Below are positions 1 to 64,000 of a DNA stretch of 64,000 nt, one piece after another. Position 1 is the first letter of the stretch, and the number at the start of each line of letters is the position of its first letter. This DNA is from Kordia periserrulae (lineage in GTDB: Bacteria > Bacteroidota > Bacteroidia > Flavobacteriales > Flavobacteriaceae): NCBI RefSeq assembly GCF_003054265.1, contig NZ_QBKT01000001.1, positions 248,001 through 312,000 of the forward strand, given 5' to 3'. Both the position numbers and the translations under genes were made by a program. The notes beneath the pieces were generated by a model. It saw nothing but the letters and a program-made list of their open reading frames with translations. It was not told the origin of the DNA and did no database searches.

Positions 1-975
1 GTTGATGTATTGTACGTTTTGGATTTTTAATACTTTTTCCAAACGATGTTCTACACCTTGAAATCCTGACATACTTTCGCGTATGGTTTGTTTTCTAATG
101 TTCAATAATTGTGCTACAGCAGATGCCGCCATGGCATTCTTTGTATTGTGTTGTCCTTCTAGTGCTAGCGAGTCCGTCGGCATAGTAATTGTCTTATTTT
201 GTATCGTTAGTATTATGTTATTGCCTTCTATATAAGCGCCATTCTCTTGTTTGTTTTTGAGTGAGAATGGAATTAATGTTGATTTTACTTTGTATGTTTT
301 TAATCCGTTGACAACAACTTCATCGTCGGCGTCGTAGATTAAGTAATCGTTTTCCGTTTGATTCATCGCAATTCTAAATTTTGCTGCGATGTAATTTTCA
401 AATTTGTAATCGTATCTGTCTAAATGGTCAGGCGTAATGTTGGTAATGATGGCAATGTGCGGACGAAAATTCACGATGCCGTCTAGCTGGAAACTACTTA
501 GCTCTAACACATATTCATCAAAGGATTCTTCTGCGACTTGTCGCGCAAAACTTTTCCCCATGTTTCCTGCTACTCCCACATTCAATCCGCCTTCTTTTAA
601 CACGTGATGTGTTAACATCGTTGTGGTCGTTTTTCCGTTGCTTCCCGTGATTCCCACAATGGTTGCTTTGGTGAACTGCCCTGCAAATTCAATTTCCGAA
701 ATCACTGGAATTCCTTTCTCACGAAGCGATTTTACCAACGAAACCGTATCTGGAATTCCTGGACTTTTCATCACTACATCTGCATTGAAAAGCTTTGCTT
801 CCGTATGTTGCTGCTCTTCCCATTCAATTTCAAACTGATTCAGAACGTTTTTATAGTGCGTTTTGATGGCTGATTTGTCCGAAACAAATACGTCATATCC
901 TTGCTGTTTCCCTAAGATTGCCGTTCCTACGCCACTTTCTCCCGCTCCTAATATGACCAATCGTTGTTGTTGCAC
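1..975 (-). CDS. murD: UDP-N-acetylmuramoyl-L-alanine:D-glutamate ligase, N-terminal part
   Basis: Cytoplasmic Mur ligase that adds D-Glu to UDP-MurNAc-L-Ala using ATP. The first 325 residues are visible and the C-terminal ligase domain is cut off by the window edge. The N-terminal Rossmann segment has GAGESG at about residues 10-15, and the Mur-ligase ATP loop GxxGKTT is at about 111-117, followed by the middle-domain ELSSFQL motif. No ATG lies in frame. The reading starts at GTG 975-973, reading M-Q-Q-Q-R-L-V-I-L-G; the only nearby ATG (1003) runs into a stop after five codons. The gene follows mraY at the end of the visible dcw cluster, separated by about 100 T-rich bases. Confidence 0.93.
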   Translation of the reverse strand, partial: MQQQRLVILGAGESGVGTAILGKQQGYDVFVSDKSAIKTHYKNVLNQFEIEWEEQQHTEAKLFNADVVMKSPGIPDTVSLVKSLREKGIPVISEIEFAGQFTKATIVGITGSNGKTTTTMLTHHVLKEGGLNVGVAGNMGKSFARQVAEESFDEYVLELSSFQLDGIVNFRPHIAIITNITPDHLDRYDYKFENYIAAKFRIAMNQTENDYLIYDADDEVVVNGLKTYKVKSTLIPFSLKNKQENGAYIEGNNIILTIQNKTITMPTDSLALEGQHNTKNAMAASAVAQLLNIRKQTIRESMSGFQGVEHRLEKVLKIQNVQYIN

Positions 976-1073
976 TTTTTGTTTGTTATTTGTGTTTTGT
1001 CATGACTCCTGATTCTTGGCTCCTGACTCTCTTTTTATCGATTTGTTGCTTCCTAAAACCCAACGCCCAAAAC

Positions 1074-2309
1074 CTATCTCACCTTCAATGTTACAATCGT
1101 TAGAATTGCTAGTAAGATTCCGATAATCCAGAATCTGGTGACAATTTTACTTTCGTGATATCCTAATTTTTGATAGTGATGATGCAATGGTGACATTTTG
1201 AAAATTCTTCTTCCTTCTCCAAATTTCTTTTTGGTGTATTTGAAATAACTCACTTGCATGACTACCGATAGATTTTCCGCCAAGAAGATTCCACACAAAA
1301 TTGGAATGAGCCATTCCTTACGAATTGCTATCGCGATTACTGCAATGATTCCACCAATGGTTAAACTTCCTGTATCGCCCATAAATACTTGTGCTGGATA
1401 GGTGTTGTACCATAAAAATCCAATCAAGGCTCCGACAAAAGCGGCTATGTAAATGGTGATTTCTCCCGCGCGCGGAATGTACATGACATTGAGATATTCT
1501 GAGAAAATTAAGTTTCCAGATATCCATGCAAATATTCCTAATGTTAGTACGATGATGACCGAAGTTCCAGCGGCGAGTCCGTCAATTCCGTCGGTGAGAT
1601 TGGCTCCGTTTGAAACCGCCATAATGATGAAAATCACGATTGGAATAAACACCAACCACGCGTATTTTGCATAGTCTGGATTCATCCAAGTCACTAGTTT
1701 TGCATAATCGATTTCGTTGTTTTTTACAAACGGAATCGTGGTTTTCATGGAGCGTTTTTCTTCTCCAAATTTTTTCGTTGGCGTGGTATTACCTACCATT
1801 AATTCTTGCTGTTGCGCTGCAGGTAATTCTTCACGAATGGTTACATCTTGATGAAAGAATAAGGTTGCTCCTACGATGATTCCCAATCCTAATTGCCCTA
1901 AGATTTTGAATTTTCCTTTGAGTCCTTTTTTGTCGTTTTTAAACTTCTTGATGTAATCATCAATAAAACCAATAATTCCCATCCAAATGGTGGTCACAAT
2001 TAGCAAAATGATGTATATGTTTTCCAGCTTTGCAAAAAGCAATACAGGAACTAAGGTTGCCAAAATGATGATGATTCCTCCCATGGTTGGCGTTCCTGCT
2101 TTTTCTTTTTGCCCAGCTAATCCCAAATCGCGCACGGTTTCTCCAATTTGTTTTGAGCGCAAATAGTTGATAATTCGTTTTCCAAAAATCATAGAGATCA
2201 ACAACGAAAAAATTACCGCCATTGCCGCTCTAAAACTCAGGAATCCAAACAAAGAAGCGCCTGGAAACTGATATTGTTTTTCGAGATATTCAAATACGTA
2301 GTATAACAT
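1074..2309 (-). CDS. mraY: Phospho-N-acetylmuramoyl-pentapeptide transferase
   Basis: Integral membrane enzyme that transfers phospho-MurNAc-pentapeptide to undecaprenyl phosphate, making lipid I. At 411 residues it is longer than the roughly 360 of E. coli. The extra length is a polar insert at about residues 155-215, a layout I recognise from Bacteroidota. Visible family signatures are the DDYIKK motif, [24 protein letters not shown] and the C-terminal HHHYQKLG. About ten hydrophobic segments are present. It lies 38 bases downstream of murE in the dcw operon. Confidence 0.97.
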
Positions 2310-2347
2310 GTTATTTTTGGTGTTGTTGCTCTTTTAAAACTGGTTTT

Positions 2348-3811
2348 TTATTCGTGTAAATTGTCTAATATTTCTTTGGCGATTTTGTAATCGTCAAAAT
2401 CGGTTCGTTTGCCGTTGATTTCTTGATAGGTTTCATGTCCTTTTCCTGCAATGAGAATGATGTCGTTTTCCCCTGCCATTTGACACGCCGTTTTGATAGC
2501 TTGTTTTCTATCTGTAATTGAGAGTGTCTTTTTATAGTTTTGCGGTTCTACACCTTTTTCAATGGCTTCAATGATTGCTATTGGATCTTCTCTACGAGGA
2601 TTGTCGGACGTGAAAATGACTTTTGTACTCAACGTTGACGCAATGTTCCCCATTTTTGGACGTTTTGTAGCATCTCGATTACCGCCACAACCTACCACCG
2701 TAATGAGTTGTTCATTTCCTGTGCGAATGTCATTGATAGTTTCTAACACATTTTTTAAAGCATCTGGCGTATGCGCATAGTCCACAATGGTTGTGATGTT
2801 ATTTTTTGTGATGAAATATTCAAAGCGACCGCTGACGTTTTCGAGTTCACTCATCAATTGTAAAATTTCCATCTGCTCTAAACCTAATAATTCCGCCGTA
2901 GCGTAAATAGATAAGAGATTGTACGCGTTGAAACTTCCGATGAGTCGTGTCCAAACTTCGTTGTCGTTTATTTTTAAAAGCAATCCTGAAAGACTGTTCT
3001 CCAAGATTTGCGCGCGATAGTCTGCATACGTTTTTAAAGCGTAGGTGTATTTTTTGGCTTGCGTATTTTGCATCATTATCAAGCCGTTTTTATCGTCTAT
3101 GTTCACCAAACAGAACGCATCTTTCGGCAATTCGTCAAAGAATTTCTTTTTGACATCTCTGTATTCAGCAAACGTATCGTGATAGTCTAAATGATCATGC
3201 GATAGATTCGTGAAAATTCCACCTCGAAACCTTAATCCAGCCGTTCTTTTTTGATGAATTCCGTGCGAAGACACTTCCATAAAACAGTATTCCACACCTT
3301 CGTGGTTCATCTTTTCTAGATAACTATTAATGGTGAGTGAATCTGGCGTGGTATGCGTTGCTTTGTATTCGACATCGTCCACTAAAATTCGCACTGTAGA
3401 CAACAATCCGACTTTGTAACCTGCTTTTTTAAAGAGTTGATATAACAGCGTAGCCACGGTTGTTTTTCCATTGGTTCCTGTAACGCCAATTAGCTTGAGG
3501 TTTTCCGAAGGATTTCCGTAAAAATTAGATGCCATAATTGCTAATGCGCTGCTTCCGTTATCTACTTGAATGTAGGTAACTCCATTGACAATTTTGTCTG
3601 GAATCATATCGCAAATGATTGCAACAGCGCCTGCTTTGATGGCTGCACCTATATAACTATGACCGTCAAATTCATATCCTTTGATAGCGATAAAAACATC
3701 ATTAGCTTGCACTTCTCGCGAATCAAAGACCAGTTTGCGGATAGCTAGATTGGTATCGCCCGTCACTGCTTCGATATGAACTTTGTATAATATGTCTTTT
3801 AGGATCTTCAC
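2348..3811 (-). CDS. murE: UDP-MurNAc-tripeptide synthetase (meso-DAP adding)
   Basis: Cytoplasmic ligase that adds the third peptide residue to UDP-MurNAc-L-Ala-D-Glu. The ATP loop GTNGKTT is near residues 110-116. The DNPR motif at residues 403-406 is the established signature for meso-diaminopimelate rather than lysine, so the peptidoglycan should be of the mDAP type. The C-terminal AGKGHE motif is present. At 487 residues the length is normal. The start overlaps the ftsI stop by 4 bases (ATGA), indicating translational coupling. Confidence 0.96.
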   Translation of the reverse strand: MKILKDILYKVHIEAVTGDTNLAIRKLVFDSREVQANDVFIAIKGYEFDGHSYIGAAIKAGAVAIICDMIPDKIVNGVTYIQVDNGSSALAIMASNFYGNPSENLKLIGVTGTNGKTTVATLLYQLFKKAGYKVGLLSTVRILVDDVEYKATHTTPDSLTINSYLEKMNHEGVEYCFMEVSSHGIHQKRTAGLRFRGGIFTNLSHDHLDYHDTFAEYRDVKKKFFDELPKDAFCLVNIDDKNGLIMMQNTQAKKYTYALKTYADYRAQILENSLSGLLLKINDNEVWTRLIGSFNAYNLLSIYATAELLGLEQMEILQLMSELENVSGRFEYFITKNNITTIVDYAHTPDALKNVLETINDIRTGNEQLITVVGCGGNRDATKRPKMGNIASTLSTKVIFTSDNPRREDPIAIIEAIEKGVEPQNYKKTLSITDRKQAIKTACQMAGENDIILIAGKGHETYQEINGKRTDFDDYKIAKEILDNLHE

Positions 3812-5799
3812 GATAATTCTAGTACAATTCGTTTTTCCTTGCTAATTTTTTCTCCTGCCTCTAAAGATTGCTTTGTCACTTTTCCACTTCCTTTAATTTC
3901 TACACGCAATCCTAAATTTTCAAGTAGTGGAATGGCGTCCATTGCTGGCATTCCAACCACATTTGGCATGATGGTTTTGTATTTTTTACTCTTATCTAAA
4001 TATTCTTTATATTCTTTTTCTACAACTGGCGCTACGCTTTCGATGTTTTCTACTTGGTCAAATATTGGTGTGTCTCTGTAGATTTTATGTGCGATTTTTT
4101 TAAAAACTGGTCCCGACACATCCGCACCGTAATACCCAATTTTTTGATCAGGTTCATGAATGACTACAATGCATGAATATTTCGGATTCTCTACTGGGAA
4201 AAAGCCTGAAAACGTCGAAATGTATTCGCGATTTTCTTTGATGGCGTAATTTTTTTGGCAAGTCCCAGTTTTTCCCGCCATAGAAAAGTTTGGGGAATAC
4301 AATCCATTTCCTGTTCCGTGTTCTTTTTCTACTACATTCAACATCATCTTCGTTACTTTTGCTACGGTTTCTTTTGAGCAAATGGACGGATTGATAACTT
4401 CTTTTTCGAATTGTTTTTCGCTAGTGTACCAGTTTTCACGTACGGCTTTTACAAATCGCGGTCGCACCATTTCACCTCCATTTGCGATGGCATTGTAGAA
4501 TGCTAAAATTTGTAATGGCGTCAATTCTACACCATATCCGTATGCCATCCATTGCAATGAAATTCCACTCCAGCTTTTGTCATTTGGATGTGGCACAATA
4601 GGTTTCGGCTCGCCCTGAATAGGCAACTCAAGTGGTTTGTGCAGATTCATATTATAGAGTCTGTTCACAAATTTCTTTGGATTTTTTCCGTAGAAATTGT
4701 CAATAATCTTTACAATTCCAACATTTGACGATACTTCAAATGCTTTGGATGCTGTGATGGTTCCGTATCCACGTCTGTTAGAATCTTCTACCGTTTCGCC
4801 ATAAAACGTAATTCTTCCGTTTCCTGTATCGACCAAATAATCACTGTCAATCACACGGTCTTCCAACGCCGCAACCATCGCCATCAACTTAAAGGTTGAG
4901 CCTGGCTCATGTCGCTCACCAACCGCGTAATTATAACGTTCTACATAATTTCCTTTACTGTTTCTTCCTAAGTTTGAAATGGCTTTTATTTCGCCCGTCT
5001 CCACTTCCATTACTACTACACAACCGTGATCGGCTTTGTATTTTTCCAATTGTTCCAACAATGCATGATGCGCAATGTCTTGAATATTCACGTTGATAGA
5101 TGAAATGATATCGTAACCATCTTGCGGTTCTAAATCGTTGTCAATAGAAATGGGTTTCCAACGTCCGTTGGCTATTTTTTGTTCGATGCGACTTCCTTCT
5201 TTTCCGCGCAAATCATCACCAAAAGCACCTTCCAATCCAACACCCACTTTGTCTTTTACTTCGTATCCAATGGTACGACGCGCAATGCTTCCGATTGGAT
5301 ATTCGCGTACTGTTTTTTGTTTGCTGATAAATCCGCCTCTAAACGTTCCTCGTTTGAATATTGGAAACTTTTTGATGCGCATGTATTCTGCGTAACTTAG
5401 ATTTTTTGCGATTGGATGATATTGATCTTTGTTAGCACGCGCTCTTGTCAATTTGCTTTCGTAATACGCAGACGATTTTCCTAATAACTTTGCTAAAGAA
5501 TCTGAAAGTGCTTTGATGTTGTCTGTAAATTCACGTTTGTAGACCGTTTTGGCATCAAAAAAGATATCATATTTAGATACCGAAGTTGCGAGTAAACTTC
5601 CATCGTCGGCATAGACATTTCCGCGACTTGGCTCTATGACTGCTTTTCGTATCACTTCCTCATCAGCAAGTGCGCGATATTTGTCACCTTCTACAAATTG
5701 CACGTTTACCAATTGCACCACAACCGCAATCGCGAAGAGAAACATACCTCCTGCGACAAAATATAAACGATTTAATATGTTTTTTTCGGTTACTGGCAT
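3808..5799 (-). CDS. ftsI: Penicillin-binding protein / septal transpeptidase with PASTA domain
   Basis: Class B penicillin-binding protein for septal peptidoglycan cross-linking. It has one N-terminal membrane anchor (about residues 13-34), a dimerisation domain and a transpeptidase domain. The catalytic motifs are all present: STFK at 301-304, SSN at 357-359 and KTGT at 510-513. The last 60 residues form a PASTA domain (PNVVGMPAMDAIPLLENLG...). The position between ftsL-like and murE in the dcw cluster supports the division role. The product is 663 residues. Confidence 0.95.
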   Translation of the reverse strand: MPVTEKNILNRLYFVAGGMFLFAIAVVVQLVNVQFVEGDKYRALADEEVIRKAVIEPSRGNVYADDGSLLATSVSKYDIFFDAKTVYKREFTDNIKALSDSLAKLLGKSSAYYESKLTRARANKDQYHPIAKNLSYAEYMRIKKFPIFKRGTFRGGFISKQKTVREYPIGSIARRTIGYEVKDKVGVGLEGAFGDDLRGKEGSRIEQKIANGRWKPISIDNDLEPQDGYDIISSINVNIQDIAHHALLEQLEKYKADHGCVVVMEVETGEIKAISNLGRNSKGNYVERYNYAVGERHEPGSTFKLMAMVAALEDRVIDSDYLVDTGNGRITFYGETVEDSNRRGYGTITASKAFEVSSNVGIVKIIDNFYGKNPKKFVNRLYNMNLHKPLELPIQGEPKPIVPHPNDKSWSGISLQWMAYGYGVELTPLQILAFYNAIANGGEMVRPRFVKAVRENWYTSEKQFEKEVINPSICSKETVAKVTKMMLNVVEKEHGTGNGLYSPNFSMAGKTGTCQKNYAIKENREYISTFSGFFPVENPKYSCIVVIHEPDQKIGYYGADVSGPVFKKIAHKIYRDTPIFDQVENIESVAPVVEKEYKEYLDKSKKYKTIMPNVVGMPAMDAIPLLENLGLRVEIKGSGKVTKQSLEAGEKISKEKRIVLELS

Positions 5800-5805
5800 T
5801 GATTA

Positions 5806-6126
5806 TTATTGTTGTGATGTTACTCTAATTTTTTGTGGTGGGTTTTTCGATGGTGCTAATCCCGTGTTGGCAACTTTTTCAGTGATGTAGGATTCTAGTT
5901 TTAGTTGTTGCAGCGTTGTTCGAGTTTCTACAAATTCACTTTTGAGTCGCTTCACTTCATCGTTTAGTCTTGCGATTTCGTGTACTTTTTCATCTGCCCA
6001 ATGCGAACTTGCAATCATAATCAAGGCTAAAAACGAAGCAAATACAATGAAACGCCAGTTTTTGATGGCGTCATCTTTGATGAGAAACTTCCCTTTTAGA
6101 ATGTCGTAAATGTTTTCCTTTTTCAT
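5806..6126 (-). CDS. ftsL: FtsL-like division protein
   Basis: Small bitopic membrane protein of 106 residues. A cytoplasmic N-terminus of about 25 residues is followed by one transmembrane helix (about 27-43, IVFASFLALIMIASSHW) and a periplasmic coiled-coil (about 47-85, rich in Lys, Glu, Leu and Val). This architecture and the rsmH-X-ftsI position are those of FtsL, which joins FtsB and FtsQ in the divisome. The sequence itself is poorly conserved, so the call rests on topology and synteny. It starts 2 bases after the rsmH stop. Confidence 0.85.
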   Translation of the reverse strand: MKKENIYDILKGKFLIKDDAIKNWRFIVFASFLALIMIASSHWADEKVHEIARLNDEVKRLKSEFVETRTTLQQLKLESYITEKVANTGLAPSKNPPQKIRVTSQQ

Positions 6127-6128
6127 GA

Positions 6129-7037
6129 CTACAGACGTTCTGCTATTCTTAGTTTTGCGCTACGCGCTCTGTTATTTGTTTTTATTTCTTTGTGTGATGG
6201 AATAATTAATTTCCCCACTTTTTTAAACGGCACTTCTACTCTACCGTAAAAATCTTTTTCTGGCTCACCTTCAAAAAGTCCGTTACGAATGAAGCGTTTT
6301 ACCAAGCGATCTTCTAGCGAATGATAACTTATCAAACTGAGTCTTCCGCCAATTTCAAGCACTTCTTGTGTTTGCATTAGAAATTCTTTCAACACTTCTA
6401 TTTCTTGGTTTACTTCGATACGAATTGCTTGGTAGATTTGTGCTAACACCTTATGCTCTCTGTGTTTTGGCAAAAATCGCTGCAATACTACTCGCAAGTC
6501 TTCCGTAGTTCGAATGGGTTGTTCAGACCTTGCTGTAACGATTTGCGCTGCAATGGCTTTTGCATTTCGCAATTCACCATATAATGATAAAATTGATTGC
6601 AAATCTTCTTCTTCATATTCATTGACTACGTTGTAAGCAGACACTTCATCTTCTTGATTCATTCGCATGTCTAAATCCGCTTCAAAGCGCAGTGAAAATC
6701 CGCGTTCAGCTTTGTCAAATTGATGCGATGACACTCCGAAATCACCCAGAATTCCATCTACTTTTCGCACTCCATAAAACCGTAAGAACTTTTTAAGATG
6801 TCTAAAATTTTGATTGATGAGCGTAAATCGCGCATCATCAATTGCATTGTCAAGCGCATCTTGATCTTGATCGAACGCATATAGTTTTCCGTTTTCTCCG
6901 AGTCGACTCAAAATTTCTTTGGAATGTCCGCCACCGCCAAAGGTTACATCTACATACACTCCATCTTCTTTGATGTTGAGTCCATCAACGGTTTCTTTCA
7001 GCAATACAGGATTATGATATTCCATCGCCATCGTCAT
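6129..7037 (-). CDS. rsmH: 16S rRNA (cytosine1402-N4)-methyltransferase
   Basis: SAM-dependent methyltransferase acting on C1402 of 16S rRNA in the decoding centre. The SAM-binding motif DVTFGGGGHS is at residues 30-39. The later LSLISYHSLEDRLVKRF segment and the C-terminal NNRARSAKLR are typical of the family. The start shown is the first of three nearby ATGs (residues 1, 3 and 5); the usual family start is Met-5 (M-E-Y-H-N-P). All three lie inside the end of mraZ, so the two genes overlap and are probably translationally coupled. Confidence 0.96.
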   Translation of the reverse strand: MTMAMEYHNPVLLKETVDGLNIKEDGVYVDVTFGGGGHSKEILSRLGENGKLYAFDQDQDALDNAIDDARFTLINQNFRHLKKFLRFYGVRKVDGILGDFGVSSHQFDKAERGFSLRFEADLDMRMNQEDEVSAYNVVNEYEEEDLQSILSLYGELRNAKAIAAQIVTARSEQPIRTTEDLRVVLQRFLPKHREHKVLAQIYQAIRIEVNQEIEVLKEFLMQTQEVLEIGGRLSLISYHSLEDRLVKRFIRNGLFEGEPEKDFYGRVEVPFKKVGKLIIPSHKEIKTNNRARSAKLRIAERL

Positions 7038-7479
7038 TTCCCATTACTTCTTCTGCCAAATCGCCGATATCAACATCCGCATCATCTGTTGCTGCATTGT
7101 ATTGTTCTTTGTCCCAAATCTCCACAATGTTAATAGCGGACGACAATACAATTTCTTTCTTAATTCCTGCAAAAACCACTAAGTCTTTCGGAATCAACAA
7201 TCTTCCAGCAGCGTCAATTTCCACCATTCGAACACCTTTGTTAAATCTTCGAATGAAATCGACATTTTTCTTTTTAAAACGGTTCAATTTGTTTAGTTTT
7301 TGCGTCATGAGATTCCATTCGCTCATCGGATGCAATTCTAAACACGAACCAAATAAACCTTCTTTGATGACAAAACCTTCTTGCAACACCGGAGACAACT
7401 GCTTTTTTAAATCCGCAGGAACCAGCATACGCCCTTTAGCGTCTACTTTGCATTCGTATGTTCCGATTAAATTTATCAC
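7012..7479 (-). CDS. mraZ: Transcriptional regulator MraZ
   Basis: AbrB-fold DNA-binding regulator of the dcw operon, made of two tandem SpoVT/AbrB-like repeats. Both halves carry the DAKGRMLVPADLK / DAAGRLLIPKDLV pattern. I place the start at GTG 7479 (reading V-I-N-L-I-G-T-Y-E-C), giving 155 residues, the normal family size. The frame stays open to a GTG at 7542, but that codon lies inside the 10-bp operator repeats and the extra residues (KCGKIFNIFESY...) are not family-like. The gene heads the minus-strand dcw operon. Confidence 0.94.
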   Translation of the reverse strand: MINLIGTYECKVDAKGRMLVPADLKKQLSPVLQEGFVIKEGLFGSCLELHPMSEWNLMTQKLNKLNRFKKKNVDFIRRFNKGVRMVEIDAAGRLLIPKDLVVFAGIKKEIVLSSAINIVEIWDKEQYNAATDDADVDIGDLAEEVMGNDDGDGIS

Positions 7480-7522
7480 GTGAGAATCAGGTTTACCTAT
7501 ATAAGATTCAAATATATTGAAA

Positions 7523-7552
7523 ATTTTACCACATTTTACCACATTTTACCAC
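7523..7552 (-). promoter_or_regulatory. Triple 10-bp direct repeat, probable MraZ operator
   Basis: Three perfect tandem copies of the decamer ATTTTACCAC on the plus strand (7523-7532, 7533-7542, 7543-7552), which read GTGGTAAAAT toward mraZ. They end 43 bases upstream of the preferred mraZ start. MraZ proteins are known to bind short G-rich direct repeats at 10-bp spacing just upstream of their own gene. The spacing, copy number and place match, so autoregulation of the dcw operon is inferred. Confidence 0.75.
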
Positions 7553-7875
7553 TTTGTTGATAAGTTTTTGCTTTTTTCAGCCAAAAAGCCTGTAATTGAG
7601 CTAAAAATCAACTTGTTGAAAGTGGGATTTTAGAAAAGTGAAACATACTTTTATTAAGCATTTTTATGTCATGATGTCGAAATTTTATTTCGTGTAACTT
7701 CACAAGAAAAACTGAAGAAAAATCACTAGAATACTGCGAAAAAAACAAAATGCATCTCTTATTTTCATCATAAAAACACATTGTTTTACTATTTTTCAAG
7801 ACATTTCAAAAAAAGCCTATTAATAAATTTCGAAATGCCTATATTTGTCTCTTGTTAAAAAACTGATAGCCATTA
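7553..7875. other. Divergent intergenic region between mraZ and the hydrolase gene
   Basis: A 323-base AT-rich spacer. It should hold the minus-strand dcw promoter upstream of the MraZ repeats; I could not place a convincing -7 box there. On the plus strand, TATATTTG at 7840-7847 matches the Bacteroidota -7 consensus TAnnTTTG and lies 28 bases before the hydrolase start. I see no gene in it. Confidence 0.5.
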
Positions 7876-8640
7876 ATGAAAGAAAGCTTTAAAAAGGACG
7901 GGAAATTCAATTATCTAGAATTAGGAGAAGGAACACCTATCGTTATTTTACATGGCTTAATGGGCGGTTTGAGTAATTTTGAAGCTGTTACCGAAAATTT
8001 TTCAACGAAAGGATATAAAATTTTAATTCCTGAGTTACCTATTTACACAAAGCCACTTTTAAAGACCAACGTAAAGAATTTTGCAAAATATGTTAAGGAA
8101 TTTATTGAACATAAAGAGCTTGACAAGGTTATTTTGCTTGGAAATTCACTTGGCGGACACATCGGATTGTTGACTACAAAATTGTACCCTGAACTTGTCA
8201 AAGGATTAGTCATCACAGGAAGTTCTGGATTGTACGAAAGTGCGATGGGCGACGGCTATCCAAAACGTGGCGATTACGAGTTTATCAAGAAGAAAAGTGA
8301 GGATGTTTTTTATGACCCAGCAGTGGCTACCAAAGAGATTGTAGACGAAGTGTTTGCTACGGTTAATAATCGCAGTAAGTTGATTAAAACCTTGGCAATT
8401 GCGAAAAGTGCTATTCGTCACAATATGGGCAAAGACTTGCCAAATATGCACACACCTACAGGAATTATTTGGGGAAAAAACGATACGGTTACACCACCAA
8501 ATGTTGCTGAAGAGTTTCATGAATTATTACCTGATTCTGACTTGTATTGGATTGACAAATGCGGACATGCACCTATGATGGAACGCCCTGAAGAGTTTAA
8601 CGAATGTTTACAAGATTGGCTGACCAAACGCAATTTTTAG
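7876..8640 (+). CDS. Alpha/beta hydrolase
   Basis: Cytoplasmic alpha/beta-hydrolase-fold protein of 254 residues without a signal peptide. The catalytic triad is readable: nucleophile Ser91 in GNSLGG, Asp203 in WGKNDTVTPP and His231 in CGHAPMMERP. The oxyanion motif HG is at 26-27. The fold includes esterases, C-C hydrolases and lipases, and the substrate cannot be told. It is transcribed away from the dcw operon and toward engB, 37 bases ahead of it, so the two are probably co-transcribed. Confidence 0.9.
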   Translation: MKESFKKDGKFNYLELGEGTPIVILHGLMGGLSNFEAVTENFSTKGYKILIPELPIYTKPLLKTNVKNFAKYVKEFIEHKELDKVILLGNSLGGHIGLLTTKLYPELVKGLVITGSSGLYESAMGDGYPKRGDYEFIKKKSEDVFYDPAVATKEIVDEVFATVNNRSKLIKTLAIAKSAIRHNMGKDLPNMHTPTGIIWGKNDTVTPPNVAEEFHELLPDSDLYWIDKCGHAPMMERPEEFNECLQDWLTKRNF

Positions 8641-8677
8641 GTCGTCACGAAACGAAATAACATCAAATTTTACCGCT

Positions 8678-9286
8678 GTGAAAATTAAATCTGCCGAATT
8701 CGTAATGAGCAACTCGGACGTTGCGAAATGTCCAAAAAATCCAATTCCTGAATACGCGTTTATTGGTCGCTCTAATGTTGGAAAATCTTCTTTGATCAAC
8801 ATGTTGACGCAACGAAAGAGTTTGGCAAAAACTTCTGGACGACCAGGAAAGACACAGCTTATCAATCATTTTAAGATTAACGACGAATGGTTTTTGGTCG
8901 ATTTGCCTGGTTATGGCTACGCACGTGTTTCCAAAAGCACAAAAAAGGTTTTCCAAAAGTTTATTACAGAGTATTTTAGAAAACGCAAACAACTAGTTTG
9001 CGGATTTGTGTTAGTAGATATTCGTCACGAACCACAGAAAATTGATTTGGAATTTATGCAATGGTTGGGCGAAAACCAAATTCCGTTTTGCATCATTTTT
9101 ACGAAAGCTGATAAATTACGTCCATCACAGATTGAAAAACATATTGAAAACTATAAAGCCAAATTATTAGAAGATGTTTGGGAAGAAATGCCGCAGTATT
9201 TTGTGACGTCCGCTTCAAAAGCGATTGGTCGCGATGAAGTGTTGGAGTTTATTGAGCAAATTAATCAAGATTTGAAGAATTCGTAG
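8678..9286 (+). CDS. engB: Ribosome biogenesis GTP-binding protein YsxC/EngB
   Basis: Essential GTPase assisting late large-subunit ribosome assembly. G motifs: G1 GRSNVGKSS at about 30-38, G2 region around TSGRPGKTQ, G3 DLPGYG at 75-80 and G4 TKAD at 142-145. The start is GTG 8678, giving the typical Bacteroidota N-terminus KIKSAEFVMSN; the internal ATG (codon 10) would cut the first strand. The product is 202 residues, the usual size. Confidence 0.95.
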   Translation: MKIKSAEFVMSNSDVAKCPKNPIPEYAFIGRSNVGKSSLINMLTQRKSLAKTSGRPGKTQLINHFKINDEWFLVDLPGYGYARVSKSTKKVFQKFITEYFRKRKQLVCGFVLVDIRHEPQKIDLEFMQWLGENQIPFCIIFTKADKLRPSQIEKHIENYKAKLLEDVWEEMPQYFVTSASKAIGRDEVLEFIEQINQDLKNS

Positions 9287-9417
9287 TTTTTTTGATTGTT
9301 CTTTGTTGTTTGTTTTTTGTTGTTTGTTTTTCGTCGATTCTATAGAAACATCTCAATACTTAATGCTTTTTAAATCTTTATAATTTTCATACTTTTAAGA
9401 GACCAAAAACACCAACC

Positions 9418-10170
9418 ATGCAAGCTACTACGATTGATGAAGTGATTTCATTTTTAGAAGAAATCATTCAAAAAAATAAGGAGATTCCAAGCACGATGGG
9501 CTATTTCGCTGCCTTGTATCACAAAGTGACTTGCAAAGTGAAAGAAGGTATTGAGAACGATTTTTTTGATGACAATCCGCGCATGGAACAACTAGATGTT
9601 ATTTTTGCAAATCGTTATTTGCAAGCGTATTCTGAGTTTCAAAACGGTACAAAACCTACCGATTCTTGGCAAATTGCTTTTGAAGAAGCAGATAGTTATT
9701 GGTTGATTGTGTTGCAGCATTTGTTATTGGGAATGAACGCACATATCAATCTCGATTTGGGAATTGCTGCCGCAGAAGTCATGAAAGGAAAAAATATTGA
9801 CGATTTACAAAACGACTTTAATAAAATCAACACAATTTTAGGCGAACTCGTCCATGATGTTCAAAAGGAATTATCACTGATTTGGACGTTTTTAGCCAAA
9901 ATTTTAAAGAAAACAGAGAAATTCAGCATCATTTTGACCGATTTTAGCATGAAACTTGCCAGAGACGGCGCATGGAAATACGCGACACTTTTGGCGAATT
10001 CACCTGAAACAGAATGGCAAAAACTCATTCAGGAACGAGATGTCAAAGTTGTTAAAAAAGCCAATTTGGTCATCAATCCAGGATTTATTGCACGATTGAT
10101 TTTAAAAATCATCCGATTAGAAGAAACTGGAACTATTAAAACACGCATTGAGATTTTGCAAAAAGACTAG
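9418..10170 (+). CDS. DUF5995 family protein
   Basis: Soluble, mostly helical protein of 250 residues of unknown function. The central GMNAHINLDLGIA segment (about residues 103-115) is the hallmark I associate with the DUF5995 family. There is no signal peptide or membrane segment. The preceding 130 bases contain a T/G-rich low-complexity run (9295-9340). It faces gldC tail to tail, with 39 bases between the stops. Confidence 0.75.
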   Translation: MQATTIDEVISFLEEIIQKNKEIPSTMGYFAALYHKVTCKVKEGIENDFFDDNPRMEQLDVIFANRYLQAYSEFQNGTKPTDSWQIAFEEADSYWLIVLQHLLLGMNAHINLDLGIAAAEVMKGKNIDDLQNDFNKINTILGELVHDVQKELSLIWTFLAKILKKTEKFSIILTDFSMKLARDGAWKYATLLANSPETEWQKLIQERDVKVVKKANLVINPGFIARLILKIIRLEETGTIKTRIEILQKD

Positions 10171-10209
10171 TTTTCGGCTTCGCCCAAACTACATGTTTTT
10201 ACAAGCTAT

Positions 10210-10548
10210 CTACTTCTTAATAATTTCAAGCTTTTCAGCAAAATAATCACAAAAATCGAGCATGGTTGCGCTCATTTTTTCATCGTTCGTTGCGCGTTGA
10301 AATGTACGTGCCATAGATACTAATGTTTGATGATAAAACACTTTCATTTCGTCAACAGGCATGTCTTTTGTCCACAAATCGATACGCAGACTTTCTTGCG
10401 CTTTATGATCCCACACAGACAACATCACTGCTTTGGAAGGCTCATTTTCAATTCCGCCATCTTTCGCGGTCCAATTGATAGCTTCTGGCACATTATTTTC
10501 ATCAACCGTTACTGCTATTTTTATTTCGGACGTTACTTTTTTCGCCAT
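10210..10548 (-). CDS. gldC: Gliding motility protein GldC
   Basis: Small soluble protein of 112 residues of the GldC family, needed for full gliding in Flavobacterium johnsoniae. It begins with KKVTSEIKIAVTVDENNVPE and has the characteristic central segment SVWDHKAQESLRIDLWTKDM. The biochemical role is unknown in the family. The ATG overlaps the gldB stop by one base (TAATG), so the pair is translationally coupled, as in other gliding flavobacteria. Confidence 0.93.
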   Translation of the reverse strand: MAKKVTSEIKIAVTVDENNVPEAINWTAKDGGIENEPSKAVMLSVWDHKAQESLRIDLWTKDMPVDEMKVFYHQTLVSMARTFQRATNDEKMSATMLDFCDYFAEKLEIIKK

Positions 10549-11510
10549 TATTTCTTGGGTTTGTACTTTGAATTTGTAAAAATTTCTTTGGAGGATTTCC
10601 CTAAAAGATTTTGCAAAGATACATCATTATTTTCCATGTACGATTTCACAATTTGATATCCAATAAAACGCCCAATTCCACCAGGCGATTCACTGTCCAA
10701 TTCGAGATTGAATTTTGAAAATGGCGCTACGTTTAAGAACCGATTATCTAATTTATTATCAGTACTGTACAACAATTCTTTTTCAATAAAATAGGTCCAG
10801 ATTTGTTTTTCGTTGGCTTCTGCCCATGCAATTTTTTCATCTGTATAACCAAACTGCATTGCCAAACTCGCTTTCGGCACTAATAATGATTTAAGATATT
10901 GCACTTTTCCGTGATAAATCATTTTACTTAAAAACGTACGTTCACGTGGTGGTTTTACTTGTGTATACGCAAACTCATTGGCAATATCAACAGGAATCAT
11001 TTCTTTTTCAAAGCTTTGTGAAATGTACTTTTGAATGCCGTCGTAAAATTTGTGATTTTTACCCAAATAGGTATTCAACGCAATTAAAATCATGTCTTGG
11101 TATAGAATGACTTTTTTGCGATAATCTTCGGTTGTTACCGTAAATACTTTTGGCGTATCGTATTCAGGAAAATAGTATTCCAAATGTTGCAACACCGATT
11201 TTATATCGCGCTGCACAGGCGCAAAATCTGAAAAGACAGTATTAATTTCAGTTTTTAATTCTTTTTGTAGCGGATCGTTCATGGTGTAAATCCACGTAGA
11301 ATCTGGAATCGAAGCCGGAAAGAATAACGGATAGGTTTCTTTCAATTTTGGCAAATCAGAAGGTTTAGCTCCTAAAAAGACCTGATCAAACCGAACTACA
11401 TTTACATCTAAGGGAATTGCCGAAATTTCTTTTTCGAGCGGATTTTCTTCAGCACAACCAATCACGAACAATACTATTAAAAACACTAACTTTTTCATCA
11501 TTTTTTTCAT
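10548..11510 (-). CDS. gldB: Gliding motility lipoprotein GldB
   Basis: Cell-envelope lipoprotein of 320 residues, essential for gliding in characterised flavobacteria. A signal sequence of about 18 residues ends in the lipobox F-V-I-G-C (Cys19), followed by AEENPLEKE. The rest matches the GldB layout, including DVNVVRFDQVF after the lipobox and the Gly-rich ESPGGIGRFIGYQIVKSYM near the C-terminus. It is divergent from nadE and directly coupled to gldC. Confidence 0.93.
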   Translation of the reverse strand: MKKMMKKLVFLIVLFVIGCAEENPLEKEISAIPLDVNVVRFDQVFLGAKPSDLPKLKETYPLFFPASIPDSTWIYTMNDPLQKELKTEINTVFSDFAPVQRDIKSVLQHLEYYFPEYDTPKVFTVTTEDYRKKVILYQDMILIALNTYLGKNHKFYDGIQKYISQSFEKEMIPVDIANEFAYTQVKPPRERTFLSKMIYHGKVQYLKSLLVPKASLAMQFGYTDEKIAWAEANEKQIWTYFIEKELLYSTDNKLDNRFLNVAPFSKFNLELDSESPGGIGRFIGYQIVKSYMENNDVSLQNLLGKSSKEIFTNSKYKPKK

Positions 11511-11703
11511 AAAGCAATTCGATACATTTAACTTCTATTTTTATTTTTTATTGCGTGACTATCTTTGGACTGCAAAGTTACTTTTTTTATCTTGTAAAAA
11601 AATTGAAACCGATGAAATGCGCTGACACAATTGCATTACAAATAACTAAAATTGGTGCTGGTAAATTTTATCTGACAGAAATTAATAAGCAAACATAAAA
11701 TAG

Positions 11704-12492
11704 ATGAAAACTCAACAGGTGATTGACCATATTGTCGAATGGTTAAAAGATTATGCTACTAAGGCAAAAGTAAACGGATTTGTAGTGGGTGTATCGGGCG
11801 GAATTGACTCTGCCGTAACCTCTACATTGTGTGCCAAAACAGGCTTACCAACCTTATGTATTGAAATGCCCATTCACCAAGCAAAAAGTCACGTAACACG
11901 TGCCCAAGAACATATCAAACAATTAAAAGAACGCTTTGAAAATGTGGCAGATACACGTGTAGATTTGACACCTGTTTTTGAAGAATTTAAAACAGAAGTT
12001 TCTTTAGAAGGCAAACAGGCAACGGTTGACATGGCGTTGGCAAATACCAGAGCGCGTTTGCGTATGACCACTTTATATTATCACGCAGGATTGCTAGGAC
12101 GATTGGTTGCGGGAACAGGAAACAAAGTTGAGGATTTTGGTGTTGGTTTTTACACAAAATACGGCGATGGCGGCGTGGATTTGAGTCCCATAGCAGATTT
12201 GATGAAAAGTGAAGTATATCAGTTAGGTGCAGCACTAGAAGTGCCAGAATCTATTATGAAAGCTGCGCCTTCTGATGGTTTATTTGGCGATGCTCGAAGT
12301 GACGAAGATCAAATCGGAGCGAACTATGACGAACTAGAGTGGGCAATGCGTATGGATGATGAAGGAAAAACTGCTGACGATTTTACTGGAAGACAACAAG
12401 AAGTGTTCAAAATTTACAAACGATACAATACTGCGAACCAACATAAAATGATTCCAATTCCAGTCTGTATAATACCGCAAAATCTTACATAA
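11704..12492 (+). CDS. nadE: NH3-dependent NAD+ synthetase
   Basis: Converts deamido-NAD+ to NAD+ with ATP and ammonia. The N-type ATP-pyrophosphatase loop SGGIDS is at residues 31-36. At 262 residues it lacks the N-terminal glutaminase domain of long NadE forms, so ammonia is the expected nitrogen source. The later VAGTGNKVEDFGVGFYTKYGDGG segment is the conserved synthetase core. It is divergent from gldB and followed by the LuxR-type regulator. Confidence 0.96.
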   Translation: MKTQQVIDHIVEWLKDYATKAKVNGFVVGVSGGIDSAVTSTLCAKTGLPTLCIEMPIHQAKSHVTRAQEHIKQLKERFENVADTRVDLTPVFEEFKTEVSLEGKQATVDMALANTRARLRMTTLYYHAGLLGRLVAGTGNKVEDFGVGFYTKYGDGGVDLSPIADLMKSEVYQLGAALEVPESIMKAAPSDGLFGDARSDEDQIGANYDELEWAMRMDDEGKTADDFTGRQQEVFKIYKRYNTANQHKMIPIPVCIIPQNLT

Positions 12493-12580
12493 AAAATCGC
12501 CTTTTTTAATAGTTTTTATAAAAATTTGTTTAAATTTGTCGATACAGACCCCCTAAACCTGAAATAAAAATTGATTCGCT

Positions 12581-12625
12581 TTTATGTGCACATCTTTATG
12601 TCCATAAACGAAACTATCTTTATGT
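12581..12625 (+). promoter_or_regulatory. Three TTTATGT direct repeats ahead of the LuxR-type regulator
   Basis: TTTATGT occurs at 12581-12587, 12595-12601 and 12619-12625, within 85 bases upstream of the regulator start. The longer unit ATCTTTATGT is shared by the second and third copies. This could be an operator for autoregulation, but in AT-rich DNA such a heptamer can recur by chance. Confidence 0.3.
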
Positions 12626-12662
12626 GATGGTCTGATTTAATAATAACTTTAAAAACTAAATT

Positions 12663-13292
12663 ATGGTTAAAGTATTAATTGCAGACAATCATCCTATTGT
12701 TCGTAAAGGAATTAAATCCTTATTCAAGAACTCTACTGAGATTGATGTCGTAGGAAAAGCTGCGACAACTTCTGAATTATTTGATTTTATCAGTCAAGAA
12801 TCAGTTGATGTAGTATTATTGGAAATGGATATTCCTGAAGTCAATGGAATTACTGCTTTGAGAAGACTTAAAAAAGACTTCCCTGACGTGAAAGTAATTA
12901 TGTTTAGCTCGCATTCTGAAGATGTTTACGCTGTAAGCACACTTAGAGCTGGAGCTTCTGGTTACTTATCAAAATCTGTAGCTACAAATGTTATTAAAGA
13001 AGCGATTACCAAAGTTATGAATGGAGGCATCTATATCAGTAACGAGTTAGCGCAACGCTTAGCATTTGACGAAAGCACAAACAAACCCCGCAGATTCTTC
13101 AGACGTTTGTCTACGAGAGAAGTTGAAGTGTTAAAACTTTTAGCTTCTGGTAAACGTAACAAACATGTTGCTGAAGAGTTAAATCTGAACGAAAAAACTG
13201 TGAGCACATACAAAGCTCGCCTAATGCGTAAGTTGAACGTAGACAACTTGGTTGATTTACTACAACAAGCAAAAGCATTAGAATTACTGTAA
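12663..13292 (+). CDS. LuxR/NarL-family regulator with degenerate receiver domain
   Basis: A 209-residue protein with an N-terminal receiver (about 1-120) and a C-terminal LuxR-type helix-turn-helix (about 145-209: LSTREVEVLKLLASG...NEKTVSTYKARLMRKL). The receiver is atypical: the phospho-acceptor Asp is Glu54 (LLEMDIPEVNG) and the second acidic-pocket residue is Asn9 (ADNHP). The Ser in MFSS and the Lys in YLSKS are kept. Asp-to-Glu often mimics the phosphorylated state, so activity without a kinase is likely; this is inference. No histidine kinase gene is nearby. Confidence 0.9.
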   Translation: MVKVLIADNHPIVRKGIKSLFKNSTEIDVVGKAATTSELFDFISQESVDVVLLEMDIPEVNGITALRRLKKDFPDVKVIMFSSHSEDVYAVSTLRAGASGYLSKSVATNVIKEAITKVMNGGIYISNELAQRLAFDESTNKPRRFFRRLSTREVEVLKLLASGKRNKHVAEELNLNEKTVSTYKARLMRKLNVDNLVDLLQQAKALELL

Positions 13293-13340
13293 CTAAATTG
13301 CATTATTGTAAAGATTTCCCTTTACTACAGTAAAAATTTT

Positions 13341-13387
13341 GATGATGATATGTGTACTGAAAAGTATGTATATCATCATTTTTTTTA
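13341..13387 (+). terminator. Intrinsic terminator after the LuxR-type regulator
   Basis: Stem ATGATGATAT (13342-13351) pairs with ATATCATCAT (13370-13379). It continues inward through wobble pairs to a GAAA loop and is followed by a run of eight T. It lies 50 bases after the regulator stop. Confidence 0.8.
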
Positions 13388-13485
13388 CTTTCAGATGTTA
13401 GTTGTGAGATATGAGTACTGATTGACGATTGTTGATTGACGATTGTTGATTTTTGAAATCTCAATACTAATATCGAAATACTACC

Positions 13486-15447
13486 TCAAATCACCCTCTT
13501 CAACTGTTCCGAAAGTGATTTTTTTAAGAAGATATAATCTTTGATTTCCTCTAAAACCTGTTGCAACTCTTCAACTTTAGTATCTTCTGTCAGACTGAGT
13601 TTGAGTTCTTCTATTTTTAGATTGATAAGAAAGCAGCGTAGTGAAAGTATGGTTTCGTTGGTCAATTGCGCAATGGTTTCTTCTTTGGGTTTTACGAAGA
13701 TGTTTTGCGCTTCCCAATTGTGTAGTTCGTATTGCTCTTCGCGCATGAGAATATCTGTAATTTCACTTGCAACTTCTGGCTCTATTTCGTTGACAAACGC
13801 ATCGAGTTCTAGTTTGCCTGTTTCGTTGAGTTTTTCGATAGCGCGATAGTAAATCGTTTTGAATTTTTCATTTGCCAAATCAATTTCATCTTGTTGTAAA
13901 TCGAGATAGAGTTTTTGAAAGACTTTTGCATCAAAGAGTTCACGCTCCATTTTGAGTTCGCCATCTTCATCTTCTTTTAAAATCAAGTCTTCAAACGTCG
14001 CTTCCATGTTTCCGTAGAGCAATAAGATTTCAATGATTTTTCGCTCCAACACATATTGCTGATCAACAGCTTCTGCCTTTTTTTCAGGTTTGATTACCTC
14101 AAACGTTTTTTGCTCTTGCTTGATTTTTTTGTTGGCATCCTTGATGTTTTTGTTTTGCAATTGCGCTAAGGTTGCAAACAACACATCTTCCGAAATGTCC
14201 ATGATACGCGATGTTTCACGCAAATACAACTCCTGTTTGATACGATCAGAAACTCTCGAAATACTCGACATCATGTCGTTGATGACTTCCGCCTTTTTAA
14301 TCGGATCGTTTTTTGCGACTTCCATCAGCAACGAAGCTTTGTAGCTGATAAAGTCTTTGACGTTATTTTCAAAATATGCCAACACATCTTCCAACGCGTT
14401 GTTTTTGGCAAAACTATCCGGATCTTCTCCCTCTGGAAACGTACATACACGAACATTCATGTCTTGCTCCAAAATCAAATCCACACCACGAAGCGACGCG
14501 CGAATTCCCGCAGCATCTCCATCATAGAGAATCGTAATATTTTTTGTCAAACGATTGATTAAGCGAATTTGCTCCGCCGTTAAGGCAGTTCCCGACGAAG
14601 AAACGACATTGTGAATGCCCGCTTGATGCATTTGAATTACATCCGTATATCCTTCTACCAAATAGCAATTATCTTCTTTGGCAATAGCTTGCTTTGCGTA
14701 ATACAATCCGTAAAGCACTTTACTTTTATGGTAAATATCACTTTCGGGTGAATTGAGGTATTTGGCAGCTTTTTTATCATTCGTCAAAATTCGTCCACCG
14801 AAACCCAATACGCGTCCGCTCATACTGTGAATTGGAAACATGACACGTCCTTTGAAACGGTCAAAACGCTTTTCACCTTTTACAATAGTAAGTCCCGTTT
14901 TTTCTAAATAGGTAAGATTGTAACCTTCTTTCAAAGCTGTATCCGTAAATGCGCTCCACTCATCCAACGCATATCCCAAACCAAATTTTTTGATGGTTTC
15001 CGTCGTAAAACCTCGTTCTTTAAAATAAGTAAGTCCAATCGCTTTTCCTTGCGGCGATTCCCAAAGGATTTCTTCATGATATTTTTTGGCATATTCCGAC
15101 ACCAAATACATACTTTCCTTTTCGTTGGCTAGTGCTTTTTCTTCGTCGGTGCGCTCGGTTTCTTCAATTTCAATTCCATATTTTTTTGCCAAATAGCGAA
15201 TGGCTTCCGGATAGGTAAAATGCTCGTGTTCCATGAGAAATGCTACTACATTTCCGCCTTTTCCAGAACTAAAATCTTTCCAAATTTGCTTTACGGGCGA
15301 CACCATAAACGACGGTGTGCGTTCGTCCGAGAATGGACTTAACCCTTTGAAGTTGCTTCCCGATTTTTTGAGTTGCACAAAATCGCCAATCACTTCTTCT
15401 ACGCGAGAAATGTCAAATACAGCATCTATGGTCGATTTAGCAATCAA
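13486..15447 (-). CDS. dnaG: DNA primase without zinc ligands
   Basis: Synthesises RNA primers for replication. The order is an N-terminal zinc-ribbon-like domain (1-100), the TOPRIM catalytic core (about 230-345, with VEGYTDVIQMHQAG and ILYDGDAAGIRAS) and a C-terminal helicase-interacting region. The four zinc ligands of the CHC2 domain are replaced, at identical spacing, by Ser37, Ser40, Asp58 and Ser61 (GLSPFS...KDFSSGKGG). The surrounding fold residues are kept, so the domain probably folds without metal. I recall this from other flavobacteria. The product is 653 residues. Confidence 0.95.
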   Translation of the reverse strand: MIAKSTIDAVFDISRVEEVIGDFVQLKKSGSNFKGLSPFSDERTPSFMVSPVKQIWKDFSSGKGGNVVAFLMEHEHFTYPEAIRYLAKKYGIEIEETERTDEEKALANEKESMYLVSEYAKKYHEEILWESPQGKAIGLTYFKERGFTTETIKKFGLGYALDEWSAFTDTALKEGYNLTYLEKTGLTIVKGEKRFDRFKGRVMFPIHSMSGRVLGFGGRILTNDKKAAKYLNSPESDIYHKSKVLYGLYYAKQAIAKEDNCYLVEGYTDVIQMHQAGIHNVVSSSGTALTAEQIRLINRLTKNITILYDGDAAGIRASLRGVDLILEQDMNVRVCTFPEGEDPDSFAKNNALEDVLAYFENNVKDFISYKASLLMEVAKNDPIKKAEVINDMMSSISRVSDRIKQELYLRETSRIMDISEDVLFATLAQLQNKNIKDANKKIKQEQKTFEVIKPEKKAEAVDQQYVLERKIIEILLLYGNMEATFEDLILKEDEDGELKMERELFDAKVFQKLYLDLQQDEIDLANEKFKTIYYRAIEKLNETGKLELDAFVNEIEPEVASEITDILMREEQYELHNWEAQNIFVKPKEETIAQLTNETILSLRCFLINLKIEELKLSLTEDTKVEELQQVLEEIKDYIFLKKSLSEQLKRVI

Positions 15448-15827
15448 AGGTTTTGTGATTTTTAGGAATGAACTTCAAAAATACTAAGTTTCGAGGGAAT
15501 TTTGAACGTTGGATGCTGAATTTTGAATTCTCTTTCAAAGGAAATCCTTAAACTTCTATCTAAAAATGGAATTTCATAGTACTTTTCGATACAAATTTGC
15601 CTTATTTCGACAAGATCAATGAGCGGCAAATCCACTCGAAGTGATGGCAACTTTTAATGTGTAAATTTGATAATTTGAAAATGTACCAATGATTTTAACA
15701 GTTGCAATCTTGAAACTGAATTTACAACAAAGATACTAAACGTCACTTCGAGTAAAATCTTGAAAAGATTTTGTATCGAGAAGTACTATGGAATCTAGCC
15801 TAATTCAACATTTAAAATTCATCATTT
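15448..15827. other. Intergenic region with dispersed repeats
   Basis: A 380-base spacer between dnaG and the outer-membrane protein gene. It holds a copy of the TCACTTCGAG ... TATCGAGAAGTACT palindromic repeat (15741-15790) and AT-rich runs of the GAATTTTGAA type that recur at 45.6 and 57.7 kb. The 62-codon minus frame inside it has no recognisable features. Confidence 0.6.
15741..15790. repeat. Dispersed palindromic repeat, family 1 copy
   Basis: Reads GTCACTTCGAGT, an inner inverted repeat AAAATCTTGAAAAGATTTTG, then TATCGAGAAGTACT. The same framework occurs inverted at 39742-39789 and 57494-57545. It is intergenic and can form a hairpin. Confidence 0.7.
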
Positions 15828-16886
15828 CTAAAAAACATCCAATCGCACACCTAACGAAATATTGCGTTGTTTAGTATTTGGACTTTTGAAGATTGGCGAC
15901 AGGTCGTATTTGCAGTACAAACTCATATCGTCCCAACCAATATACGCGCCCAAACCATAGACAAAGTTATTGGTATTGAAATTTCTGCGGATTTCTTGGT
16001 CTACATTATCGCCGTTTTCAGCATAGCGTAGTTTTTGCTTTACAGCTAAGTTGACACCGAAATAACCACCCAATCCAATTTTGAATTTTGAGTTGGTGTA
16101 ATAGCGCACATAACGTTCATTTTCCACTTTGCGTGAAGGACCAAATTCAAAGTATAACGGGATTGTTAAATTGGTCATTCGTATTTTGGAACGATTCAAA
16201 TCGTTGGGAAATTGCTCTAGCGTTGTCAAGTCGCCATTATCAACAAAATAGCGATTTCCCGTAGGTTTTAAGTTGTTGTATTGCAGCGTTAAACCATAGC
16301 GAAAACGTACAAAGTTGTGATTTTTAGCAACACGTGTGCTCCACAGAATTCCAAATTCGAAGAATCGCGAACCGCCCATTCTGTAATCGGAATCGCTGAG
16401 AGAAACACCATCTTGTATAGCATTATTAAAACCAAATGCAAACATGATGTCAGATTTCGTGCGACGGTCATAGCGAATAGGTCGTTTTTTGATTTTTCGG
16501 GTATCAAATACTTCTCCAAATCGAATAAAACTTCCTTTTTCACGAATGTAATAGCCCGTTATCATTTCGCGTTTGTTTTTCGCCATACGATATTCGATGT
16601 TTGCTACGGACAATTTTGCTGCTTTCTTTTTTTGTTTTTCAGCTTCTTCGGGAGTGATTTTTCCTTTTTCTAAATCTTCATTAATCAGATTTACTTTTCG
16701 TTTGAGCAACTCCTTTTCATCTTCCGTGATGGCTTTTAAAAGACCTTCAAGGTATTGTTTTTCACGCTCCTTTTTAAGTGTAATGGAATCTTTTGTTTGA
16801 TTCGGAATGCTGTCTTTTTGTTGTGCTTTTGCACTAAAATTTATGCATAAGATAATCAGGCATGCATACAAAGTACTTGTTTTCAT
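15828..16886 (-). CDS. Outer-membrane beta-barrel protein
   Basis: Secreted protein of 352 residues with a signal peptide ending at about residue 21 (NFSAKA|QQ). A charged coiled-coil-like stretch (about 30-120, rich in Lys and Glu) is followed by alternating hydrophobic/polar strands ending in LGVRLDVF, a typical barrel C-terminus. It resembles PorT-like barrels, but the exact family is not recognised. It is the third gene of a probable operon with an ECF sigma factor and a membrane protein, which suggests envelope-stress-linked expression. Confidence 0.75.
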   Translation of the reverse strand: MKTSTLYACLIILCINFSAKAQQKDSIPNQTKDSITLKKEREKQYLEGLLKAITEDEKELLKRKVNLINEDLEKGKITPEEAEKQKKKAAKLSVANIEYRMAKNKREMITGYYIREKGSFIRFGEVFDTRKIKKRPIRYDRRTKSDIMFAFGFNNAIQDGVSLSDSDYRMGGSRFFEFGILWSTRVAKNHNFVRFRYGLTLQYNNLKPTGNRYFVDNGDLTTLEQFPNDLNRSKIRMTNLTIPLYFEFGPSRKVENERYVRYYTNSKFKIGLGGYFGVNLAVKQKLRYAENGDNVDQEIRRNFNTNNFVYGLGAYIGWDDMSLYCKYDLSPIFKSPNTKQRNISLGVRLDVF

Positions 16887-16935
16887 GTTCGTTTTTTTTA
16901 TGTTAATTGATGATTTTTGTAATTTTTTTGAGCGA

Positions 16936-17679
16936 TTATTGCTCGATATCTGCTGTTCGCGTTCGTTGTAAATTGCGTTTTACGAGTTCAAATACGCGTT
17001 GTTTGAATGACTTATCGAGCTCGTGTTCTACTTCGTTCAGCAATTCTTCTGCAGTGGCAATATGTGTATCATTTACTTTTTCTTCTTTGACTTTTAAATG
17101 TTTGAGCGATGCTTGTGCTTCTTTCAGTAAATAATCAATTTCCGCATCGGTGACCGTTCGTTCTTCTTTTTCAAATAATGATGCGATAGATGCCTTTAAT
17201 TCGTCATTGGAAGCTACTATGATTTCTTTTTCTTGTATAACCGTTTCTAACTTTTGCGGCACTGCTTTTTCTTGAACAACGACAGTTTGCTGCACTTCTT
17301 TTTGCAAATCGGTTTGCAATTCTTTTACCTGTTTTGTAACTTGTTTTTCAGTATTTACGATTTGTTCTGTCACAACAACATCCGTTTCTTTTGTAGGATT
17401 GATTTCTTTTTGTGGTGTGATGATTGGCTTGGATTTTTTCTGAACAGGCAATTCTTCATTCGCAATGACATCCTCCACTTTTGCCGTTTCTGAACGTAAG
17501 ATGCTAAATACAATCCAACCAATGAGCAATGCCAAACACGCTGCGTACGGAATATACATTTTTTTGCTACGCTTTTGTCTGTCGTTCGCATCAAGGCGAG
17601 CAGCGAGTGTTTCCCACGATTGCTCCGACACTTCCATTCTGCGTTCTTCTAGTAGTTGTTTGATTTCAGGCGATTTCAT
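16936..17679 (-). CDS. Probable anti-sigma factor-like membrane protein
   Basis: A 247-residue single-pass protein. A soluble N-terminus of 40 residues (IKQLLEERRMEVSEQSWETL) is followed by one transmembrane helix at about 42-61 and a long extracytoplasmic Lys/Glu/Val-rich low-complexity region. This topology, and a start overlapping the sigma gene by 14 bases, suggest an anti-sigma or co-regulator. There is no clear zinc-binding anti-sigma motif, so the role is inferred from context. Confidence 0.6.
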   Translation of the reverse strand: MKSPEIKQLLEERRMEVSEQSWETLAARLDANDRQKRSKKMYIPYAACLALLIGWIVFSILRSETAKVEDVIANEELPVQKKSKPIITPQKEINPTKETDVVVTEQIVNTEKQVTKQVKELQTDLQKEVQQTVVVQEKAVPQKLETVIQEKEIIVASNDELKASIASLFEKEERTVTDAEIDYLLKEAQASLKHLKVKEEKVNDTHIATAEELLNEVEHELDKSFKQRVFELVKRNLQRTRTADIEQ

Positions 17680-18229
17680 TAGCTCTGTTTTTTTTTGATT
17701 GTAATTGCGTTTGAAGCGTCTTTTTTGCTTTGAATAGTTGCGTTTTGGAAGTACTTACCGAAATTTGCAACATTTCTGCAATTTCTTGATGTTTGTATCC
17801 TTCTATTTCATACAAATTGAATACAATTTTATAGCCTTGCGGCAACGCATCAATCGCTTTCTGAATTTCTTCTACACCAGCATTTACGTCCATTTCACAC
17901 TCAGTGATTTCGGTATAACTTTCAATTTCTTCTACCGCAACCAGCGGATTCTTTTTTCGCAAAAACGAAATCGATTCCCGAATCATAATTCTGCGAATCC
18001 AACCTTCAAAACTTCCGTTGTGTTGAAAGGTTTTCAATTGTGTAAATACTTTGAAAAATCCCGAAAGCATGATTTCTTCTGCATCGTGAATGTTGGAAAT
18101 ATAATACCTACAAACGCTCAACATTTTTGGCGCGTGTTGTGCATACAAAACTTGCTGCGCTTTTCGGTCGTTGCGTTTTGCTCGTTTGATTAATTGTGCT
18201 TCTTGTAGATGTAATTGTATAACTTTCAC
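17666..18229 (-). CDS. RNA polymerase ECF-type sigma factor
   Basis: Sigma-70 family extracytoplasmic-function sigma factor of 187 residues. Region 2 (about 15-85) includes YISNIHDAEEIMLSGFFKVF and FEGWIRRIMIRESISFLRK. Region 4 (about 125-180) has LPQGYKIVFNLYEIEGYKHQEIAEMLQ, the promoter -35 recognition helix-turn-helix. It is first in an operon with a membrane protein and an outer-membrane barrel. The target regulon cannot be read from this window. Confidence 0.92.
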   Translation of the reverse strand: MKVIQLHLQEAQLIKRAKRNDRKAQQVLYAQHAPKMLSVCRYYISNIHDAEEIMLSGFFKVFTQLKTFQHNGSFEGWIRRIMIRESISFLRKKNPLVAVEEIESYTEITECEMDVNAGVEEIQKAIDALPQGYKIVFNLYEIEGYKHQEIAEMLQISVSTSKTQLFKAKKTLQTQLQSKKNRANEIA

Positions 18230-18297
18230 TTTACAGGCTGCTTTCTATTGACATAGACGCAATTTTTGTGCAAATGGTTGTCTGACGATGAAAAAAA

Positions 18298-19275
18298 TTA
18301 TTTTTTTCTATCAATTACGTAGTTTACCATCAACTCTAAAGAGTCCTTATAGGTAGATTTTGGGTAGGTTTCCAGCAGGTTGAGCGCTTTTTCTTGGTAT
18401 ACCTTCATTTGATTCACGGCATAGTCCAATCCGCCAACTTTTTTTACAAAAGCAATCACTTCTTTGACTCTTTTTTTGTCTTTGTTATGATTTTTGACCG
18501 AGTTGATTGCCCACTTTTTTTCTTCCTTCGTACAATGATTCAACGCGTAAATGAGCGGAAGTGTCATTTTTTGCTCTTTGATATCGATGCCTGTAGGTTT
18601 CCCGATTTGCGTTTGTCCGTAATCGAATAAATCATCTTTTATTTGAAACGCCATTCCGATGTATTCGCCAAACAAACGCATGCGCTCTACTTCTTCTTCA
18701 GAAGCATTTACGGATTGCGCACCCATGGCACAACAGGCTGCAATTAAGGTTGCAGTTTTTTGTCGGATGATTTCATAGTAGATTTCTTCAGTAATATCCA
18801 ATCTACGTGCTTTTTCAATTTGCAACAATTCGCCTTCACTCATTTCACGAACTGCCACTGAGATGATTCGCAACAAATCAAAATCGCCATTATCAATCGA
18901 TAGTAATAATCCTTTCGACAGTAAATAATCGCCCACCAAGACCGCAATTTTATTTTTCCAAAGTGCATTGATAGAGAAAAAACCTCTTCGTCGATTGGAA
19001 TCGTCTACCACATCATCGTGAACTAAAGTTGCGGTGTGAATCAATTCAATTACCGAAGCACCACGATAGGTACGTTCATTCACAATTCCGTCAGACACCA
19101 TTTTCGACACTAAAAAAACAAACATCGGGCGCATTTGCTTTCCCTTTCTGTTAACGATATAGTGTGTGATTCGGTTGAGTAGCGCGACTTTGGAAGACAT
19201 TGAATTGTAAAACTTTTTCTCGAAAAGTTCCATTTCTTTGACAATCGGTTGTTTTATCTGCGCGACTACTTTCAT
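18298..19275 (-). CDS. Long-chain polyprenyl diphosphate synthase
   Basis: Trans-isoprenyl diphosphate synthase of 325 residues that extends allylic diphosphates with IPP. The first Asp-rich motif DDVVD is at 87-91 and the second, DDLFD, at 214-218. The residue five before the first motif is Ala82; a small residue there is known to allow long products, so it probably makes the menaquinone side chain (IspB-like). No signal or membrane segment is seen. It ends 68 bases upstream of the sigma factor gene. Confidence 0.9.
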   Translation of the reverse strand: MKVVAQIKQPIVKEMELFEKKFYNSMSSKVALLNRITHYIVNRKGKQMRPMFVFLVSKMVSDGIVNERTYRGASVIELIHTATLVHDDVVDDSNRRRGFFSINALWKNKIAVLVGDYLLSKGLLLSIDNGDFDLLRIISVAVREMSEGELLQIEKARRLDITEEIYYEIIRQKTATLIAACCAMGAQSVNASEEEVERMRLFGEYIGMAFQIKDDLFDYGQTQIGKPTGIDIKEQKMTLPLIYALNHCTKEEKKWAINSVKNHNKDKKRVKEVIAFVKKVGGLDYAVNQMKVYQEKALNLLETYPKSTYKDSLELMVNYVIDRKK

Positions 19276-19538
19276 GTGGCTGCAAAGATATTAACTAATT
19301 CCATGATTTGTGTCCTTTTTAACAAGAATCAAACACAATTCATCGTTTTATCAGCCACCTTTTTACGCTTTTTATGATTCTTGACTTGCGATTCTTTTTT
19401 GATGAATTGAAAATTTTTGTTGTAAACTTTTAGCAAATTCCTAAAAATAGACTTGTGAACGTTAAAAACAACGCAGATTACTTTGTGTATTGTATTTTTT
19501 CATAACTTGAAGGATATTAACACTTTAAAGCCGAGCTT

Positions 19539-20663
19539 ATGAAAAAAATTACACTTTTACTTTTTACATGCATTTTCTTCCAATTTGGATTTGCGCAGTT
19601 ATCCGAAGATTTTGAATCTAGCGCTACCATTCCCGCAGGATGGACGAGTTTTATTGGTACCAACGGTTTAGGAACGGTACAAAATTGGCAAGTGAATGAC
19701 GGAGCTACTAATAATGTTGCCTTTGTTACTTGGGAAGCGGTTACGGGCGGAAATTCGGAAGATTGGCTTGTGACACCACAGTTTACGGTAGATGCTACAA
19801 ATTTTATTTTATCGTTTGACCAATCGGATAGTTTTGCTACGGATTATGGTTCTACATACACAATTCGCGTTTCAACGAATACGCAAACCACACATGCCGA
19901 TTTTGTGATTGTAGACACGCAAACAGAAGCCGATGTTTGGTCTGGCGGACCGTTGGCACAACACACGGTGGATTTAAGCGCCTACATTGGTCAACCTATT
20001 TATGTAGCGTTTGTATTAGAACAAAATGATGGCGATCGTTGGATTATTGACAACGTAGAAATGATTGCCAACGCTACTGCACCTGACCCTGCGACAACAC
20101 CAACACCTGCAGATATGGCAACAGGCGTTGTGATTGATCCTGCGGATGATAATATGGACGGAATGCCAGACAATTCGGTTTCGTTTGCTTGGCAAGCTGC
20201 CACTACTGGCGATCCTGCCACAGCGTATGATGTGTATTTGGGCGATTCGCCAACGACACTGAATTTATTAGGAACACTTGGCGCTACTTCAGTTGATATT
20301 ACAGGAATGCAATATTCTACGCAGTATTATTGGCAAATTGTAGCAAAAAATGTTGGTGGAGACGCTATGAATTCTCCTATTTGGAGTTTTACTACCGAAG
20401 CCGACCCGTTATCGGTGGAGGAAGTCGATACCTCGAATTTTATACTATATCCTAATCCGACAACTGGCATTGTACAGTTTCAAAGTACGCAACCTATTAA
20501 CAAGTTAAAGGTGATTAATTTCTTTGGACAAGAAGTATTGCGTGTTGATGAAGAAGTACTTACCAATAAGCAAATAGATCTTTCAACTTTACGCGCTGGA
20601 ACGTATATTATGATTGTCACTATTGGCGATAACACCAGTTCTTATAAAGTTGTGAAGCAATAG
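19539..20663 (+). CDS. T9SS-secreted protein with choice-of-anchor J and Fn3-like domains
   Basis: A 374-residue exported protein with a signal peptide of 19 residues (FFQFGFA|QL). The N-terminal region, about 20-175 (LSEDFESSATIPAGW ... GGNSEDWLVTPQF ... RWIIDNVEM), matches the choice-of-anchor J type. A fibronectin-III-like segment follows (about 200-290). The C-terminus, about 300-374 (LYPNPTTGIVQF ... GTYIMIVT), is a type A T9SS sorting domain, so it is secreted across the outer membrane and probably anchored. The ligand is unknown. Confidence 0.88.
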   Translation: MKKITLLLFTCIFFQFGFAQLSEDFESSATIPAGWTSFIGTNGLGTVQNWQVNDGATNNVAFVTWEAVTGGNSEDWLVTPQFTVDATNFILSFDQSDSFATDYGSTYTIRVSTNTQTTHADFVIVDTQTEADVWSGGPLAQHTVDLSAYIGQPIYVAFVLEQNDGDRWIIDNVEMIANATAPDPATTPTPADMATGVVIDPADDNMDGMPDNSVSFAWQAATTGDPATAYDVYLGDSPTTLNLLGTLGATSVDITGMQYSTQYYWQIVAKNVGGDAMNSPIWSFTTEADPLSVEEVDTSNFILYPNPTTGIVQFQSTQPINKLKVINFFGQEVLRVDEEVLTNKQIDLSTLRAGTYIMIVTIGDNTSSYKVVKQ

Positions 20664-20690
20664 TTTTCAAAACATATTTCATAAATAAAC

Positions 20691-20726
20691 AAAAGCCTTC
20701 AGAGTTTTACTTTGGAGGTTTTTTGT
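20691..20726 (+). terminator. Probable intrinsic terminator after the T9SS gene
   Basis: An imperfect hairpin, AAGCCTTCAGAG against CTTTGGAGGTTT with wobble pairs, followed by a T run, about 30 bases after the stop. Confidence 0.5.
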
Positions 20727-20824
20727 GTTTTTAATTGAAAGATTAAAAGATTTAAAGATTGAATGATGGAAGCAAGAACAACATTGATACATTTTCAAAT
20801 TATCAAATTGTTACACTAAAAATA

Positions 20825-21868
20825 TTATTCTTTATTCGCCAACTGTCCGCATGCTGCGTCAATGTCTTTTCCTCTGGAGCGTCTTACCGTTACGGTAATT
20901 CCGTTTTGTTCTAAAGAATCTACATACCTATCAATTGCTTTGTTGCTGGCTTGTTGAAATTGTCCATCGTCAATTGGATTGTATTCAATCAAATTAACTT
21001 TGCTTGGCACATCTTTACAAAATTTCACTAATGCATTGATATCTTTTTGTTGGTCGTTAATGCCATCCCACACTACATATTCGTAAGTAATTTTGTTTTT
21101 GGTTTTATCGTACCAATACGCCAGGGCTTCTTTTAAATCTTTGAGTGGAAAGTGTTCATTGAACGGCATGATAGATGTACGAACTTCATCAATAGCAGAA
21201 TGTAACGAAACAGCAAGTTTGAATTTCACCTCATCGTCTGCCATTTTTTTAATCATTTTTGGAACGCCCGAAGTAGAAACGGTGATTCGCTTAGGCGACA
21301 TTCCTAAACCTTCATCCGACGTAATTTTATCGATCGCTTTTAATACATTATTGTAGTTCATCAACGGTTCGCCCATTCCCATGAAAACAATGTTTGATAA
21401 CGGTCTGCCATGATACAAACGGCTTTCACGGTCAATTGCTATTACTTGATCATAAATTTCGTCAGGATTCAGATTTCGCATGCGTTTTAATCGCGCTGTA
21501 GCGCAAAATTTACAATCCAAACTACAACCTACTTGACTTGAAACACAGGCAGTAGTTCGTGTACTCGTTGGAATGAGCACGGATTCCACAATCAAACCAT
21601 CATGCAAACGCACTGCATTTTTGATAGTACCGTCCGAACTTCGTTGCATTTTGTCCACACGAATATGATTGATGACAAAGTTTTCTTCTAACATTTGACG
21701 CGTATCTTTGGAAATATTCGTCATGTCATCAAAATTGTGTGCGCCTTTTTGCCACAACCATTCATAGACTTGATTTCCGCGAAACGCTTTGTCTCCTTGC
21801 GACACAAAAAATTCTCGAAGCTGTTCTTTGCTTAATGCACGTATGTCCTTCTTCCCTGCTTGTTTCAT
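20825..21868 (-). CDS. rlmN: Dual-specificity 23S rRNA A2503 / tRNA A37 C2-methyltransferase
   Basis: Radical-SAM methyltransferase that makes m2A at 23S rRNA A2503 and in tRNAs. The iron-sulfur motif Cx3CxxC is at Cys115, Cys119 and Cys122 (GCSLDCKFC). The C-terminal catalytic Cys is about residue 340 (DAACGQLA). The FMGMGEPLMNY segment binds SAM. At 347 residues it has the normal length. It is flanked by unrelated genes and appears monocistronic. Confidence 0.96.
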   Translation of the reverse strand: MKQAGKKDIRALSKEQLREFFVSQGDKAFRGNQVYEWLWQKGAHNFDDMTNISKDTRQMLEENFVINHIRVDKMQRSSDGTIKNAVRLHDGLIVESVLIPTSTRTTACVSSQVGCSLDCKFCATARLKRMRNLNPDEIYDQVIAIDRESRLYHGRPLSNIVFMGMGEPLMNYNNVLKAIDKITSDEGLGMSPKRITVSTSGVPKMIKKMADDEVKFKLAVSLHSAIDEVRTSIMPFNEHFPLKDLKEALAYWYDKTKNKITYEYVVWDGINDQQKDINALVKFCKDVPSKVNLIEYNPIDDGQFQQASNKAIDRYVDSLEQNGITVTVRRSRGKDIDAACGQLANKE

Positions 21869-21935
21869 GCTGCAAAAATAGGGAGAATTTATGAGTTAGT
21901 TAATGTAGCAATGAACTAATTGAAAAATGTAACAA

Positions 21936-22475
21936 TTATCTACTTTTCACTTCAATTTTTAATTCGTAATCGCCTTCGGTTAAGCCTTCTGCGCCCACAA
22001 CACCAATCACGACTTTGTACGACCTATTGATAGCATTTATGCGAACCTTTCGGGAATGATCTTGCGTTTTTCCACGCCATTTTCGATCCCATTTATAGTC
22101 GGCTTCACACGTGATGCAGCTGTTCAAATTTGGCGGAACGGCTTCGTTAGTTTCACCAACTATGTACGCGTACAAACTAAAATTGTGCTTTTTATTTTTC
22201 GGAATGACCGTAATAAACATTTCAGAATACTTCGGAATCATGGTCGAATACAACACATGATTTCCTGTAAATTTTTGATTTTGCGTCGCAGGAAAGCACG
22301 CCACACTGCTATTGGCTGCCCATGACAAATCGGGTATTTTTTCACCGCTGGATAAATTTCCCTCGTACGAAGTCGTACTGTTGGGACTGACTTTTAATGA
22401 ATACACTTGTTTTTGTGCAAAAGTGCTGTGACTTATCAACACACAAAAAATTACGAATAAAATACCTGTTTTCAT
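21936..22475 (-). CDS. Secreted protein of unknown function
   Basis: A 179-residue protein with a clear signal peptide (about 1-20, SHSTFA|QK). The mature part has two Cys close together (NSCITCEADYKW) and another earlier (SVACFPA). Strand-rich segments end in GDYELKIEVKSR, resembling a pre-peptidase C-terminal or jelly-roll fold, but I do not recognise the family. It stands alone between rlmN and queA. Confidence 0.65.
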   Translation of the reverse strand: MKTGILFVIFCVLISHSTFAQKQVYSLKVSPNSTTSYEGNLSSGEKIPDLSWAANSSVACFPATQNQKFTGNHVLYSTMIPKYSEMFITVIPKNKKHNFSLYAYIVGETNEAVPPNLNSCITCEADYKWDRKWRGKTQDHSRKVRINAINRSYKVVIGVVGAEGLTEGDYELKIEVKSR

Positions 22476-22598
22476 GATGGAATGCTTTAGTTGTTACTTT
22501 CAAAGTACACAAAAAAGCTACTTGCAGAAGATTGATTTGTATTTTCGGTTGTCAATTTTGTACAAACTACCGATTTTATACTTTTTGAAAATTTGCAC

Positions 22599-22627
22599 AA
22601 AAAAAATCCTGCCATTCGACAGGATTT
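22599..22627 (-). terminator. Intrinsic terminator after queA
   Basis: On the minus strand AAATCCTG pairs with CAGGATTT (22620-22627 with 22604-22611), followed by a run of eight U. It lies about 50 bases beyond the queA stop. Confidence 0.8.
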
Positions 22628-22678
22628 GCATATTTCTATTTAAAGATATCTCGACAGCGCTCGATATGACATGATTGA

Positions 22679-23734
22679 TTATAAAATCAACATTGCATCT
22701 CCGTAGGAATAGAATTGATATCCTTCTTTGATAGCTTCATTGTACGCTTTTAGGATGAAATCGTGACCAGCAAAGGCTGAAACCATCATTAATAAGGTAG
22801 ATTTTGGTGTATGGAAATTGGTAATCATGCAATTCGCAATACTGAAATCGTACGGAGGAAAGATGAATTTGTTCGTCCAACCTTCGTATTCGTTCAAGGT
22901 ACGCTCTGAGGATACTGAACTTTCCAATGCACGCATTACCGTAGTTCCTACAGCACACACTTTACGTTTGTTTTGCTTCGCATTGTTTACTATTTCTACT
23001 GCTTTTGGCCCTATTTTTAATTCTTCCGAGTCCATTTTATGCTTGGATAAATCTTCTACCTCAACTGGGTTGAAGGTTCCCAAACCAACATGTAGAGTGA
23101 TTTCAGAAAAATCAATTCCTTTGATTTCCAAACGCTTTAATAAGTGTTTTGAAAAGTGTAAACCTGCCGTTGGTGCAGCTACAGCGCCTTCTTCTTTTGC
23201 ATAAATAGTTTGGTAACGCTCTTCGTCTTCTGGCTCTACTTCTCTTTTGATGTATTTTGGGAGCGGTGTTTGCCCAAGTTCACTTAGTTTTGCTCTAAAT
23301 TCTTGATACGAACCGTCATATAAAAAACGTAAGGTACGACCTCTAGAAGTCGTATTATCAATCACTTCTGCTACTAAGCTTTCGTCATCCCCGAAATATA
23401 ATTTATTTCCAATTCTAATTTTACGTGCAGGATCTACCAACACATCCCATAAACGTTGTTCTTCGTTTAGTTCTCTTAATAAAAAGACCTCAATGCGTGC
23501 GCCTGTTTTTTCTTTGTTTCCAAAAAGTCGCGCAGGAAATACTTTTGTATTGTTCAACACCATTACATCTCCTTCATCAAAATAGTCCACCAAATCTTTG
23601 AATTTTCGGTGTTCAATAGTTTGCTTTTCGCGATTCAACACCATTAAACGTGCTTCATCTCTGTGCTCGGAGGGATATTCTGCTAATAATTCTGAAGGAA
23701 GATTAAAATTAAAATGCGATAGCTTTTTTGCCAT
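22679..23734 (-). CDS. queA: S-adenosylmethionine:tRNA ribosyltransferase-isomerase
   Basis: Transfers and isomerises the ribosyl group of SAM onto preQ1-tRNA to make epoxyqueuosine. The family core is clear: [37 protein letters not shown] and the C-terminal [18 protein letters not shown] choose the ATG at 23734 (M-A-K-K-L-S-H-F), giving 351 residues. The frame extends ten codons further to 23764 with a Lys/Leu-rich stretch that is not family-like. Confidence 0.95.
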
Positions 23735-23810
23735 AAGTTTTTTGAGTTTTTTTAAGAATTGCAAATATACAATCTCAACATAGGGGTTGTCAAGTATTTG
23801 GCTTGTTTTT

Positions 23811-25040
23811 TTAGGTTTCGGTCACTTTAATTCCAATCTTTTGTATATCTGCCCAAAAATCTGGAAAGGATTTAGAAACAACATCCGCTTTTTCGATTTG
23901 AATAGGAACACGCAATGACAACGGCGCAAAAGCCATTGCCATTCGATGATCTTTATAAGTTGCTATGGAGATGTTTTCGTTAATATTGGTTGCTTTGTGT
24001 AAATGCAATGATTCGTCTGTTATGTCTACAGAAGCGCCTAGTTTTTCCAATTCGGTTTTGAGTGCGACAAGTCTGTCGGTTTCTTTGATTTTTAGTGTAT
24101 GCAAGCCAATCATTTCACAAGATAGTTGCAATCCGAAAGCAGTAACTGCAATAGTTTGTGCGATGTCTGGTGCATTTTTTAAGTCAAGCTTGATAGTTTC
24201 CTGTGTTGCTTCACGCGTTTTGCAAAGTGTGATGGAATTGTTTTGAAAACTCGTTTCTACGCCAAATTTTGTATAGATTTCCGCCAAGCAAGAATCGCCT
24301 TGTAGACTGTTTTTTTTGTATGACGAAAGCGTAATTTCTGTGCCAATCTTACTTAAAGCAATCAAACTATAGAAGTACGACGCCGAACTCCAATCGGATT
24401 CTACCGTGAATTTTTTAGTTGCTGACAAAGCCTTAAACGCTGCTACCGTAATGATATTTCCTTCAAAATTCGTCTGCACACCAAGTTCGTTGAGCAACGA
24501 AAGTGTCATGTTGATGTACGGAACCGACGTAATGTTTCCATCCAGCGTAAGCGATATGCCATTTTTCAAAGTTGGTGCAATGAGTAGTAAGGCAGAAATA
24601 TATTGACTACTTACATTTGCTGCTAATGTTACCGAATTTTTAGTAAGTTTTTTTCCGTTGATGCGCAATGGCGGATACCCTTCGTTGTTGGTGTATTGAA
24701 TGTCTGCACCCAATTGTTGCAAAGCTTCCACCAATATTTTAATTGGTCGTTCTTGCATGCGCGAAGAGCCTGTGAGCGTTATTTCTTGTCCGTCACGTGT
24801 TGCATAATAAGCAGTTAAAAACCGCATTGCCGTTCCTGCGTGATGAATGTCTTTGACCGTTTCTGTAGACGACAAGGCTTTTTGCATTAATTGCGCATCG
24901 TCTGAATTGGAAATGTTGTCAATCGTGATATTCGGATATAAAGCTTGCAATAAAAGTAAGCGATTGGTTTCACTTTTAGAGCCTGTAATGGCAATATTGG
25001 ATTGTAGATGAAGTGTAGATTTTTGAAGCTTTATATTCAT
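23811..25040 (-). CDS. aroA: 3-phosphoshikimate 1-carboxyvinyltransferase (EPSP synthase)
   Basis: Sixth step of the shikimate pathway, joining PEP to shikimate-3-phosphate. At 409 residues it is slightly shorter than the E. coli enzyme (427). Visible motifs are GSKSETNR at the N-terminus (S3P binding), [20 protein letters not shown] and [13 protein letters not shown]. Products feed chorismate, linking it to the aromatic operon at 34-38 kb. The start lies 24 bases from the neighbouring MazG-like stop. Confidence 0.95.
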
Positions 25041-25064
25041 GGTTTATAAAATGACGTCTGTTGT

Positions 25065-25391
25065 TTATTTCAATTTTTCGTTGTTGTGATGACGATCGTG
25101 GTCACGCTTGGTTTTTTTGTCCATCTTTTTGTCAAATGCAGCTTGCAGGTCAATTCCTGTTTGATTTGCCAAACATAGTACTACAAAAACCACATCTGCC
25201 AATTCTTCACCTAAGTCCTTGTTTTTATCACTTTCTTTTTCACTTTGTTCACCGTAACGTCTAGCAATGATGCGTGCTACTTCGCCCACTTCTTCCGTGA
25301 GTTGCGCCATGTTGGTAAGTTCGTTGAAATAGCGTACGCCGTGTTCTTTTATCCAAGTGTCTACTTGTAATTGTGCCGCTTGTAAGTTCAT
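25065..25391 (-). CDS. MazG-like nucleotide pyrophosphohydrolase
   Basis: An all-alpha NTP pyrophosphatase of 108 residues. The metal-binding pattern is visible: EEVGE in the first helix and EELADVVF in the second. Such proteins remove non-canonical or excess nucleoside triphosphates. The start is ATG 25391 (M-N-L-Q-A-A-Q-L); the frame is open 13 codons upstream to 25430, but with a Phe/Lys-rich stretch lying in the promoter zone. It probably shares a transcript with aroA. Confidence 0.88.
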   Translation of the reverse strand: MNLQAAQLQVDTWIKEHGVRYFNELTNMAQLTEEVGEVARIIARRYGEQSEKESDKNKDLGEELADVVFVVLCLANQTGIDLQAAFDKKMDKKTKRDHDRHHNNEKLK

Positions 25392-25514
25392 TTTTTGTTT
25401 TTGTGCAAAGTTATGGAATCTTCGTCGCAATAACCTAAAAAACCCAATTTTAAGCAGTTTTAAAAAGCAACTTAAAATTGAGTTTTTGTAATTTTTTGAT
25501 TTTTTTTTAGAACT

Positions 25515-27536
25515 TTAAATCTTCTTCAATACTACTTTTTCTTTTTCTTTTTCCACCAACATTTTGTAGAATTCACGCAACGCTCCGTATTTGTCTGGTG
25601 TAATTACAGAAGCGTTGATTTCTTTTGACATCACCACGCTTATTCCAACTGCCGTTTTAGAAATGTTAAACGAATATACACCTAAGTTTTCTGGCATTTT
25701 AACCATTCCCGCTTCGGGTAATGATTCTACCTCGTATCCTTCTGGCAGTGTAATATTCATCATGATTTTTCGTTTCCACGGATAGCCAAAATCAACAGGA
25801 TATACACGTTCTTCAGCTTTGAAAATGTTTTCAGAGGTTGCTAAAAAGAATAATGGTGAAAAGTACATTTTGTCACCAATCACTTCCGCTTGTGCTTCTT
25901 TTTCAAACGCATACGATTCCATCACGGGTTCGCCTACTTTGTTAAGATTTTTTACTGAATGTTCTGAAATTTCAATGTCTTCAATACTGTTTTCCAATCG
26001 CTCCAAATAGTCTTCTTCTTCAACTTGCGCATACATTTCGCGGAAGTTCAGTGCGTTGTGCGAAGTGTATTGTGTACGTTGTTTTCCCGTAAGGTCACCG
26101 TTTTCATCCAACGTTACATTAATCATCGTTGCACGTGATGCTTTTTCTTGTGGCATCAAACTGATTTGATTCCAACTTCCGTCCTTACGAATGAGTCGCC
26201 CTGACCAATTTAACGCTCGCAATGGCAATACATTTGGTTCACCGTAATAGTTAGTCGCATCCAACAAAATCACTGCATTTTCCACTTCAATTGCGGTAAT
26301 TACATAGTTGAAACCTTCCAACGTTGGGAACAACGTAATTCCGTGTGAACGTGTGCTTAAAATCACGGGATTGGCGTTGATACCTGCGTGACGCAACATG
26401 GCAGTGAGCATCAAATTCATGTCTGCCACGTTTCCTGTTTTATCTTTATACGATTTGCGAACGCCCAATTCAGGATATTTTCCGTAGTTTCCGTTCCACT
26501 TGATTCTATCGCGCACATAGAAGTAAATCATCGCGGCTTTTTTCATATCGCCCGATACGCCTGCTACCAAGTTGTCTATATCACTTTTAAAGTAGGACGA
26601 TTTTTCCAATTCGCCACCGAAGCTTTCACTTCTGTAAATCGTTTTTACCACATCGTCCCATGATTTTGCAAGGTATTGTGGAATGTCGTTTGGCATTTGC
26701 ACTTGCGCCAATTCAAATTTTACCGCACTTCGGTAATTTTGAATATTACTCACAAAATTTTCATCTTTCAGAGCTGGCACATTGCTGAGATTGTATTTGG
26801 TAATGTTGAATGTGAAATCGATGTCATCTTTAGAAAAAGTTGTTCTCACAGAAGTTGTTCTACTAGTTCCTCCGTTTCGAGAACTCCCTGTTAAGGTAAT
26901 TGTTCCTGGACGTGTAGTTTCTACTGGACTTATTCTAAAATAACCTTTGTAGTGTTTTTTATAGGTAAAATATTCGTGCGCTTCAAAAACGACTTCAATT
27001 TTATTAACAGGAATCTCGTATTGGAAATAGACTTCATTGATGTTCCAATAATATGGCGACACTACTTTGTAACGATATTCCACAACCGAACCTTCTTTTA
27101 CGTTTGGCATCGTAATTTTTTCGATGTCTACGTATTCGTTCCGTTTTTCTGTAAAGATTCCGTCTTTACGCAATTTGGTGTCTTCAATTTTTCCACCTTC
27201 CAAGTTGTAGGTATATCCTTTTAGGTTGGAAACTTTTTCACGATTCCCGCCATCTCCTTTGTAGAGCGGAATGGAGTGATTTGCCCAATCCAAACCGTCT
27301 TTGTTATAAATTTTGATGCGTTTGTGAATATTGGTTTCTACTTGAAATCCTTCGCCTTGTATGTAACGTAAGGTGATGTAGTTTTTTTCAAATAGAATTG
27401 CCGCATTGGCTTCTGGGTCATTAGGATGTTTTGTTTCTTCTAATTCAGCTTTGGACACTTCACCAAAATCGAAATCTTGTGCGTGTAATGTGATAAAAGC
27501 AAACATTGCAAGCACACATATTGTGTATTTTTTCAT
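25515..27536 (-). CDS. DUF3857 protein with inactive transglutaminase-like domain
   Basis: Secreted protein of 673 residues with a signal peptide ending near residue 19 (ITLHA|QD). An N-terminal DUF3857 domain (about 55-215) and a transglutaminase-like domain (about 325-430) are followed by a C-terminal beta-rich part. In the transglutaminase core the catalytic Cys is Val370 (TGNVADMN) and the His is Tyr411 (GFNYVI); only Asp426 remains. It is therefore probably a binding or scaffold protein rather than an enzyme. Its paralogue lies directly upstream, 36 bases away, with an intact core. Confidence 0.85.
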   Translation of the reverse strand: MKKYTICVLAMFAFITLHAQDFDFGEVSKAELEETKHPNDPEANAAILFEKNYITLRYIQGEGFQVETNIHKRIKIYNKDGLDWANHSIPLYKGDGGNREKVSNLKGYTYNLEGGKIEDTKLRKDGIFTEKRNEYVDIEKITMPNVKEGSVVEYRYKVVSPYYWNINEVYFQYEIPVNKIEVVFEAHEYFTYKKHYKGYFRISPVETTRPGTITLTGSSRNGGTSRTTSVRTTFSKDDIDFTFNITKYNLSNVPALKDENFVSNIQNYRSAVKFELAQVQMPNDIPQYLAKSWDDVVKTIYRSESFGGELEKSSYFKSDIDNLVAGVSGDMKKAAMIYFYVRDRIKWNGNYGKYPELGVRKSYKDKTGNVADMNLMLTAMLRHAGINANPVILSTRSHGITLFPTLEGFNYVITAIEVENAVILLDATNYYGEPNVLPLRALNWSGRLIRKDGSWNQISLMPQEKASRATMINVTLDENGDLTGKQRTQYTSHNALNFREMYAQVEEEDYLERLENSIEDIEISEHSVKNLNKVGEPVMESYAFEKEAQAEVIGDKMYFSPLFFLATSENIFKAEERVYPVDFGYPWKRKIMMNITLPEGYEVESLPEAGMVKMPENLGVYSFNISKTAVGISVVMSKEINASVITPDKYGALREFYKMLVEKEKEKVVLKKI

Positions 27537-27572
27537 TGTAGAGTTTATTTTTATAGAATTTAGGAGATTGAA

Positions 27573-29480
27573 TTATTTTTTTACTAATACAATTTTAGAA
27601 CTATCGTATTTGACAATTTTCTTGATAAATTTTCGATAGTTGCTGTATTCTTCTTTGGGATACAAACCATCTTTTATGGTAATTTTTCGTGTGAATTGTA
27701 GCGTTTGATTGTCTTTTTGTTCGATAGAAAACGAATAGCTTCCAAATTTGGTTTCATACGAAACATCGTCTGGCATGGCTTCTATTTTAAAATCGCTAGG
27801 CAATTTGATTTCATACGAGTCAACGTCTTGATATCCTCGTTGAATTTCCAATGGAAATTTACGATTTCGGTAGCGATCAGGAATGCTAGAAATTCTATTG
27901 AAAGCGTTTGGCGCAAATAACAATCTGTCGCCCGTAACCACGCCATACGCATCAGCATTGAACGCTACTTTTTCTGTGAATACGACTTCTTTTTTGTCGT
28001 TTTGTAGTTCTATGTTGTCTATGTTTACATTGTTGACTGCGTAGAAATATTTTTTATAGCGTTTATCCTTTTCAACATCTGAAAAATCTTCTATATAAAA
28101 ACGACTGTCATATTGTATTCCGTAAGTTTTGATAGTAACCTCAGCATCTATGTTTCCATTGGCATCTAAGGTATAATTTCCTGTGGTTTCTTGCAGATTT
28201 TCTTCCGTTGCGTATTTTTTGGTGTGTTTTAGTTGTCCGCCTTCTGGAGTTACTACCAACACATTTCTATCATCGGTAAAATCGCCAATATGACCAAAAG
28301 GCATTTTTTGACTGGTACATTCCAACCAAATATCATCACCATTGTTCGGAAGATTTAAAATCACGTGATTTCCTTGTCCGAGCGTTGCAAAATCTTCATA
28401 AAAATTCACAATTTCACTTCCTGATTGCACAACCGTATAATACGATTCAATTCCCGCAATTTTCAGCAATGCCATCATATAGTTTGTCAAACCTTTACAG
28501 TCACCATAACCTACTTTATCTACTTCAGCAGCTTCAATCGGTTGGTAACCGCCAATTCCGACCTGCACACTGATGTAGCGTGTTTTTCCTTGCATGTATT
28601 CGTAAATTCGTCTTGCTTTTTCAATATCGGAAGTTGCATCAGCAACTAAGTTTTCGATGGCTGCTTTTGTTTCTGCATCAACCGTAGCACGTCCTAGTAA
28701 GAGATTATCGTAAATCCATTTCCCGGTTTCATCCCAATCTTTCACTTCCGCGCTGATACCTTCGTAAGTAAACTTACTAAGTGCAAGGTATACTTGCGGT
28801 TTTATTTTTGCTTCTGACGGACTGTACGCTTCAGGTTTCATTCCTGAAACATCATCCAAGACATAAATTAATTTGCCTGGATTTTCTATTTTGACCACCC
28901 CAAATTCCTCCAAATTCAACTCTTTTTTATACAAGGAAAGTGATTCCGGATAGGTAATTTGATATTTGCTTTTTTGAATGCCTGTGTAATAGCTAAGAGG
29001 CGAAAATCGGGGTAGGTTTGCGGTTGTTTTGTAGTTGACAGTACTGGTAAAAACTACTGTGAAAGGATAGGAAATAGGCGTGTAATCCATGTATTTTATT
29101 CGAGAGTCAGAATACATGGTTACGCCATCAACGGCACTGACATCTTGAAAATCGCGTTCGCGGATTTTTTTGATTTGCTTTCCAAACTTATCATAGATTC
29201 TAGCTTCTAAGTCTTTGATACTTGTAGAGTTATCATATCCAGCTCCAGCCTGAATTTTGCTCAAACCATTTTCGTTTAAGACCGTTACAATTCGTTTTTT
29301 AGACACTTCCATATCGTCAGTTGCATTTACGGTCACTGTAGTTTCATCTAAGCGAATAACGGCATTTGCATTTTTTGTAAGTTCTTGTGGAAGTGTGAGA
29401 TAACTGGTAAGATTATCTTGAGCGTTCGCTACATGTATAGCGAATATGATGGCAACTGTTGCCAAAAATTTTAAGCGCAT
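27573..29480 (-). CDS. DUF3857 protein with transglutaminase-like domain
   Basis: Secreted protein of 635 residues with a signal peptide ending near residue 20 (IHVANA|QD). DUF3857 (about 40-200) is followed by a transglutaminase-like domain with Cys328 (GYGDCKGLTNYM) and His372 (GQGNHVIL). The third triad residue is Glu387 (WLECTS) in place of the usual Asp. The substrate is unknown; in Bacteroidota such proteins are periplasmic or surface proteins. It is first in the two-gene tandem with the inactive paralogue. Confidence 0.88.
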   Translation of the reverse strand: MRLKFLATVAIIFAIHVANAQDNLTSYLTLPQELTKNANAVIRLDETTVTVNATDDMEVSKKRIVTVLNENGLSKIQAGAGYDNSTSIKDLEARIYDKFGKQIKKIRERDFQDVSAVDGVTMYSDSRIKYMDYTPISYPFTVVFTSTVNYKTTANLPRFSPLSYYTGIQKSKYQITYPESLSLYKKELNLEEFGVVKIENPGKLIYVLDDVSGMKPEAYSPSEAKIKPQVYLALSKFTYEGISAEVKDWDETGKWIYDNLLLGRATVDAETKAAIENLVADATSDIEKARRIYEYMQGKTRYISVQVGIGGYQPIEAAEVDKVGYGDCKGLTNYMMALLKIAGIESYYTVVQSGSEIVNFYEDFATLGQGNHVILNLPNNGDDIWLECTSQKMPFGHIGDFTDDRNVLVVTPEGGQLKHTKKYATEENLQETTGNYTLDANGNIDAEVTIKTYGIQYDSRFYIEDFSDVEKDKRYKKYFYAVNNVNIDNIELQNDKKEVVFTEKVAFNADAYGVVTGDRLLFAPNAFNRISSIPDRYRNRKFPLEIQRGYQDVDSYEIKLPSDFKIEAMPDDVSYETKFGSYSFSIEQKDNQTLQFTRKITIKDGLYPKEEYSNYRKFIKKIVKYDSSKIVLVKK

Positions 29481-29837
29481 ACGTTTGTATTTATTTTGAT
29501 ATTAAGGGAGAACAAGTCACGAATATAAGAAAAGTTATTAATTTAACGTAAGTTAGATATAGATTTCATTCAAACTTAAATTTAAGTTCTCATGGAAACT
29601 TATAGAATCATCTAAAAATTTAGTTTTATACTTTCTTTTCTTTGCTCGCCCAAAGAAAAGAAACAAAAGAAAAGGCGCTTTTCCAGAGGTGTTTTTAGTT
29701 TTTCTTTTAAGGAAAAACAAAAACCGCATGATTTTTTCTAAATTTTCTCCAAGGATTCAAAAATTTTTAACGAAAAATTCCTGCTACACTGCGGAAAAGA
29801 TTAAAACGACTGTTCCTTAAAATTGATAAACGTTCAA
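29481..29837. other. Intergenic region with a mixed purine/pyrimidine repeat
   Basis: A 357-base gap. At 29632-29690 it holds an inverted pair, TTTCTTTGCTCGCCCAAAG followed by purine-rich AAAAGAAACAAAAG, leading into AGGCGCTTTTCCAG. I recall a similar sequence recurring as an intergenic element in Bacteroidota genomes. No supported gene is visible. Confidence 0.45.
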
Positions 29838-30290
29838 TTATTCCTTGTTTTTTGTATCAATAATGATGGTTACAGGACCGTCGTTTAATAAGCCTACTTT
29901 CATATCGGCGCCGAAAATGCCTGTTTGTACTTTTTTCTGAATGTCGGTTTCAAATTGTTTTACAAACGCTTCATACAACGGAATAGAAACGTCAGGTTTT
30001 GCTGCTTTGATATAGCTTGGACGATTTCCTTTTTTAGTACTGGCATGCAAGGTAAATTGACTTACGACAATCGCTTCTCCGTCCACATCGATAAGGGAAG
30101 TATTCATGACGCCATTTTCGTCGTTGAAGATGCGCAATTTGGCTATTTTTGCAGACAACCAAGCAATGTCTTCCTGCGTGTCTTCATGCTCAATTCCCAA
30201 CAAAATTAGCAATCCGTGCCCGATGTTGGCTACTTTTTTTCCGTCGACAGCAACACTTGCCTCCGTGACTCTTTGTATGACAGCTCTCAT
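29838..30290 (-). CDS. dtd: D-aminoacyl-tRNA deacylase
   Basis: Hydrolyses D-amino acids (and Gly) mischarged on tRNA. At 150 residues it has the normal length. The family signatures are SQFTLHASTKKGNRPSY (about 78-94, containing the SQFTL motif) and the C-terminal NDGPVTIIID, the variant of the NxGPVT motif. Two bases separate it from the rsgA stop, so the pair form one translation-quality operon. Confidence 0.96.
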   Translation of the reverse strand: MRAVIQRVTEASVAVDGKKVANIGHGLLILLGIEHEDTQEDIAWLSAKIAKLRIFNDENGVMNTSLIDVDGEAIVVSQFTLHASTKKGNRPSYIKAAKPDVSIPLYEAFVKQFETDIQKKVQTGIFGADMKVGLLNDGPVTIIIDTKNKE

Positions 30291-30292
30291 GA

Positions 30293-31246
30293 TTAGACTT
30301 CTTTAAATTCGTCCATACGATAGTTGCTTTCGTCGCCTTCTATCATTTGTAGATAGCTTTTGTAACGCGACCAAGCTATTTCACCATCATCAACCGCATC
30401 TTTTACCGCGCATTTTGGTTCTTCAATGTGGATACAGTTGTTGAATTTGCACTGACTTTTTAGCGCGAAGAATTCTGGAAAGTAATCGCCAATTTCTTCT
30501 TTTTCCATATCTACAATTCCGAAACCTTTGATGCCTGGCGTATCAATGATTTTTGCACCAAATTCCAAATCGAACATTTCGGCAAAGGTTGTGGTATGTT
30601 GTCCTTGCTTGTGTTGTTCAGATATTTCTTTGGTTTTTAAGTTTAATTCTGGAGAAATTGCGTTGACTAAAGTAGACTTCCCAACGCCTGAATGTCCTGC
30701 AAACATGCTCACCGTTCCTTTCATGCGTTTTTTAATGACGTCTATATTTTGTTGCTTTTTGGCAGATATTTCTATGCACTCGTAGCCTATGTTTTCATAA
30801 ATGTCTTTGAGATACATGACCTCAGCACGACGTTCAATTTCTTTGTAGGAGTCAATTTTGTTGAACACCAGTACGCACGGAATGGAATAGGCTTCTGCCG
30901 TAACCAAGAAACGATCGATAAAACTTGGAAACGTCGGCGGATTGTCAATTGTAATTAACAAAAAAACCTGATCAATATTGGCAGCAATAATATGTGTTTG
31001 CTTGGAGAGATTGACCGATTTTCGAATGATGTAGTTTTTTCGGTCAAAGATTTTGTCAATGATGCCTGTTTCGGTGTTGTTATCCGTTTCAAGCGTAAAA
31101 TTCACGTTGTCGCCAACCGCAATCGGATTGGTGCTTTTGATGTCTTTGAGTCTAAATTTCCCTTTGATTCTACACTCGTATTCGTCACCGTTCTCGGTTT
31201 TTACCAAGTACCAACTTCCCGTAGATTTATAAACAGTTCCTATCAT
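30293..31246 (-). CDS. rsgA: Ribosome small-subunit-dependent GTPase A
   Basis: Circularly permuted GTPase that assists late 30S maturation. Order: an N-terminal OB fold (about 1-70), the permuted G domain with G4 NKID (about 125-128) before G1 GHSGVGKST (about 178-186) and G3 DTPG, and a C-terminal zinc finger with Cys-x4-Cys-x-His-x5-Cys (CKFNNCIHIEEPKC). The product is 317 residues. It lies directly upstream of dtd. Confidence 0.96.
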   Translation of the reverse strand: MIGTVYKSTGSWYLVKTENGDEYECRIKGKFRLKDIKSTNPIAVGDNVNFTLETDNNTETGIIDKIFDRKNYIIRKSVNLSKQTHIIAANIDQVFLLITIDNPPTFPSFIDRFLVTAEAYSIPCVLVFNKIDSYKEIERRAEVMYLKDIYENIGYECIEISAKKQQNIDVIKKRMKGTVSMFAGHSGVGKSTLVNAISPELNLKTKEISEQHKQGQHTTTFAEMFDLEFGAKIIDTPGIKGFGIVDMEKEEIGDYFPEFFALKSQCKFNNCIHIEEPKCAVKDAVDDGEIAWSRYKSYLQMIEGDESNYRMDEFKEV

Positions 31247-31394
31247 TAGTGCAAAGATTATGATTATTCTTAAAAAAACAAACGATTGTCGTACAGGCTT
31301 TTCAGAATCTTATAAAAATGTTAAGTAAGGTGTTTCCGTACTGCGTTTTATAGAAGGCATTGTATATTATAAAATAACAATTAAAATATACATT

Positions 31395-31565
31395 ATGTTA
31401 CAAAACATTTTAAAGGTAAAAGGAGTTCGTGAACTTACAAAAAAGACACAACTTGAAATCGTTGGGCAGTTAGGTAGTTTTTGTTGTGAATGGTGTCCAG
31501 ATGGAACTTGCAACGGCTGGGTAGATTCTCCAAAAACGACATGTCCTTTTGCACCACCGTGCTAA
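31395..31565 (+). CDS. Short Cys-rich bacteriocin-like precursor peptide
   Basis: A 56-codon gene. The first 25 residues (MLQNILKVKGVRELTKK, then TQLEIVGQ) resemble ComC/Blp-type double-glycine leaders, with Gly-Gln in place of the terminal Gly-Gly. The C-terminal 31 residues hold seven Cys in C30, C31, C34, C39, C50 and C56-type positions, including FCCEWC and PFAPPC ends. A perfect terminator follows directly. No processing transporter or modifying enzyme is nearby. It could be a bacteriocin, a signalling peptide or a modified natural product; the family call is inference. Confidence 0.7.
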   Translation: MLQNILKVKGVRELTKKTQLEIVGQLGSFCCEWCPDGTCNGWVDSPKTTCPFAPPC

Positions 31566-31571
31566 AAAACA

Positions 31572-31608
31572 AAGCCATCTCAAGCGTATGACTGAGATGG
31601 CTTATTTC
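31572..31608 (+). terminator. Intrinsic terminator of the bacteriocin-like gene
   Basis: A perfect 11-bp stem, AAGCCATCTCA (31572-31582) with TGAGATGGCTT (31593-31603), a 10-base loop and then ATTTCATT. It begins seven bases after the stop, supporting that the short frame is a real gene. Confidence 0.85.
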
Positions 31609-31848
31609 ATTGTAATTGGATTATTTACTTAACGTGAATTCGATATAACTATTTTATTATACAACTGATTACTAATAGATTATACTCAATATCAAATCGA
31701 GCATTATCGTAGATACCGAGCATAGCTCATGAGATTCCTTTGAAATTATCAATTCTTAGTTGTTCTTGACTGCGCTCGAACTGACAATTAGCTATTTCTC
31801 AGTGAATTGTGAATTACATAGTGATTTCTTAAGTCGAACTCACGTTAC

Positions 31849-33498
31849 TTAGTTTTGAATTTGAAGTCTCCCCAATTTATCTTTTGATCTTCTAGAAGCA
31901 TAAATGATATAATCACCTGCAGCTTTTTGGAAATATACACCTGGTCTGAGTATCAAGCGTTCTTCTTGCAAATCTTCTGGATCGAGACGCGTGATGTTTC
32001 CTTCATTATCAAATACAAATGCTGTTGGAATGGCTTTGTTGTAGTTTCCTAGCTTTTTTATTTCTTCAATATCAGTAACGCCAACGTTCTTTTTGTTGTC
32101 GTTAAACACAACCGTCAGTTGTCCGTTTTCATAAATTGGAATTGCGCTTAAATATTCTGGACCTTTTCCTGCTACTGCAATTGGAATTGAAACGCTCACT
32201 CCGACAGAAAAATTATTTCCGCCAGCAAAACCAAAAATTCCTAAAGAGAATACCGTAAAACTCGCTTTTTGTTCTTTCGGAATTACGTTTGTCCATGCTA
32301 CCGAACCATCTGCATTTAACGATGTTACAATGATTTCGTTGTTGATGTATGTAATTGGCTGAACCGACAATGGTCCAATTCCTTGACTTCTTCCCACAAA
32401 AACTTCCTGATATTCAGATAATAAAAATAATCCGCCGTCATTTTTTTCAATGATACTATGCGTTCTGTACAAAGGTTTGATGTCTTTGTCTTTTTTAGCA
32501 CGACGTTCTCCAATGAGCTTTACTTTGGTTTCGTAATCGAATTTGTTGAATTTTAAATTTTTTACGTCATTGGTTTGTACATCAACTGTTGCGGCGTAAA
32601 TTCCTCTGAGTTTTTTATTGGCTTTTCCATTTTTACGAACACCTGAATAAAATCCTACCAAATGCAATACATCTTTGTTGGTCGCTAAAATTTCACAGTT
32701 AATCACTTCTCTATTGGTAAAATCAATATTAATGATTTCTTTCGCGTAGTCTTTGTCTTTTTTGAATGCGTGTACTTCAAACTTTTCGATGTTTTTTTTC
32801 TGCTTTCTGTCTCGGTAACTTTCGTTAATTACTACAAAAATATCATCGTACACATTTACATCAAAGTCTGCAATATTGAACTCTAAATCGCTTCTGTCTT
32901 TGAACGGCACCTTTTCCAAGTCTGACATTTGAGTATCAAGACTTTCGTTGAATAGTTTTATTTCGTATTGTACTTCGTCTTCTTTGTCAAAATACGCTGC
33001 ATGCATGATGAGCAATCGCGCTCCATCTGGCGAACTTTTAAAGTAAAAAGCGCCTCTTTCTCTCTTTTTGGTCACTTTTGTTTTGAACAAGATTTTTCCT
33101 TTGTTAGAAATTTTTCCATCCGCAGAAATAGGAAATCCTAATAAGTGATTTTCTTTGGCTTTGCGGTCGTACAAACTTCCAAAAGCGTATAAATTATTCC
33201 CGATAACGATGATTTCTTCAAACGTAAGGTCTTTTCCGTTATATTCGGCAAATTCGACTTCTTGTTTTCCAATTTCAGCCATCGTATCAGAGCTAAACAT
33301 TTTTAGAAAGTATTTATTCTTTCCTTTTCGAGCTAAGGTGTAAATTTTACCATTGACTTCTCCCGCAATTCGGACAATTTTTTCTTTGTCTTCTTTAATT
33401 TCTTCTCCGTACGAAATTGTGATAGGACCAAGTTTTCCTTGTGCGCTCATAGTGCATACTACAAATAATAGCATACAGGCGCTGATAACGTGTTTCAT
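31849..33498 (-). CDS. Secreted protein of unknown function
   Basis: A 549-residue protein with a signal peptide ending near residue 19 (CTMSA|QG). The mature part is rich in beta strands with repeated patterns such as NNLYAFGSLYD, DDIFVVINESY and GGLFLLSEYQEVFVG, suggesting a propeller-like structure. No catalytic motif, lipobox or T9SS tail is evident. A Gly-rich SLGIFGFAGGNNFSVGVSVS segment lies near residue 420. I do not recognise a family. Confidence 0.65.
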   Translation of the reverse strand: MKHVISACMLLFVVCTMSAQGKLGPITISYGEEIKEDKEKIVRIAGEVNGKIYTLARKGKNKYFLKMFSSDTMAEIGKQEVEFAEYNGKDLTFEEIIVIGNNLYAFGSLYDRKAKENHLLGFPISADGKISNKGKILFKTKVTKKRERGAFYFKSSPDGARLLIMHAAYFDKEDEVQYEIKLFNESLDTQMSDLEKVPFKDRSDLEFNIADFDVNVYDDIFVVINESYRDRKQKKNIEKFEVHAFKKDKDYAKEIINIDFTNREVINCEILATNKDVLHLVGFYSGVRKNGKANKKLRGIYAATVDVQTNDVKNLKFNKFDYETKVKLIGERRAKKDKDIKPLYRTHSIIEKNDGGLFLLSEYQEVFVGRSQGIGPLSVQPITYINNEIIVTSLNADGSVAWTNVIPKEQKASFTVFSLGIFGFAGGNNFSVGVSVSIPIAVAGKGPEYLSAIPIYENGQLTVVFNDNKKNVGVTDIEEIKKLGNYNKAIPTAFVFDNEGNITRLDPEDLQEERLILRPGVYFQKAAGDYIIYASRRSKDKLGRLQIQN

Positions 33499-33862
33499 GT
33501 GTTTACTTACAGTTTTAAGTGATTGAATTTTGAATTAATTTTTGGGGATATTTTTTGGCTTCTAAGGCAGTTATGTATTGTTAAAATTGCTACAAACATA
33601 TAGAATTTAGAAGAGATTCGAAGTCCTTAGTTGAATTTTATGACTCTTGAACGCAAATACAAAAAGATACATTATTCTTTTTCAACAACTTAGCTTCTTA
33701 TTAAAAATTTAAAAAAATTGAGTCTTGTTTTTTGCTGCGATATTTCATGTCAATTAAACATCAAAACGTACACTAAGTGCAAAATCGAGCGCAGTCGAGA
33801 TTCCTTAGAAAGTGAATCTCTAAGATTTCTCGACTGCGAACTAACAAGTAATTGTATGCAAC
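33499..33862. other. Intergenic region with a GAGCGCAGTCGAG-type repeat
   Basis: A 364-base spacer. It contains an imperfect palindrome at about 33784-33840, ATCGAGCGCAGTCGAGATTC ... TTTCTCGACTGCGAAC, a copy of dispersed family 2. The rest is AT-rich promoter-type DNA for the unknown secreted gene. Confidence 0.6.
33784..33840. repeat. Dispersed palindromic repeat, family 2 copy
   Basis: Left arm CGAGCGCAGTCGAGA and right arm TCTCGACTGCG flank a short AT-rich spacer. Related copies lie at about 22648-22672, 31694-31790, 38045-38112 and 57666-57690. Confidence 0.65.
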
Positions 33863-34945
33863 CTATTTACTCATAATTTTCTCCTGATGGTTGATAGATT
33901 CTTGGTGAATCGCTTTAAAGATGCGCAATACAAATTCTTCACTTAGTTGATTTTGCTCACCTTCGAGAATCATTTTGCCTAAAATTTCATTCCAACGTCT
34001 GGCTTGTAAAATGGCAACGTTTTTCGCCTTTTTCAATTCTCCAATTTTATCGGCAACTTTCATACGTTTTCCTAGCGTTTCAATCAATTGATGGTCAATG
34101 ACATCAATTTGCGTACGCAATGTATTGAGTGCGTTACGGTAATCGGCTTCTGTGTCAGTTTCCTTTCTGATTTTTAAATCGTCCATGATTTCTACTAAAC
34201 GCGTTGGTGTAATTTGCTGTTTGGCATCACTCCACGCATTGTCTGGATCAAAATGTGTTTCTACCATCAATCCGTCGTAATTTAAGTCGAGTGCAGTTTG
34301 ACATAAATCGAAAATGATATCTCTACGCCCTGCAATGTGTGATGGATCTAAAATAAGTGGCAAATCTGGGAAACGGTTTTGCAATTCAATTGGAATTTGC
34401 CACTCAGGATTGTTTCGGTAGCGCGTTTTCTCGTAGGTTGAAAATCCTCTGTGAATGACACCTAATTTTTTGATATCAGACGAATGCAAACGCTCAATGG
34501 CACCCAACCACAATGGCAAATCTGGATTTACAGGATTTTTCACCAACACAATTTTATCCGTACCTTGCAATGCATCTGCAATTTCTTGTACAATAAACGG
34601 ACTTACCGTAGAACGTGCTCCAATCCACAACACATCAATATCGTGTTCCAACGCCAAACGCACGTGTGTTGCATTGGCAACTTCGGTAGCCGTTAACATG
34701 CCTGTTTCTTCTTTGGCTTTTTGCAACCATTTGAGACCTAAAGCACCGACACCTTCAAAATTTCCTGGTCGTGTACGTGGTTTCCAAATTCCTGCGCGTA
34801 ATACAGTAGCATCGGTATCTTTCAGTTGATGCGCTATGTTTAATACTTGTGATTCTGTTTCAGCACTGCACGGTCCCGCAATTACTAGCGGATGCGGCAG
34901 CTCAAAGGCATTGAGCCAGTTTCTGAGTTCTTTTTTATTTTCCAT
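33863..34945 (-). CDS. Bifunctional DAHP synthase / chorismate mutase
   Basis: Fusion of 360 residues. The N-terminal part (about 1-260) is a DAHP synthase of the AroA-beta/KDO8P-synthase-like type (VIAGPCSAETESQV, RAGIWKPRTRPGNFEG, LILDPSHIAGRR), catalysing the first shikimate step. The C-terminal 90 residues are an AroQ-type chorismate mutase (LRTQIDVIDHQLIETLGKRM), which makes prephenate. Such fusions are known to let the mutase domain confer feedback control on the synthase. It is last in the pheA operon after a 184-base gap. Confidence 0.94.
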   Translation of the reverse strand: MENKKELRNWLNAFELPHPLVIAGPCSAETESQVLNIAHQLKDTDATVLRAGIWKPRTRPGNFEGVGALGLKWLQKAKEETGMLTATEVANATHVRLALEHDIDVLWIGARSTVSPFIVQEIADALQGTDKIVLVKNPVNPDLPLWLGAIERLHSSDIKKLGVIHRGFSTYEKTRYRNNPEWQIPIELQNRFPDLPLILDPSHIAGRRDIIFDLCQTALDLNYDGLMVETHFDPDNAWSDAKQQITPTRLVEIMDDLKIRKETDTEADYRNALNTLRTQIDVIDHQLIETLGKRMKVADKIGELKKAKNVAILQARRWNEILGKMILEGEQNQLSEEFVLRIFKAIHQESINHQEKIMSK

Positions 34946-35129
34946 GGTTTGTTTTTTATGTTTTTTGTTCTTTGTTATTCGTTATTTGTTATTTGTTGAT
35001 TCGTGTATTTGTCTTGGCTCTTGACTCTTGGTTCTTGGCTCTAAATTATTTGTTGATTCTCTGATTAGAATTTCAATAGGTTATTGATTTCATACTGAAA
35101 ACCGACAACTGAAAACTGGCAACTACCAA

Positions 35130-35978
35130 TCATTCCAATCCTTTTAATATTTTCTTTATATAGTTTGTGTTTTCCATTTCTTTGTAAATTCCTTCAAAAT
35201 TGTCTTGCAACATCAGGTTTTTAAATTCTTGTAAGTTGCTGATGTATTCGTCGAGCGTTTCAATGACGTTGGTTTTGTTTTGTTCAAAAATGGGTGTCCA
35301 CATAGCTGGTGAGCTTTTTGCTAAACGCACGGTGGATGCAAATCCACTGCCTGCCAAATCGAAAATATCGCGTTCGTTTTTTTCTTTTTCTATGACCGTT
35401 TTTCCCAGCATAAACGAACTGATATGCGATAGATGCGATACATACGCAATATGTTTGTCGTGCGATTTCGGATCCATATATCGAATGCGCATTCCTAAGT
35501 TTTTAAACAGTTCTAATGCTTTTTCTTGCAGACTGAACGCTGTTTTTTCGACTTCGCAAATAATATTTGTTTTGCCTTCAAACAACCGTTGAATTGCCGC
35601 AGAAGGTCCCGAAAATTCGGTTCCTGCAATTGGATGCGCTGCTAAAAAATTGCGCCGTTTTGGATGCGCTGCTATGCTTTTACAAATTTGTTCTTTGGTG
35701 GAACCCGCATCAATGACCAACGCATCATCTTTGACCGTGTGTAATACTTCGTCGATAATTTTGATAGACGCATGCACAGGAATCGTCACAATGACAATAT
35801 CTGCATTTTCAACATTTTGTAGTGTTGCTTTTTGATGAATTAACTGTCTTTGCAGTGCTTCTTCCAAATGTGCGTCACTGACATCAATACCGTGAATGAT
35901 TGCCTCAGGATATGTCACTTGAATATCCAACGACATGCTTCCGCCAATAAGTCCAATTCCGATGATATATACGTTCAT
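35130..35978 (-). CDS. tyrA: Prephenate dehydrogenase
   Basis: NAD(P)-dependent oxidative decarboxylation of prephenate to 4-hydroxyphenylpyruvate for tyrosine. The Rossmann motif GIGLIGGS is at residues 6-13. The conserved FLAAHPIAGTEFSGP and SHLSHISSFML segments hold the catalytic His residues. The chosen start is ATG 35978 (M-N-V-Y-I-I-G), giving 282 residues, 2 bases after the aminotransferase stop. The open upstream frame to 36029 overlaps that gene and is not family-like. Confidence 0.94.
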   Translation of the reverse strand: MNVYIIGIGLIGGSMSLDIQVTYPEAIIHGIDVSDAHLEEALQRQLIHQKATLQNVENADIVIVTIPVHASIKIIDEVLHTVKDDALVIDAGSTKEQICKSIAAHPKRRNFLAAHPIAGTEFSGPSAAIQRLFEGKTNIICEVEKTAFSLQEKALELFKNLGMRIRYMDPKSHDKHIAYVSHLSHISSFMLGKTVIEKEKNERDIFDLAGSGFASTVRLAKSSPAMWTPIFEQNKTNVIETLDEYISNLQEFKNLMLQDNFEGIYKEMENTNYIKKILKGLE

Positions 35979-35980
35979 TG

Positions 35981-37129
35981 TTATGCGATTCTGTTGATGA
36001 CTTCTTTTATTTTTTCTTCCGATACACAAAGTGAAAAGCGCACATAGCCTTCGCCTTGTGTTCCAAAAATGCTTCCTGGCGTAATAAACACACTTTTTTC
36101 ATACAATAGTTTGTCTACAAATTGCTCTGATGTAAGTGTATTGTCCGAAGGTAATTTTGCCCATACAAACATTCCTGCCGTTTCTTTGTCGAACGTGCAT
36201 TGTAATTTCGTTGCGACTTCCCACACGAGTTTGCGACGTTTTTCATATATAGTGTTGAGTTGCGAAAACCATTCTTTAGAACTCGACAATGCTTTGATAG
36301 CGCCTTTTTGGATTCCGTAAAACATGCCCGAATCCATATTGCTTTTTACTTTTAATACATGTTGAATGTGTTCCGCTTTTCCCATCACCATTCCTGTTCG
36401 CCAGCCTGCCATATTGAACGATTTACTCAACGAATTCAATTCCAACGCCACTTCTTTAGCGCCGTCAATTGCCAAAATACTGAGTGGATGTTCGTTCAGA
36501 ATGAAACTATACGGATTGTCATTTATGATTAATATTTGATGCTTTTTCGCAAATACAATCAGTTTTTCAAAGAAAGTTTTCGTTGCTTTTGCGCCCGTTG
36601 GCATGTGTGGATAGTTTACCCACATGAATTTTACCTTGCTCAAATCTTGCTTTTCCAATTCGTCTAAATTTGGCAACCAATCGTTTGCAGCATGCAAGTC
36701 GTAATATCGTGGAATCGCGCCTAATAATTTGGTTACCGAAGTATAGGTTGGATAACTTGGATTCGCAATCAACACCTCATCGCCCTCGTCCAAATACGCC
36801 ATAGAAATGTGCATAATGCCTTCTTTACTTCCCATTAACGGTAGTACTTCCGTTTCCGCATTGAGCGTGACTTGATAGTTTTTTTGATAGAAATCGGCAA
36901 TTGCATTTCGCAATTCTGGAATTCCTTGATAGCTTTGGTATTTGTGCGCCATTTCGTCGTTCAGACTTTCTTCTAAAGCATCAACAACAATACTTGGCGG
37001 TTGCAAATCGGGACTTCCTATTCCGAGATTGATAATGTTTTTTCCAGCGTTTACCAAGCCGCGTACTTCTCGCAACTTTCGCGAAAAGTAGTATTCTTCA
37101 ACTGTATGTATGCGTTTTGCAGGAATCAT
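35981..37129 (-). CDS. Pyridoxal-phosphate aminotransferase, class I/II
   Basis: A 382-residue fold-type I aminotransferase. The PLP lysine is in SLSKSFNMAGWRTG (about 235-248), with the N-terminal NLGIGSPDLQPP and the INDNPYSF loop. Its place between pheA and tyrA suggests that it transaminates phenylpyruvate, 4-hydroxyphenylpyruvate or prephenate. The family also contains LL-DAP and aspartate aminotransferases, so the substrate is inferred from the operon. The start overlaps the pheA stop by 4 bases. Confidence 0.9.
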   Translation of the reverse strand: MIPAKRIHTVEEYYFSRKLREVRGLVNAGKNIINLGIGSPDLQPPSIVVDALEESLNDEMAHKYQSYQGIPELRNAIADFYQKNYQVTLNAETEVLPLMGSKEGIMHISMAYLDEGDEVLIANPSYPTYTSVTKLLGAIPRYYDLHAANDWLPNLDELEKQDLSKVKFMWVNYPHMPTGAKATKTFFEKLIVFAKKHQILIINDNPYSFILNEHPLSILAIDGAKEVALELNSLSKSFNMAGWRTGMVMGKAEHIQHVLKVKSNMDSGMFYGIQKGAIKALSSSKEWFSQLNTIYEKRRKLVWEVATKLQCTFDKETAGMFVWAKLPSDNTLTSEQFVDKLLYEKSVFITPGSIFGTQGEGYVRFSLCVSEEKIKEVINRIA

Positions 37130-37959
37130 GTGTTTCGTTGGTTTTTGTAGGTTCCTAAAACTTTAAGACTTGTAGACATTATTTCCAATATTGAAATGGC
37201 TTTGGTGTAATCTTCATACGCTTCAAAGGTAACATCGACAAAGAAGGCGTATTTCCAAGGTGTTTCAATAATGGGTAAGGATTGTATTTTGGTCAGATTC
37301 AGTTTGCAATCGCTCATAACGTTGAGTACGGTTGCTAAACTTCCTCTTTTGTGGTCGAGTTCAAAACGGAGCGATGCTTTGTCTATTTGATCAATTCCGT
37401 TGCTTGGCTTTTCTTTTTGCAGAATGACAAAACGTGTCGCGTTGGTTTTGATGGTTTGAATTTCTGCTGATAACACGTGTAATTGAAACAACTCTGCAGC
37501 CGTTTTGGTTGCAATGGCGGCTGTGCCTTTGAGTTTTTGTTCTTGAATTCTTCGCGCGACTTCCGCAGTATCATTATCTTCAACCAGTTTGATATGTGGA
37601 TATTGTTTAAAAAATTCTTTGCATTGCAACAGCGCCATCGGATGCGAACAGACTTCTGTAATATCTTCTATGGTTTGATTTGGCAATGCCATCAAATGAT
37701 GATGAATGTTTAAATAGTATTCGCCGTTAATGTGAATATTGTTGGCATCAATCAACGCGTAATTTGGAATGATGGAACCTGCAATGGTGTTTTCTATCGC
37801 CATAATAGCGTAATCACTTTTTCCATGAATCAAACTGTGTACGAGCGCATCAAAAGACAGGCATTCGTCCAACTGTATTTCATTTCCAAAATAAAGTTGT
37901 GCCACTTTGTGATGGTTTGATCCTAATATTCCTTGTATTGCGATGGTTGATTTCATCAA
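37126..37959 (-). CDS. pheA: Prephenate dehydratase
   Basis: Converts prephenate to phenylpyruvate. The catalytic domain (about 1-185) has IQGILGSNHHKVAQLYFG, a loop with AIENTIAGSI, and NATRFVILQ, which holds the conserved Thr-Arg-Phe motif. A C-terminal ACT domain (about 193-272, ASLRFELDHKRGSLATVL) is the usual Phe-sensing site. There is no fused chorismate mutase; that activity is in the last gene of the operon. A leader-peptide attenuator lies 230-380 bases upstream. Confidence 0.95.
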   Translation of the reverse strand: MMKSTIAIQGILGSNHHKVAQLYFGNEIQLDECLSFDALVHSLIHGKSDYAIMAIENTIAGSIIPNYALIDANNIHINGEYYLNIHHHLMALPNQTIEDITEVCSHPMALLQCKEFFKQYPHIKLVEDNDTAEVARRIQEQKLKGTAAIATKTAAELFQLHVLSAEIQTIKTNATRFVILQKEKPSNGIDQIDKASLRFELDHKRGSLATVLNVMSDCKLNLTKIQSLPIIETPWKYAFFVDVTFEAYEDYTKAISILEIMSTSLKVLGTYKNQRNT

Positions 37960-38188
37960 TATTATTTATCGTGTTTTAAACTTGAAAAACAAAAACTAAG
38001 TTTCCTGTTAAAGCCACTAATTAATAATTTAAAATAAATGTCAAATTGAGCACAGTCGAGATTCAATCAAAACCTTAATTTTTGTAGTGTTCTCGACTGC
38101 GCTCGAACTGACAAATATTAGGTTTTAGTGAACTTTATGCTGTTAAATTATTCTTTATTTCAAATTCACGTTATTAAATTTTTATTCC
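37960..38188. other. 5' untranslated region of pheA beyond the attenuator
   Basis: Between the attenuator terminator and the pheA start lie about 230 bases. They contain a family 2 repeat (38045-38112, TTGAGCACAGTCGAGATTC ... TTCTCGACTGCGCTCGAACTGACA). No gene is visible. Confidence 0.6.
38045..38112. repeat. Dispersed palindromic repeat, family 2 copy
   Basis: Imperfect inverted repeat with arms TGAGCACAGTCGAGA and TCTCGACTGCGCTCGA around an AT-rich centre. It sits inside the pheA leader transcript. Confidence 0.65.
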
Positions 38189-38220
38189 AAAAAAAAAGTT
38201 CCGAATGTATTTCGGAACTT
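38189..38220 (-). terminator. Attenuator terminator of the pheA operon
   Basis: On the minus strand AAGTTCCGAA (38220-38211) pairs perfectly with TTCGGAACTT (38205-38196) around a 5-base loop, followed by nine U (38197-38189). It stands 30 bases after the leader-peptide stop and 230 bases before pheA, so it would stop transcription before the structural genes unless prevented. Confidence 0.9.
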
Positions 38221-38250
38221 ACTTTATATCGTTATTTGTTTTCTACTAAA

Positions 38251-38340
38251 TTACATGACAAAGCGTTCCGACTTCTTTCCAAAAAAGAAGTAAAAATATC
38301 CTTGCCAAAAATAATTTGTATTGAACATGTTGTTTTTCAT
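38251..38340 (-). CDS. Aromatic-rich leader peptide of the pheA operon
   Basis: A 29-codon frame, MKNNMFNTN then YFWQGYFYFFFG then KKSERFVM. Eleven residues are aromatic (7 Phe, 3 Tyr, 1 Trp), nine of them in codons 10-20. It is followed by an intrinsic terminator and then pheA-aminotransferase-tyrA-DAHP synthase, which make exactly these amino acids. The arrangement is that of PheL/TrpL-type attenuation: scarcity of charged tRNA-Phe or -Tyr stalls the ribosome and opens the operon. The peptide itself probably has no function. Confidence 0.88.
   Translation of the reverse strand: MKNNMFNTNYFWQGYFYFFFGKKSERFVM
38265..38271 (-). promoter_or_regulatory. Antiterminator segment in the pheA leader
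   Basis: The minus-strand heptamer TCGGAAC, in leader codons 24-26, is exactly complementary to GTTCCGA in the 5' arm of the terminator (38218-38212). It repeats the sequence of the 3' arm, so the two pairings are mutually exclusive. A ribosome stalled at the aromatic codons 10-20 would leave it free and permit antitermination. Confidence 0.75.
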
Positions 38341-38350
38341 TTCGTTATAG

Positions 38351-38380
38351 CTAAAGTATAGATTAATTTTTAGATTCAAA
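38351..38380 (-). promoter_or_regulatory. Promoter of the pheA leader transcript
   Basis: On the minus strand TTTG (38380-38377) and TACTTTAG (38358-38351) are 18 bases apart and resemble the Bacteroidota -33/-7 boxes (one mismatch in the -7 box). The leader ATG at 38340 would be within about six bases of the start site. Confidence 0.5.
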
Positions 38381-38465
38381 ATCGTTTTCCAATATTTTTT
38401 AAAGAAAAACGTTTTTAGCAATAAACCGCAGTGTTTTTTGTTTTTATTTAATTTAATATCGCGAA

Positions 38466-38492
38466 TTGCTGATAAAAATTTATGTAATTTTG
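38466..38492 (+). promoter_or_regulatory. Promoter of gldA
   Basis: TAATTTTG at 38485-38492 matches TAnnTTTG exactly. A TTG lies at 38466-38468, 16 bases upstream. The gldA start follows 20 bases later. Confidence 0.5.
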
Positions 38493-38511
38493 ATGTTCAA
38501 ATCCCTATACT

Positions 38512-39405
38512 ATGTCTATTGTCGTTGAAAATGTCACAAAAATTTATGGCGAACAAAAAGCGCTAAACGCAGTTTCTTTTGAGGTAAAGAAAGGTGAAAT
38601 TGTTGGCTTTTTAGGGCCAAACGGCGCGGGAAAATCGACCATGATGAAGATTTTAACCACGTATTTGAAAGCTTCGTCGGGAACAGCTGCTGTGAACGAA
38701 TTTGACACGACTACAGAAGCTCGAAACGTACAAAAAAGCGTAGGTTATCTTCCGGAGCACAACCCGTTGTATTTAGACATGCACGTGCGTGAGTATTTGG
38801 CGTTTAACGCGAATGTGTATAAAGTTTTAAAATCGCGCATAGACGAAGTAATTGCCATGACAGGATTGACGCCAGAAGCACAGAAAAAGATTGGCGAATT
38901 GTCCAAAGGATATCGTCAGCGTGTGGGATTGGCAAATGCGTTGTTGCACGACCCAGAAGTGTTGATTTTGGATGAACCAACGACAGGACTCGATCCGAAT
39001 CAGATTACTGAAATCCGCAATTTAATTACGTCCATTGGTAAAGAGAAAACTATTTTTCTTTCCACACATATTATGCAAGAAGTGGAAGCCATGTGTGACC
39101 GCGTGATTATTATAAATAAAGGTGAAATTGTTGCTGATACCACCTTGGCAAAACTGCAAAAAGACCAAGATCAAATCATAGAAGTAGAGTTTGATTATCG
39201 CATAGAAGATGTATTGATTGAGCAACTTCCGCATGTAACAAAAGTGGTCAACACACATGGTTTGGTGTATGAAATTACGTTTAACACCTCCAAAGATATG
39301 CGTCCGACGGTGTTTGATTTTGCACACGACCACAGCTTAAAAACTTTGCAAATTAATCAGAAGAATAAAAATTTGGAGAGTTTGTTTCGGGAGTTGACGG
39401 CTTAG
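38512..39405 (+). CDS. gldA: Gliding motility ABC transporter ATP-binding protein GldA
   Basis: ATP-binding subunit of 297 residues of the GldA-GldF-GldG ABC transporter required for gliding in F. johnsoniae. Walker A GPNGAGKST is at about 35-43, the signature is LSKGYRQRVGLANAL, Walker B is VLILDEPTTGLDP, and the switch His is in STHIMQEVEAM. The C-terminal 80 residues match GldA rather than generic exporters in my reading. Membrane partners gldF and gldG are not adjacent. It is divergent from the pheA leader. Confidence 0.9.
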   Translation: MSIVVENVTKIYGEQKALNAVSFEVKKGEIVGFLGPNGAGKSTMMKILTTYLKASSGTAAVNEFDTTTEARNVQKSVGYLPEHNPLYLDMHVREYLAFNANVYKVLKSRIDEVIAMTGLTPEAQKKIGELSKGYRQRVGLANALLHDPEVLILDEPTTGLDPNQITEIRNLITSIGKEKTIFLSTHIMQEVEAMCDRVIIINKGEIVADTTLAKLQKDQDQIIEVEFDYRIEDVLIEQLPHVTKVVNTHGLVYEITFNTSKDMRPTVFDFAHDHSLKTLQINQKNKNLESLFRELTA

Positions 39406-40093
39406 GTTCGCTGCGCTCAATTCAAAGATTCAAGGTTTTTTATGTTTTTTTTAATTGCTTCGCTCTTTGATATGCTAGCGCTTTTAGATTGCTGTTGCTT
39501 TTAGATTTGTTCCTTTACAGGAATCTTTTTAGATGCGCTTTCGCTTTAGAGTTTTAGTATGGGCTCGCCTCTTGGTGTTTTAGTAAGTTAGTAGTTGAGT
39601 TTGTGAGTTTTGTTTGGATAATATTTTCACATTGGCACATTTTCAAATTATCATATTGATTCATTGAAAAAACGTCATATCGAATGATTCGCCTAAGCGA
39701 ATAGTATCGAAATGTGCTTTGATAAAAAATCCTGTGCAAACAAGTACTTCTCGATACATTTTTTCTGCGAAAAAACACTCGAAGTGACGCTTTTTCTTTC
39801 ATGATGTAACACACATTTTATCCCACGCAGAGACAAAACGTTTTTTCCAACGAAGTTTGTTTGGTAGTTGGTAATTTTCCTCCATTAATTGCAATGCTAT
39901 TCATTTTGCAGATGGTTTTCTTTTTTAGCAATAAATCTTTTGATTTTTTTTCTTTCATGCTGTTTCATTTTAGAATTAATAATGACATGAAAGTACTATA
40001 CCTGTGTCGCTTTGACAACAGTCGTTACCGTTCGTTTATGAATTGAAGGTATTAAAAATACATTACCGTAGATATTTATGATTCTTTATGAAA
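39406..40093. other. Long intergenic region with short hairpins and a dispersed repeat
   Basis: 688 bases without a supported gene. The first 200 bases contain a run of short palindromes (GCTTCGC, GCTAGCG, CCTTTACAGG, GCGCTTTCGC, GGGCTCGCC) separated by TTTTAGA-like steps. A family 1 repeat follows at 39742-39789. The 86-codon minus frame spanning this repeat lacks any protein feature. Confidence 0.55.
39742..39789. repeat. Dispersed palindromic repeat, family 1 copy
   Basis: AAGTACTTCTCGATACATTT, an inner hairpin TTTTTCTGCGAAAAA, then CACTCGAAGTGACG. It is in inverse orientation to the copy at 15741-15790 and parallel to 57494-57545. Confidence 0.7.
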
Positions 40094-40852
40094 TTAATCT
40101 TGAAAGATGAGATTTCCTGTGTAATGTGCTGTAAAGTCAATGATTGGCGGACGATGTACGGCAATAACATCGCCTGTTCCGTAAATATCTCCAGAAAGTT
40201 CTCGTTGCGGATGGATGATGATATCGTTGCTTCCGCGCGAAAAGATAGCTACGGATTCTGCAATAAAATCAGCCGCTTCGACTCTTGAATTTCCTCCAGG
40301 AAAGTTGATACTAAAATTGTTCGTACTTCCCGTTATGAATAGATTGGATAAGTTATTGAACACTATTCGCAGTTCTTCATTTTGTACTTGCAAATTAAAG
40401 TTCCCAGAAGCTGCATTATCGTTCGTGAAGTTTTCTGAAATCAATGTCAAGTTTGGAAACGTTAAAATTCCGTCCGAACGTACTTCAAACTGCGTTTTAC
40501 TCACAATTTCTGTAATGTTTGGACTTGTTATATACACAGTTGTGATTCCGTAATCGCGAACGTAATTGCAATCGTTGTTATCTGACAATTTTAGTGTTTC
40601 TCCCGTAACTTTGGCTTCAATATCGTTGAGAAGATTTTGCCCTGTTTCAATGGTTATTTCTTGTGTGACGCCTTCTTTTATGATTAACGTAATATGTTCT
40701 CCCACTTCTATTTTTGAGAAATTGGCAACCGTAATCACCTCTGTAACAATCGTTCCTGAAGTTTGAAAGCAATCGTTTGCATCTTCTGAGTTACAAGAAA
40801 TACAGAGCAAGAGTAATATTATTAAGTATTTTATTCTTAGTATTGTTTTCAC
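40094..40852 (-). CDS. GIN-domain (DUF2807) lipoprotein
   Basis: A 252-residue lipoprotein with lipobox L-C-I-S-C (Cys20). The mature part begins near ISKFEVG-like sequence (ANFSKIEVGEHITLIIKEG) typical of the head-GIN/DUF2807 beta-helix domain. It is built of short Asn/Ser-rich strands. It probably sits in the outer-membrane or periplasmic lipoprotein layer; the function is unknown. The ATG overlaps the stop of the preceding barrel protein by 4 bases. Confidence 0.85.
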   Translation of the reverse strand: MKTILRIKYLIILLLLCISCNSEDANDCFQTSGTIVTEVITVANFSKIEVGEHITLIIKEGVTQEITIETGQNLLNDIEAKVTGETLKLSDNNDCNYVRDYGITTVYITSPNITEIVSKTQFEVRSDGILTFPNLTLISENFTNDNAASGNFNLQVQNEELRIVFNNLSNLFITGSTNNFSINFPGGNSRVEAADFIAESVAIFSRGSNDIIIHPQRELSGDIYGTGDVIAVHRPPIIDFTAHYTGNLIFQD

Positions 40853-41385
40853 TTTGACTTTCGTGATTTTTTATTAAAATTTAAAAAATAAACCGCCGAC
40901 AACATGTGTTTACTCACATTAGGCATGTCTTTATTGGTAATTGCCATGTTGAAAGCGTAGGTTAGTTTTATTTTTCTGTCACCATAACCTATTTCTGGTC
41001 TTACACGGAAACTGTTATTATTTTCCATATCAAAATACCAAACTGCTCCAGCTCCTAGATTGATTCCCCATAAATTAGAAAACCCTGCTATTTTCGGAGC
41101 AATTATATATTTATCATTAATGTAATGTTCAGTCGATATTGCATAGCCTTTTCCTACATCACCATAACCAGCAGATCCCCATTGGTAATGGAAATATCCT
41201 ATTTCAAACATAGTTTCCCTAGCGCCATGAACTCCTAACACAATTCCATCTAATGGAGGATACTCTTCACTTTCGTTTTCAAAACCAAGTTTATTTTTTT
41301 TAATTGGCTCTTCTGGTGCCATTTGTGCTATTCCTATATGATATAGAAATAACACTATCATGCTACATAAAACTCTTTTTTTCAT
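40849..41385 (-). CDS. Predicted outer-membrane protein of unknown function
   Basis: A 178-residue exported protein with a signal peptide of about 20 residues (YHIGIA|QM). A proline-rich linker and strands with repeated aromatic-Gly patterns (GYFHYQWGSAGYGDVG, GINLGAGAVWYFDME, IGYGDRKIKLTYAF) indicate a small beta-barrel. No family is recognised. It is coupled to the GIN lipoprotein by a 4-base overlap. Confidence 0.65.
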   Translation of the reverse strand: MKKRVLCSMIVLFLYHIGIAQMAPEEPIKKNKLGFENESEEYPPLDGIVLGVHGARETMFEIGYFHYQWGSAGYGDVGKGYAISTEHYINDKYIIAPKIAGFSNLWGINLGAGAVWYFDMENNNSFRVRPEIGYGDRKIKLTYAFNMAITNKDMPNVSKHMLSAVYFLNFNKKSRKSK

Positions 41386-41434
41386 CTTTTGTTTTTTTCA
41401 TGATTGTATAAAAGAGTCTTTTATTTATTAACTG

Positions 41435-42544
41435 TTACAATCTAATTCCAACTCCAAATTCTACCGCTTCTGCCTTGGCTGCGTGCGATTTGAGCGTTAA
41501 CGCTCCAAACCATTTTTTACCAAAATAACGCTTCATTCCCACACGAATATAGGTTTGTCCTTCAAAATCTACTGGATAGTACACATAATAGCCCAATTGC
41601 GTAACGACCGATAATTTATTGATGAATAATTCGTGTCCCACAAATACTCCCACACGTTTGTAATCTTCATCGCCTGCTATTTCTCCGTTTGGAAATGCGA
41701 TGGAACGATAACGAATCCATTCTTTTAAAAAGTTAGAGAAAAATACTTCCGTTCCGAGTTGAATTGCGCTTTTTCTACCCAAACGTTTGTCTGCATACGC
41801 AGATAGTATTGTAAAACCGTATTGTCCGCTTCCAATCGCATCACTTTCGTTGACGCCTGCGCGCAATACAAAGTTGAACTTTATTGGTTCGGCAAAGTTT
41901 TGTGTGACTTCTGTTTGTTGATATTCTATGAGCGATGTATCGTCAAGATTGTAATTGACACCTACATTAAACGCTAGCGTATTGATGCTTGTATTTGGCG
42001 CTTTTACGTTGGCATTGGAATAGTGTATGAGCGATAAACCTGCTTGCACGCCGATTCGCTTGAATAGGTTTTCTTTTTTGTAATTGAGCATCACGTACGT
42101 ACTACTCATCAAGCGTGAACCGAAAGCGATATTTCTGAAATTTTCAACTTTGTCATATGGATTACTAGTGTACGCAATTCCTTGTCCGACACGCAACATT
42201 AAATTTCTATTGAGAAAGTAAAAATTATAGTGTGCATACAGTGCCAAATTCTCTCCTAAAAATTCATTTTGTAAGTTTTGATAGCTAAACGAAACCCCAT
42301 AATCGGGATAGTTGTAAAACTGTGACCAATCGTCATAACCAAATGTTTTTTGATTGTAACTTATAATAAAACCTTCGGGATGTCCTGTAATCAAATGTAA
42401 AATATCGTCGTTGTGACGCGCAATGCTTCCACTAAAATAATTGACATCAACCGTTGCCGCTTTGGGCGCTTTGGTTGTGGTTGTCGTTTCTTGTGCTATA
42501 CAACAATACGAATAGAGAAAAATAAGGAAAACTATTTTTTTCAT
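41435..42544 (-). CDS. Acyloxyacyl hydrolase (lipid A deacylase PagL-like)
   Basis: Outer-membrane enzyme candidate of 369 residues with a signal peptide ending near residue 17 (SYCCIA|QE). The HYSNAN segment in LSLIHYSNANVKAPN (about residues 173-187) matches the His-Ser catalytic motif (H-x-S-N) of PagL, which removes a 3-O-acyl chain from lipid A. The protein is about twice the length of Pseudomonas PagL, as is usual for Bacteroidota members. It is first of three surface-protein genes on the minus strand. Confidence 0.8.
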   Translation of the reverse strand: MKKIVFLIFLYSYCCIAQETTTTTKAPKAATVDVNYFSGSIARHNDDILHLITGHPEGFIISYNQKTFGYDDWSQFYNYPDYGVSFSYQNLQNEFLGENLALYAHYNFYFLNRNLMLRVGQGIAYTSNPYDKVENFRNIAFGSRLMSSTYVMLNYKKENLFKRIGVQAGLSLIHYSNANVKAPNTSINTLAFNVGVNYNLDDTSLIEYQQTEVTQNFAEPIKFNFVLRAGVNESDAIGSGQYGFTILSAYADKRLGRKSAIQLGTEVFFSNFLKEWIRYRSIAFPNGEIAGDEDYKRVGVFVGHELFINKLSVVTQLGYYVYYPVDFEGQTYIRVGMKRYFGKKWFGALTLKSHAAKAEAVEFGVGIRL

Positions 42545-42630
42545 AGCAGCGACAAATGTAGTTTTTATTTTACAAAGGTGATTATTTCTGTGATTTTTCT
42601 TGACAAAAGTAGAATTATAAACGATAAATG

Positions 42631-42699
42631 TTAACTACAGCATCCACATACTTCTGGTATTGAAAAACCTTCGGAACTAACTGTTTCATTTTCATAATT
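42631..42699 (-). pseudogene. Possible precursor-peptide remnant, copy 1
   Basis: A stop-bounded minus-strand frame without a start codon, ending in ETVSSEGFSIPEVCGCCS followed by TAA. The Cys-rich tail looks like a natural-product core peptide. Its last 39 bases match 31 of 39 positions with 43336-43374. Both lie 25-90 bases upstream of a plus-strand precursor gene. It could instead be a conserved 5' element of those genes. Confidence 0.35.
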
Positions 42700-42725
42700 T
42701 TAAATCAATCTAAAAACCATATATC

Positions 42726-42941
42726 ATGAAGAAAAAATCAATTCACAAGTTACACTTAAAAAAAGCAGCTGTTTCCAACTTGAATATGGCAGTTGTAAAA
42801 GGTGGAAACGATGCAAATTCGGATTTTCCATGTGTGTCCGTTAATTTCTCTTGCTTTTCCTTTAATTTTTGCGAAACTATCGATTATACAGCATGCAATG
42901 GAGAGTATATATGTCAAATTTATCAAGAACCACAACGTTAG
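42726..42941 (+). CDS. Cys-rich GG-leader precursor peptide 1
   Basis: A 71-residue precursor. The leader MKKKSIHKLHLKKAAVSNLN ends in VVKGG at about residues 24-28, a class I lanthipeptide-type or GG-Bacteroidota leader. The core has five Cys and the family motif C-x-T-I-[DN]-x-T-x-C-x-G-x3-C (CETIDYTACNGEYIC). Ser and Thr residues are available for dehydration, but no dehydratase or cyclase is in the window. It is first of four paralogues and is followed by its own terminator. Confidence 0.85.
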   Translation: MKKKSIHKLHLKKAAVSNLNMAVVKGGNDANSDFPCVSVNFSCFSFNFCETIDYTACNGEYICQIYQEPQR

Positions 42942-42964
42942 TTTTTAGTTTATAAACCATCATC

Positions 42965-42996
42965 AAGGAGAGATTTTTAACGAATCTCTCTTTTTT
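42965..42996 (+). terminator. Terminator of precursor gene 1
   Basis: GAGAGATT (42968-42975) pairs with AATCTCTC (42983-42990), then six T. It lies 24 bases after the stop. Confidence 0.85.
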
Positions 42997-43291
42997 ATAC
43001 ATCCTATTTTTACACTTACAGCAATCACGTATGTAAAGTATTGTAAAACCCGCACAGTAACTTTCTGTTTTTTAATAGTTTTACACAACAAAATTACATT
43101 ATGTAATAAATATACATACACGCAAATTTAGAAGCTTTTTCGTGTGCTTCCTATTTTGTCATTTAAGGGATTCGTATTTTTAAGGCTAGAATCTCTTGAG
43201 GCTATAATAGACTATTTGCGATGCTATGATAGATTGCTACTAGGTGCAATCGACAAACTGATTTCTAAAATAATCGATTTTATGTTTAGTT
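42997..43291 (+). other. Gap before an orphan terminator, possible decayed precursor
   Basis: No intact gene. A frame ending at about 43290 reads LEAIIDYLRCYDRLLLG, where A-x-IDY-x-RC-x3-L lines up with ATIDYTRCRGEL of precursor 2, but there is no leader or start and the DNA match is only moderate. A strong terminator follows at once, so this is either a decayed precursor or a small RNA. Confidence 0.3.
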
Positions 43292-43325
43292 AAAAAAGAG
43301 GAATTTAAGGCATTCCTCTTTTTTT
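43292..43325 (+). terminator. Orphan intrinsic terminator
   Basis: AAAAAAGAGGAAT (43292-43304) pairs with ATTCCTCTTTTTTT (43312-43325). It resembles the terminators of the neighbouring precursor genes but has no intact gene in front of it. The flanking A and T runs allow function on both strands. Confidence 0.8.
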
Positions 43326-43335
43326 GTTTTAAATG

Positions 43336-43377
43336 TTAAATACAGCGAACACCTACTTCTAGTAATGTAAAACCTAA
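43336..43377 (-). pseudogene. Possible precursor-peptide remnant, copy 2
   Basis: Minus-strand reading VLGFTLLEVGVRCI followed by TAA, homologous at DNA level (31 of 39) to the end of copy 1, whose reading is GFSIPEVCGCCS. Of its Cys only one remains. The paired occurrence upstream of precursors 1 and 2 suggests duplication of a whole cassette. Confidence 0.35.
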
Positions 43378-43428
43378 GACGTTTTTGTGACGTTTTTTCT
43401 AAATTTAGCATTCAAAAAATTTATTATC

Positions 43429-43629
43429 ATGAAGAAAAAATCAATTCAAAAGTTATCGTTGAACAAGAAATCAATTTCTGATTTGAATACCAAAGCGATT
43501 AAAGGAGGAACCGGTGATTCTGAATTCTTTTGCCAGTCAGAAGATATTTGTGCAACTATAGATTACACAAGATGTAGAGGCGAATTGCAGTGTCAAATTT
43601 ATGCAGTTCCTACTGACCAACCTTGGTAA
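43429..43629 (+). CDS. Cys-rich GG-leader precursor peptide 2
   Basis: A 66-residue precursor starting at ATG 43429 (M-K-K-K-S-I-Q-K-L-S-L-N-K-K); the 14 upstream codons open in frame are not leader-like. The leader ends IKGG. The core has four Cys: FFCQSEDIC then ATIDYTRCRGELQC, matching the family motif. It is separated from precursor 3 by 48 bases without a terminator, so the two share a transcript. Confidence 0.85.
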   Translation: MKKKSIQKLSLNKKSISDLNTKAIKGGTGDSEFFCQSEDICATIDYTRCRGELQCQIYAVPTDQPW

Positions 43630-43677
43630 ATAAACAGTTGAAAATTGGGTTATAAAATTCAATTAAAAAACAAAATC

Positions 43678-43884
43678 ATGAAGAAAAAATCAGTTACATC
43701 TTTAAAGTTAAAGAAATCTTCAGTTTCTACTTTAAATATAAATATTCTTACCGTGAAAGGTGGATTGGGAGATTCATTTCACATCTGCAATTCTGTGAAT
43801 AATTTTTGTGACACTATTAATGTGACAAAATGTTATGGAAATGTAGAATGTGGTTATTTTAATACGAGAATAGATGTGTGTTAA
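43678..43884 (+). CDS. Cys-rich GG-leader precursor peptide 3
   Basis: A 68-residue precursor from ATG 43678 (M-K-K-K-S-V-T-S-L-K-L-K-K). The leader ends TVKGG. The core motif is the most divergent of the four: HICNSVNNFC then DTINVTKCYGNVEC, with Asn-Val instead of Asp-Tyr, and a fifth Cys at the very C-terminus. The same leader but a drifting core is the usual pattern for natural-product precursor families. Confidence 0.83.
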   Translation: MKKKSVTSLKLKKSSVSTLNINILTVKGGLGDSFHICNSVNNFCDTINVTKCYGNVECGYFNTRIDVC

Positions 43885-43910
43885 ATCGAGAAACTTATTT
43901 ATTACAAACC

Positions 43911-44087
43911 ATGAAAAAAAGTAAATAGTTAAGTTTTAAGATTGTTCTTTTGCTGCGTTGAAAGCAACAAGGACAACTCACACTGCATAAATGAGTTAGT
44001 AATAATTACTAATTGTTGAAAGGCAACTGCTCAACTTGTTTGATCCGAGAGTTGGGTATTGTTGATACAACTTTTCAATTATGCATT
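43911..44087 (+). pseudogene. Decayed precursor-peptide gene
   Basis: Begins ATGAAAAAAAGTAAATAG in the same position and context as the intact leaders (…ACC ATG AAA AAA) but stops after five codons. The next bases AGTTAAGTTTTAAG still resemble the AAGTTATCTTTAAA of precursor 4. A precursor-type terminator at 44088-44117 follows. The remainder holds imperfect inverted repeats (about 43942-43977). This reading is inferred. Confidence 0.35.
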
Positions 44088-44117
44088 AAAAGAGAGGAGC
44101 TAAAGTTCCTCTCTTTT
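44088..44117 (+). terminator. Terminator after precursor 3 / decayed precursor
   Basis: AAAAGAGAGGA (44088-44098) pairs with TCCTCTCTTTT (44107-44117). It is of the same type as the other precursor terminators. Confidence 0.82.
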
Positions 44118-44228
44118 CTTTTTAAAATAACCTATAAATTATAGAAAAAACATACTTTTTGTACTGTAAAAATCTGCATTTTATTATTGATTTTCAATAT
44201 CTTATCATTAATAATAAATACATAAATC

Positions 44229-44432
44229 ATGAAGAAAAAATCTATTAAAAAGTTATCTTTAAAAAAGGCAGCCGTTGCAAATTTTAATCCTAACGACTTA
44301 AAAGGAGGAAATGATCCTTGGCAATCTGTGTATATCTGTGAATCAGAAAACTGGTGTCAAACAATTGATTACACAGCTTGTGACGGTGGTTACAACTGCG
44401 GAATCTTTGACAGAGGCACAAGAGACCTTTAG
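44229..44432 (+). CDS. Cys-rich GG-leader precursor peptide 4
   Basis: A 67-residue precursor with leader MKKKSIKKLSLKKAAVANFN ending in DLKGG (about residues 24-28). The core YICESENWC then QTIDYTACDGGYNC follows the family motif with four Cys. The leader is nearly identical to that of precursor 1. Own terminator at 44462-44491. It faces metF tail to tail. Confidence 0.85.
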   Translation: MKKKSIKKLSLKKAAVANFNPNDLKGGNDPWQSVYICESENWCQTIDYTACDGGYNCGIFDRGTRDL

Positions 44433-44461
44433 GCTACAAACACACGCATTCGTGTATACAA

Positions 44462-44491
44462 AAAGAGAGGAACATGTTTGTTCCTCTCTTT
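44462..44491 (+). terminator. Terminator of precursor gene 4
   Basis: A perfect 12-bp stem, AAAGAGAGGAAC (44462-44473) with GTTCCTCTCTTT (44480-44491), and a 6-base loop. The symmetric A/T flanks may also end the convergent metF transcript. Confidence 0.85.
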
Positions 44492-44523
44492 ACATTTTTA
44501 AGTATAATCGCTTACAATTTCGA

Positions 44524-45480
44524 CTAAAATATCTCTTTCGCAATGGCTTCAATATTGCTCGATCTTCCCATAGAATAGTAATGCAAAATAGGAACGCCAG
44601 CCGCCACCAATTCTTTACTTTGCTGAATACACCACTCAATTCCTACTTGGCGCACTGCTTTGTTATCTTTACAACGAACCACTTCCATAATCAAATCGTC
44701 TGGTAAATCTACTTTGAAACGATGTGGAATCAAGTTTAATTGTTTGCGCGTTGCAATCGGTTTTAATCCTGGAATGATAGGAACAGTAATGCCTTCTTTT
44801 CGGCATTTTTCTACAAAATCGAAGTATTTTTGATTGTCAAAAAACATTTGCGTTACAATATATTCTGCGCCTGCTTTTATTTTTTTCTTTAAAAAGTGAA
44901 TGTCCGAATCCAAACTCGGTGCTTCCATGTGCTTTTCAGGATAACCTGCCACACCAATACAAAAATCGGTTGCGGAAGAGTTTTGCAATTCTTCATCCAA
45001 ATACTTTCCATTGTTCAAGTCTTGTATCTGACTAACCAATTCAGACGCATAGCGATGTCCTTCTTTTTCAGCTTTAAAATAGATTTCACTTTTTACGGCA
45101 TCACCACGTAACGCCACTACATTATCAATTCCCAAGAAATCTAAGTCAATCAAGAAATTTTCCGTGTCTTCTTTGGTAAATCCACCACACAAAATATGCG
45201 GAATCGCGTCTACTGAGTATTTATTTTGAATCGCCGCACAAATTCCAACCGTTCCAGGACGTTTTTTCACAACTTGCTTTTTCAATAATCCATTCTCCAA
45301 CTCTTTAAACGTATATTCTTCTCGGTGATAGGTAACGTCAATAAATGGTGGTTTGTATTCCATTAACGGATCAATATTATCAAAAATAGATTTGATGTCT
45401 TGTCCTTTTAACGGTGGTAATATTTCAAAGGTAAACAAGGTTTTTCCTTCTGATTGTGCAATATGTTCTGTTACTTTCAT
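44524..45480 (-). CDS. metF: 5,10-methylenetetrahydrofolate reductase
   Basis: Flavoenzyme that makes 5-methyl-THF, the methyl donor for MetH. TIM-barrel protein of 318 residues with FTFEILPPLKGQDIKSIF at the N-terminus, VVALRGDAVK (about 118-127), AGYPEKHMEAPS and VTQMFFDNQKYFDFV, all standard for MetF. It is the last gene of the metH operon, 196 bases after the metH C-terminal part; the gap holds dispersed repeats. Confidence 0.96.
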   Translation of the reverse strand: MKVTEHIAQSEGKTLFTFEILPPLKGQDIKSIFDNIDPLMEYKPPFIDVTYHREEYTFKELENGLLKKQVVKKRPGTVGICAAIQNKYSVDAIPHILCGGFTKEDTENFLIDLDFLGIDNVVALRGDAVKSEIYFKAEKEGHRYASELVSQIQDLNNGKYLDEELQNSSATDFCIGVAGYPEKHMEAPSLDSDIHFLKKKIKAGAEYIVTQMFFDNQKYFDFVEKCRKEGITVPIIPGLKPIATRKQLNLIPHRFKVDLPDDLIMEVVRCKDNKAVRQVGIEWCIQQSKELVAAGVPILHYYSMGRSSNIEAIAKEIF

Positions 45481-45496
45481 TTAATCCTTTAGGTTT

Positions 45497-45592
45497 CATT
45501 CCCGAGAAAGCGGGAATCTTTGTTAAATATTCTTTCTTTTTCTCTTTTTCTTCTTTCTGTTGATTCGTGTTTACATTGAGTTTGCCGAAATG
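45497..45592. repeat. Two short palindromic repeats between metH and metF
   Basis: CATTCCCGAGAAAGCGGGAATC (45497-45518) is a hairpin of family 4; ACATTGAGTTTGCCGAAATGC (about 45572-45592) is a degenerate family 3 copy. Both belong to dispersed intergenic families in this window. Confidence 0.6.
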
Positions 45593-45676
45593 CCTATTAA
45601 TTTACTGAATCTCGATTCTTGTTTCTTGATTCAAGAAAAATTCAAAATCCAACATTCAACATTTAAAATTCATAGA

Positions 45677-48328
45677 CTAATCTGCCAACACAGGATGCAA
45701 CCATTTTTGCGCTTTTTCAACCGTGATTCCTTTTCGTTTGGCGAAATCTGCTACTTGGTCGCTGGTTATTTTTCCAAGTCCGAAGTATTTCGCTTCTTCA
45801 TTGGCAAAATAGTATCCTGAAACAGCGGCGGCTGGCCACATTGCTAAACTTTCAGTGAGCGAAACGCCAATAACGTTTTCCACATCTAGCAATTCCCAAA
45901 TCGTTTCTTTTTCCAAGTGATCTGGACATGCAGGATAGCCTGGCGCAGGACGAATTCCTTTATACGTTTCTTTGATGAGCTCTTCATTTGATAAATCTTC
46001 TGCAGCAGCGTAACCCCAATGTTTCGTTCGCACTTGCTTGTGTAAATATTCTGCCAAGGCTTCCGCAAAACGATCGGCAATGGCTTGTGCCATAATCGCG
46101 TTGTAATCGTCGTTTTGTTCTTTGTAGCTTTTTGCCAATTCGTCCGCACCAAAAATAGCAGTACAGAACGCACCCATATAATCTTGCTTACCGCTTTCTT
46201 TAGGCGCGATAAAATCTGCTAACGCAATATTGGGCACTTCTTGTCGCTTTTCTAATTGTTGGCGCAAGGTTCTAAACACCGCAATTTCTTTTCCGTTTTT
46301 CTGAATGGAAATATCATCGTCGTGAATCGTATTTGCTTCAAACAGTCCAAAAATAGCTTTTGCTTTTAGTGATTGTTTTGCGATGATTTCCTCAATCATG
46401 TTCGTAGCGTCATTGTACAATTGTGTTGCTTGTTCGCCAACGACGTTGTCTTCTAAAATAGTAGGAAAACGACCGTGCAAATCCCACGAACGGAAAAACG
46501 GACTCCAGTCAATATACGGAACCAATTCTTTTAAACTTAACTGCGTCAGCTTCTGAATGCCAAGTTCTTTCGGTTTTACAATATTGCTAGTTTCCCAATC
46601 GATTTTATATTTTTTCTGGCGTGCTTCTGCTAAAGAGATGTATGATTTTTTCTGTTTACGCTTTAAAAACTTTTCACGGAATTCGTCATAATCCTTTTTT
46701 AACTGATCGCGATATGTTTTAGATTTTTTCTTGTTTAATAAATCGCCAACCACCGTAACTGCTCGTGAAGCATCATTGACATGTACCACCGCGTTTTTAT
46801 ACTCTGGATCAATCTTTACAGCTGTATGCGCTTTGGAAGTCGTGGCACCACCAATCAACAGCGGAATCTCCAAGTTTTGACGTTCCATTTCTTTTGCCAA
46901 ATACACCATTTCATCGAGCGAAGGCGTGATTAAACCTGACAACCCGATGATATCTACGTTTTCTGCTTTGGCCGTTTCAATGATTTTTTCTGGCGGCACC
47001 ATCACGCCTAAGTCAACAATTTCATAGTTATTACAACCTAGCACAACACTTACAATATTTTTTCCGATATCGTGTACATCTCCTTTTACGGTTGCCATTA
47101 ATACTTTTCCAACCGCTTGTTGTTGCTCGCCTTTTTCAGCTTCGATAAACGGTTGCAAATACGCCACCGCCTTTTTCATGACACGTGCCGATTTTACGAC
47201 TTGTGGTAAAAACATTTTTCCAGAACCGAACAAATCGCCCACCACATTCATTCCCGTCATGAGTTGTCCTTCAATGACTTCAATTGGTTTTTCAGCTTGC
47301 AAACGTGCTGCTTCGACATCTTCGATAATGTATTTATCAATTCCTTTGACAAGCGAATGCGTGATGCGTTCCTGCAATTCGTAATTGCGCCATTCTTGGA
47401 TTGTTTCTGTGTCTGCTTTTTTGGTTCCTTTGTAGCTTTCTGCTAAGTCTAGTAAACGTTCTGTAGCATCATCGCGACGATCGAGAATGACATCTTCTAC
47501 GTGTTCTAACAAGTCTTTTGGAATGTCGTCATAGACTTCTAACATGGTCGGATTTACGATTCCCATGTTCATTCCAGCTTGAATGGCATGATAGAGAAAC
47601 ACTGAGTGCATTGCTTCTCGCACTACATTGTTTCCTCTGAACGAAAACGACACATTGCTCACGCCACCACTCACACTTACATTCGGATAGGTTTCGCGCG
47701 TCCAGCGTGTTGCTTCTATAAAATCTATGGCGTTTTTGCGATGTTCTTCCATTCCTGTGGCGACCGGAAATATGTTTAAGTCAAAAATGATATCTTCTTC
47801 AGGAAAACCAACTTTATTGACCAATATATCGTAAGAACGCGCTACAATTTCCAATCGGCGTTCGTAGTTATCAGCTTGTCCAACCTCATCAAAAGCCATC
47901 ACAATGACTGCCGCACCATAGCGTTTGATTTGCGTAGCTTCCCAAATAAAATTTTCTTCGCCTTCTTTTAACGAAATAGAATTGACCACACATTTTCCTT
48001 GTACTACTTGCAATCCGGCTTCAATGATGTCCCATTTGGAGCTATCAATCATGATAGGAACGCGGCAAATATCAGGTTCGGCAGCAATGAGATTTAGGAA
48101 TTTTACCATCGCTTCTTTCCCATCAATCAAACCGTCGTCCATATTGATATCGATAATTTGCGCGCCGCCATCTACTTGGTGTCTGGCAATTGCCAACGCT
48201 TCATCGTATTTCTCTTCTTTGATGAGTCGTAAAAACTTCCGAGAACCTGCGACATTGGTACGTTCACCAACATTGATAAAGTTGCTATTCTCGTTTAAAA
48301 CCAAGGGTTCCAAACCAGAAAGACGCAT
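45677..48328 (-). CDS. metH: Methionine synthase, folate- and cobalamin-binding part
   Basis: The C-terminal part of a split MetH. A pterin-binding domain (about 5-280, [16 protein letters not shown]), a B12-binding domain with [11 protein letters not shown] (the axial-ligand His) and a SAM reactivation domain near the C-terminus ([12 protein letters not shown]). I choose ATG 48328 (M-R-L-S-G-L-E-P-L), giving 883 residues. The frame is open for 19 more codons to 48385, but those come from the repeat CCCAACACCCAACA and encode a Thr/Pro/Gln stretch. The homocysteine-binding part is the upstream gene. Confidence 0.95.
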
Positions 48329-48498
48329 GAATTTTGTTTGCTTTTTAGGTGTTGGGTGTTGGGTATTGGATGTTGGGTATTGCATTTTTCTTTTTCTTTT
48401 CGTTGTTCCGCTTGTTCTTTGTTATTCGTTTTTTGTCAATTTGTCGATTTGTCTTTTATGGTTTTGATTGACAATTTTCGATGTAAACTTTTTATTTT

Positions 48499-49506
48499 TT
48501 AAGCACTAACAACCAATCTTCTAGGTTCATATTTAGCAGCTACTTCGGCGATGGCTTTGATGTGTGCTGGTGTGGTTCCGCAGCAACCTCCGATGATGTT
48601 GATGAGATTTTTTTTGAGATATTCTTCTATTTGAAGCGCCATTTCTTCAGGTGATTCGTCGTATTCTCCGAAAGCATTTGGCAATCCTGCATTTGGATGT
48701 GCCGAAATGGCAAAGTCTGTTTTGTTAGCAATGGCTTCTAAGTGTGGTTGCAATAGGTTTGCACCCAATGCGCAGTTGAATCCGACAGAGAGCAACGGAA
48801 TGTGAGAAACCGAGATGAGAAATGCTTCTGCTGTTTGTCCGGACAAAGTTCTGCCACTGGCATCCGTAATGGTGCCACTTAGCATGATTGGAATTTTGAT
48901 ATTTCGTTCTGCCTTGACTTCTTCTATTGCGAATAGTGCCGCTTTGGCGTTTAGCGTATCAAAAACGGTTTCTACGAGTAGGATATCCACGCCTCCATCA
49001 ATGAGCGCTTCTACTTGTTGTTTGTACGCAATGCGCAATTCGTCAAAGGTGACGGCTCTATATCCTGGATCGTTTACATCTGGCGACATGCTTGCTGTTT
49101 TGTTGGTGGGACCGATAGAGCCTGCAACAAAACGTGGTTTGTATGGCTCTTTAGCCGTGAATTCGTCCGCGACTTCTTTGGCAATTTTGGCAGATTCGTA
49201 GTTGAGTTCATACACTAAGTCTTCCATTTCATAGTCTGCCATCGCGATGGTTGTCCCTGAGAAGGTATTGGTTTCTACGATGTCTGCACCTGCGGCAAAG
49301 TATTTTGCATGTACTTCTTTGATGGCGTGTGGTTGCGTAATGGACAGCAAATCGTTGTTTCCTTGCAGTGACACATTGAAGTCTTTAAAACGTTCGCCAC
49401 GGAAGTCTTTTTCCGTGAATTTATAAGCTTGCAACATGGTTCCCATAGCGCCATCGAGCACTAGTATTCTTTTTTCTAGTTCGTTCCAGATGTTTTTCAT
49501 TTTCAT
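48499..49506 (-). CDS. Homocysteine S-methyltransferase, MetH N-terminal part
   Basis: A 335-residue stand-alone homocysteine-binding domain of cobalamin-dependent methionine synthase. Zinc ligands are in SVGFNCALGANLL and GGCCGTTPAHI near the C-terminus. The N-terminal LVLDGAMGTMLQ is typical. It must work with the downstream folate/B12 half, 171 bases away. First gene after the SAM-I riboswitch. Confidence 0.95.
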   Translation of the reverse strand: MKMKNIWNELEKRILVLDGAMGTMLQAYKFTEKDFRGERFKDFNVSLQGNNDLLSITQPHAIKEVHAKYFAAGADIVETNTFSGTTIAMADYEMEDLVYELNYESAKIAKEVADEFTAKEPYKPRFVAGSIGPTNKTASMSPDVNDPGYRAVTFDELRIAYKQQVEALIDGGVDILLVETVFDTLNAKAALFAIEEVKAERNIKIPIMLSGTITDASGRTLSGQTAEAFLISVSHIPLLSVGFNCALGANLLQPHLEAIANKTDFAISAHPNAGLPNAFGEYDESPEEMALQIEEYLKKNLINIIGGCCGTTPAHIKAIAEVAAKYEPRRLVVSA

Positions 49507-49780
49507 TTTTTATAGTGTTCATACGTTTTGTCTTTTTTCAAAATATTTCTTTGAGATTCCACTTTCGTGGGAACTTGTCGTTAAGGATACTTCGGCTTTA
49601 CTCAACAACTTTATATCCTTGCGTTAAGGATAGGAGCATTGTTGGAGCTCTTTGTATGATGAGATTCCTGCCTACGCAGGAATGACAGCGTACAAAAGCG
49701 ACTGCGGATAGCCTGACCCGTTAGGGTAACGCCCAAATTATTATCAAAAAAGTAGTAGGAAATGGTGTGAATTTCACTTA
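49507..49780. other. Leader region between the SAM-I aptamer and metH
   Basis: About 270 bases. On the minus strand it holds the riboswitch expression platform, then GGGCGTTACCCTAACGGGTC (49734-49715), then hairpin repeats of family 4 (49664-49687 GATTCCTGCCTACGCAGGAA; 49552-49572). No clear terminator with a U run was found directly after the aptamer. Confidence 0.55.
49703..49734 (-). repeat. GGGCGTTACCC-type intergenic element
   Basis: Minus strand GGGCGTTACCCTAACGGGTC continuing AGGCTATCCGC. It contains the small hairpin ACCCTAACGGGT. I recall closely similar sequences recurring in intergenic DNA of flavobacteria; this is a single copy here. Confidence 0.4.
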
Positions 49781-49878
49781 GTTATCTATCTGCACTGCAG
49801 TAGAATGTAGCACCTTCTTTAAATGTAAAGGGTTGCTAAGGCGTCAGCGGGTCTATTCCCTCAACCTTTCTTGATAAC
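49781..49878 (-). ncRNA. SAM-I (S-box) riboswitch
   Basis: 98-nt aptamer on the minus strand. P1 pairs GTTATC (49878-49873) with GATAAC (49786-49781). The core shows TCAAGAAAGGTTGAGGGA, then GACCCG, CGCCTTAGCAACC and AAGGTGCTA in the right order. These are the conserved S-box elements that bind S-adenosylmethionine. It should turn off metH-metF when SAM is plentiful. Confidence 0.93.
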
Positions 49879-50059
49879 GACAATATTTGTATGAACTATT
49901 TGCTACAAAGAAACAGTATAGAACAAGAAGATGCAAATATTTTTAGTTGATTTTTAAACGATAACGTTTTCGGTTTGGGTTTTGGGTTGGTTGTCTGTTT
50001 TTCGTTGTTTGTTATTTGTCTATTCGTCGATTTGTTGATTGACAACCGACAACCGACAA

Positions 50060-51094
50060 CTAATTTTGAAGTTTAAGTTCTACAGATGGTTTGAGTTGAT
50101 AGAAAAAGGTGACGTTTGGAGCATCGAGTGGATATACGATTTCCATTTCAAACGGAATGCTGAGTGAGGATTCGTTTCTTGTTAGCCAAATGTCTTTACA
50201 GACGTGTACTTTGGTGTCGATAATCATGGTATGGTAACGTTCATCGCCTGCTAAGTTGATGGTAACACCTTCAAATGTTTCTGGAAGTGCTTTGCTTCCG
50301 TCACTGCTGTTTACTGCTTTTCGAACGTCTAAAATGGTAGCAACTTCTTTTTCTTTTCGTGTGTCTTCACCTTCTTTTTGCGGATAGGTTAAGCTTGCTT
50401 TTACTATGACATTGTTTGGAATGAGTTCGCAGTTTTCCGAAAGTTGCGGTAGCATGTTCCACAGAATTGGCACGTATGATTCTCGATATAATAAAGCATC
50501 TAACGTTTCGCTAAAGAGAATGTGGTATTTTTTAGCATCTGGAATTTGAAAGGTTACCGCATCTGCATTGTAGAAATTGGTAACGTACGCTGCTAAATCT
50601 AATGATTTTACGAGTTTTTCTGCCATTTTGATAGAGTCCGGATTGATTTCTAATACGGCAAATTGTACTTCGGAAGCTTCAAATAACGGCGCTACTAAGG
50701 TGACAAATGGCGCGTACGGTCCGCAACCCGCGTAGAATATGTGAATCGTTTCGTTGGGATGTTGTTGTTGCTTTTCACGAATCAAGGCTACCATTCCTTT
50801 TAAAAATTTGGCAGTTCTGTGGTAATCTAATAAACAGGCAGCAGCGTGATTGAGCGACAGTGCTTTTCCGCTTGCTGTGGGTACTGCAGCGTTGTATTGC
50901 ATGCCTTCTCTGTAGTCAGAAATATTAGTGGTTTCTAGATAGTGCTTGTGAATTTCGTCAACCGTATTTTTTATGGTTTCAAAGTCAGGCGAACTATTGA
51001 GAAGTTTTGTAGCGAGGTCTTTAATCGTATTGCGTAGCATGCTTGTTTTGATTTTGCATAAAAGTAAGTGATGCGTTTTGATTTCGCAACCCAT
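50060..51094 (-). CDS. Class I SAM-dependent methyltransferase-like protein
   Basis: A 344-residue protein with a Rossmann-type SAM site: IHIFYAGCGPYAPF (motif I, about 125-138) followed by VQFAVLEINPDSIKMAEKL (acidic motif II). The C-terminal 120 residues are strand-rich, as in protein-arginine-methyltransferase-like enzymes. The true start may be Met-19 (51040); the first residues (GCEIKTHHLLLC) look weak. The substrate is unknown. It stands alone, so a role in peptide modification is only a possibility. Confidence 0.7.
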   Translation of the reverse strand: MGCEIKTHHLLLCKIKTSMLRNTIKDLATKLLNSSPDFETIKNTVDEIHKHYLETTNISDYREGMQYNAAVPTASGKALSLNHAAACLLDYHRTAKFLKGMVALIREKQQQHPNETIHIFYAGCGPYAPFVTLVAPLFEASEVQFAVLEINPDSIKMAEKLVKSLDLAAYVTNFYNADAVTFQIPDAKKYHILFSETLDALLYRESYVPILWNMLPQLSENCELIPNNVIVKASLTYPQKEGEDTRKEKEVATILDVRKAVNSSDGSKALPETFEGVTINLAGDERYHTMIIDTKVHVCKDIWLTRNESSLSIPFEMEIVYPLDAPNVTFFYQLKPSVELKLQN

Positions 51095-51229
51095 ATTTCT
51101 TTGTGTTTTTAGTTTTGGTTATTTTCTGACATGTTTTTTTATATAAAAAAGAAGTTTATTTTTAAAAACACAAAAGCACTCTCTATAAACATAAAGAGTG
51201 CTTTTTGCAAAACGATTGATACAGAGTTG

Positions 51230-54200
51230 TTAGTATATCACTTTTTGAATTTTCTGCTTCCCGTTTTCTAATACCACTTTTACGATAAGCGTACTATTTG
51301 TCGGTTTTAAATTCGTAATGTCATATACTTCTTGTCTGATATTACCTTTGTGTATTAAACGTTTTCCAAGAATATCGTGAATGGTAATTTCGTCTATTTG
51401 ACTGTTATACGCATGTACTTTTATTTGCTGTTGACCTGTCGTAATTACAATTCCTGTGTTTGCGTCGAAATCATCCACACCTAAGGTGCTGCTGGCTGCA
51501 GCAACATATTTTAAGATGAAACGGTCTTCAAATTCTCCATTTTCAGAATAGAAGTTATACGGTGTCAAACGTAAATTGTGTTCGGTACTTGTGTACGTAT
51601 CTTCTAAATAAATTTCTTGATTTGTTGCATTAAAAAGTCCGTCGAGCGCGTTAATAGCAATGGTATAATTTCCGCTTTGCGCGATGGTTACACCTAATGG
51701 TACTTGGTCATTGCTATCAAAAGGAACCGCTCTTCCTTGAATCGCCATTTTTTCATCTCCAATGAGCGAATAGATTTGCGTTGGCGCATTGCTTAGATTT
51801 AATCCGTCGTAAAGATTATCTGCACTGTTTGATGCACCTGTAATGTACCCAATAAGTGTAGAAGCCGCTTTGTTGTTTGGCGCAATAATGTCTAACCAAA
51901 TTCTATTTTTTTCAATGGTTGTGGTTGACGTATCGCTTTCTGTATCACTGTTTTCAAATTGCACATCTGCTACGTCGGATGCTCTATAAAATTGATCATT
52001 AGTGTACGCTGTACCACGCATGGAGTTGTTAAACTGAACCGTGGTTGAAGCAGGTGCGGCATCGTCTACAAAGACAAAAAAGGCTTGTCCTGCCGCAATG
52101 TTTCCGTTAAATCCTGCCGGATTTGACCCTGTACTGTTGTATTGGATATAATCGTTTTCGTTGTAGTTATAATAGTAATCGCCATAGAAAGGATCGCCAT
52201 AGGCATTGCTTGGCGCACTGAGATGTCTCCATAAATATACTGTTCCTGAAATGGTAGCAGCATTAGCTGCAATAAAAACATCTGCAGAGATTGCTGATGG
52301 ATATGGATTTCCGATTAAGTTCCAGTTGTCGTCTTCTGCGGTTGTTGTTGTTCCATACGCTCCAGGATAGTCAACTCCTGTGTACGAACCTCTTGATACT
52401 GCGGTATTAATGATACCGTTGTTTGGACGTCCAATAAATTCTGCTGTACCCGCGACACTGGTTCCAGAAAGTCCTCTCACAATATATCCACTTCCAATTC
52501 CCATAGTTCCAGAAGCAGCTTGCCATGAACCATGATTTCCAATACCATTTCCGCTTACAGTAGGGTTCCATTCGTATATATAACTTGAACCTGGCGAAAT
52601 ATTGCCCACATCAAAACCTTCTACCGCAGTTGACCAATATACATAGTCTAAGTTTCCAACCGTAACGGCACGATCCATATTTATTTCTCCTGTGTTGTTA
52701 TTGGAGGCTACATCGGTTACCTGTATAAGATTTGCACCGTCAGCCACATGCAACGTTCCTCCAGCTTCTACACGAATCCAATCTGTCACCGTAATGGAAG
52801 AACCTGGATCCATTTCAAGATATCCGCCATTTTTTATGGTAATATTTTTTGCTACTCCTGCTCCTGAAGCTCTGGTGTCAATAGTTAATCCGTTGTCTTT
52901 GATGATAACACAATCGTCTGATGTTGGCACTAAACTTTGCGCCCAGTTGGCTGAATTTCCCCAAGCATCTGCGGTACTTTCAAATATTCGTGTTTTGTTG
53001 GTTACATCAAAATTAGAACTTACTGCACCACAACCATTTGCCAAATTCGCATCAATGGTAAACGAATAGTTTGCTTGTGCTAATTGCGGTAACGTTGGCA
53101 TTGCGTATACGGTTTCGTAACTTCCTGTGGTGTACGGCGTATCACCAACACCGTCGCTATCAGTATCGATGTATAAATCTATAATTCCAGAAGGAGTCGT
53201 TGTCCAATCTACAGCAGTTACATCTTTGTCTCCATAAAGTTGAATATTGTCCACCGCAATTCCATCTACCCAAATACCATAAAAGCGAATACGAACGCTG
53301 AGTGTTGGTTCGTTGATATACGCAGATAAATCATACGAAAGATTGTCAAACTTCGTTCCAATTCCGACATCGGCTACAATATCAGAAGTGATTGCTGTCC
53401 AGTTGGTGTTGTCGGTAGAAACTTCCACCGTAAAATAATCGTTTGTTGCGCCATTTCCATCCGCTAGATAGTGTGAGTAGTAACAATCGAAGCTAAACGT
53501 TAGGTTGACAAAATCCGTAGTATCGTACGAACTTGTGGATTGTAAGGCATTGTGCGTTACATAGGAATTCCCTGAACCATCTTGACCTACATCTGAATTA
53601 CTCAGTGCAAATTGATCACTTCCAAATCCGGAAGAGATTGCTGGAAACCATACTTGTTCTGCTGGCACAAAGGTACTTGTTTGAACTTGCCACGCCGTTT
53701 TTGCATTGATAGTCGCGCCATTATCTACAATAACCACATTGCTAAAATCACCCAAACTACCCGATTCAAAGTCTTCATTTATTAAAAATACATCTTCCAC
53801 ATCGCCCGAAACAGAGATTTCGAGCATATCGTTTTCACCACATACGACTCTATTATTGATGTCTGGCGTTACATTGATGGTTGGAATCGGATTCACTTTC
53901 GCCACAATTGGCTCGCGCACCCACGATTCACAGGTTCCGTTGTATGCAGTTACGTAATAAGTGGTTGTTGCCGAAATAGAAGGCGTTGTCCAGTTTCCTA
54001 AATTTGTTTCTGCCAACATGGTTCCGCCAGTTTCTGCATCGTACCATCGATATCTTTTAAACCCAGAGAAAGATGCTGATACTGATAAATCTACCGTTCC
54101 AGGTCCGCAGGTTTCTCCATCAGTAATGGTATCAATAAGCGCGTCACAATACGGTTCAACTGTGAATAGATAATCTTCCGCTTCCCCGAATTGATCAAGG

Positions 54201-55495
54201 GTTGCACCTGTATTTACAAAGTCTTCACAAGGATTAAAGTCATACGAGTTGTTGTACGTTCCTGATGAGTAACTGTATCCTGTGTAGTTTCGTATGCGCA
54301 ATTTGTAATCGCCAGCTGCAGTTCCGAGTGGAATGACAAACCCGAAAGTCGTCGTGGTCGTTGAAATGAAGTTTGAGTTGTACACTTCTTCCGTAGCTTC
54401 GTCAAATATATCATCTTGATTCCAATCAACCCATGCTTTCCACGTACATCTAAAAGCGGCTTCTACATATACATTGATACCTTCTCCTTCTACTTGTCTG
54501 GAAAGTGTAGCTAAACCAGTGTGATCTTGATATCCTGTACTGTATCCTGTACCTGCATTGGTTACATCTTGCAAAGTTCCCAAGAAAGATACTTCGTCAA
54601 TATACATTCTACTTGGTGTATCGGTTGTTGGCTGACAGTTGATGAGTGAAGGCGTGGTAACACAAATATCAAAGGTTCCATCACCAGAACCTCCGTAACT
54701 GTACACACGCACATAATAGGTATTTCCAATCGTTAGTCCTGAAGCACTTATTCGTTCGCTATTGCTTCCCGTTGTCGCATCGGCACAGTCAATATTGGTA
54801 CCATTACACGAACCAGAACGCAAATCTACCACAGCGTCCGTAAGTGTTCCTGGAGTTACCGTAATATCCAGGTCTGTTGCTGTTGCCACAAAACTAAACC
54901 ATACATCGTCGTCTGCATTTCCTGTATAACCTCCACAACTGATTGCGGAGATACTCTGCGTTGCGTATAAAGTAGTGCCAGTAGTACTCGTGGTACAGAC
55001 AGCTCCATTTACGGTAAGTGCTGTAGCATTGGCACATGCATTATTGGCTGGCGCAGAAGCTCCGTTGGAGAGTAAAGTAACAACAATATCGCCATTAAGA
55101 TTGTTGGTAGTTGCGCAATTGTATCTATTTAAGTGAATTCTGTAATCGCCTGTTGTTGCTGGCACAAAATCTATGGAAGCGGCAGTTCCTACGCAGGCTG
55201 GTCCGTTGTCGTCATTGAATGCCACAAAATTTCCGCCAGAATCTCTGATGGTCATTTGCGTGTCATAGCCTGAACCACAGTTGGAAATCCTGTAGGTTGC
55301 TCCGGCTATCATGTTGGTGACATTGAAATTTCGCCTTCCCCCTTGGTTTGCTGGCGGAGTACAGCTTATACTACTTCCCACTACTGTTGGCGCAGCAGTG
55401 CTACATGCGTTTGTACTTATTCCGCTACACTGTGCCTGTAGATTCACAGATATAAAATAACATAGAATAAGAGTCAATGGTAGTTTTGCTCTCAT
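51230..55495 (-). CDS. Large T9SS-secreted multidomain surface protein
   Basis: A 1421-residue exported protein with a signal peptide of about 22 residues (ISVNLQA|QC). Readable parts: two pre-peptidase-like beta domains (about 50-285), a GEVED domain (about 330-450, WKAWVDWNQDDIFDEATEE ... FGEAEDYLFTV), an Ig-like segment (about 455-540), a choice-of-anchor type domain (about 570-765) and a long parallel-strand region. The final 80 residues (GVDDFDANTGIVITTG ... KIQKVIY) are a type A T9SS sorting signal. It is probably an adhesin or surface-layer component; no enzyme motif was seen. Confidence 0.88.
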   Translation of the reverse strand: MRAKLPLTLILCYFISVNLQAQCSGISTNACSTAAPTVVGSSISCTPPANQGGRRNFNVTNMIAGATYRISNCGSGYDTQMTIRDSGGNFVAFNDDNGPACVGTAASIDFVPATTGDYRIHLNRYNCATTNNLNGDIVVTLLSNGASAPANNACANATALTVNGAVCTTSTTGTTLYATQSISAISCGGYTGNADDDVWFSFVATATDLDITVTPGTLTDAVVDLRSGSCNGTNIDCADATTGSNSERISASGLTIGNTYYVRVYSYGGSGDGTFDICVTTPSLINCQPTTDTPSRMYIDEVSFLGTLQDVTNAGTGYSTGYQDHTGLATLSRQVEGEGINVYVEAAFRCTWKAWVDWNQDDIFDEATEEVYNSNFISTTTTTFGFVIPLGTAAGDYKLRIRNYTGYSYSSGTYNNSYDFNPCEDFVNTGATLDQFGEAEDYLFTVEPYCDALIDTITDGETCGPGTVDLSVSASFSGFKRYRWYDAETGGTMLAETNLGNWTTPSISATTTYYVTAYNGTCESWVREPIVAKVNPIPTINVTPDINNRVVCGENDMLEISVSGDVEDVFLINEDFESGSLGDFSNVVIVDNGATINAKTAWQVQTSTFVPAEQVWFPAISSGFGSDQFALSNSDVGQDGSGNSYVTHNALQSTSSYDTTDFVNLTFSFDCYYSHYLADGNGATNDYFTVEVSTDNTNWTAITSDIVADVGIGTKFDNLSYDLSAYINEPTLSVRIRFYGIWVDGIAVDNIQLYGDKDVTAVDWTTTPSGIIDLYIDTDSDGVGDTPYTTGSYETVYAMPTLPQLAQANYSFTIDANLANGCGAVSSNFDVTNKTRIFESTADAWGNSANWAQSLVPTSDDCVIIKDNGLTIDTRASGAGVAKNITIKNGGYLEMDPGSSITVTDWIRVEAGGTLHVADGANLIQVTDVASNNNTGEINMDRAVTVGNLDYVYWSTAVEGFDVGNISPGSSYIYEWNPTVSGNGIGNHGSWQAASGTMGIGSGYIVRGLSGTSVAGTAEFIGRPNNGIINTAVSRGSYTGVDYPGAYGTTTTAEDDNWNLIGNPYPSAISADVFIAANAATISGTVYLWRHLSAPSNAYGDPFYGDYYYNYNENDYIQYNSTGSNPAGFNGNIAAGQAFFVFVDDAAPASTTVQFNNSMRGTAYTNDQFYRASDVADVQFENSDTESDTSTTTIEKNRIWLDIIAPNNKAASTLIGYITGASNSADNLYDGLNLSNAPTQIYSLIGDEKMAIQGRAVPFDSNDQVPLGVTIAQSGNYTIAINALDGLFNATNQEIYLEDTYTSTEHNLRLTPYNFYSENGEFEDRFILKYVAAASSTLGVDDFDANTGIVITTGQQQIKVHAYNSQIDEITIHDILGKRLIHKGNIRQEVYDITNLKPTNSTLIVKVVLENGKQKIQKVIY

Positions 55496-55828
55496 AGACT
55501 GATAGATTTAGGGGTATTCGTAAAATTGGCTTATTATTAATCACGTTGAAATTATAAAATATATCTGTTCACTGAACTTAAGAAAAATGCATTTCAACCT
55601 CGTTTTTAAACATTTCGTCGAAACTACAGTCTTAAAGCGTTGTAAAAAGACAAAAATATACATCACTATTTACTAGGCTTTTACGATATTTTACCACAAA
55701 AAGGCATTTTATTTCAACTATTTGATTTATAGCTTATTACAAATATATTTTTTATATCGAACTGTCTTGTTATTTCATAAAAAAAGCGAACCGAAGTTCG
55801 CTCTATTTTCTGTTTATTACACCTAGAG
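55496..55828. other. Intergenic region between the large T9SS gene and precursor 5
   Basis: 333 AT-rich bases. The right end holds the precursor 5 terminator; the left half is the expected promoter region of the large surface-protein gene, with no consensus box I can name. No supported gene. Confidence 0.5.
55779..55802 (-). terminator. Terminator of precursor gene 5
   Basis: On the minus strand AGCGAAC (55802-55796) pairs with GTTCGCT (55791-55785) around a 4-base loop, followed by seven U. It is 27 bases after the precursor stop. Confidence 0.8.
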
Positions 55829-56086
55829 TTATGCGCAATCTCTACATGTTGGCGTTTCTGTTTGTGTGATACAATCAATAAAGACACTAACACATTCTTG
55901 GTCTGAGATTGGCACACAATAGTCTGTTCGTTGACAATCAAAAGTCACCAAGCAAATATTATTTCCGTTGGCGTCCACAAAAGTTCGAACACAATTGGCT
56001 GTATTACCTCCAACCGCTTTATTGTATTCTAAACTAGAAATGGTTTTTCTGTTTAATGCTAAATTTTTTAAGTTCTTTTTTTTCAT
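55829..56086 (-). CDS. Cys-rich GG-leader precursor peptide 5
   Basis: An 85-residue precursor from ATG 56086 (M-K-K-K-N-L-K-N-L-A-L-N-R-K), with a leader ending AVGG at about residues 25-28. The core of 57 residues has seven Cys (NCVR, NICL, FDCQ, DYCV, QECV, IDCI, RDCA region). It shares the leader type with precursors 1-4 but not the CxTIDxTxC core. The frame is open 16 codons upstream to 56134 with a Phe/Leu-rich stretch that I regard as untranslated. Confidence 0.82.
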   Translation of the reverse strand: MKKKNLKNLALNRKTISSLEYNKAVGGNTANCVRTFVDANGNNICLVTFDCQRTDYCVPISDQECVSVFIDCITQTETPTCRDCA

Positions 56087-56159
56087 GACGTTTGTATTTT
56101 TAGTTACGAGGTAAAAAGGTAAAAATAATTTCACGTCATGAAGTACGGGATTCCCTTAC

Positions 56160-57335
56160 TTAACGTTCATTTGTTAAGGCTTGCTGCAAATCGGCAATGA
56201 TATCTTGTACATTTTCAAGTCCCACCGAAACACGGATAAGTCCGTCCGTAATGCTTGTTTCCAAACGGTCTTCTACAGAAAGTTTGCTGTGTGTTGTCGA
56301 TGCTGGATGTGTTACAATGGTACGTGTGTCGCCTAAGTTTGCCGATAAAGAACAAAGTTTGATACTGTTTAAAAATTTTCTACCTGCGTCAACGCCGCCT
56401 TTTATTTCAAACGAGACCACATTTCCACCCAATTTCATTTGCTTTTTGGCGGTTTCGTATTGTGGATGCGATGGCAAAAAAGGATATTTTACCAATTGTA
56501 CTTGCGGATGTGTTTCTAAGAATTCTGCTACTTTTAAAGCATTTTCACAGTGACGTTCTACACGTACGACTAAGGTTTCTAAACTTTTGGATAATATCCA
56601 CGCGTTGAACGGCGACAATGCAGGTCCTGTGTTTCTGGAAAAGAGATAAATTTCACGAATTAAATCAGCGCGTCCAACAGTAACACCGCCTAACACACGA
56701 CCTTGTCCGTCAATCAATTTAGTAGCGGAATGAATGACCAAATCGGCTCCAAATTGTATTGGATTTTGCAGATATGGCGTCGCAAAGCAGTTGTCTACGA
56801 TAAAGATTAGATTATGCTTTTTTGCAATGTTTCCCAACAATTCCAAATCCAAAATATCTACAGCAGGATTTGTGGGCGATTCTGCATAGAGTACTTTGGT
56901 ATTGGGTTGAATTAAAGATGCTATCTTGTCTACTTCATCGACTTTAAAATAGCTTGTTTCGATATTCCATTTGGGCAAAAACTTGGTAAATAAACTGTTT
57001 GTAGAACCAAATATGGAGCGAGACGACACAATATGATCGCCGCTATTGAGCAAGGCTGCAAATGTTGAAAATACGGCAGACATTCCCGTGGCAAAGGCAT
57101 ATCCGTCTTCAGCACCTTCCATTTTGCAAATTTTGGATACGAATTCAGACGTGTTTGGATTGGTGAAACGACTGTAAATGTTTCGTTGTTTCTCTTCCGC
57201 AAAGGAAGCGCGCATGTCTTCTGCATCTTCAAATACAAAACTCGACGTTAGGTACAACGGATTGGAATGTTCCAAAAAATCAGTCCGTTCAATTTGCGTC
57301 CGAATTGCTTGTGTTTCTATATGGTTTGAGGTCAT
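56160..57335 (-). CDS. metZ: O-succinyl/O-acetylhomoserine sulfhydrylase
   Basis: PLP-dependent Cys/Met metabolism enzyme of 391 residues. The PLP lysine is in HSATKLIDGQGRVLGG (about 200), with YSRFTNPNTSEFV and the C-terminal STTHSKLSVEDR. The family includes MetZ, MetB and MetY; N-terminal details (IRTQIERTDFLEHSNPLYLTSSF) favour the MetZ type, which makes homocysteine directly from sulfide. It lies 415 bases after thrA on the same strand. A second, different sulfhydrylase (MetY) starts the upstream operon. Confidence 0.85.
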   Translation of the reverse strand: MTSNHIETQAIRTQIERTDFLEHSNPLYLTSSFVFEDAEDMRASFAEEKQRNIYSRFTNPNTSEFVSKICKMEGAEDGYAFATGMSAVFSTFAALLNSGDHIVSSRSIFGSTNSLFTKFLPKWNIETSYFKVDEVDKIASLIQPNTKVLYAESPTNPAVDILDLELLGNIAKKHNLIFIVDNCFATPYLQNPIQFGADLVIHSATKLIDGQGRVLGGVTVGRADLIREIYLFSRNTGPALSPFNAWILSKSLETLVVRVERHCENALKVAEFLETHPQVQLVKYPFLPSHPQYETAKKQMKLGGNVVSFEIKGGVDAGRKFLNSIKLCSLSANLGDTRTIVTHPASTTHSKLSVEDRLETSITDGLIRVSVGLENVQDIIADLQQALTNER

Positions 57336-57352
57336 TTTTTTGTTTTTTATTT

Positions 57353-57373
57353 ACACTGAGCTTGTCGAAGTGT
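57353..57373. repeat. Dispersed palindromic repeat, family 3 copy
   Basis: ACACTGAGCTTGTCGAAGTGT is an imperfect palindrome. Other copies: 62537-62557 (ACACTGAACTTATCGAAGTGT) and a degenerate one at about 45572-45592. Confidence 0.7.
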
Positions 57374-57493
57374 TTGTTGATTTGTTTTTTGTCAATTCGT
57401 CTATTTGTCTTGTTTCTTGGTTCTTGGTTCTTGATTCTTGATTCTTTTTAAATACTTTTAGATTTAAAATTTATCATTTTACATTTTGAGTTT

Positions 57494-57545
57494 CATAGTA
57501 CTTCTCGATACAAAATTTTCTTTGAAAATTTCACTCGAAGTGACG
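57494..57545. repeat. Dispersed palindromic repeat, family 1 copy
   Basis: TAGTACTTCTCGATACAAAA, then the inner inverted repeat ATTTTCTTTGAAAAT, then TTCACTCGAAGTGACG. Same framework as 39742-39789 and the reverse of 15741-15790. Confidence 0.75.
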
Positions 57546-57750
57546 TTTGTGCAATTCAAAATTGAGCATTTATAATTTTTCTGTTTTTCGTTATTCGTTG
57601 CTTTTTCAAAACTTCACTCATAACTCATCACTTTTAACTCATAACTTGAACTATGCTTATCAAAGGCATCTCGACTGCGCTCGATGTGACAATTTTCAAT
57701 TCAAAATTCAACATTCAACATTTATAATTTAAAATTTAACATTTCTAGTT

Positions 57751-60153
57751 TCAAAGCTTCTCCGTTAGTCGTAAAATATCTCCAAAAACGCCTCTTGCCG
57801 TCACTGCTGCGCCTGCGCCTGCGCCTTGAATGACTAAAGGTTGTGTTTTGTAGGCTTCTGTGTAAATTTCGAAAATGGAATCGGAACCTTTTATCTGTCC
57901 CAATGCTGTATTGTTGGGAACAGAAATTAGTTTTACTTCTAAAATTCCTGTTTCTGTTGATAAATCACCCACATACCTCAACACGTGATTTTTTGGTTGA
58001 TTCGCTTTGATGAGTCGATAGGTTTCATCCAAATCGGTGACTTTCTTTTTGAATTGCTGCAACGGAATCGATTGTAAGTGCGCTGGCAATAAATTTTGAA
58101 TGGTAATGTCTGAAAATTCATGTTTCAAATCCAGTTCTCTGGCAAGGATTAATAACTTTCGTGCCACATCATTTCCCGATAAATCTTCACGCGCATCCGG
58201 TTCGGTATAACCATTTGCTTCCGCTTGTTTTAAAACGTCACTAAAAGACACATCTTCCACCGAAAACGTATTAAACAAATAGCTTAACGAACCTGAAAAA
58301 ACACCGCGAATTTTGTTGATTTTTTCACCCGATTTGTGCAATAATTTAATTGTGTCAATTAATGGCAATCCAGCTCCAACGTTGGTTTCGTACAAATAAT
58401 TTTTTTGATACTTTTTGAGTTCGCTTCGCAACGTTTCATAAAATGAGTACTCAACCGTATTGGCAATTTTATTTGCCGAAACCAAATCGAAGCCATTACT
58501 AACTAAACTTATATAATTATGAATGAAATCCTTACTTGCCGTGGTATCTACCGCAATTAAATTTTCTAAATGATGTGTTTTTGCGTAATCAATAATTTGT
58601 TGCACCGTGTAGGCAACTTTTTCTTTTTTGAATGTTTCTTTCCAATTGTCTGCAATGCCGTTTTTGTCTAAATATACATGTTGCGAATCTGCTACCGCAA
58701 ACACATTGAGTTTGATATTGTTTTTGTCTAAAATGTCTTTCTTGCTTGTAATGATTTGATGGAGCAACGTGCCGCCGACCAAGCCTTTTCCAAATACGGC
58801 AATGTTTATTTTTTTAGAAATTCCGAAAATTTGACCGTGAATGACATTAATCGCTTTGTGTAATTGTGATTTTTTAACCACCAAACTCACATTTTTTCCA
58901 GAAACCGTATTGTTGAACAGAATCGGAACGATTTGATTTTTAATCAACGCGTTGTATGGCTTGTGAAATTCGCTCAGGTCTTGCCCAATAATGGAAATCA
59001 CAGCGACATCATCTACAACCGAAATTTTATTGACATCTTTGTTATAGAAATCATTTTCAAATTCTTTTTCCAAAGCAACAATCGCTTTTGTCGCTTTGGC
59101 AGCGTCAATCACCAAACCAATTCCACGCTCAGACGAACCTTGTGAAATGATGCTCACATTGATGTCATTTTCGCTCATGGTTTTAAAAATTCGTGCATCT
59201 ACGCCTACTCGTCCTAGCAAACCTCTTCCTTCCAAATTAATCAACGCGACATGTTCCATTACTGAAATTGATTTAATCCCTTTTTTAGTCGTTTTTTGCT
59301 TGATGATGGTACCTTCATCCGAGCTGTTAAAGGTGTTTAAAATACGCAACGGAATGTTTTTTTCAATCAGTGGCACCATAGTTTTTGCATGTAAAATATT
59401 TGCTCCAAAAGTGGCCAATTCGTTCGCTTCGTTAAAAGATAATTCTGAGATTTTTCGCGCATCAGCGACCAAATCAGGATTTGCGGTAAAAATGCCGTCT
59501 ACATGTGTGTAATTTTGCAACTCTTCCGCATCTAAAAAATTCGCCAACAACGCCGCGGTATAATTGCTTCCGTTTCTGCCCAACGTAGTCGTTTCATTGT
59601 TTTGATTAGAACCGATAAAACCCGTAACAATATTCACTGTAGTTCCGTTGTGCGATTTGAAATGATTGATAATATTTCTGCGCGAAATGGTATCTAAAGG
59701 ACGTGCATTGCCAAAGGAATTGTCCGTTTTAATCAAGTTTCTAGCATCCGCAAAATGCGCGTTGACACCTTCTTTTTTGAGTAAATTGGTCACTAATTTT
59801 GCTGCAATCAATTCGCCTTGCGACACAATTTGATCTTTTATTTTTTCACTGTAATCGCCTAATAAATAAACACCTTGAAATAAATTTTCGAGCGTAGTGA
59901 ATTCTTCTGTAAAATCGATGGAGCGATCTATTTGACTTTGATAGGCTTTAAAAGCGGTCAATTGTTCGTGATAGGATTCTTTGTTGATTGCTTTTTCTAA
60001 CATTTCTAGCAATTCGTCCGTTGCGTTTCCGCGTGCCGACAAAACCACGGCAATATGTTCTTGTTTTTTTGCCTTTTCTTTGATGATGTCTATTGTGGCT
60101 TTAATTCCTTTTCCGTTTGCGAGCGATGTACCACCAAATTTTAAAATTTTCAT
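57751..60153 (-). CDS. thrA: Bifunctional aspartokinase / homoserine dehydrogenase
   Basis: An 800-residue fusion. The N-terminal aspartokinase (about 1-290: KFGGTSLANGKG, TLGRNGSNYTAALLAN) is followed by two ACT domains (about 310-450) and a homoserine dehydrogenase (about 455-800: IAVFGKGLVGGTLLHQI, ETNVGAGLPLIDTI, GVFSGSLSYLFN, DLSGNDVARK). It makes aspartyl phosphate and homoserine for Met and Thr. Its place directly after metX behind Met/Cys-rich leaders indicates that its supply is tied to methionine need. Confidence 0.96.
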   Translation of the reverse strand: MKILKFGGTSLANGKGIKATIDIIKEKAKKQEHIAVVLSARGNATDELLEMLEKAINKESYHEQLTAFKAYQSQIDRSIDFTEEFTTLENLFQGVYLLGDYSEKIKDQIVSQGELIAAKLVTNLLKKEGVNAHFADARNLIKTDNSFGNARPLDTISRRNIINHFKSHNGTTVNIVTGFIGSNQNNETTTLGRNGSNYTAALLANFLDAEELQNYTHVDGIFTANPDLVADARKISELSFNEANELATFGANILHAKTMVPLIEKNIPLRILNTFNSSDEGTIIKQKTTKKGIKSISVMEHVALINLEGRGLLGRVGVDARIFKTMSENDINVSIISQGSSERGIGLVIDAAKATKAIVALEKEFENDFYNKDVNKISVVDDVAVISIIGQDLSEFHKPYNALIKNQIVPILFNNTVSGKNVSLVVKKSQLHKAINVIHGQIFGISKKINIAVFGKGLVGGTLLHQIITSKKDILDKNNIKLNVFAVADSQHVYLDKNGIADNWKETFKKEKVAYTVQQIIDYAKTHHLENLIAVDTTASKDFIHNYISLVSNGFDLVSANKIANTVEYSFYETLRSELKKYQKNYLYETNVGAGLPLIDTIKLLHKSGEKINKIRGVFSGSLSYLFNTFSVEDVSFSDVLKQAEANGYTEPDAREDLSGNDVARKLLILARELDLKHEFSDITIQNLLPAHLQSIPLQQFKKKVTDLDETYRLIKANQPKNHVLRYVGDLSTETGILEVKLISVPNNTALGQIKGSDSIFEIYTEAYKTQPLVIQGAGAGAAVTARGVFGDILRLTEKL

Positions 60154-60174
60154 AACAATGTGTTGTGTGCTAGT

Positions 60175-61170
60175 TTAGATAGATGATTTTTGAACTTGAA
60201 ATATGTTTCTGAGAATGAGACTTAATTGTCCGTATTCTATTAAAAATGCGTCGTGTCCATGAATGGATTGTATTTCATCGTGATATACATTTTCTTTGAA
60301 ACGTTGCAAACGTCGGTAAGTTTCTAGGTCTTCATCAGGCGAGAAAAAGAGATCACTATTGATACTGATAATGTGAATGTTTCCCGTGATTTTTGAAGCC
60401 ACTTCTTCCAACGATGTTCTTCCTCTTGTAATGTCGATGGTTTTTAGCAATTGATTCATCAATTTGTACGCCGCCAATTGATAACGCTGTTGTAATTTTT
60501 TTCCGTGATGCGCCAACCAACTTTCGGTATTGAATATGTTTTTTTCTTTGTGTTGCGTTCGCTGAAATTTTACTTTGAGCGAAAACGGCGTTCTGTAACA
60601 CAACATGGCATGAATACGGGCATCTTCAATTGGATTGTTGGAATTTTCTAAGATGCGTTCTTGCAAAAAACAATTTCCAATCAGCCAATCGGTCGATTTC
60701 CAATCGGAAGCAATCGGAATCAAATTTTGAATTAAATTGGGTTCTAACACTGCCATTTCCCAAGCAATTCCGCCACCTAAGGAACCGCCAATCGCTGCAA
60801 AAAGCTTCTTGATTTGCAAGTTTTCCAATCCTCTGAGAAAAATCTTGGCAATATCACGCGCTACAAAATCTTTGTAATGCTCAATCAATCCAACTTCTGC
60901 TGAAAAACCATTGCCAGGAATGTCGAAACTTAAAATTTTGAAATGATTCGTATCAATACATTTATCATCGCCAATCAAGCTATTCCACCAACCGTTTTCC
61001 CCAGTCACTTCCGAATTTCCCGTCAAGGCATGATTTACCAAAACAATCGGCGCATTGGCATCATCCGAACCTACAAGCTGATAACTCAACTTGAGGTTTG
61101 GATAATACGCGCCGCTTTCCGTAAAGAAATTTGAAATGGTAATATGTGCTGTTTTTTGTGCCGCCATCAC
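60175..61170 (-). CDS. metX: Homoserine O-acetyltransferase
   Basis: Alpha/beta-hydrolase-fold acyltransferase of 331 residues that activates homoserine with acetyl-CoA. Nucleophile Ser130 is in GGSLGGGIAWEM, the NHALTGNSEV motif is near residue 46, and the C-terminal HGHDAFLIEY holds the His. A substrate preference for succinyl-CoA cannot be excluded by eye. The start is 4 bases from the metY stop and its own stop is 21 bases before thrA, so the three genes form one operon. Confidence 0.93.
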   Translation of the reverse strand: MMAAQKTAHITISNFFTESGAYYPNLKLSYQLVGSDDANAPIVLVNHALTGNSEVTGENGWWNSLIGDDKCIDTNHFKILSFDIPGNGFSAEVGLIEHYKDFVARDIAKIFLRGLENLQIKKLFAAIGGSLGGGIAWEMAVLEPNLIQNLIPIASDWKSTDWLIGNCFLQERILENSNNPIEDARIHAMLCYRTPFSLKVKFQRTQHKEKNIFNTESWLAHHGKKLQQRYQLAAYKLMNQLLKTIDITRGRTSLEEVASKITGNIHIISINSDLFFSPDEDLETYRRLQRFKENVYHDEIQSIHGHDAFLIEYGQLSLILRNIFQVQKSSI

Positions 61171-61174
61171 GCTG

Positions 61175-62470
61175 TTATGATGCTGGAATTCCAGCGGTTA
61201 TTTTGTCGAATACGGTTTGTAAATCTGTTTTTAAATCTTCCACATCTTCCAATCCAACAGACAAGCGAATTAAATCTTGCGTAACACCTGTAGAAGCTTG
61301 TTGCTCTTCTGTCAATTGCTGATGTGTGGTACTTGCTGGATGAATAATTAAGGATTTGGTATCGCCAATATTGGCTAAGAGCGAGAATACTTTTGTTTCA
61401 TCAGCAATGCGTTTTGCCGCTTCGTACCCAGCTTTGATACCAAACGTTACAATGCCACTTTGTCCTTTTGGCAAGTATTTTTCTGCTAAAGCTTTGTAAT
61501 TGCTCGTTTCCAATCCCGGATAATTTACCCAAGCTACCGCTTCTTGTGTTTGCAACCATTTTGCTAATTCGAGTGCGTTTTTGCTGTGTTGTTTGATTCG
61601 AATTGGCAAAGTTTCCAATCCTTGAATGATTTGAAACGCGTTGAACGGACTCAATGCCGAACCAAAATCGCGCAATCCTTCAATACGAACTTTCGCAATA
61701 AACGCCGCGGCTTCCAACGCTTCGCTATATACCAATCCGTGATATCCTGGTGATGGTTCTGTAAACTCTGGAAACTTTCCGTTGGTCCAGTCAAACGTTC
61801 CCGCATCGATGATAGCTCCTCCTAAGGCAGTTCCGTTTCCGTTAATGTATTTGGTAAGTGAGTGAATGACGATATTTGCACCGTGTTTGATAGGATTCAA
61901 TAAATAAGGCGTGGCAATGGTGTTATCGACAATGAGTGGAATTTTGTTGGCTTTGGCTTGTGCGGAAATCGCTTCGATATCTAACACATCTAATTTTGGG
62001 TTTCCGAGCGACTCAATGAAGACAGCTCTTGTGTTTTCTTGTACAGCATCTGAGAAACTATTTTCTACGTCTGGATCGACAAATGTGGTAGTAATTCCGA
62101 GTCTTGGTAGCGTGACGTTCAGCAAGTTATACGTTCCGCCATACAAGCTATTGGAAGCTACAATATGATCGCCTGCTCTAAGCAAAGTTAGTAGCGTCGT
62201 TGCAATGGCTGCTGTCCCAGATGCAGTAACTACTGCGGCAATTCCACCTTCCAATGCTGCGAGTCGTTGCTCTAAAATATCGTTGGTCGGATTGTTAATT
62301 CGGGTGTAAATATTTCCTGGCTCTGCTAAGGAAAATAAATTGGACGCATGATCCGAATTATTAAATACGTACGCTGTTGATTGATAAATTGGAACTGCTC
62401 GTGTTCCGCCATTTTGCGTAGTGTCGTGTCCTGAATGCAATGCTTTTGTTGCGAATTGTTGTGTGCTCAT
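61175..62470 (-). CDS. metY: O-acetylhomoserine sulfhydrylase
   Basis: PLP enzyme of 431 residues, the length typical of MetY (longer than MetB/MetZ), that makes homocysteine from O-acetylhomoserine and sulfide. The lysine motif is HSLTKYINGNGTALGG (about 205-220), with YTRINNPTNDILEQRLAALEGG and the C-terminal STTHQQLTEEQQ. First structural gene of metY-metX-thrA. It is preceded by two tandem leader peptides, each with an intrinsic terminator. Confidence 0.94.
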   Translation of the reverse strand: MSTQQFATKALHSGHDTTQNGGTRAVPIYQSTAYVFNNSDHASNLFSLAEPGNIYTRINNPTNDILEQRLAALEGGIAAVVTASGTAAIATTLLTLLRAGDHIVASNSLYGGTYNLLNVTLPRLGITTTFVDPDVENSFSDAVQENTRAVFIESLGNPKLDVLDIEAISAQAKANKIPLIVDNTIATPYLLNPIKHGANIVIHSLTKYINGNGTALGGAIIDAGTFDWTNGKFPEFTEPSPGYHGLVYSEALEAAAFIAKVRIEGLRDFGSALSPFNAFQIIQGLETLPIRIKQHSKNALELAKWLQTQEAVAWVNYPGLETSNYKALAEKYLPKGQSGIVTFGIKAGYEAAKRIADETKVFSLLANIGDTKSLIIHPASTTHQQLTEEQQASTGVTQDLIRLSVGLEDVEDLKTDLQTVFDKITAGIPAS

Positions 62471-62536
62471 TTTCTTTGTTTTTAGTGTGTTTGTATTTTA
62501 TGTTCTTTGTTTTTTGTTCTTCGTTATTTGTTATTT

Positions 62537-62557
62537 ACACTGAACTTATCGAAGTGT
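62537..62557. repeat. Dispersed palindromic repeat, family 3 copy
   Basis: ACACTGAACTTATCGAAGTGT in the metY 5' untranslated region, between the second attenuator terminator and the start codon. It differs from the copy at 57353-57373 at two positions. Confidence 0.7.
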
Positions 62558-62590
62558 TTTTAAACTGGATTTGTTGAAATTGTACCAATG

Positions 62591-62636
62591 AAAAAAGGCC
62601 CTTTTGGGAAAACTATTACCAAAAGGACCTTTTTTT
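62591..62636 (-). terminator. Second attenuator terminator of the metY operon
   Basis: On the minus strand a long hairpin, AAGGTCCTTTTGG (5' arm, about 62631-62619) with CCAAAAGGGCCTT (3' arm, about 62607-62595), one G-U pair, an 11-base loop, ends in a run of six U (62596-62591). It follows leader B by 18 bases and precedes metY by about 120. Confidence 0.88.
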
Positions 62637-62653
62637 GAATTATAACAAATGCG

Positions 62654-62782
62654 TTAGCATTTATCTGGAACTTTTCGATAATAGCAAGCTTGGCTACAGC
62701 ACATCATGCACATAACCATCATCATACAGCAACACGTTGTTTTGGTTGGTTCGATTCCTGCTATTTGAAAAATTTGACTCAT
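62654..62782 (-). CDS. Met/Cys-rich leader peptide B of the metY operon
   Basis: A 42-codon frame. After MSQIFQIAGIEPTKTT come thirteen residues CCCMMMVMCMMCC (six Met, six Cys), then SQACYYRKVPDKC. The stop at 62656-62654 is followed by a U-run terminator and then metY-metX-thrA. The composition matches the operon products, methionine and the sulfur pathway, as in classical leader-peptide attenuation. A possible antiterminator is weaker than in leader A: CGAAAAGTTCC (codons 36-39) pairs only in part with GGTCCTTTTGG. Confidence 0.85.
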   Translation of the reverse strand: MSQIFQIAGIEPTKTTCCCMMMVMCMMCCSQACYYRKVPDKC

Positions 62783-62821
62783 TGGTTTTTGAAAAAAAAA
62801 TTAACTTAAAATATAATCATG

Positions 62822-62850
62822 AAAAAAGCCTCTGCGTTTTGCAGAGGCTT
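62822..62850 (-). terminator. First attenuator terminator of the metY operon
   Basis: On the minus strand AAGCCTCTGC (62850-62841) pairs perfectly with GCAGAGGCTT (62835-62826) around a 5-base loop and runs into six U (62827-62822). It stands 24 bases after the stop of leader A and 39 bases before the start of leader B. Confidence 0.92.
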
Positions 62851-62874
62851 AATGTTATTGTGAAATACGTTCAG

Positions 62875-62952
62875 TTATCGTAATACAATAGAGTCCTCTG
62901 CGGCATTTCTACTACACATCATACAACACATATTACAAACTTTAGTATACAT
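62875..62952 (-). CDS. Met/Cys-rich leader peptide A of the metY operon
   Basis: A 25-codon frame MYTKVCNMCCMMCS then RNAAEDSIVLR. Codons 6-13 carry four Cys and three Met of eight (C-N-M-C-C-M-M-C). It is only about 14 bases from the inferred transcription start. A perfect intrinsic terminator follows. Leader codons 18-20 contain GCAGAGG, an exact complement of the terminator 5' arm, which gives the classical stalled-ribosome switch. Sensing of Met-tRNA, Cys-tRNA or both is inferred from codon content. Confidence 0.87.
   Translation of the reverse strand: MYTKVCNMCCMMCSRNAAEDSIVLR
62895..62901 (-). promoter_or_regulatory. Antiterminator segment in leader A
   Basis: Minus-strand GCAGAGG repeats the 3' arm sequence of the terminator and can pair with CCTCTGC of its 5' arm (62847-62841). 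It lies just downstream of the Met/Cys codons, where a stalled ribosome would leave it exposed. Confidence 0.75.
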
Positions 62953-62970
62953 TTTCTGTTTTGTTTGTCA

Positions 62971-63003
62971 CAAAGGTAAAGTTATAATTTTTTAAAATCC
63001 AAA
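62971..63003 (-). promoter_or_regulatory. Promoter of the metY operon leader transcript
   Basis: On the minus strand TTTG (63003-63000) and TACCTTTG (62978-62971), an exact TAnnTTTG, are 21 bases apart. The leader A ATG follows 18 bases after the -7 box. Confidence 0.75.
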
Positions 63004-63070
63004 TCTTTTTTTGAGAAATTTTCTTTTTTAACAGTTTTTTACGTTCTCAATAAAAATCTTTTTTTGTTGT

Positions 63071-63099
63071 TTGTTTGTACTTAGTTTTTTATACATTTG
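63071..63099 (+). promoter_or_regulatory. Promoter of metK
   Basis: TACATTTG at 63092-63099 matches TAnnTTTG exactly; TTG at 63071-63073 is 18 bases upstream. Transcription would begin near 63105, right at the start of the riboswitch. It is divergent from the metY leader promoter about 70 bases away. Confidence 0.7.
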
Positions 63100-63105
63100 C
63101 ACCTG

Positions 63106-63178
63106 TTTTGAGGAAAAATTTGAACTGATTGCAACCTCAAGTACTGAATTTTCAGTATGCTAAAAAATGCTAAAGCAG
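63106..63178 (+). ncRNA. Probable SAM-II riboswitch
   Basis: H-type pseudoknot pattern. P1 TTGAGG (63108-63113) pairs with CCTCAA (63135-63140). The loop has ATTTGAACTGATTGCAA, close to the SAM-II loop. CTG (63125-63127) can pair with CAG (63176-63178), and GCA (63131-63133) with TGC (63168-63170), framing the conserved GCTAAAG. An extra 7-bp hairpin (TACTGAA / TTCAGTA, 63142-63157) sits in the connecting loop. The place before metK, the SAM synthetase gene, fits feedback by SAM. Confidence 0.7.
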
Positions 63179-63259
63179 TAATTTTCTACTTCTTTAGACG
63201 ACCAAGCAATCGCTTTTTTAATTTTCCACACTATTTTAATTTTTAAAAGAAGATTTATT

Positions 63260-64000
63260 ATGTCATATTTTTTTACCTCTGAGTCAGTTTCAGAAGGACA
63301 TCCAGACAAAGTAGCAGATCAAATTTCTGATGCTTTAATTGATAACTTTTTAGCGTTCGATCCTGAGTCAAAAGTTGCTTGTGAAACGTTAGTAACTACT
63401 GGTCAAGTCATCCTTGCGGGAGAAGTAAAATCAAATACGTATTTAGACGTTCAAAAGATTGCTAGAGAAGTTGTTAACAAAATTGGCTACACGAAAAGCG
63501 AATATATGTTCGATGGAAATTCTTGTGGTGTTTTATCGGCTATTCATGAACAATCTGAAGACATTAATAGAGGTGTTGACAGAGAAACGAAAGAAGAGCA
63601 AGGTGCTGGTGACCAAGGAATGATGTTTGGATATGCTACCAAAGAAACTGAAAACTTGATGCCTTTAGCGTTGGATTTATCACATTTACTGTTGATTGAA
63701 TTGGCGGCTTTGCGTAGAGAAAATAAAGAAATCACCTATTTACGTCCAGATGCGAAAAGTCAGGTAACAATTGAGTATAACGATGATAATGTACCTTCAC
63801 GCGTAGAAGCAATTGTAATTTCTACACAGCATGACGATTTTGACGAAAGTGATGAAGTCATGTTAGCAAAAATTCGTGAAGACATCGTAAATATTTTGAT
63901 TCCTCGTGTAAAGGCGAAATTAAAGCCAGAAATTCAAGCATTATTTGGTGATGATATCAAATATCACATCAACCCAACAGGAAAATTCGTTATTGGTGGA
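63260..64000 (+). CDS. metK: S-adenosylmethionine synthetase, N-terminal part
   Basis: Makes SAM from methionine and ATP. The first 247 residues are visible; the gene runs off the right edge. It starts [21 protein letters not shown], with the ATP-binding GHPDK, followed by [12 protein letters not shown] (the GAGDQG hexapeptide) near residues 114-125 and [12 protein letters not shown] at the edge. A riboswitch lies 80-155 bases upstream. Confidence 0.96.

Follow-up and report, generated by a model that had tools for sequence, protein, structure and literature searches.

The 64,000-bp region of the Kordia periserrulae genome analyzed here (the window; contig NZ_QBKT01000001.1, positions 248,001 to 312,000) includes two short open reading frames, named leader A and leader B, that are rich in methionine and cysteine codons, are each followed by an intrinsic terminator, and lie in tandem in the interval that separates metK (plus strand, from 63260) from metY (minus strand). 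Comparative sequence analysis indicates, with a probability that we place at about 0.86, that they are two ribosome-mediated transcription attenuators in series that sense charged tRNA-Met and tRNA-Cys and control metY-metX. An earlier note had read leader A as Met/Cys leader-peptide attenuation ahead of genes for methionine synthesis. The attenuation reading is supported by the exchange of the leaders with the SAM-I riboswitch, the pairing of a codon arm with the terminator, the covariation of these arms and the geometry of the stalled ribosome, and the location is correct. The proposed first controlled gene, metY (61175-62470, minus strand), codes for an O-acetylhomoserine aminocarboxypropyltransferase (TIGR01326, 635.6 bits, above the cut-off) that is 94-96% identical to four Kordia proteins. 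It is followed on the same strand by a metX-like homoserine O-acetyltransferase gene (60175-61170; best match TIGR01392, below the cut-off) and by a gene coding for a bifunctional aspartate kinase/homoserine dehydrogenase (57751-60153; NF006959, above the cut-off).

Leader A is a frame of 25 codons on the minus strand (62952-62875) coding for the peptide MYTKVCNMCCMMCSRNAAEDSIVLR, with the ATG at 62952 and the stop codon TAA at 62877-62875. Its sensing codons 6-13 (62914-62937), C-N-M-C-C-M-M-C, include four Cys and three Met. The antiterminator arm is located inside the frame (62891-62902, minus strand), and its core, GCAGAGG at 62901-62895, occupies codons 18-20. The intrinsic terminator (62822-62850, minus strand) consists of arms 62850-62841 and 62835-62826, forming a 10-bp stem with the loop AAAAC, and a run of six T (62827-62822) on which the final two pairs of the stem draw. 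The octamer TACCTTTG (62978-62971, minus strand), 18 nt 5' of the ATG, is of the TAnnTTTG type, a consensus on the basis of which we take it to be a promoter −7 element. The earlier note had described the frame with its Met/Cys codons, the hairpin with its six U, the second partner of the terminator 5' arm and the promoter motif, and all of them were found as described. What it left out was half of the system, leader B and its terminator.

Leader B (62654-62782, minus strand) is a frame of 42 codons, MSQIFQIAGIEPTKTTCCCMMMVMCMMCCSQACYYRKVPDKC, in which the sensing codons 17-29 (62696-62734, minus strand) read CCCMMMVMCMMCC. Its antiterminator arm, TGCTATTATCGAAAAGTTCCA (62686-62666, minus strand; codons C-Y-Y-R-K-V-P), can form a duplex with terminator B (62593-62633, minus strand) over its 5' arm and loop; the two arms of this terminator, 62633-62619 and 62607-62593, are followed by T residues to 62591. 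Of 36 distinct leader A frames, 23 have the TAnnTTTG motif within 45 nt upstream (chance 0.028), as opposed to none of 32 leader B frames, while TTTG is found 10-35 nt upstream of all 36 leader A frames (chance 0.128) and of three of the 32 leader B frames. The simplest reading would be one promoter and one transcript that runs through A and then B.

In the proposed mechanism each leader would present, in this order, the Met/Cys run, the arm a, and the terminator 5' arm b, which could pair either with a or with the terminator 3' arm c. When Met or Cys is short the ribosome would halt on the run and leave a free to capture b before c is made, so that the polymerase would read on. When both are ample the ribosome would reach the stop codon and cover part or all of a, b:c would form, and transcription would end. 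RNA polymerase would have to get past both switches, and MetY, being nearly free of Met and Cys, could then be made in starved cells. The sequence includes a conserved frame with its codon run (translation being predicted), an intrinsic terminator, a competing antiterminator and, under the assumed footprint, an appropriate stall geometry. Control of methionine genes in bacteria is usually ascribed to SAM riboswitches, T-boxes or repressors. At the Kordia leaders neither SAM-I nor SAM-II matched at the Rfam gathering score, within the window no T-box did, and no curated Rfam leader family matched at that score in the window, in the best 80 of 567 metY loci, in 50 further metY loci or in five other loci.

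To assess the a:b pairing, elements were picked by their Met/Cys run and terminator, the pairing itself being no criterion, and some came from loci found with the models R1 and R2. These models matched 53 of 296 genomes (E≤0.001) and 38 of 296 (E≤1e-4), respectively, with many weak matches among both. The 119 elements became 118 when an antisense frame (MFSCFCMCVF…) was dropped, and 45 after thinning at 80% similarity. Over these 45 the mean energy of the pairing of the arm with the terminator 5' arm and loop was −13.1 kcal/mol, to be compared with −7.9 for synonymous recodings based on metY codon usage (26/45 at p≤0.05 and 17/45 at p≤0.01) and −7.2 for dinucleotide shuffles (37/45 and 25/45, respectively); since the elements are related, these p values are not independent. 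The more conservative recoding with leader-derived codon usage left 14/45 at p≤0.05. For leader A the value was −14.7 kcal/mol versus means of −8.3 for recodings (p 0.035) and −6.8 for shuffles (p 0.005); for leader B it was −15.7 kcal/mol (p 0.087 synonymous, 0.010 dinucleotide). Leader B is one of the 19 elements above p 0.05 in the synonymous test. Five of these 19 have p 1.0 because the frame contributes nothing to the pairing: in four a good arm follows only after the stop codon, out of reach of the recoding, and in the fifth, L112-2159, no convincing arm was found.

The arms also change jointly. Seven of seven pairs in both a:b and b:c were found in 67 of the 118 elements, the best 7-mer being chosen without a null of its own, over 11 b cores. 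Five of these cores represent one CCTCTG sequence in other registers or in nearly identical copies, which leaves about seven really different ones. Thus CCTCTGC is found with GCAGAGG, GCCTTTG with CGAAGGC and GCCTCTT with AAGAGGC, and further joint changes associate ACTCCTC with GAGGGGT, TTCAGGT with GCCTGAA and CTTTTGG with CCAAAAG. The covariation check suggested by the earlier note therefore came out positive: changes in the terminator 5' arm are accompanied by changes in both of its partners, the codon arm and the 3' arm of the terminator. Such behavior bears on the idea that the frames code for small metal-binding proteins, for example for copper, or for metal-responsive stalling peptides, while the terminators just end transcripts. 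Cys/Met-rich runs do look like metal-binding motifs; against this, the pairing of the codons beyond the run with the terminator is stronger than coding for the peptide would require, the arms change together with the terminators, and the leaders replace SAM-I ahead of metY and stand ahead of cysteine genes, all of which makes a role in metal binding very improbable.

Taken alone, the b:c pairing exceeds a:b in stability in 40 of the 45 elements (−17.1 versus −14.7 kcal/mol for leader A), and the order of synthesis must therefore decide between them. A terminator more stable than the antiterminator is usual for attenuators. The arm starts a median of 11 nt past the last Met/Cys codon of the run, and in 38/45 elements it starts within 7-18 nt, as compared to 25% in shuffles. 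We assumed a ribosome footprint of 29 nt, extending from 13 nt before to 15 nt after the first base of the P site, values generally given for the ribosome; this footprint was our choice, as were the way of thinning the elements and that of defining the run. Under these assumptions a mean of 7% of the arm is masked with the last Met/Cys codon in the A site and 62% with the ribosome at the stop codon, masking being lower at the stall in 43/45 elements, equal in one and higher in one. For the two Kordia leaders the masking at the stop codon amounts to just 25% (A) or 33% (B) of the arm; there the block of a:b is probably exerted by ribosomes that are still crossing the arm while b emerges.

A protecting segment-1 (1:2) hairpin was detected in 8/45 elements at p≤0.05. 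A design without such a hairpin, in which the untranslated leader would be ON, had some appeal because Met starvation limits initiation as well. It was not supported: without a ribosome the mean probability of the arm being unpaired is 0.38 and exceeds 0.5 in 12/45 elements, alongside the segment-1 pairing in those eight.

Another possibility is that the nascent peptide arrests the ribosome upon binding SAM or another metabolite, as in plant CGS1. The leader A residues past the run are conserved within groups, as this would predict; they vary between groups outside the run (SRNAAED, WNNPQR, PETSAAH, KEIYAKA), and the residues that stay constant are those that encode the pairing arm. We regard arrest by the peptide as highly unlikely, and ribosome stalling on Met and Cys codons as the preferred reading.

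Both leaders were found in 11 of 11 Kordia genomes (the window's own and ten others). The search for Met/Cys frames upstream of metY that the earlier note called for was carried out on the best 80 of 567 metY loci confirmed in GTDB genomes with Kordia MetY as the query, a choice that makes the sample lean towards Kordia-like MetY proteins. At least one leader was present in 39 of these best 80 of 567 loci, both in 19, only A in 10 and only B in 10, the A/B typing being based on the terminator sequence and one of the B-only loci, L064, having just 167 nt of upstream DNA before the end of the contig. Four Kordia genomes were included in duplicate (L004=L032, L007=L034, L010=L035, L011=L033), and the alignments and thinned sets were made after merging identical sequences. 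Among the best 80 of 567 loci, leaders occur in the named genera Kordia, Flavobacterium, Christiangramia and Salegentibacter. Loss of the frame or of its Met/Cys codons in syntenic relatives, which the earlier note considered as counting against a leader, was not seen within Kordia. Some loci of other genera, part of Flavobacterium included, lack one of the two leaders, and the A frame of F. psychrophilum (L084) reads on through its own terminator. The place of leader B in a Flavobacterium subgroup (L069, L072, L078) is taken by a short PRRCCRMC frame, with no terminator detected between it and metY.

The 41 loci without a leader in this sample are accounted for almost entirely by another sensor. 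In 39 of the best 80 of 567 loci a SAM-I riboswitch (RF00162) has its end no more than 450 nt ahead of metY, a leader and SAM-I were found together in none of the 80, and only L062 and L088 have neither, L088 having SAM-II there. The exclusion is significant by Fisher's test (8e-21) with kinship ignored. On a MetY tree built by a quick method from the best 80 of 567 loci the leader label needs three changes, at least two of which are forced by well supported branches, and Kordia falls among SAM-I bearers. Short ATG frames with at least five Met/Cys in a 9-codon window and an adjoining terminator numbered 56 in the 1.1 kb upstream of metY and two in the remaining 1.14 Mb of strand of the best 80 of 567 loci, and one of those two stands ahead of cysE-cysK genes. 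These figures bear on the view that ordinary upstream terminators and chance frames occur here with no regulation. AT-rich intergenic DNA does contain many short frames; the enrichment, the pairing and spacing nulls, and the persistence of frame, run, arm and terminator from genus to genus all argue against it. A no-regulation reading, to which we give almost no weight, is already contradicted by the comparative data.

Outside the order, 50 metY loci were inspected (30 best matches and 20 hand-picked, from 49 of the 118 genomes with a match among 148). A leader occurs in five of these loci and SAM-I in 40, L296 being the one with both, and neither sensor is present in six. The Met/Cys leaders in L240, L242, L291, L292 and L296 all have a matching arm, and those of L240 form a tandem. 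In L296 (2313-2621) a Met/Cys leader attenuator is followed by SAM-I, both ahead of one metY, and thus two kinds of sensor are arranged in series; the exclusion of leader and SAM-I is not an absolute rule.

Leaders of this kind are also found ahead of other sulfur genes. A leader A-like element precedes a cysE-cysK-…-cysI-cysG operon (L143), tandem leaders with unrelated arm sequences precede cysH-cysD (L149) and cysH-cysD-cysN, apparently with a small gene in between (L155), and the Cys-dominated leader MRFTCCSACTCMGILSTEERYYI of L069 stands ahead of cysE-like and cysK genes. Leaders upstream of cysD as a general feature were considered and rejected: apart from the cysH-cysD cases, L149 and L155, there were none in 30 loci (L197-L226), which cover just about 1.5 kb per side so that a remote operon start would escape, nor in 20 hand-picked regions (L257-L276), this sample being drawn from the 94 genomes with CysD among 148.

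Several further elements were noted in the course of these comparisons. A leader A-like element is located ahead of a TonB-dependent receptor gene (948 aa) in L153, where the function may perhaps be uptake of sulfur compounds, and others in L123, L125, L130 and L118 precede a long frame that is cut by the end of the locus. A third leader type, several copies of which have a C-terminal CxC, is followed by the terminator AACCCTTTTGGA (L068 5806, L073 6812, L100 2743, L134 1684, L137 1723). In its thinned copies (L068, L073, L137) an arm with TTCCA(A/G)AAG lies beyond the stop codon, and the L068 and L073 copies are downstream of metY. Two tandem Met/Cys-like short frames with terminators are found on the minus strand of L142 (6027-6350 of the reverse complement) before genes coding for 334 and 481 aa; the second frame has no good antiterminator (dinucleotide p 0.726).

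It could be argued that methionine alone is sensed and that the Cys codons are passengers or tune the stall. Met is present in the densest 9-codon window of all 45 thinned elements, 39 of which also have Cys there and six Met alone. These windows include 180 Met and 103 Cys codons, and the leaders of L135 and L139, ahead of metY, have Met-only runs. The Cys codons in the run of 39/45 elements count against this, as do their excess over Met in Kordia leader A, the L069 leader with its four Cys and one internal Met before cysE-cysK, and the composition of MetY, which lacks Cys as well as Met. Sensing of methionine alone thus appears possible, if rather doubtful, and joint sensing of the two amino acids is the reading we retain.

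Biosynthetic enzymes tend to use little of their cognate amino acid, and MetY takes this to an extreme. Apart from the start codon, the 431 residues of Kordia MetY include neither Met nor Cys, which makes it the sole such case among the 34 frames of at least 250 codons in the window; MetX and the aspartate kinase/homoserine dehydrogenase have four Met each. Among the 34,362 residues of the MetY proteins of the best 80 of 567 loci there are six internal Met and nine Cys, against 1.8% and 0.75%, respectively, as the background in the window, and 72 of these proteins have neither. The eight exceptions (L037, L053, L062, L077, L081, L087, L092, L110) all belong to loci without a leader; consequently, neither internal Met nor Cys is found in the MetY of any of the 39 leader loci among the best 80 of 567, an association that kinship may explain. 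Near-complete avoidance of both amino acids fits an enzyme needed in cells short of Met and Cys.

The trp, his, phe, thr and ilv leaders are well known ribosome-mediated transcription attenuators. The Kordia leaders share with these classical systems the short frame rich in codons for the product, the intrinsic terminator and the competing antiterminator, and differ from them in mixing Met and Cys in one run, in being two in series, in having no consistent segment-1 hairpin, and in their place ahead of metY in Bacteroidetes. The Kordia genome also has a His and a Phe leader of this layout, with a terminator and with arms lying 6 and 8 nt past the run (no null was calculated for the two); as opposed to metY, one leader was found for each, with no tandem and with other amino acids. 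The His leader, MSFTQLHHHHFHTCPQAS, is followed by a terminator and stands ahead of hisG (L192, the window's own genome, contig 4). The Phe leader, MKNNMFNTNYFWQGYFYFFFGKKSERFVM, at about 38340-38251 on the minus strand of the window, has an arm, GTCGGAACG, able to pair with its terminator (about 38220-38196) and is located ahead of a prephenate dehydratase gene, the whole spanning 38196-38340.

A 2010 article stated that no leader peptide system was known outside the Proteobacteria and Actinobacteria before its own case in Firmicutes (PMC2965389). A methionine leader, 'metL', ending in ARCMCRRMCAF, has been described before metNIQ of Streptomyces lividans (PMC8079986). It resembles the Kordia leaders in having Met and Cys codons (CMCRRMC) ahead of a methionine gene and differs in belonging to the Actinobacteria, serving a transporter operon, being single and having no typical intrinsic terminator reported. 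Runs of Cys codons occur in leaders of Actinobacteria, with no conserved terminator in the Mycobacterium regions (PMC1262725), and in uORFC-8-2 before cysS of Rhodobacterales, the U run at its end being interpreted as a terminator (PMC8632094). Such leaders are alike in standing before cysteine or cysteinyl-tRNA synthetase genes, and differ in using Cys alone and in phylum and genes. Closer relatives have provided clues: there are indications of leader-peptide attenuation before amino-acid operons of F. psychrophilum, with pheA and hisG among conserved 5' elements (PMC9723704), and long 5' UTRs with leader-peptide-like short frames in Bacteroides thetaiotaomicron (PMC7366714). The earlier suggestion that the system may be undescribed hence holds in part: a Met leader in Streptomyces lividans and clues for attenuation in flavobacteria are in print, while a search of open-access articles gave no mixed Met/Cys leaders in Bacteroidetes, no such tandem and no exchange with SAM-I at metY, although an earlier mention is possible. 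The principle of attenuation is known.

SAM-I, found at the corresponding position before metY in 39 of the best 80 of 567 loci, differs from the leaders in binding SAM directly. The genome of the window shows a division of labor, with SAM-I at metH, SAM-II at metK and Met/Cys leaders at metY. The SAM-I (49779-49880, minus strand) precedes a methionine synthase (metH) split in two genes, a 335-aa N-terminal part and then 902 aa. The SAM-II (long loop) riboswitch (63104-63183, plus strand) lies directly ahead of metK, divergent from the leaders, and 37 of the best 80 of 567 loci have a SAM-II on the strand opposite metY.

We give even odds to a broader interpretation, in which metY in Bacteroidetes would be an evolutionary exchange point between a SAM riboswitch and a translation-based sensor of total sulfur amino acids. 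This sensor would often consist of two Met+Cys attenuators in series acting as a double gate, would repeatedly have disappeared, returned or been transferred to cysteine genes, and would drive an enzyme almost free of sulfur amino acids. Met leaders in general pose a question, as Met starvation should hinder initiation at the leader too. A group of environmental bacteria appears to read the charging of Met and Cys tRNAs where relatives keep a SAM riboswitch, and metY offers a direct test case of why a cell would sense the amino acid over its product and of how sensors replace one another.
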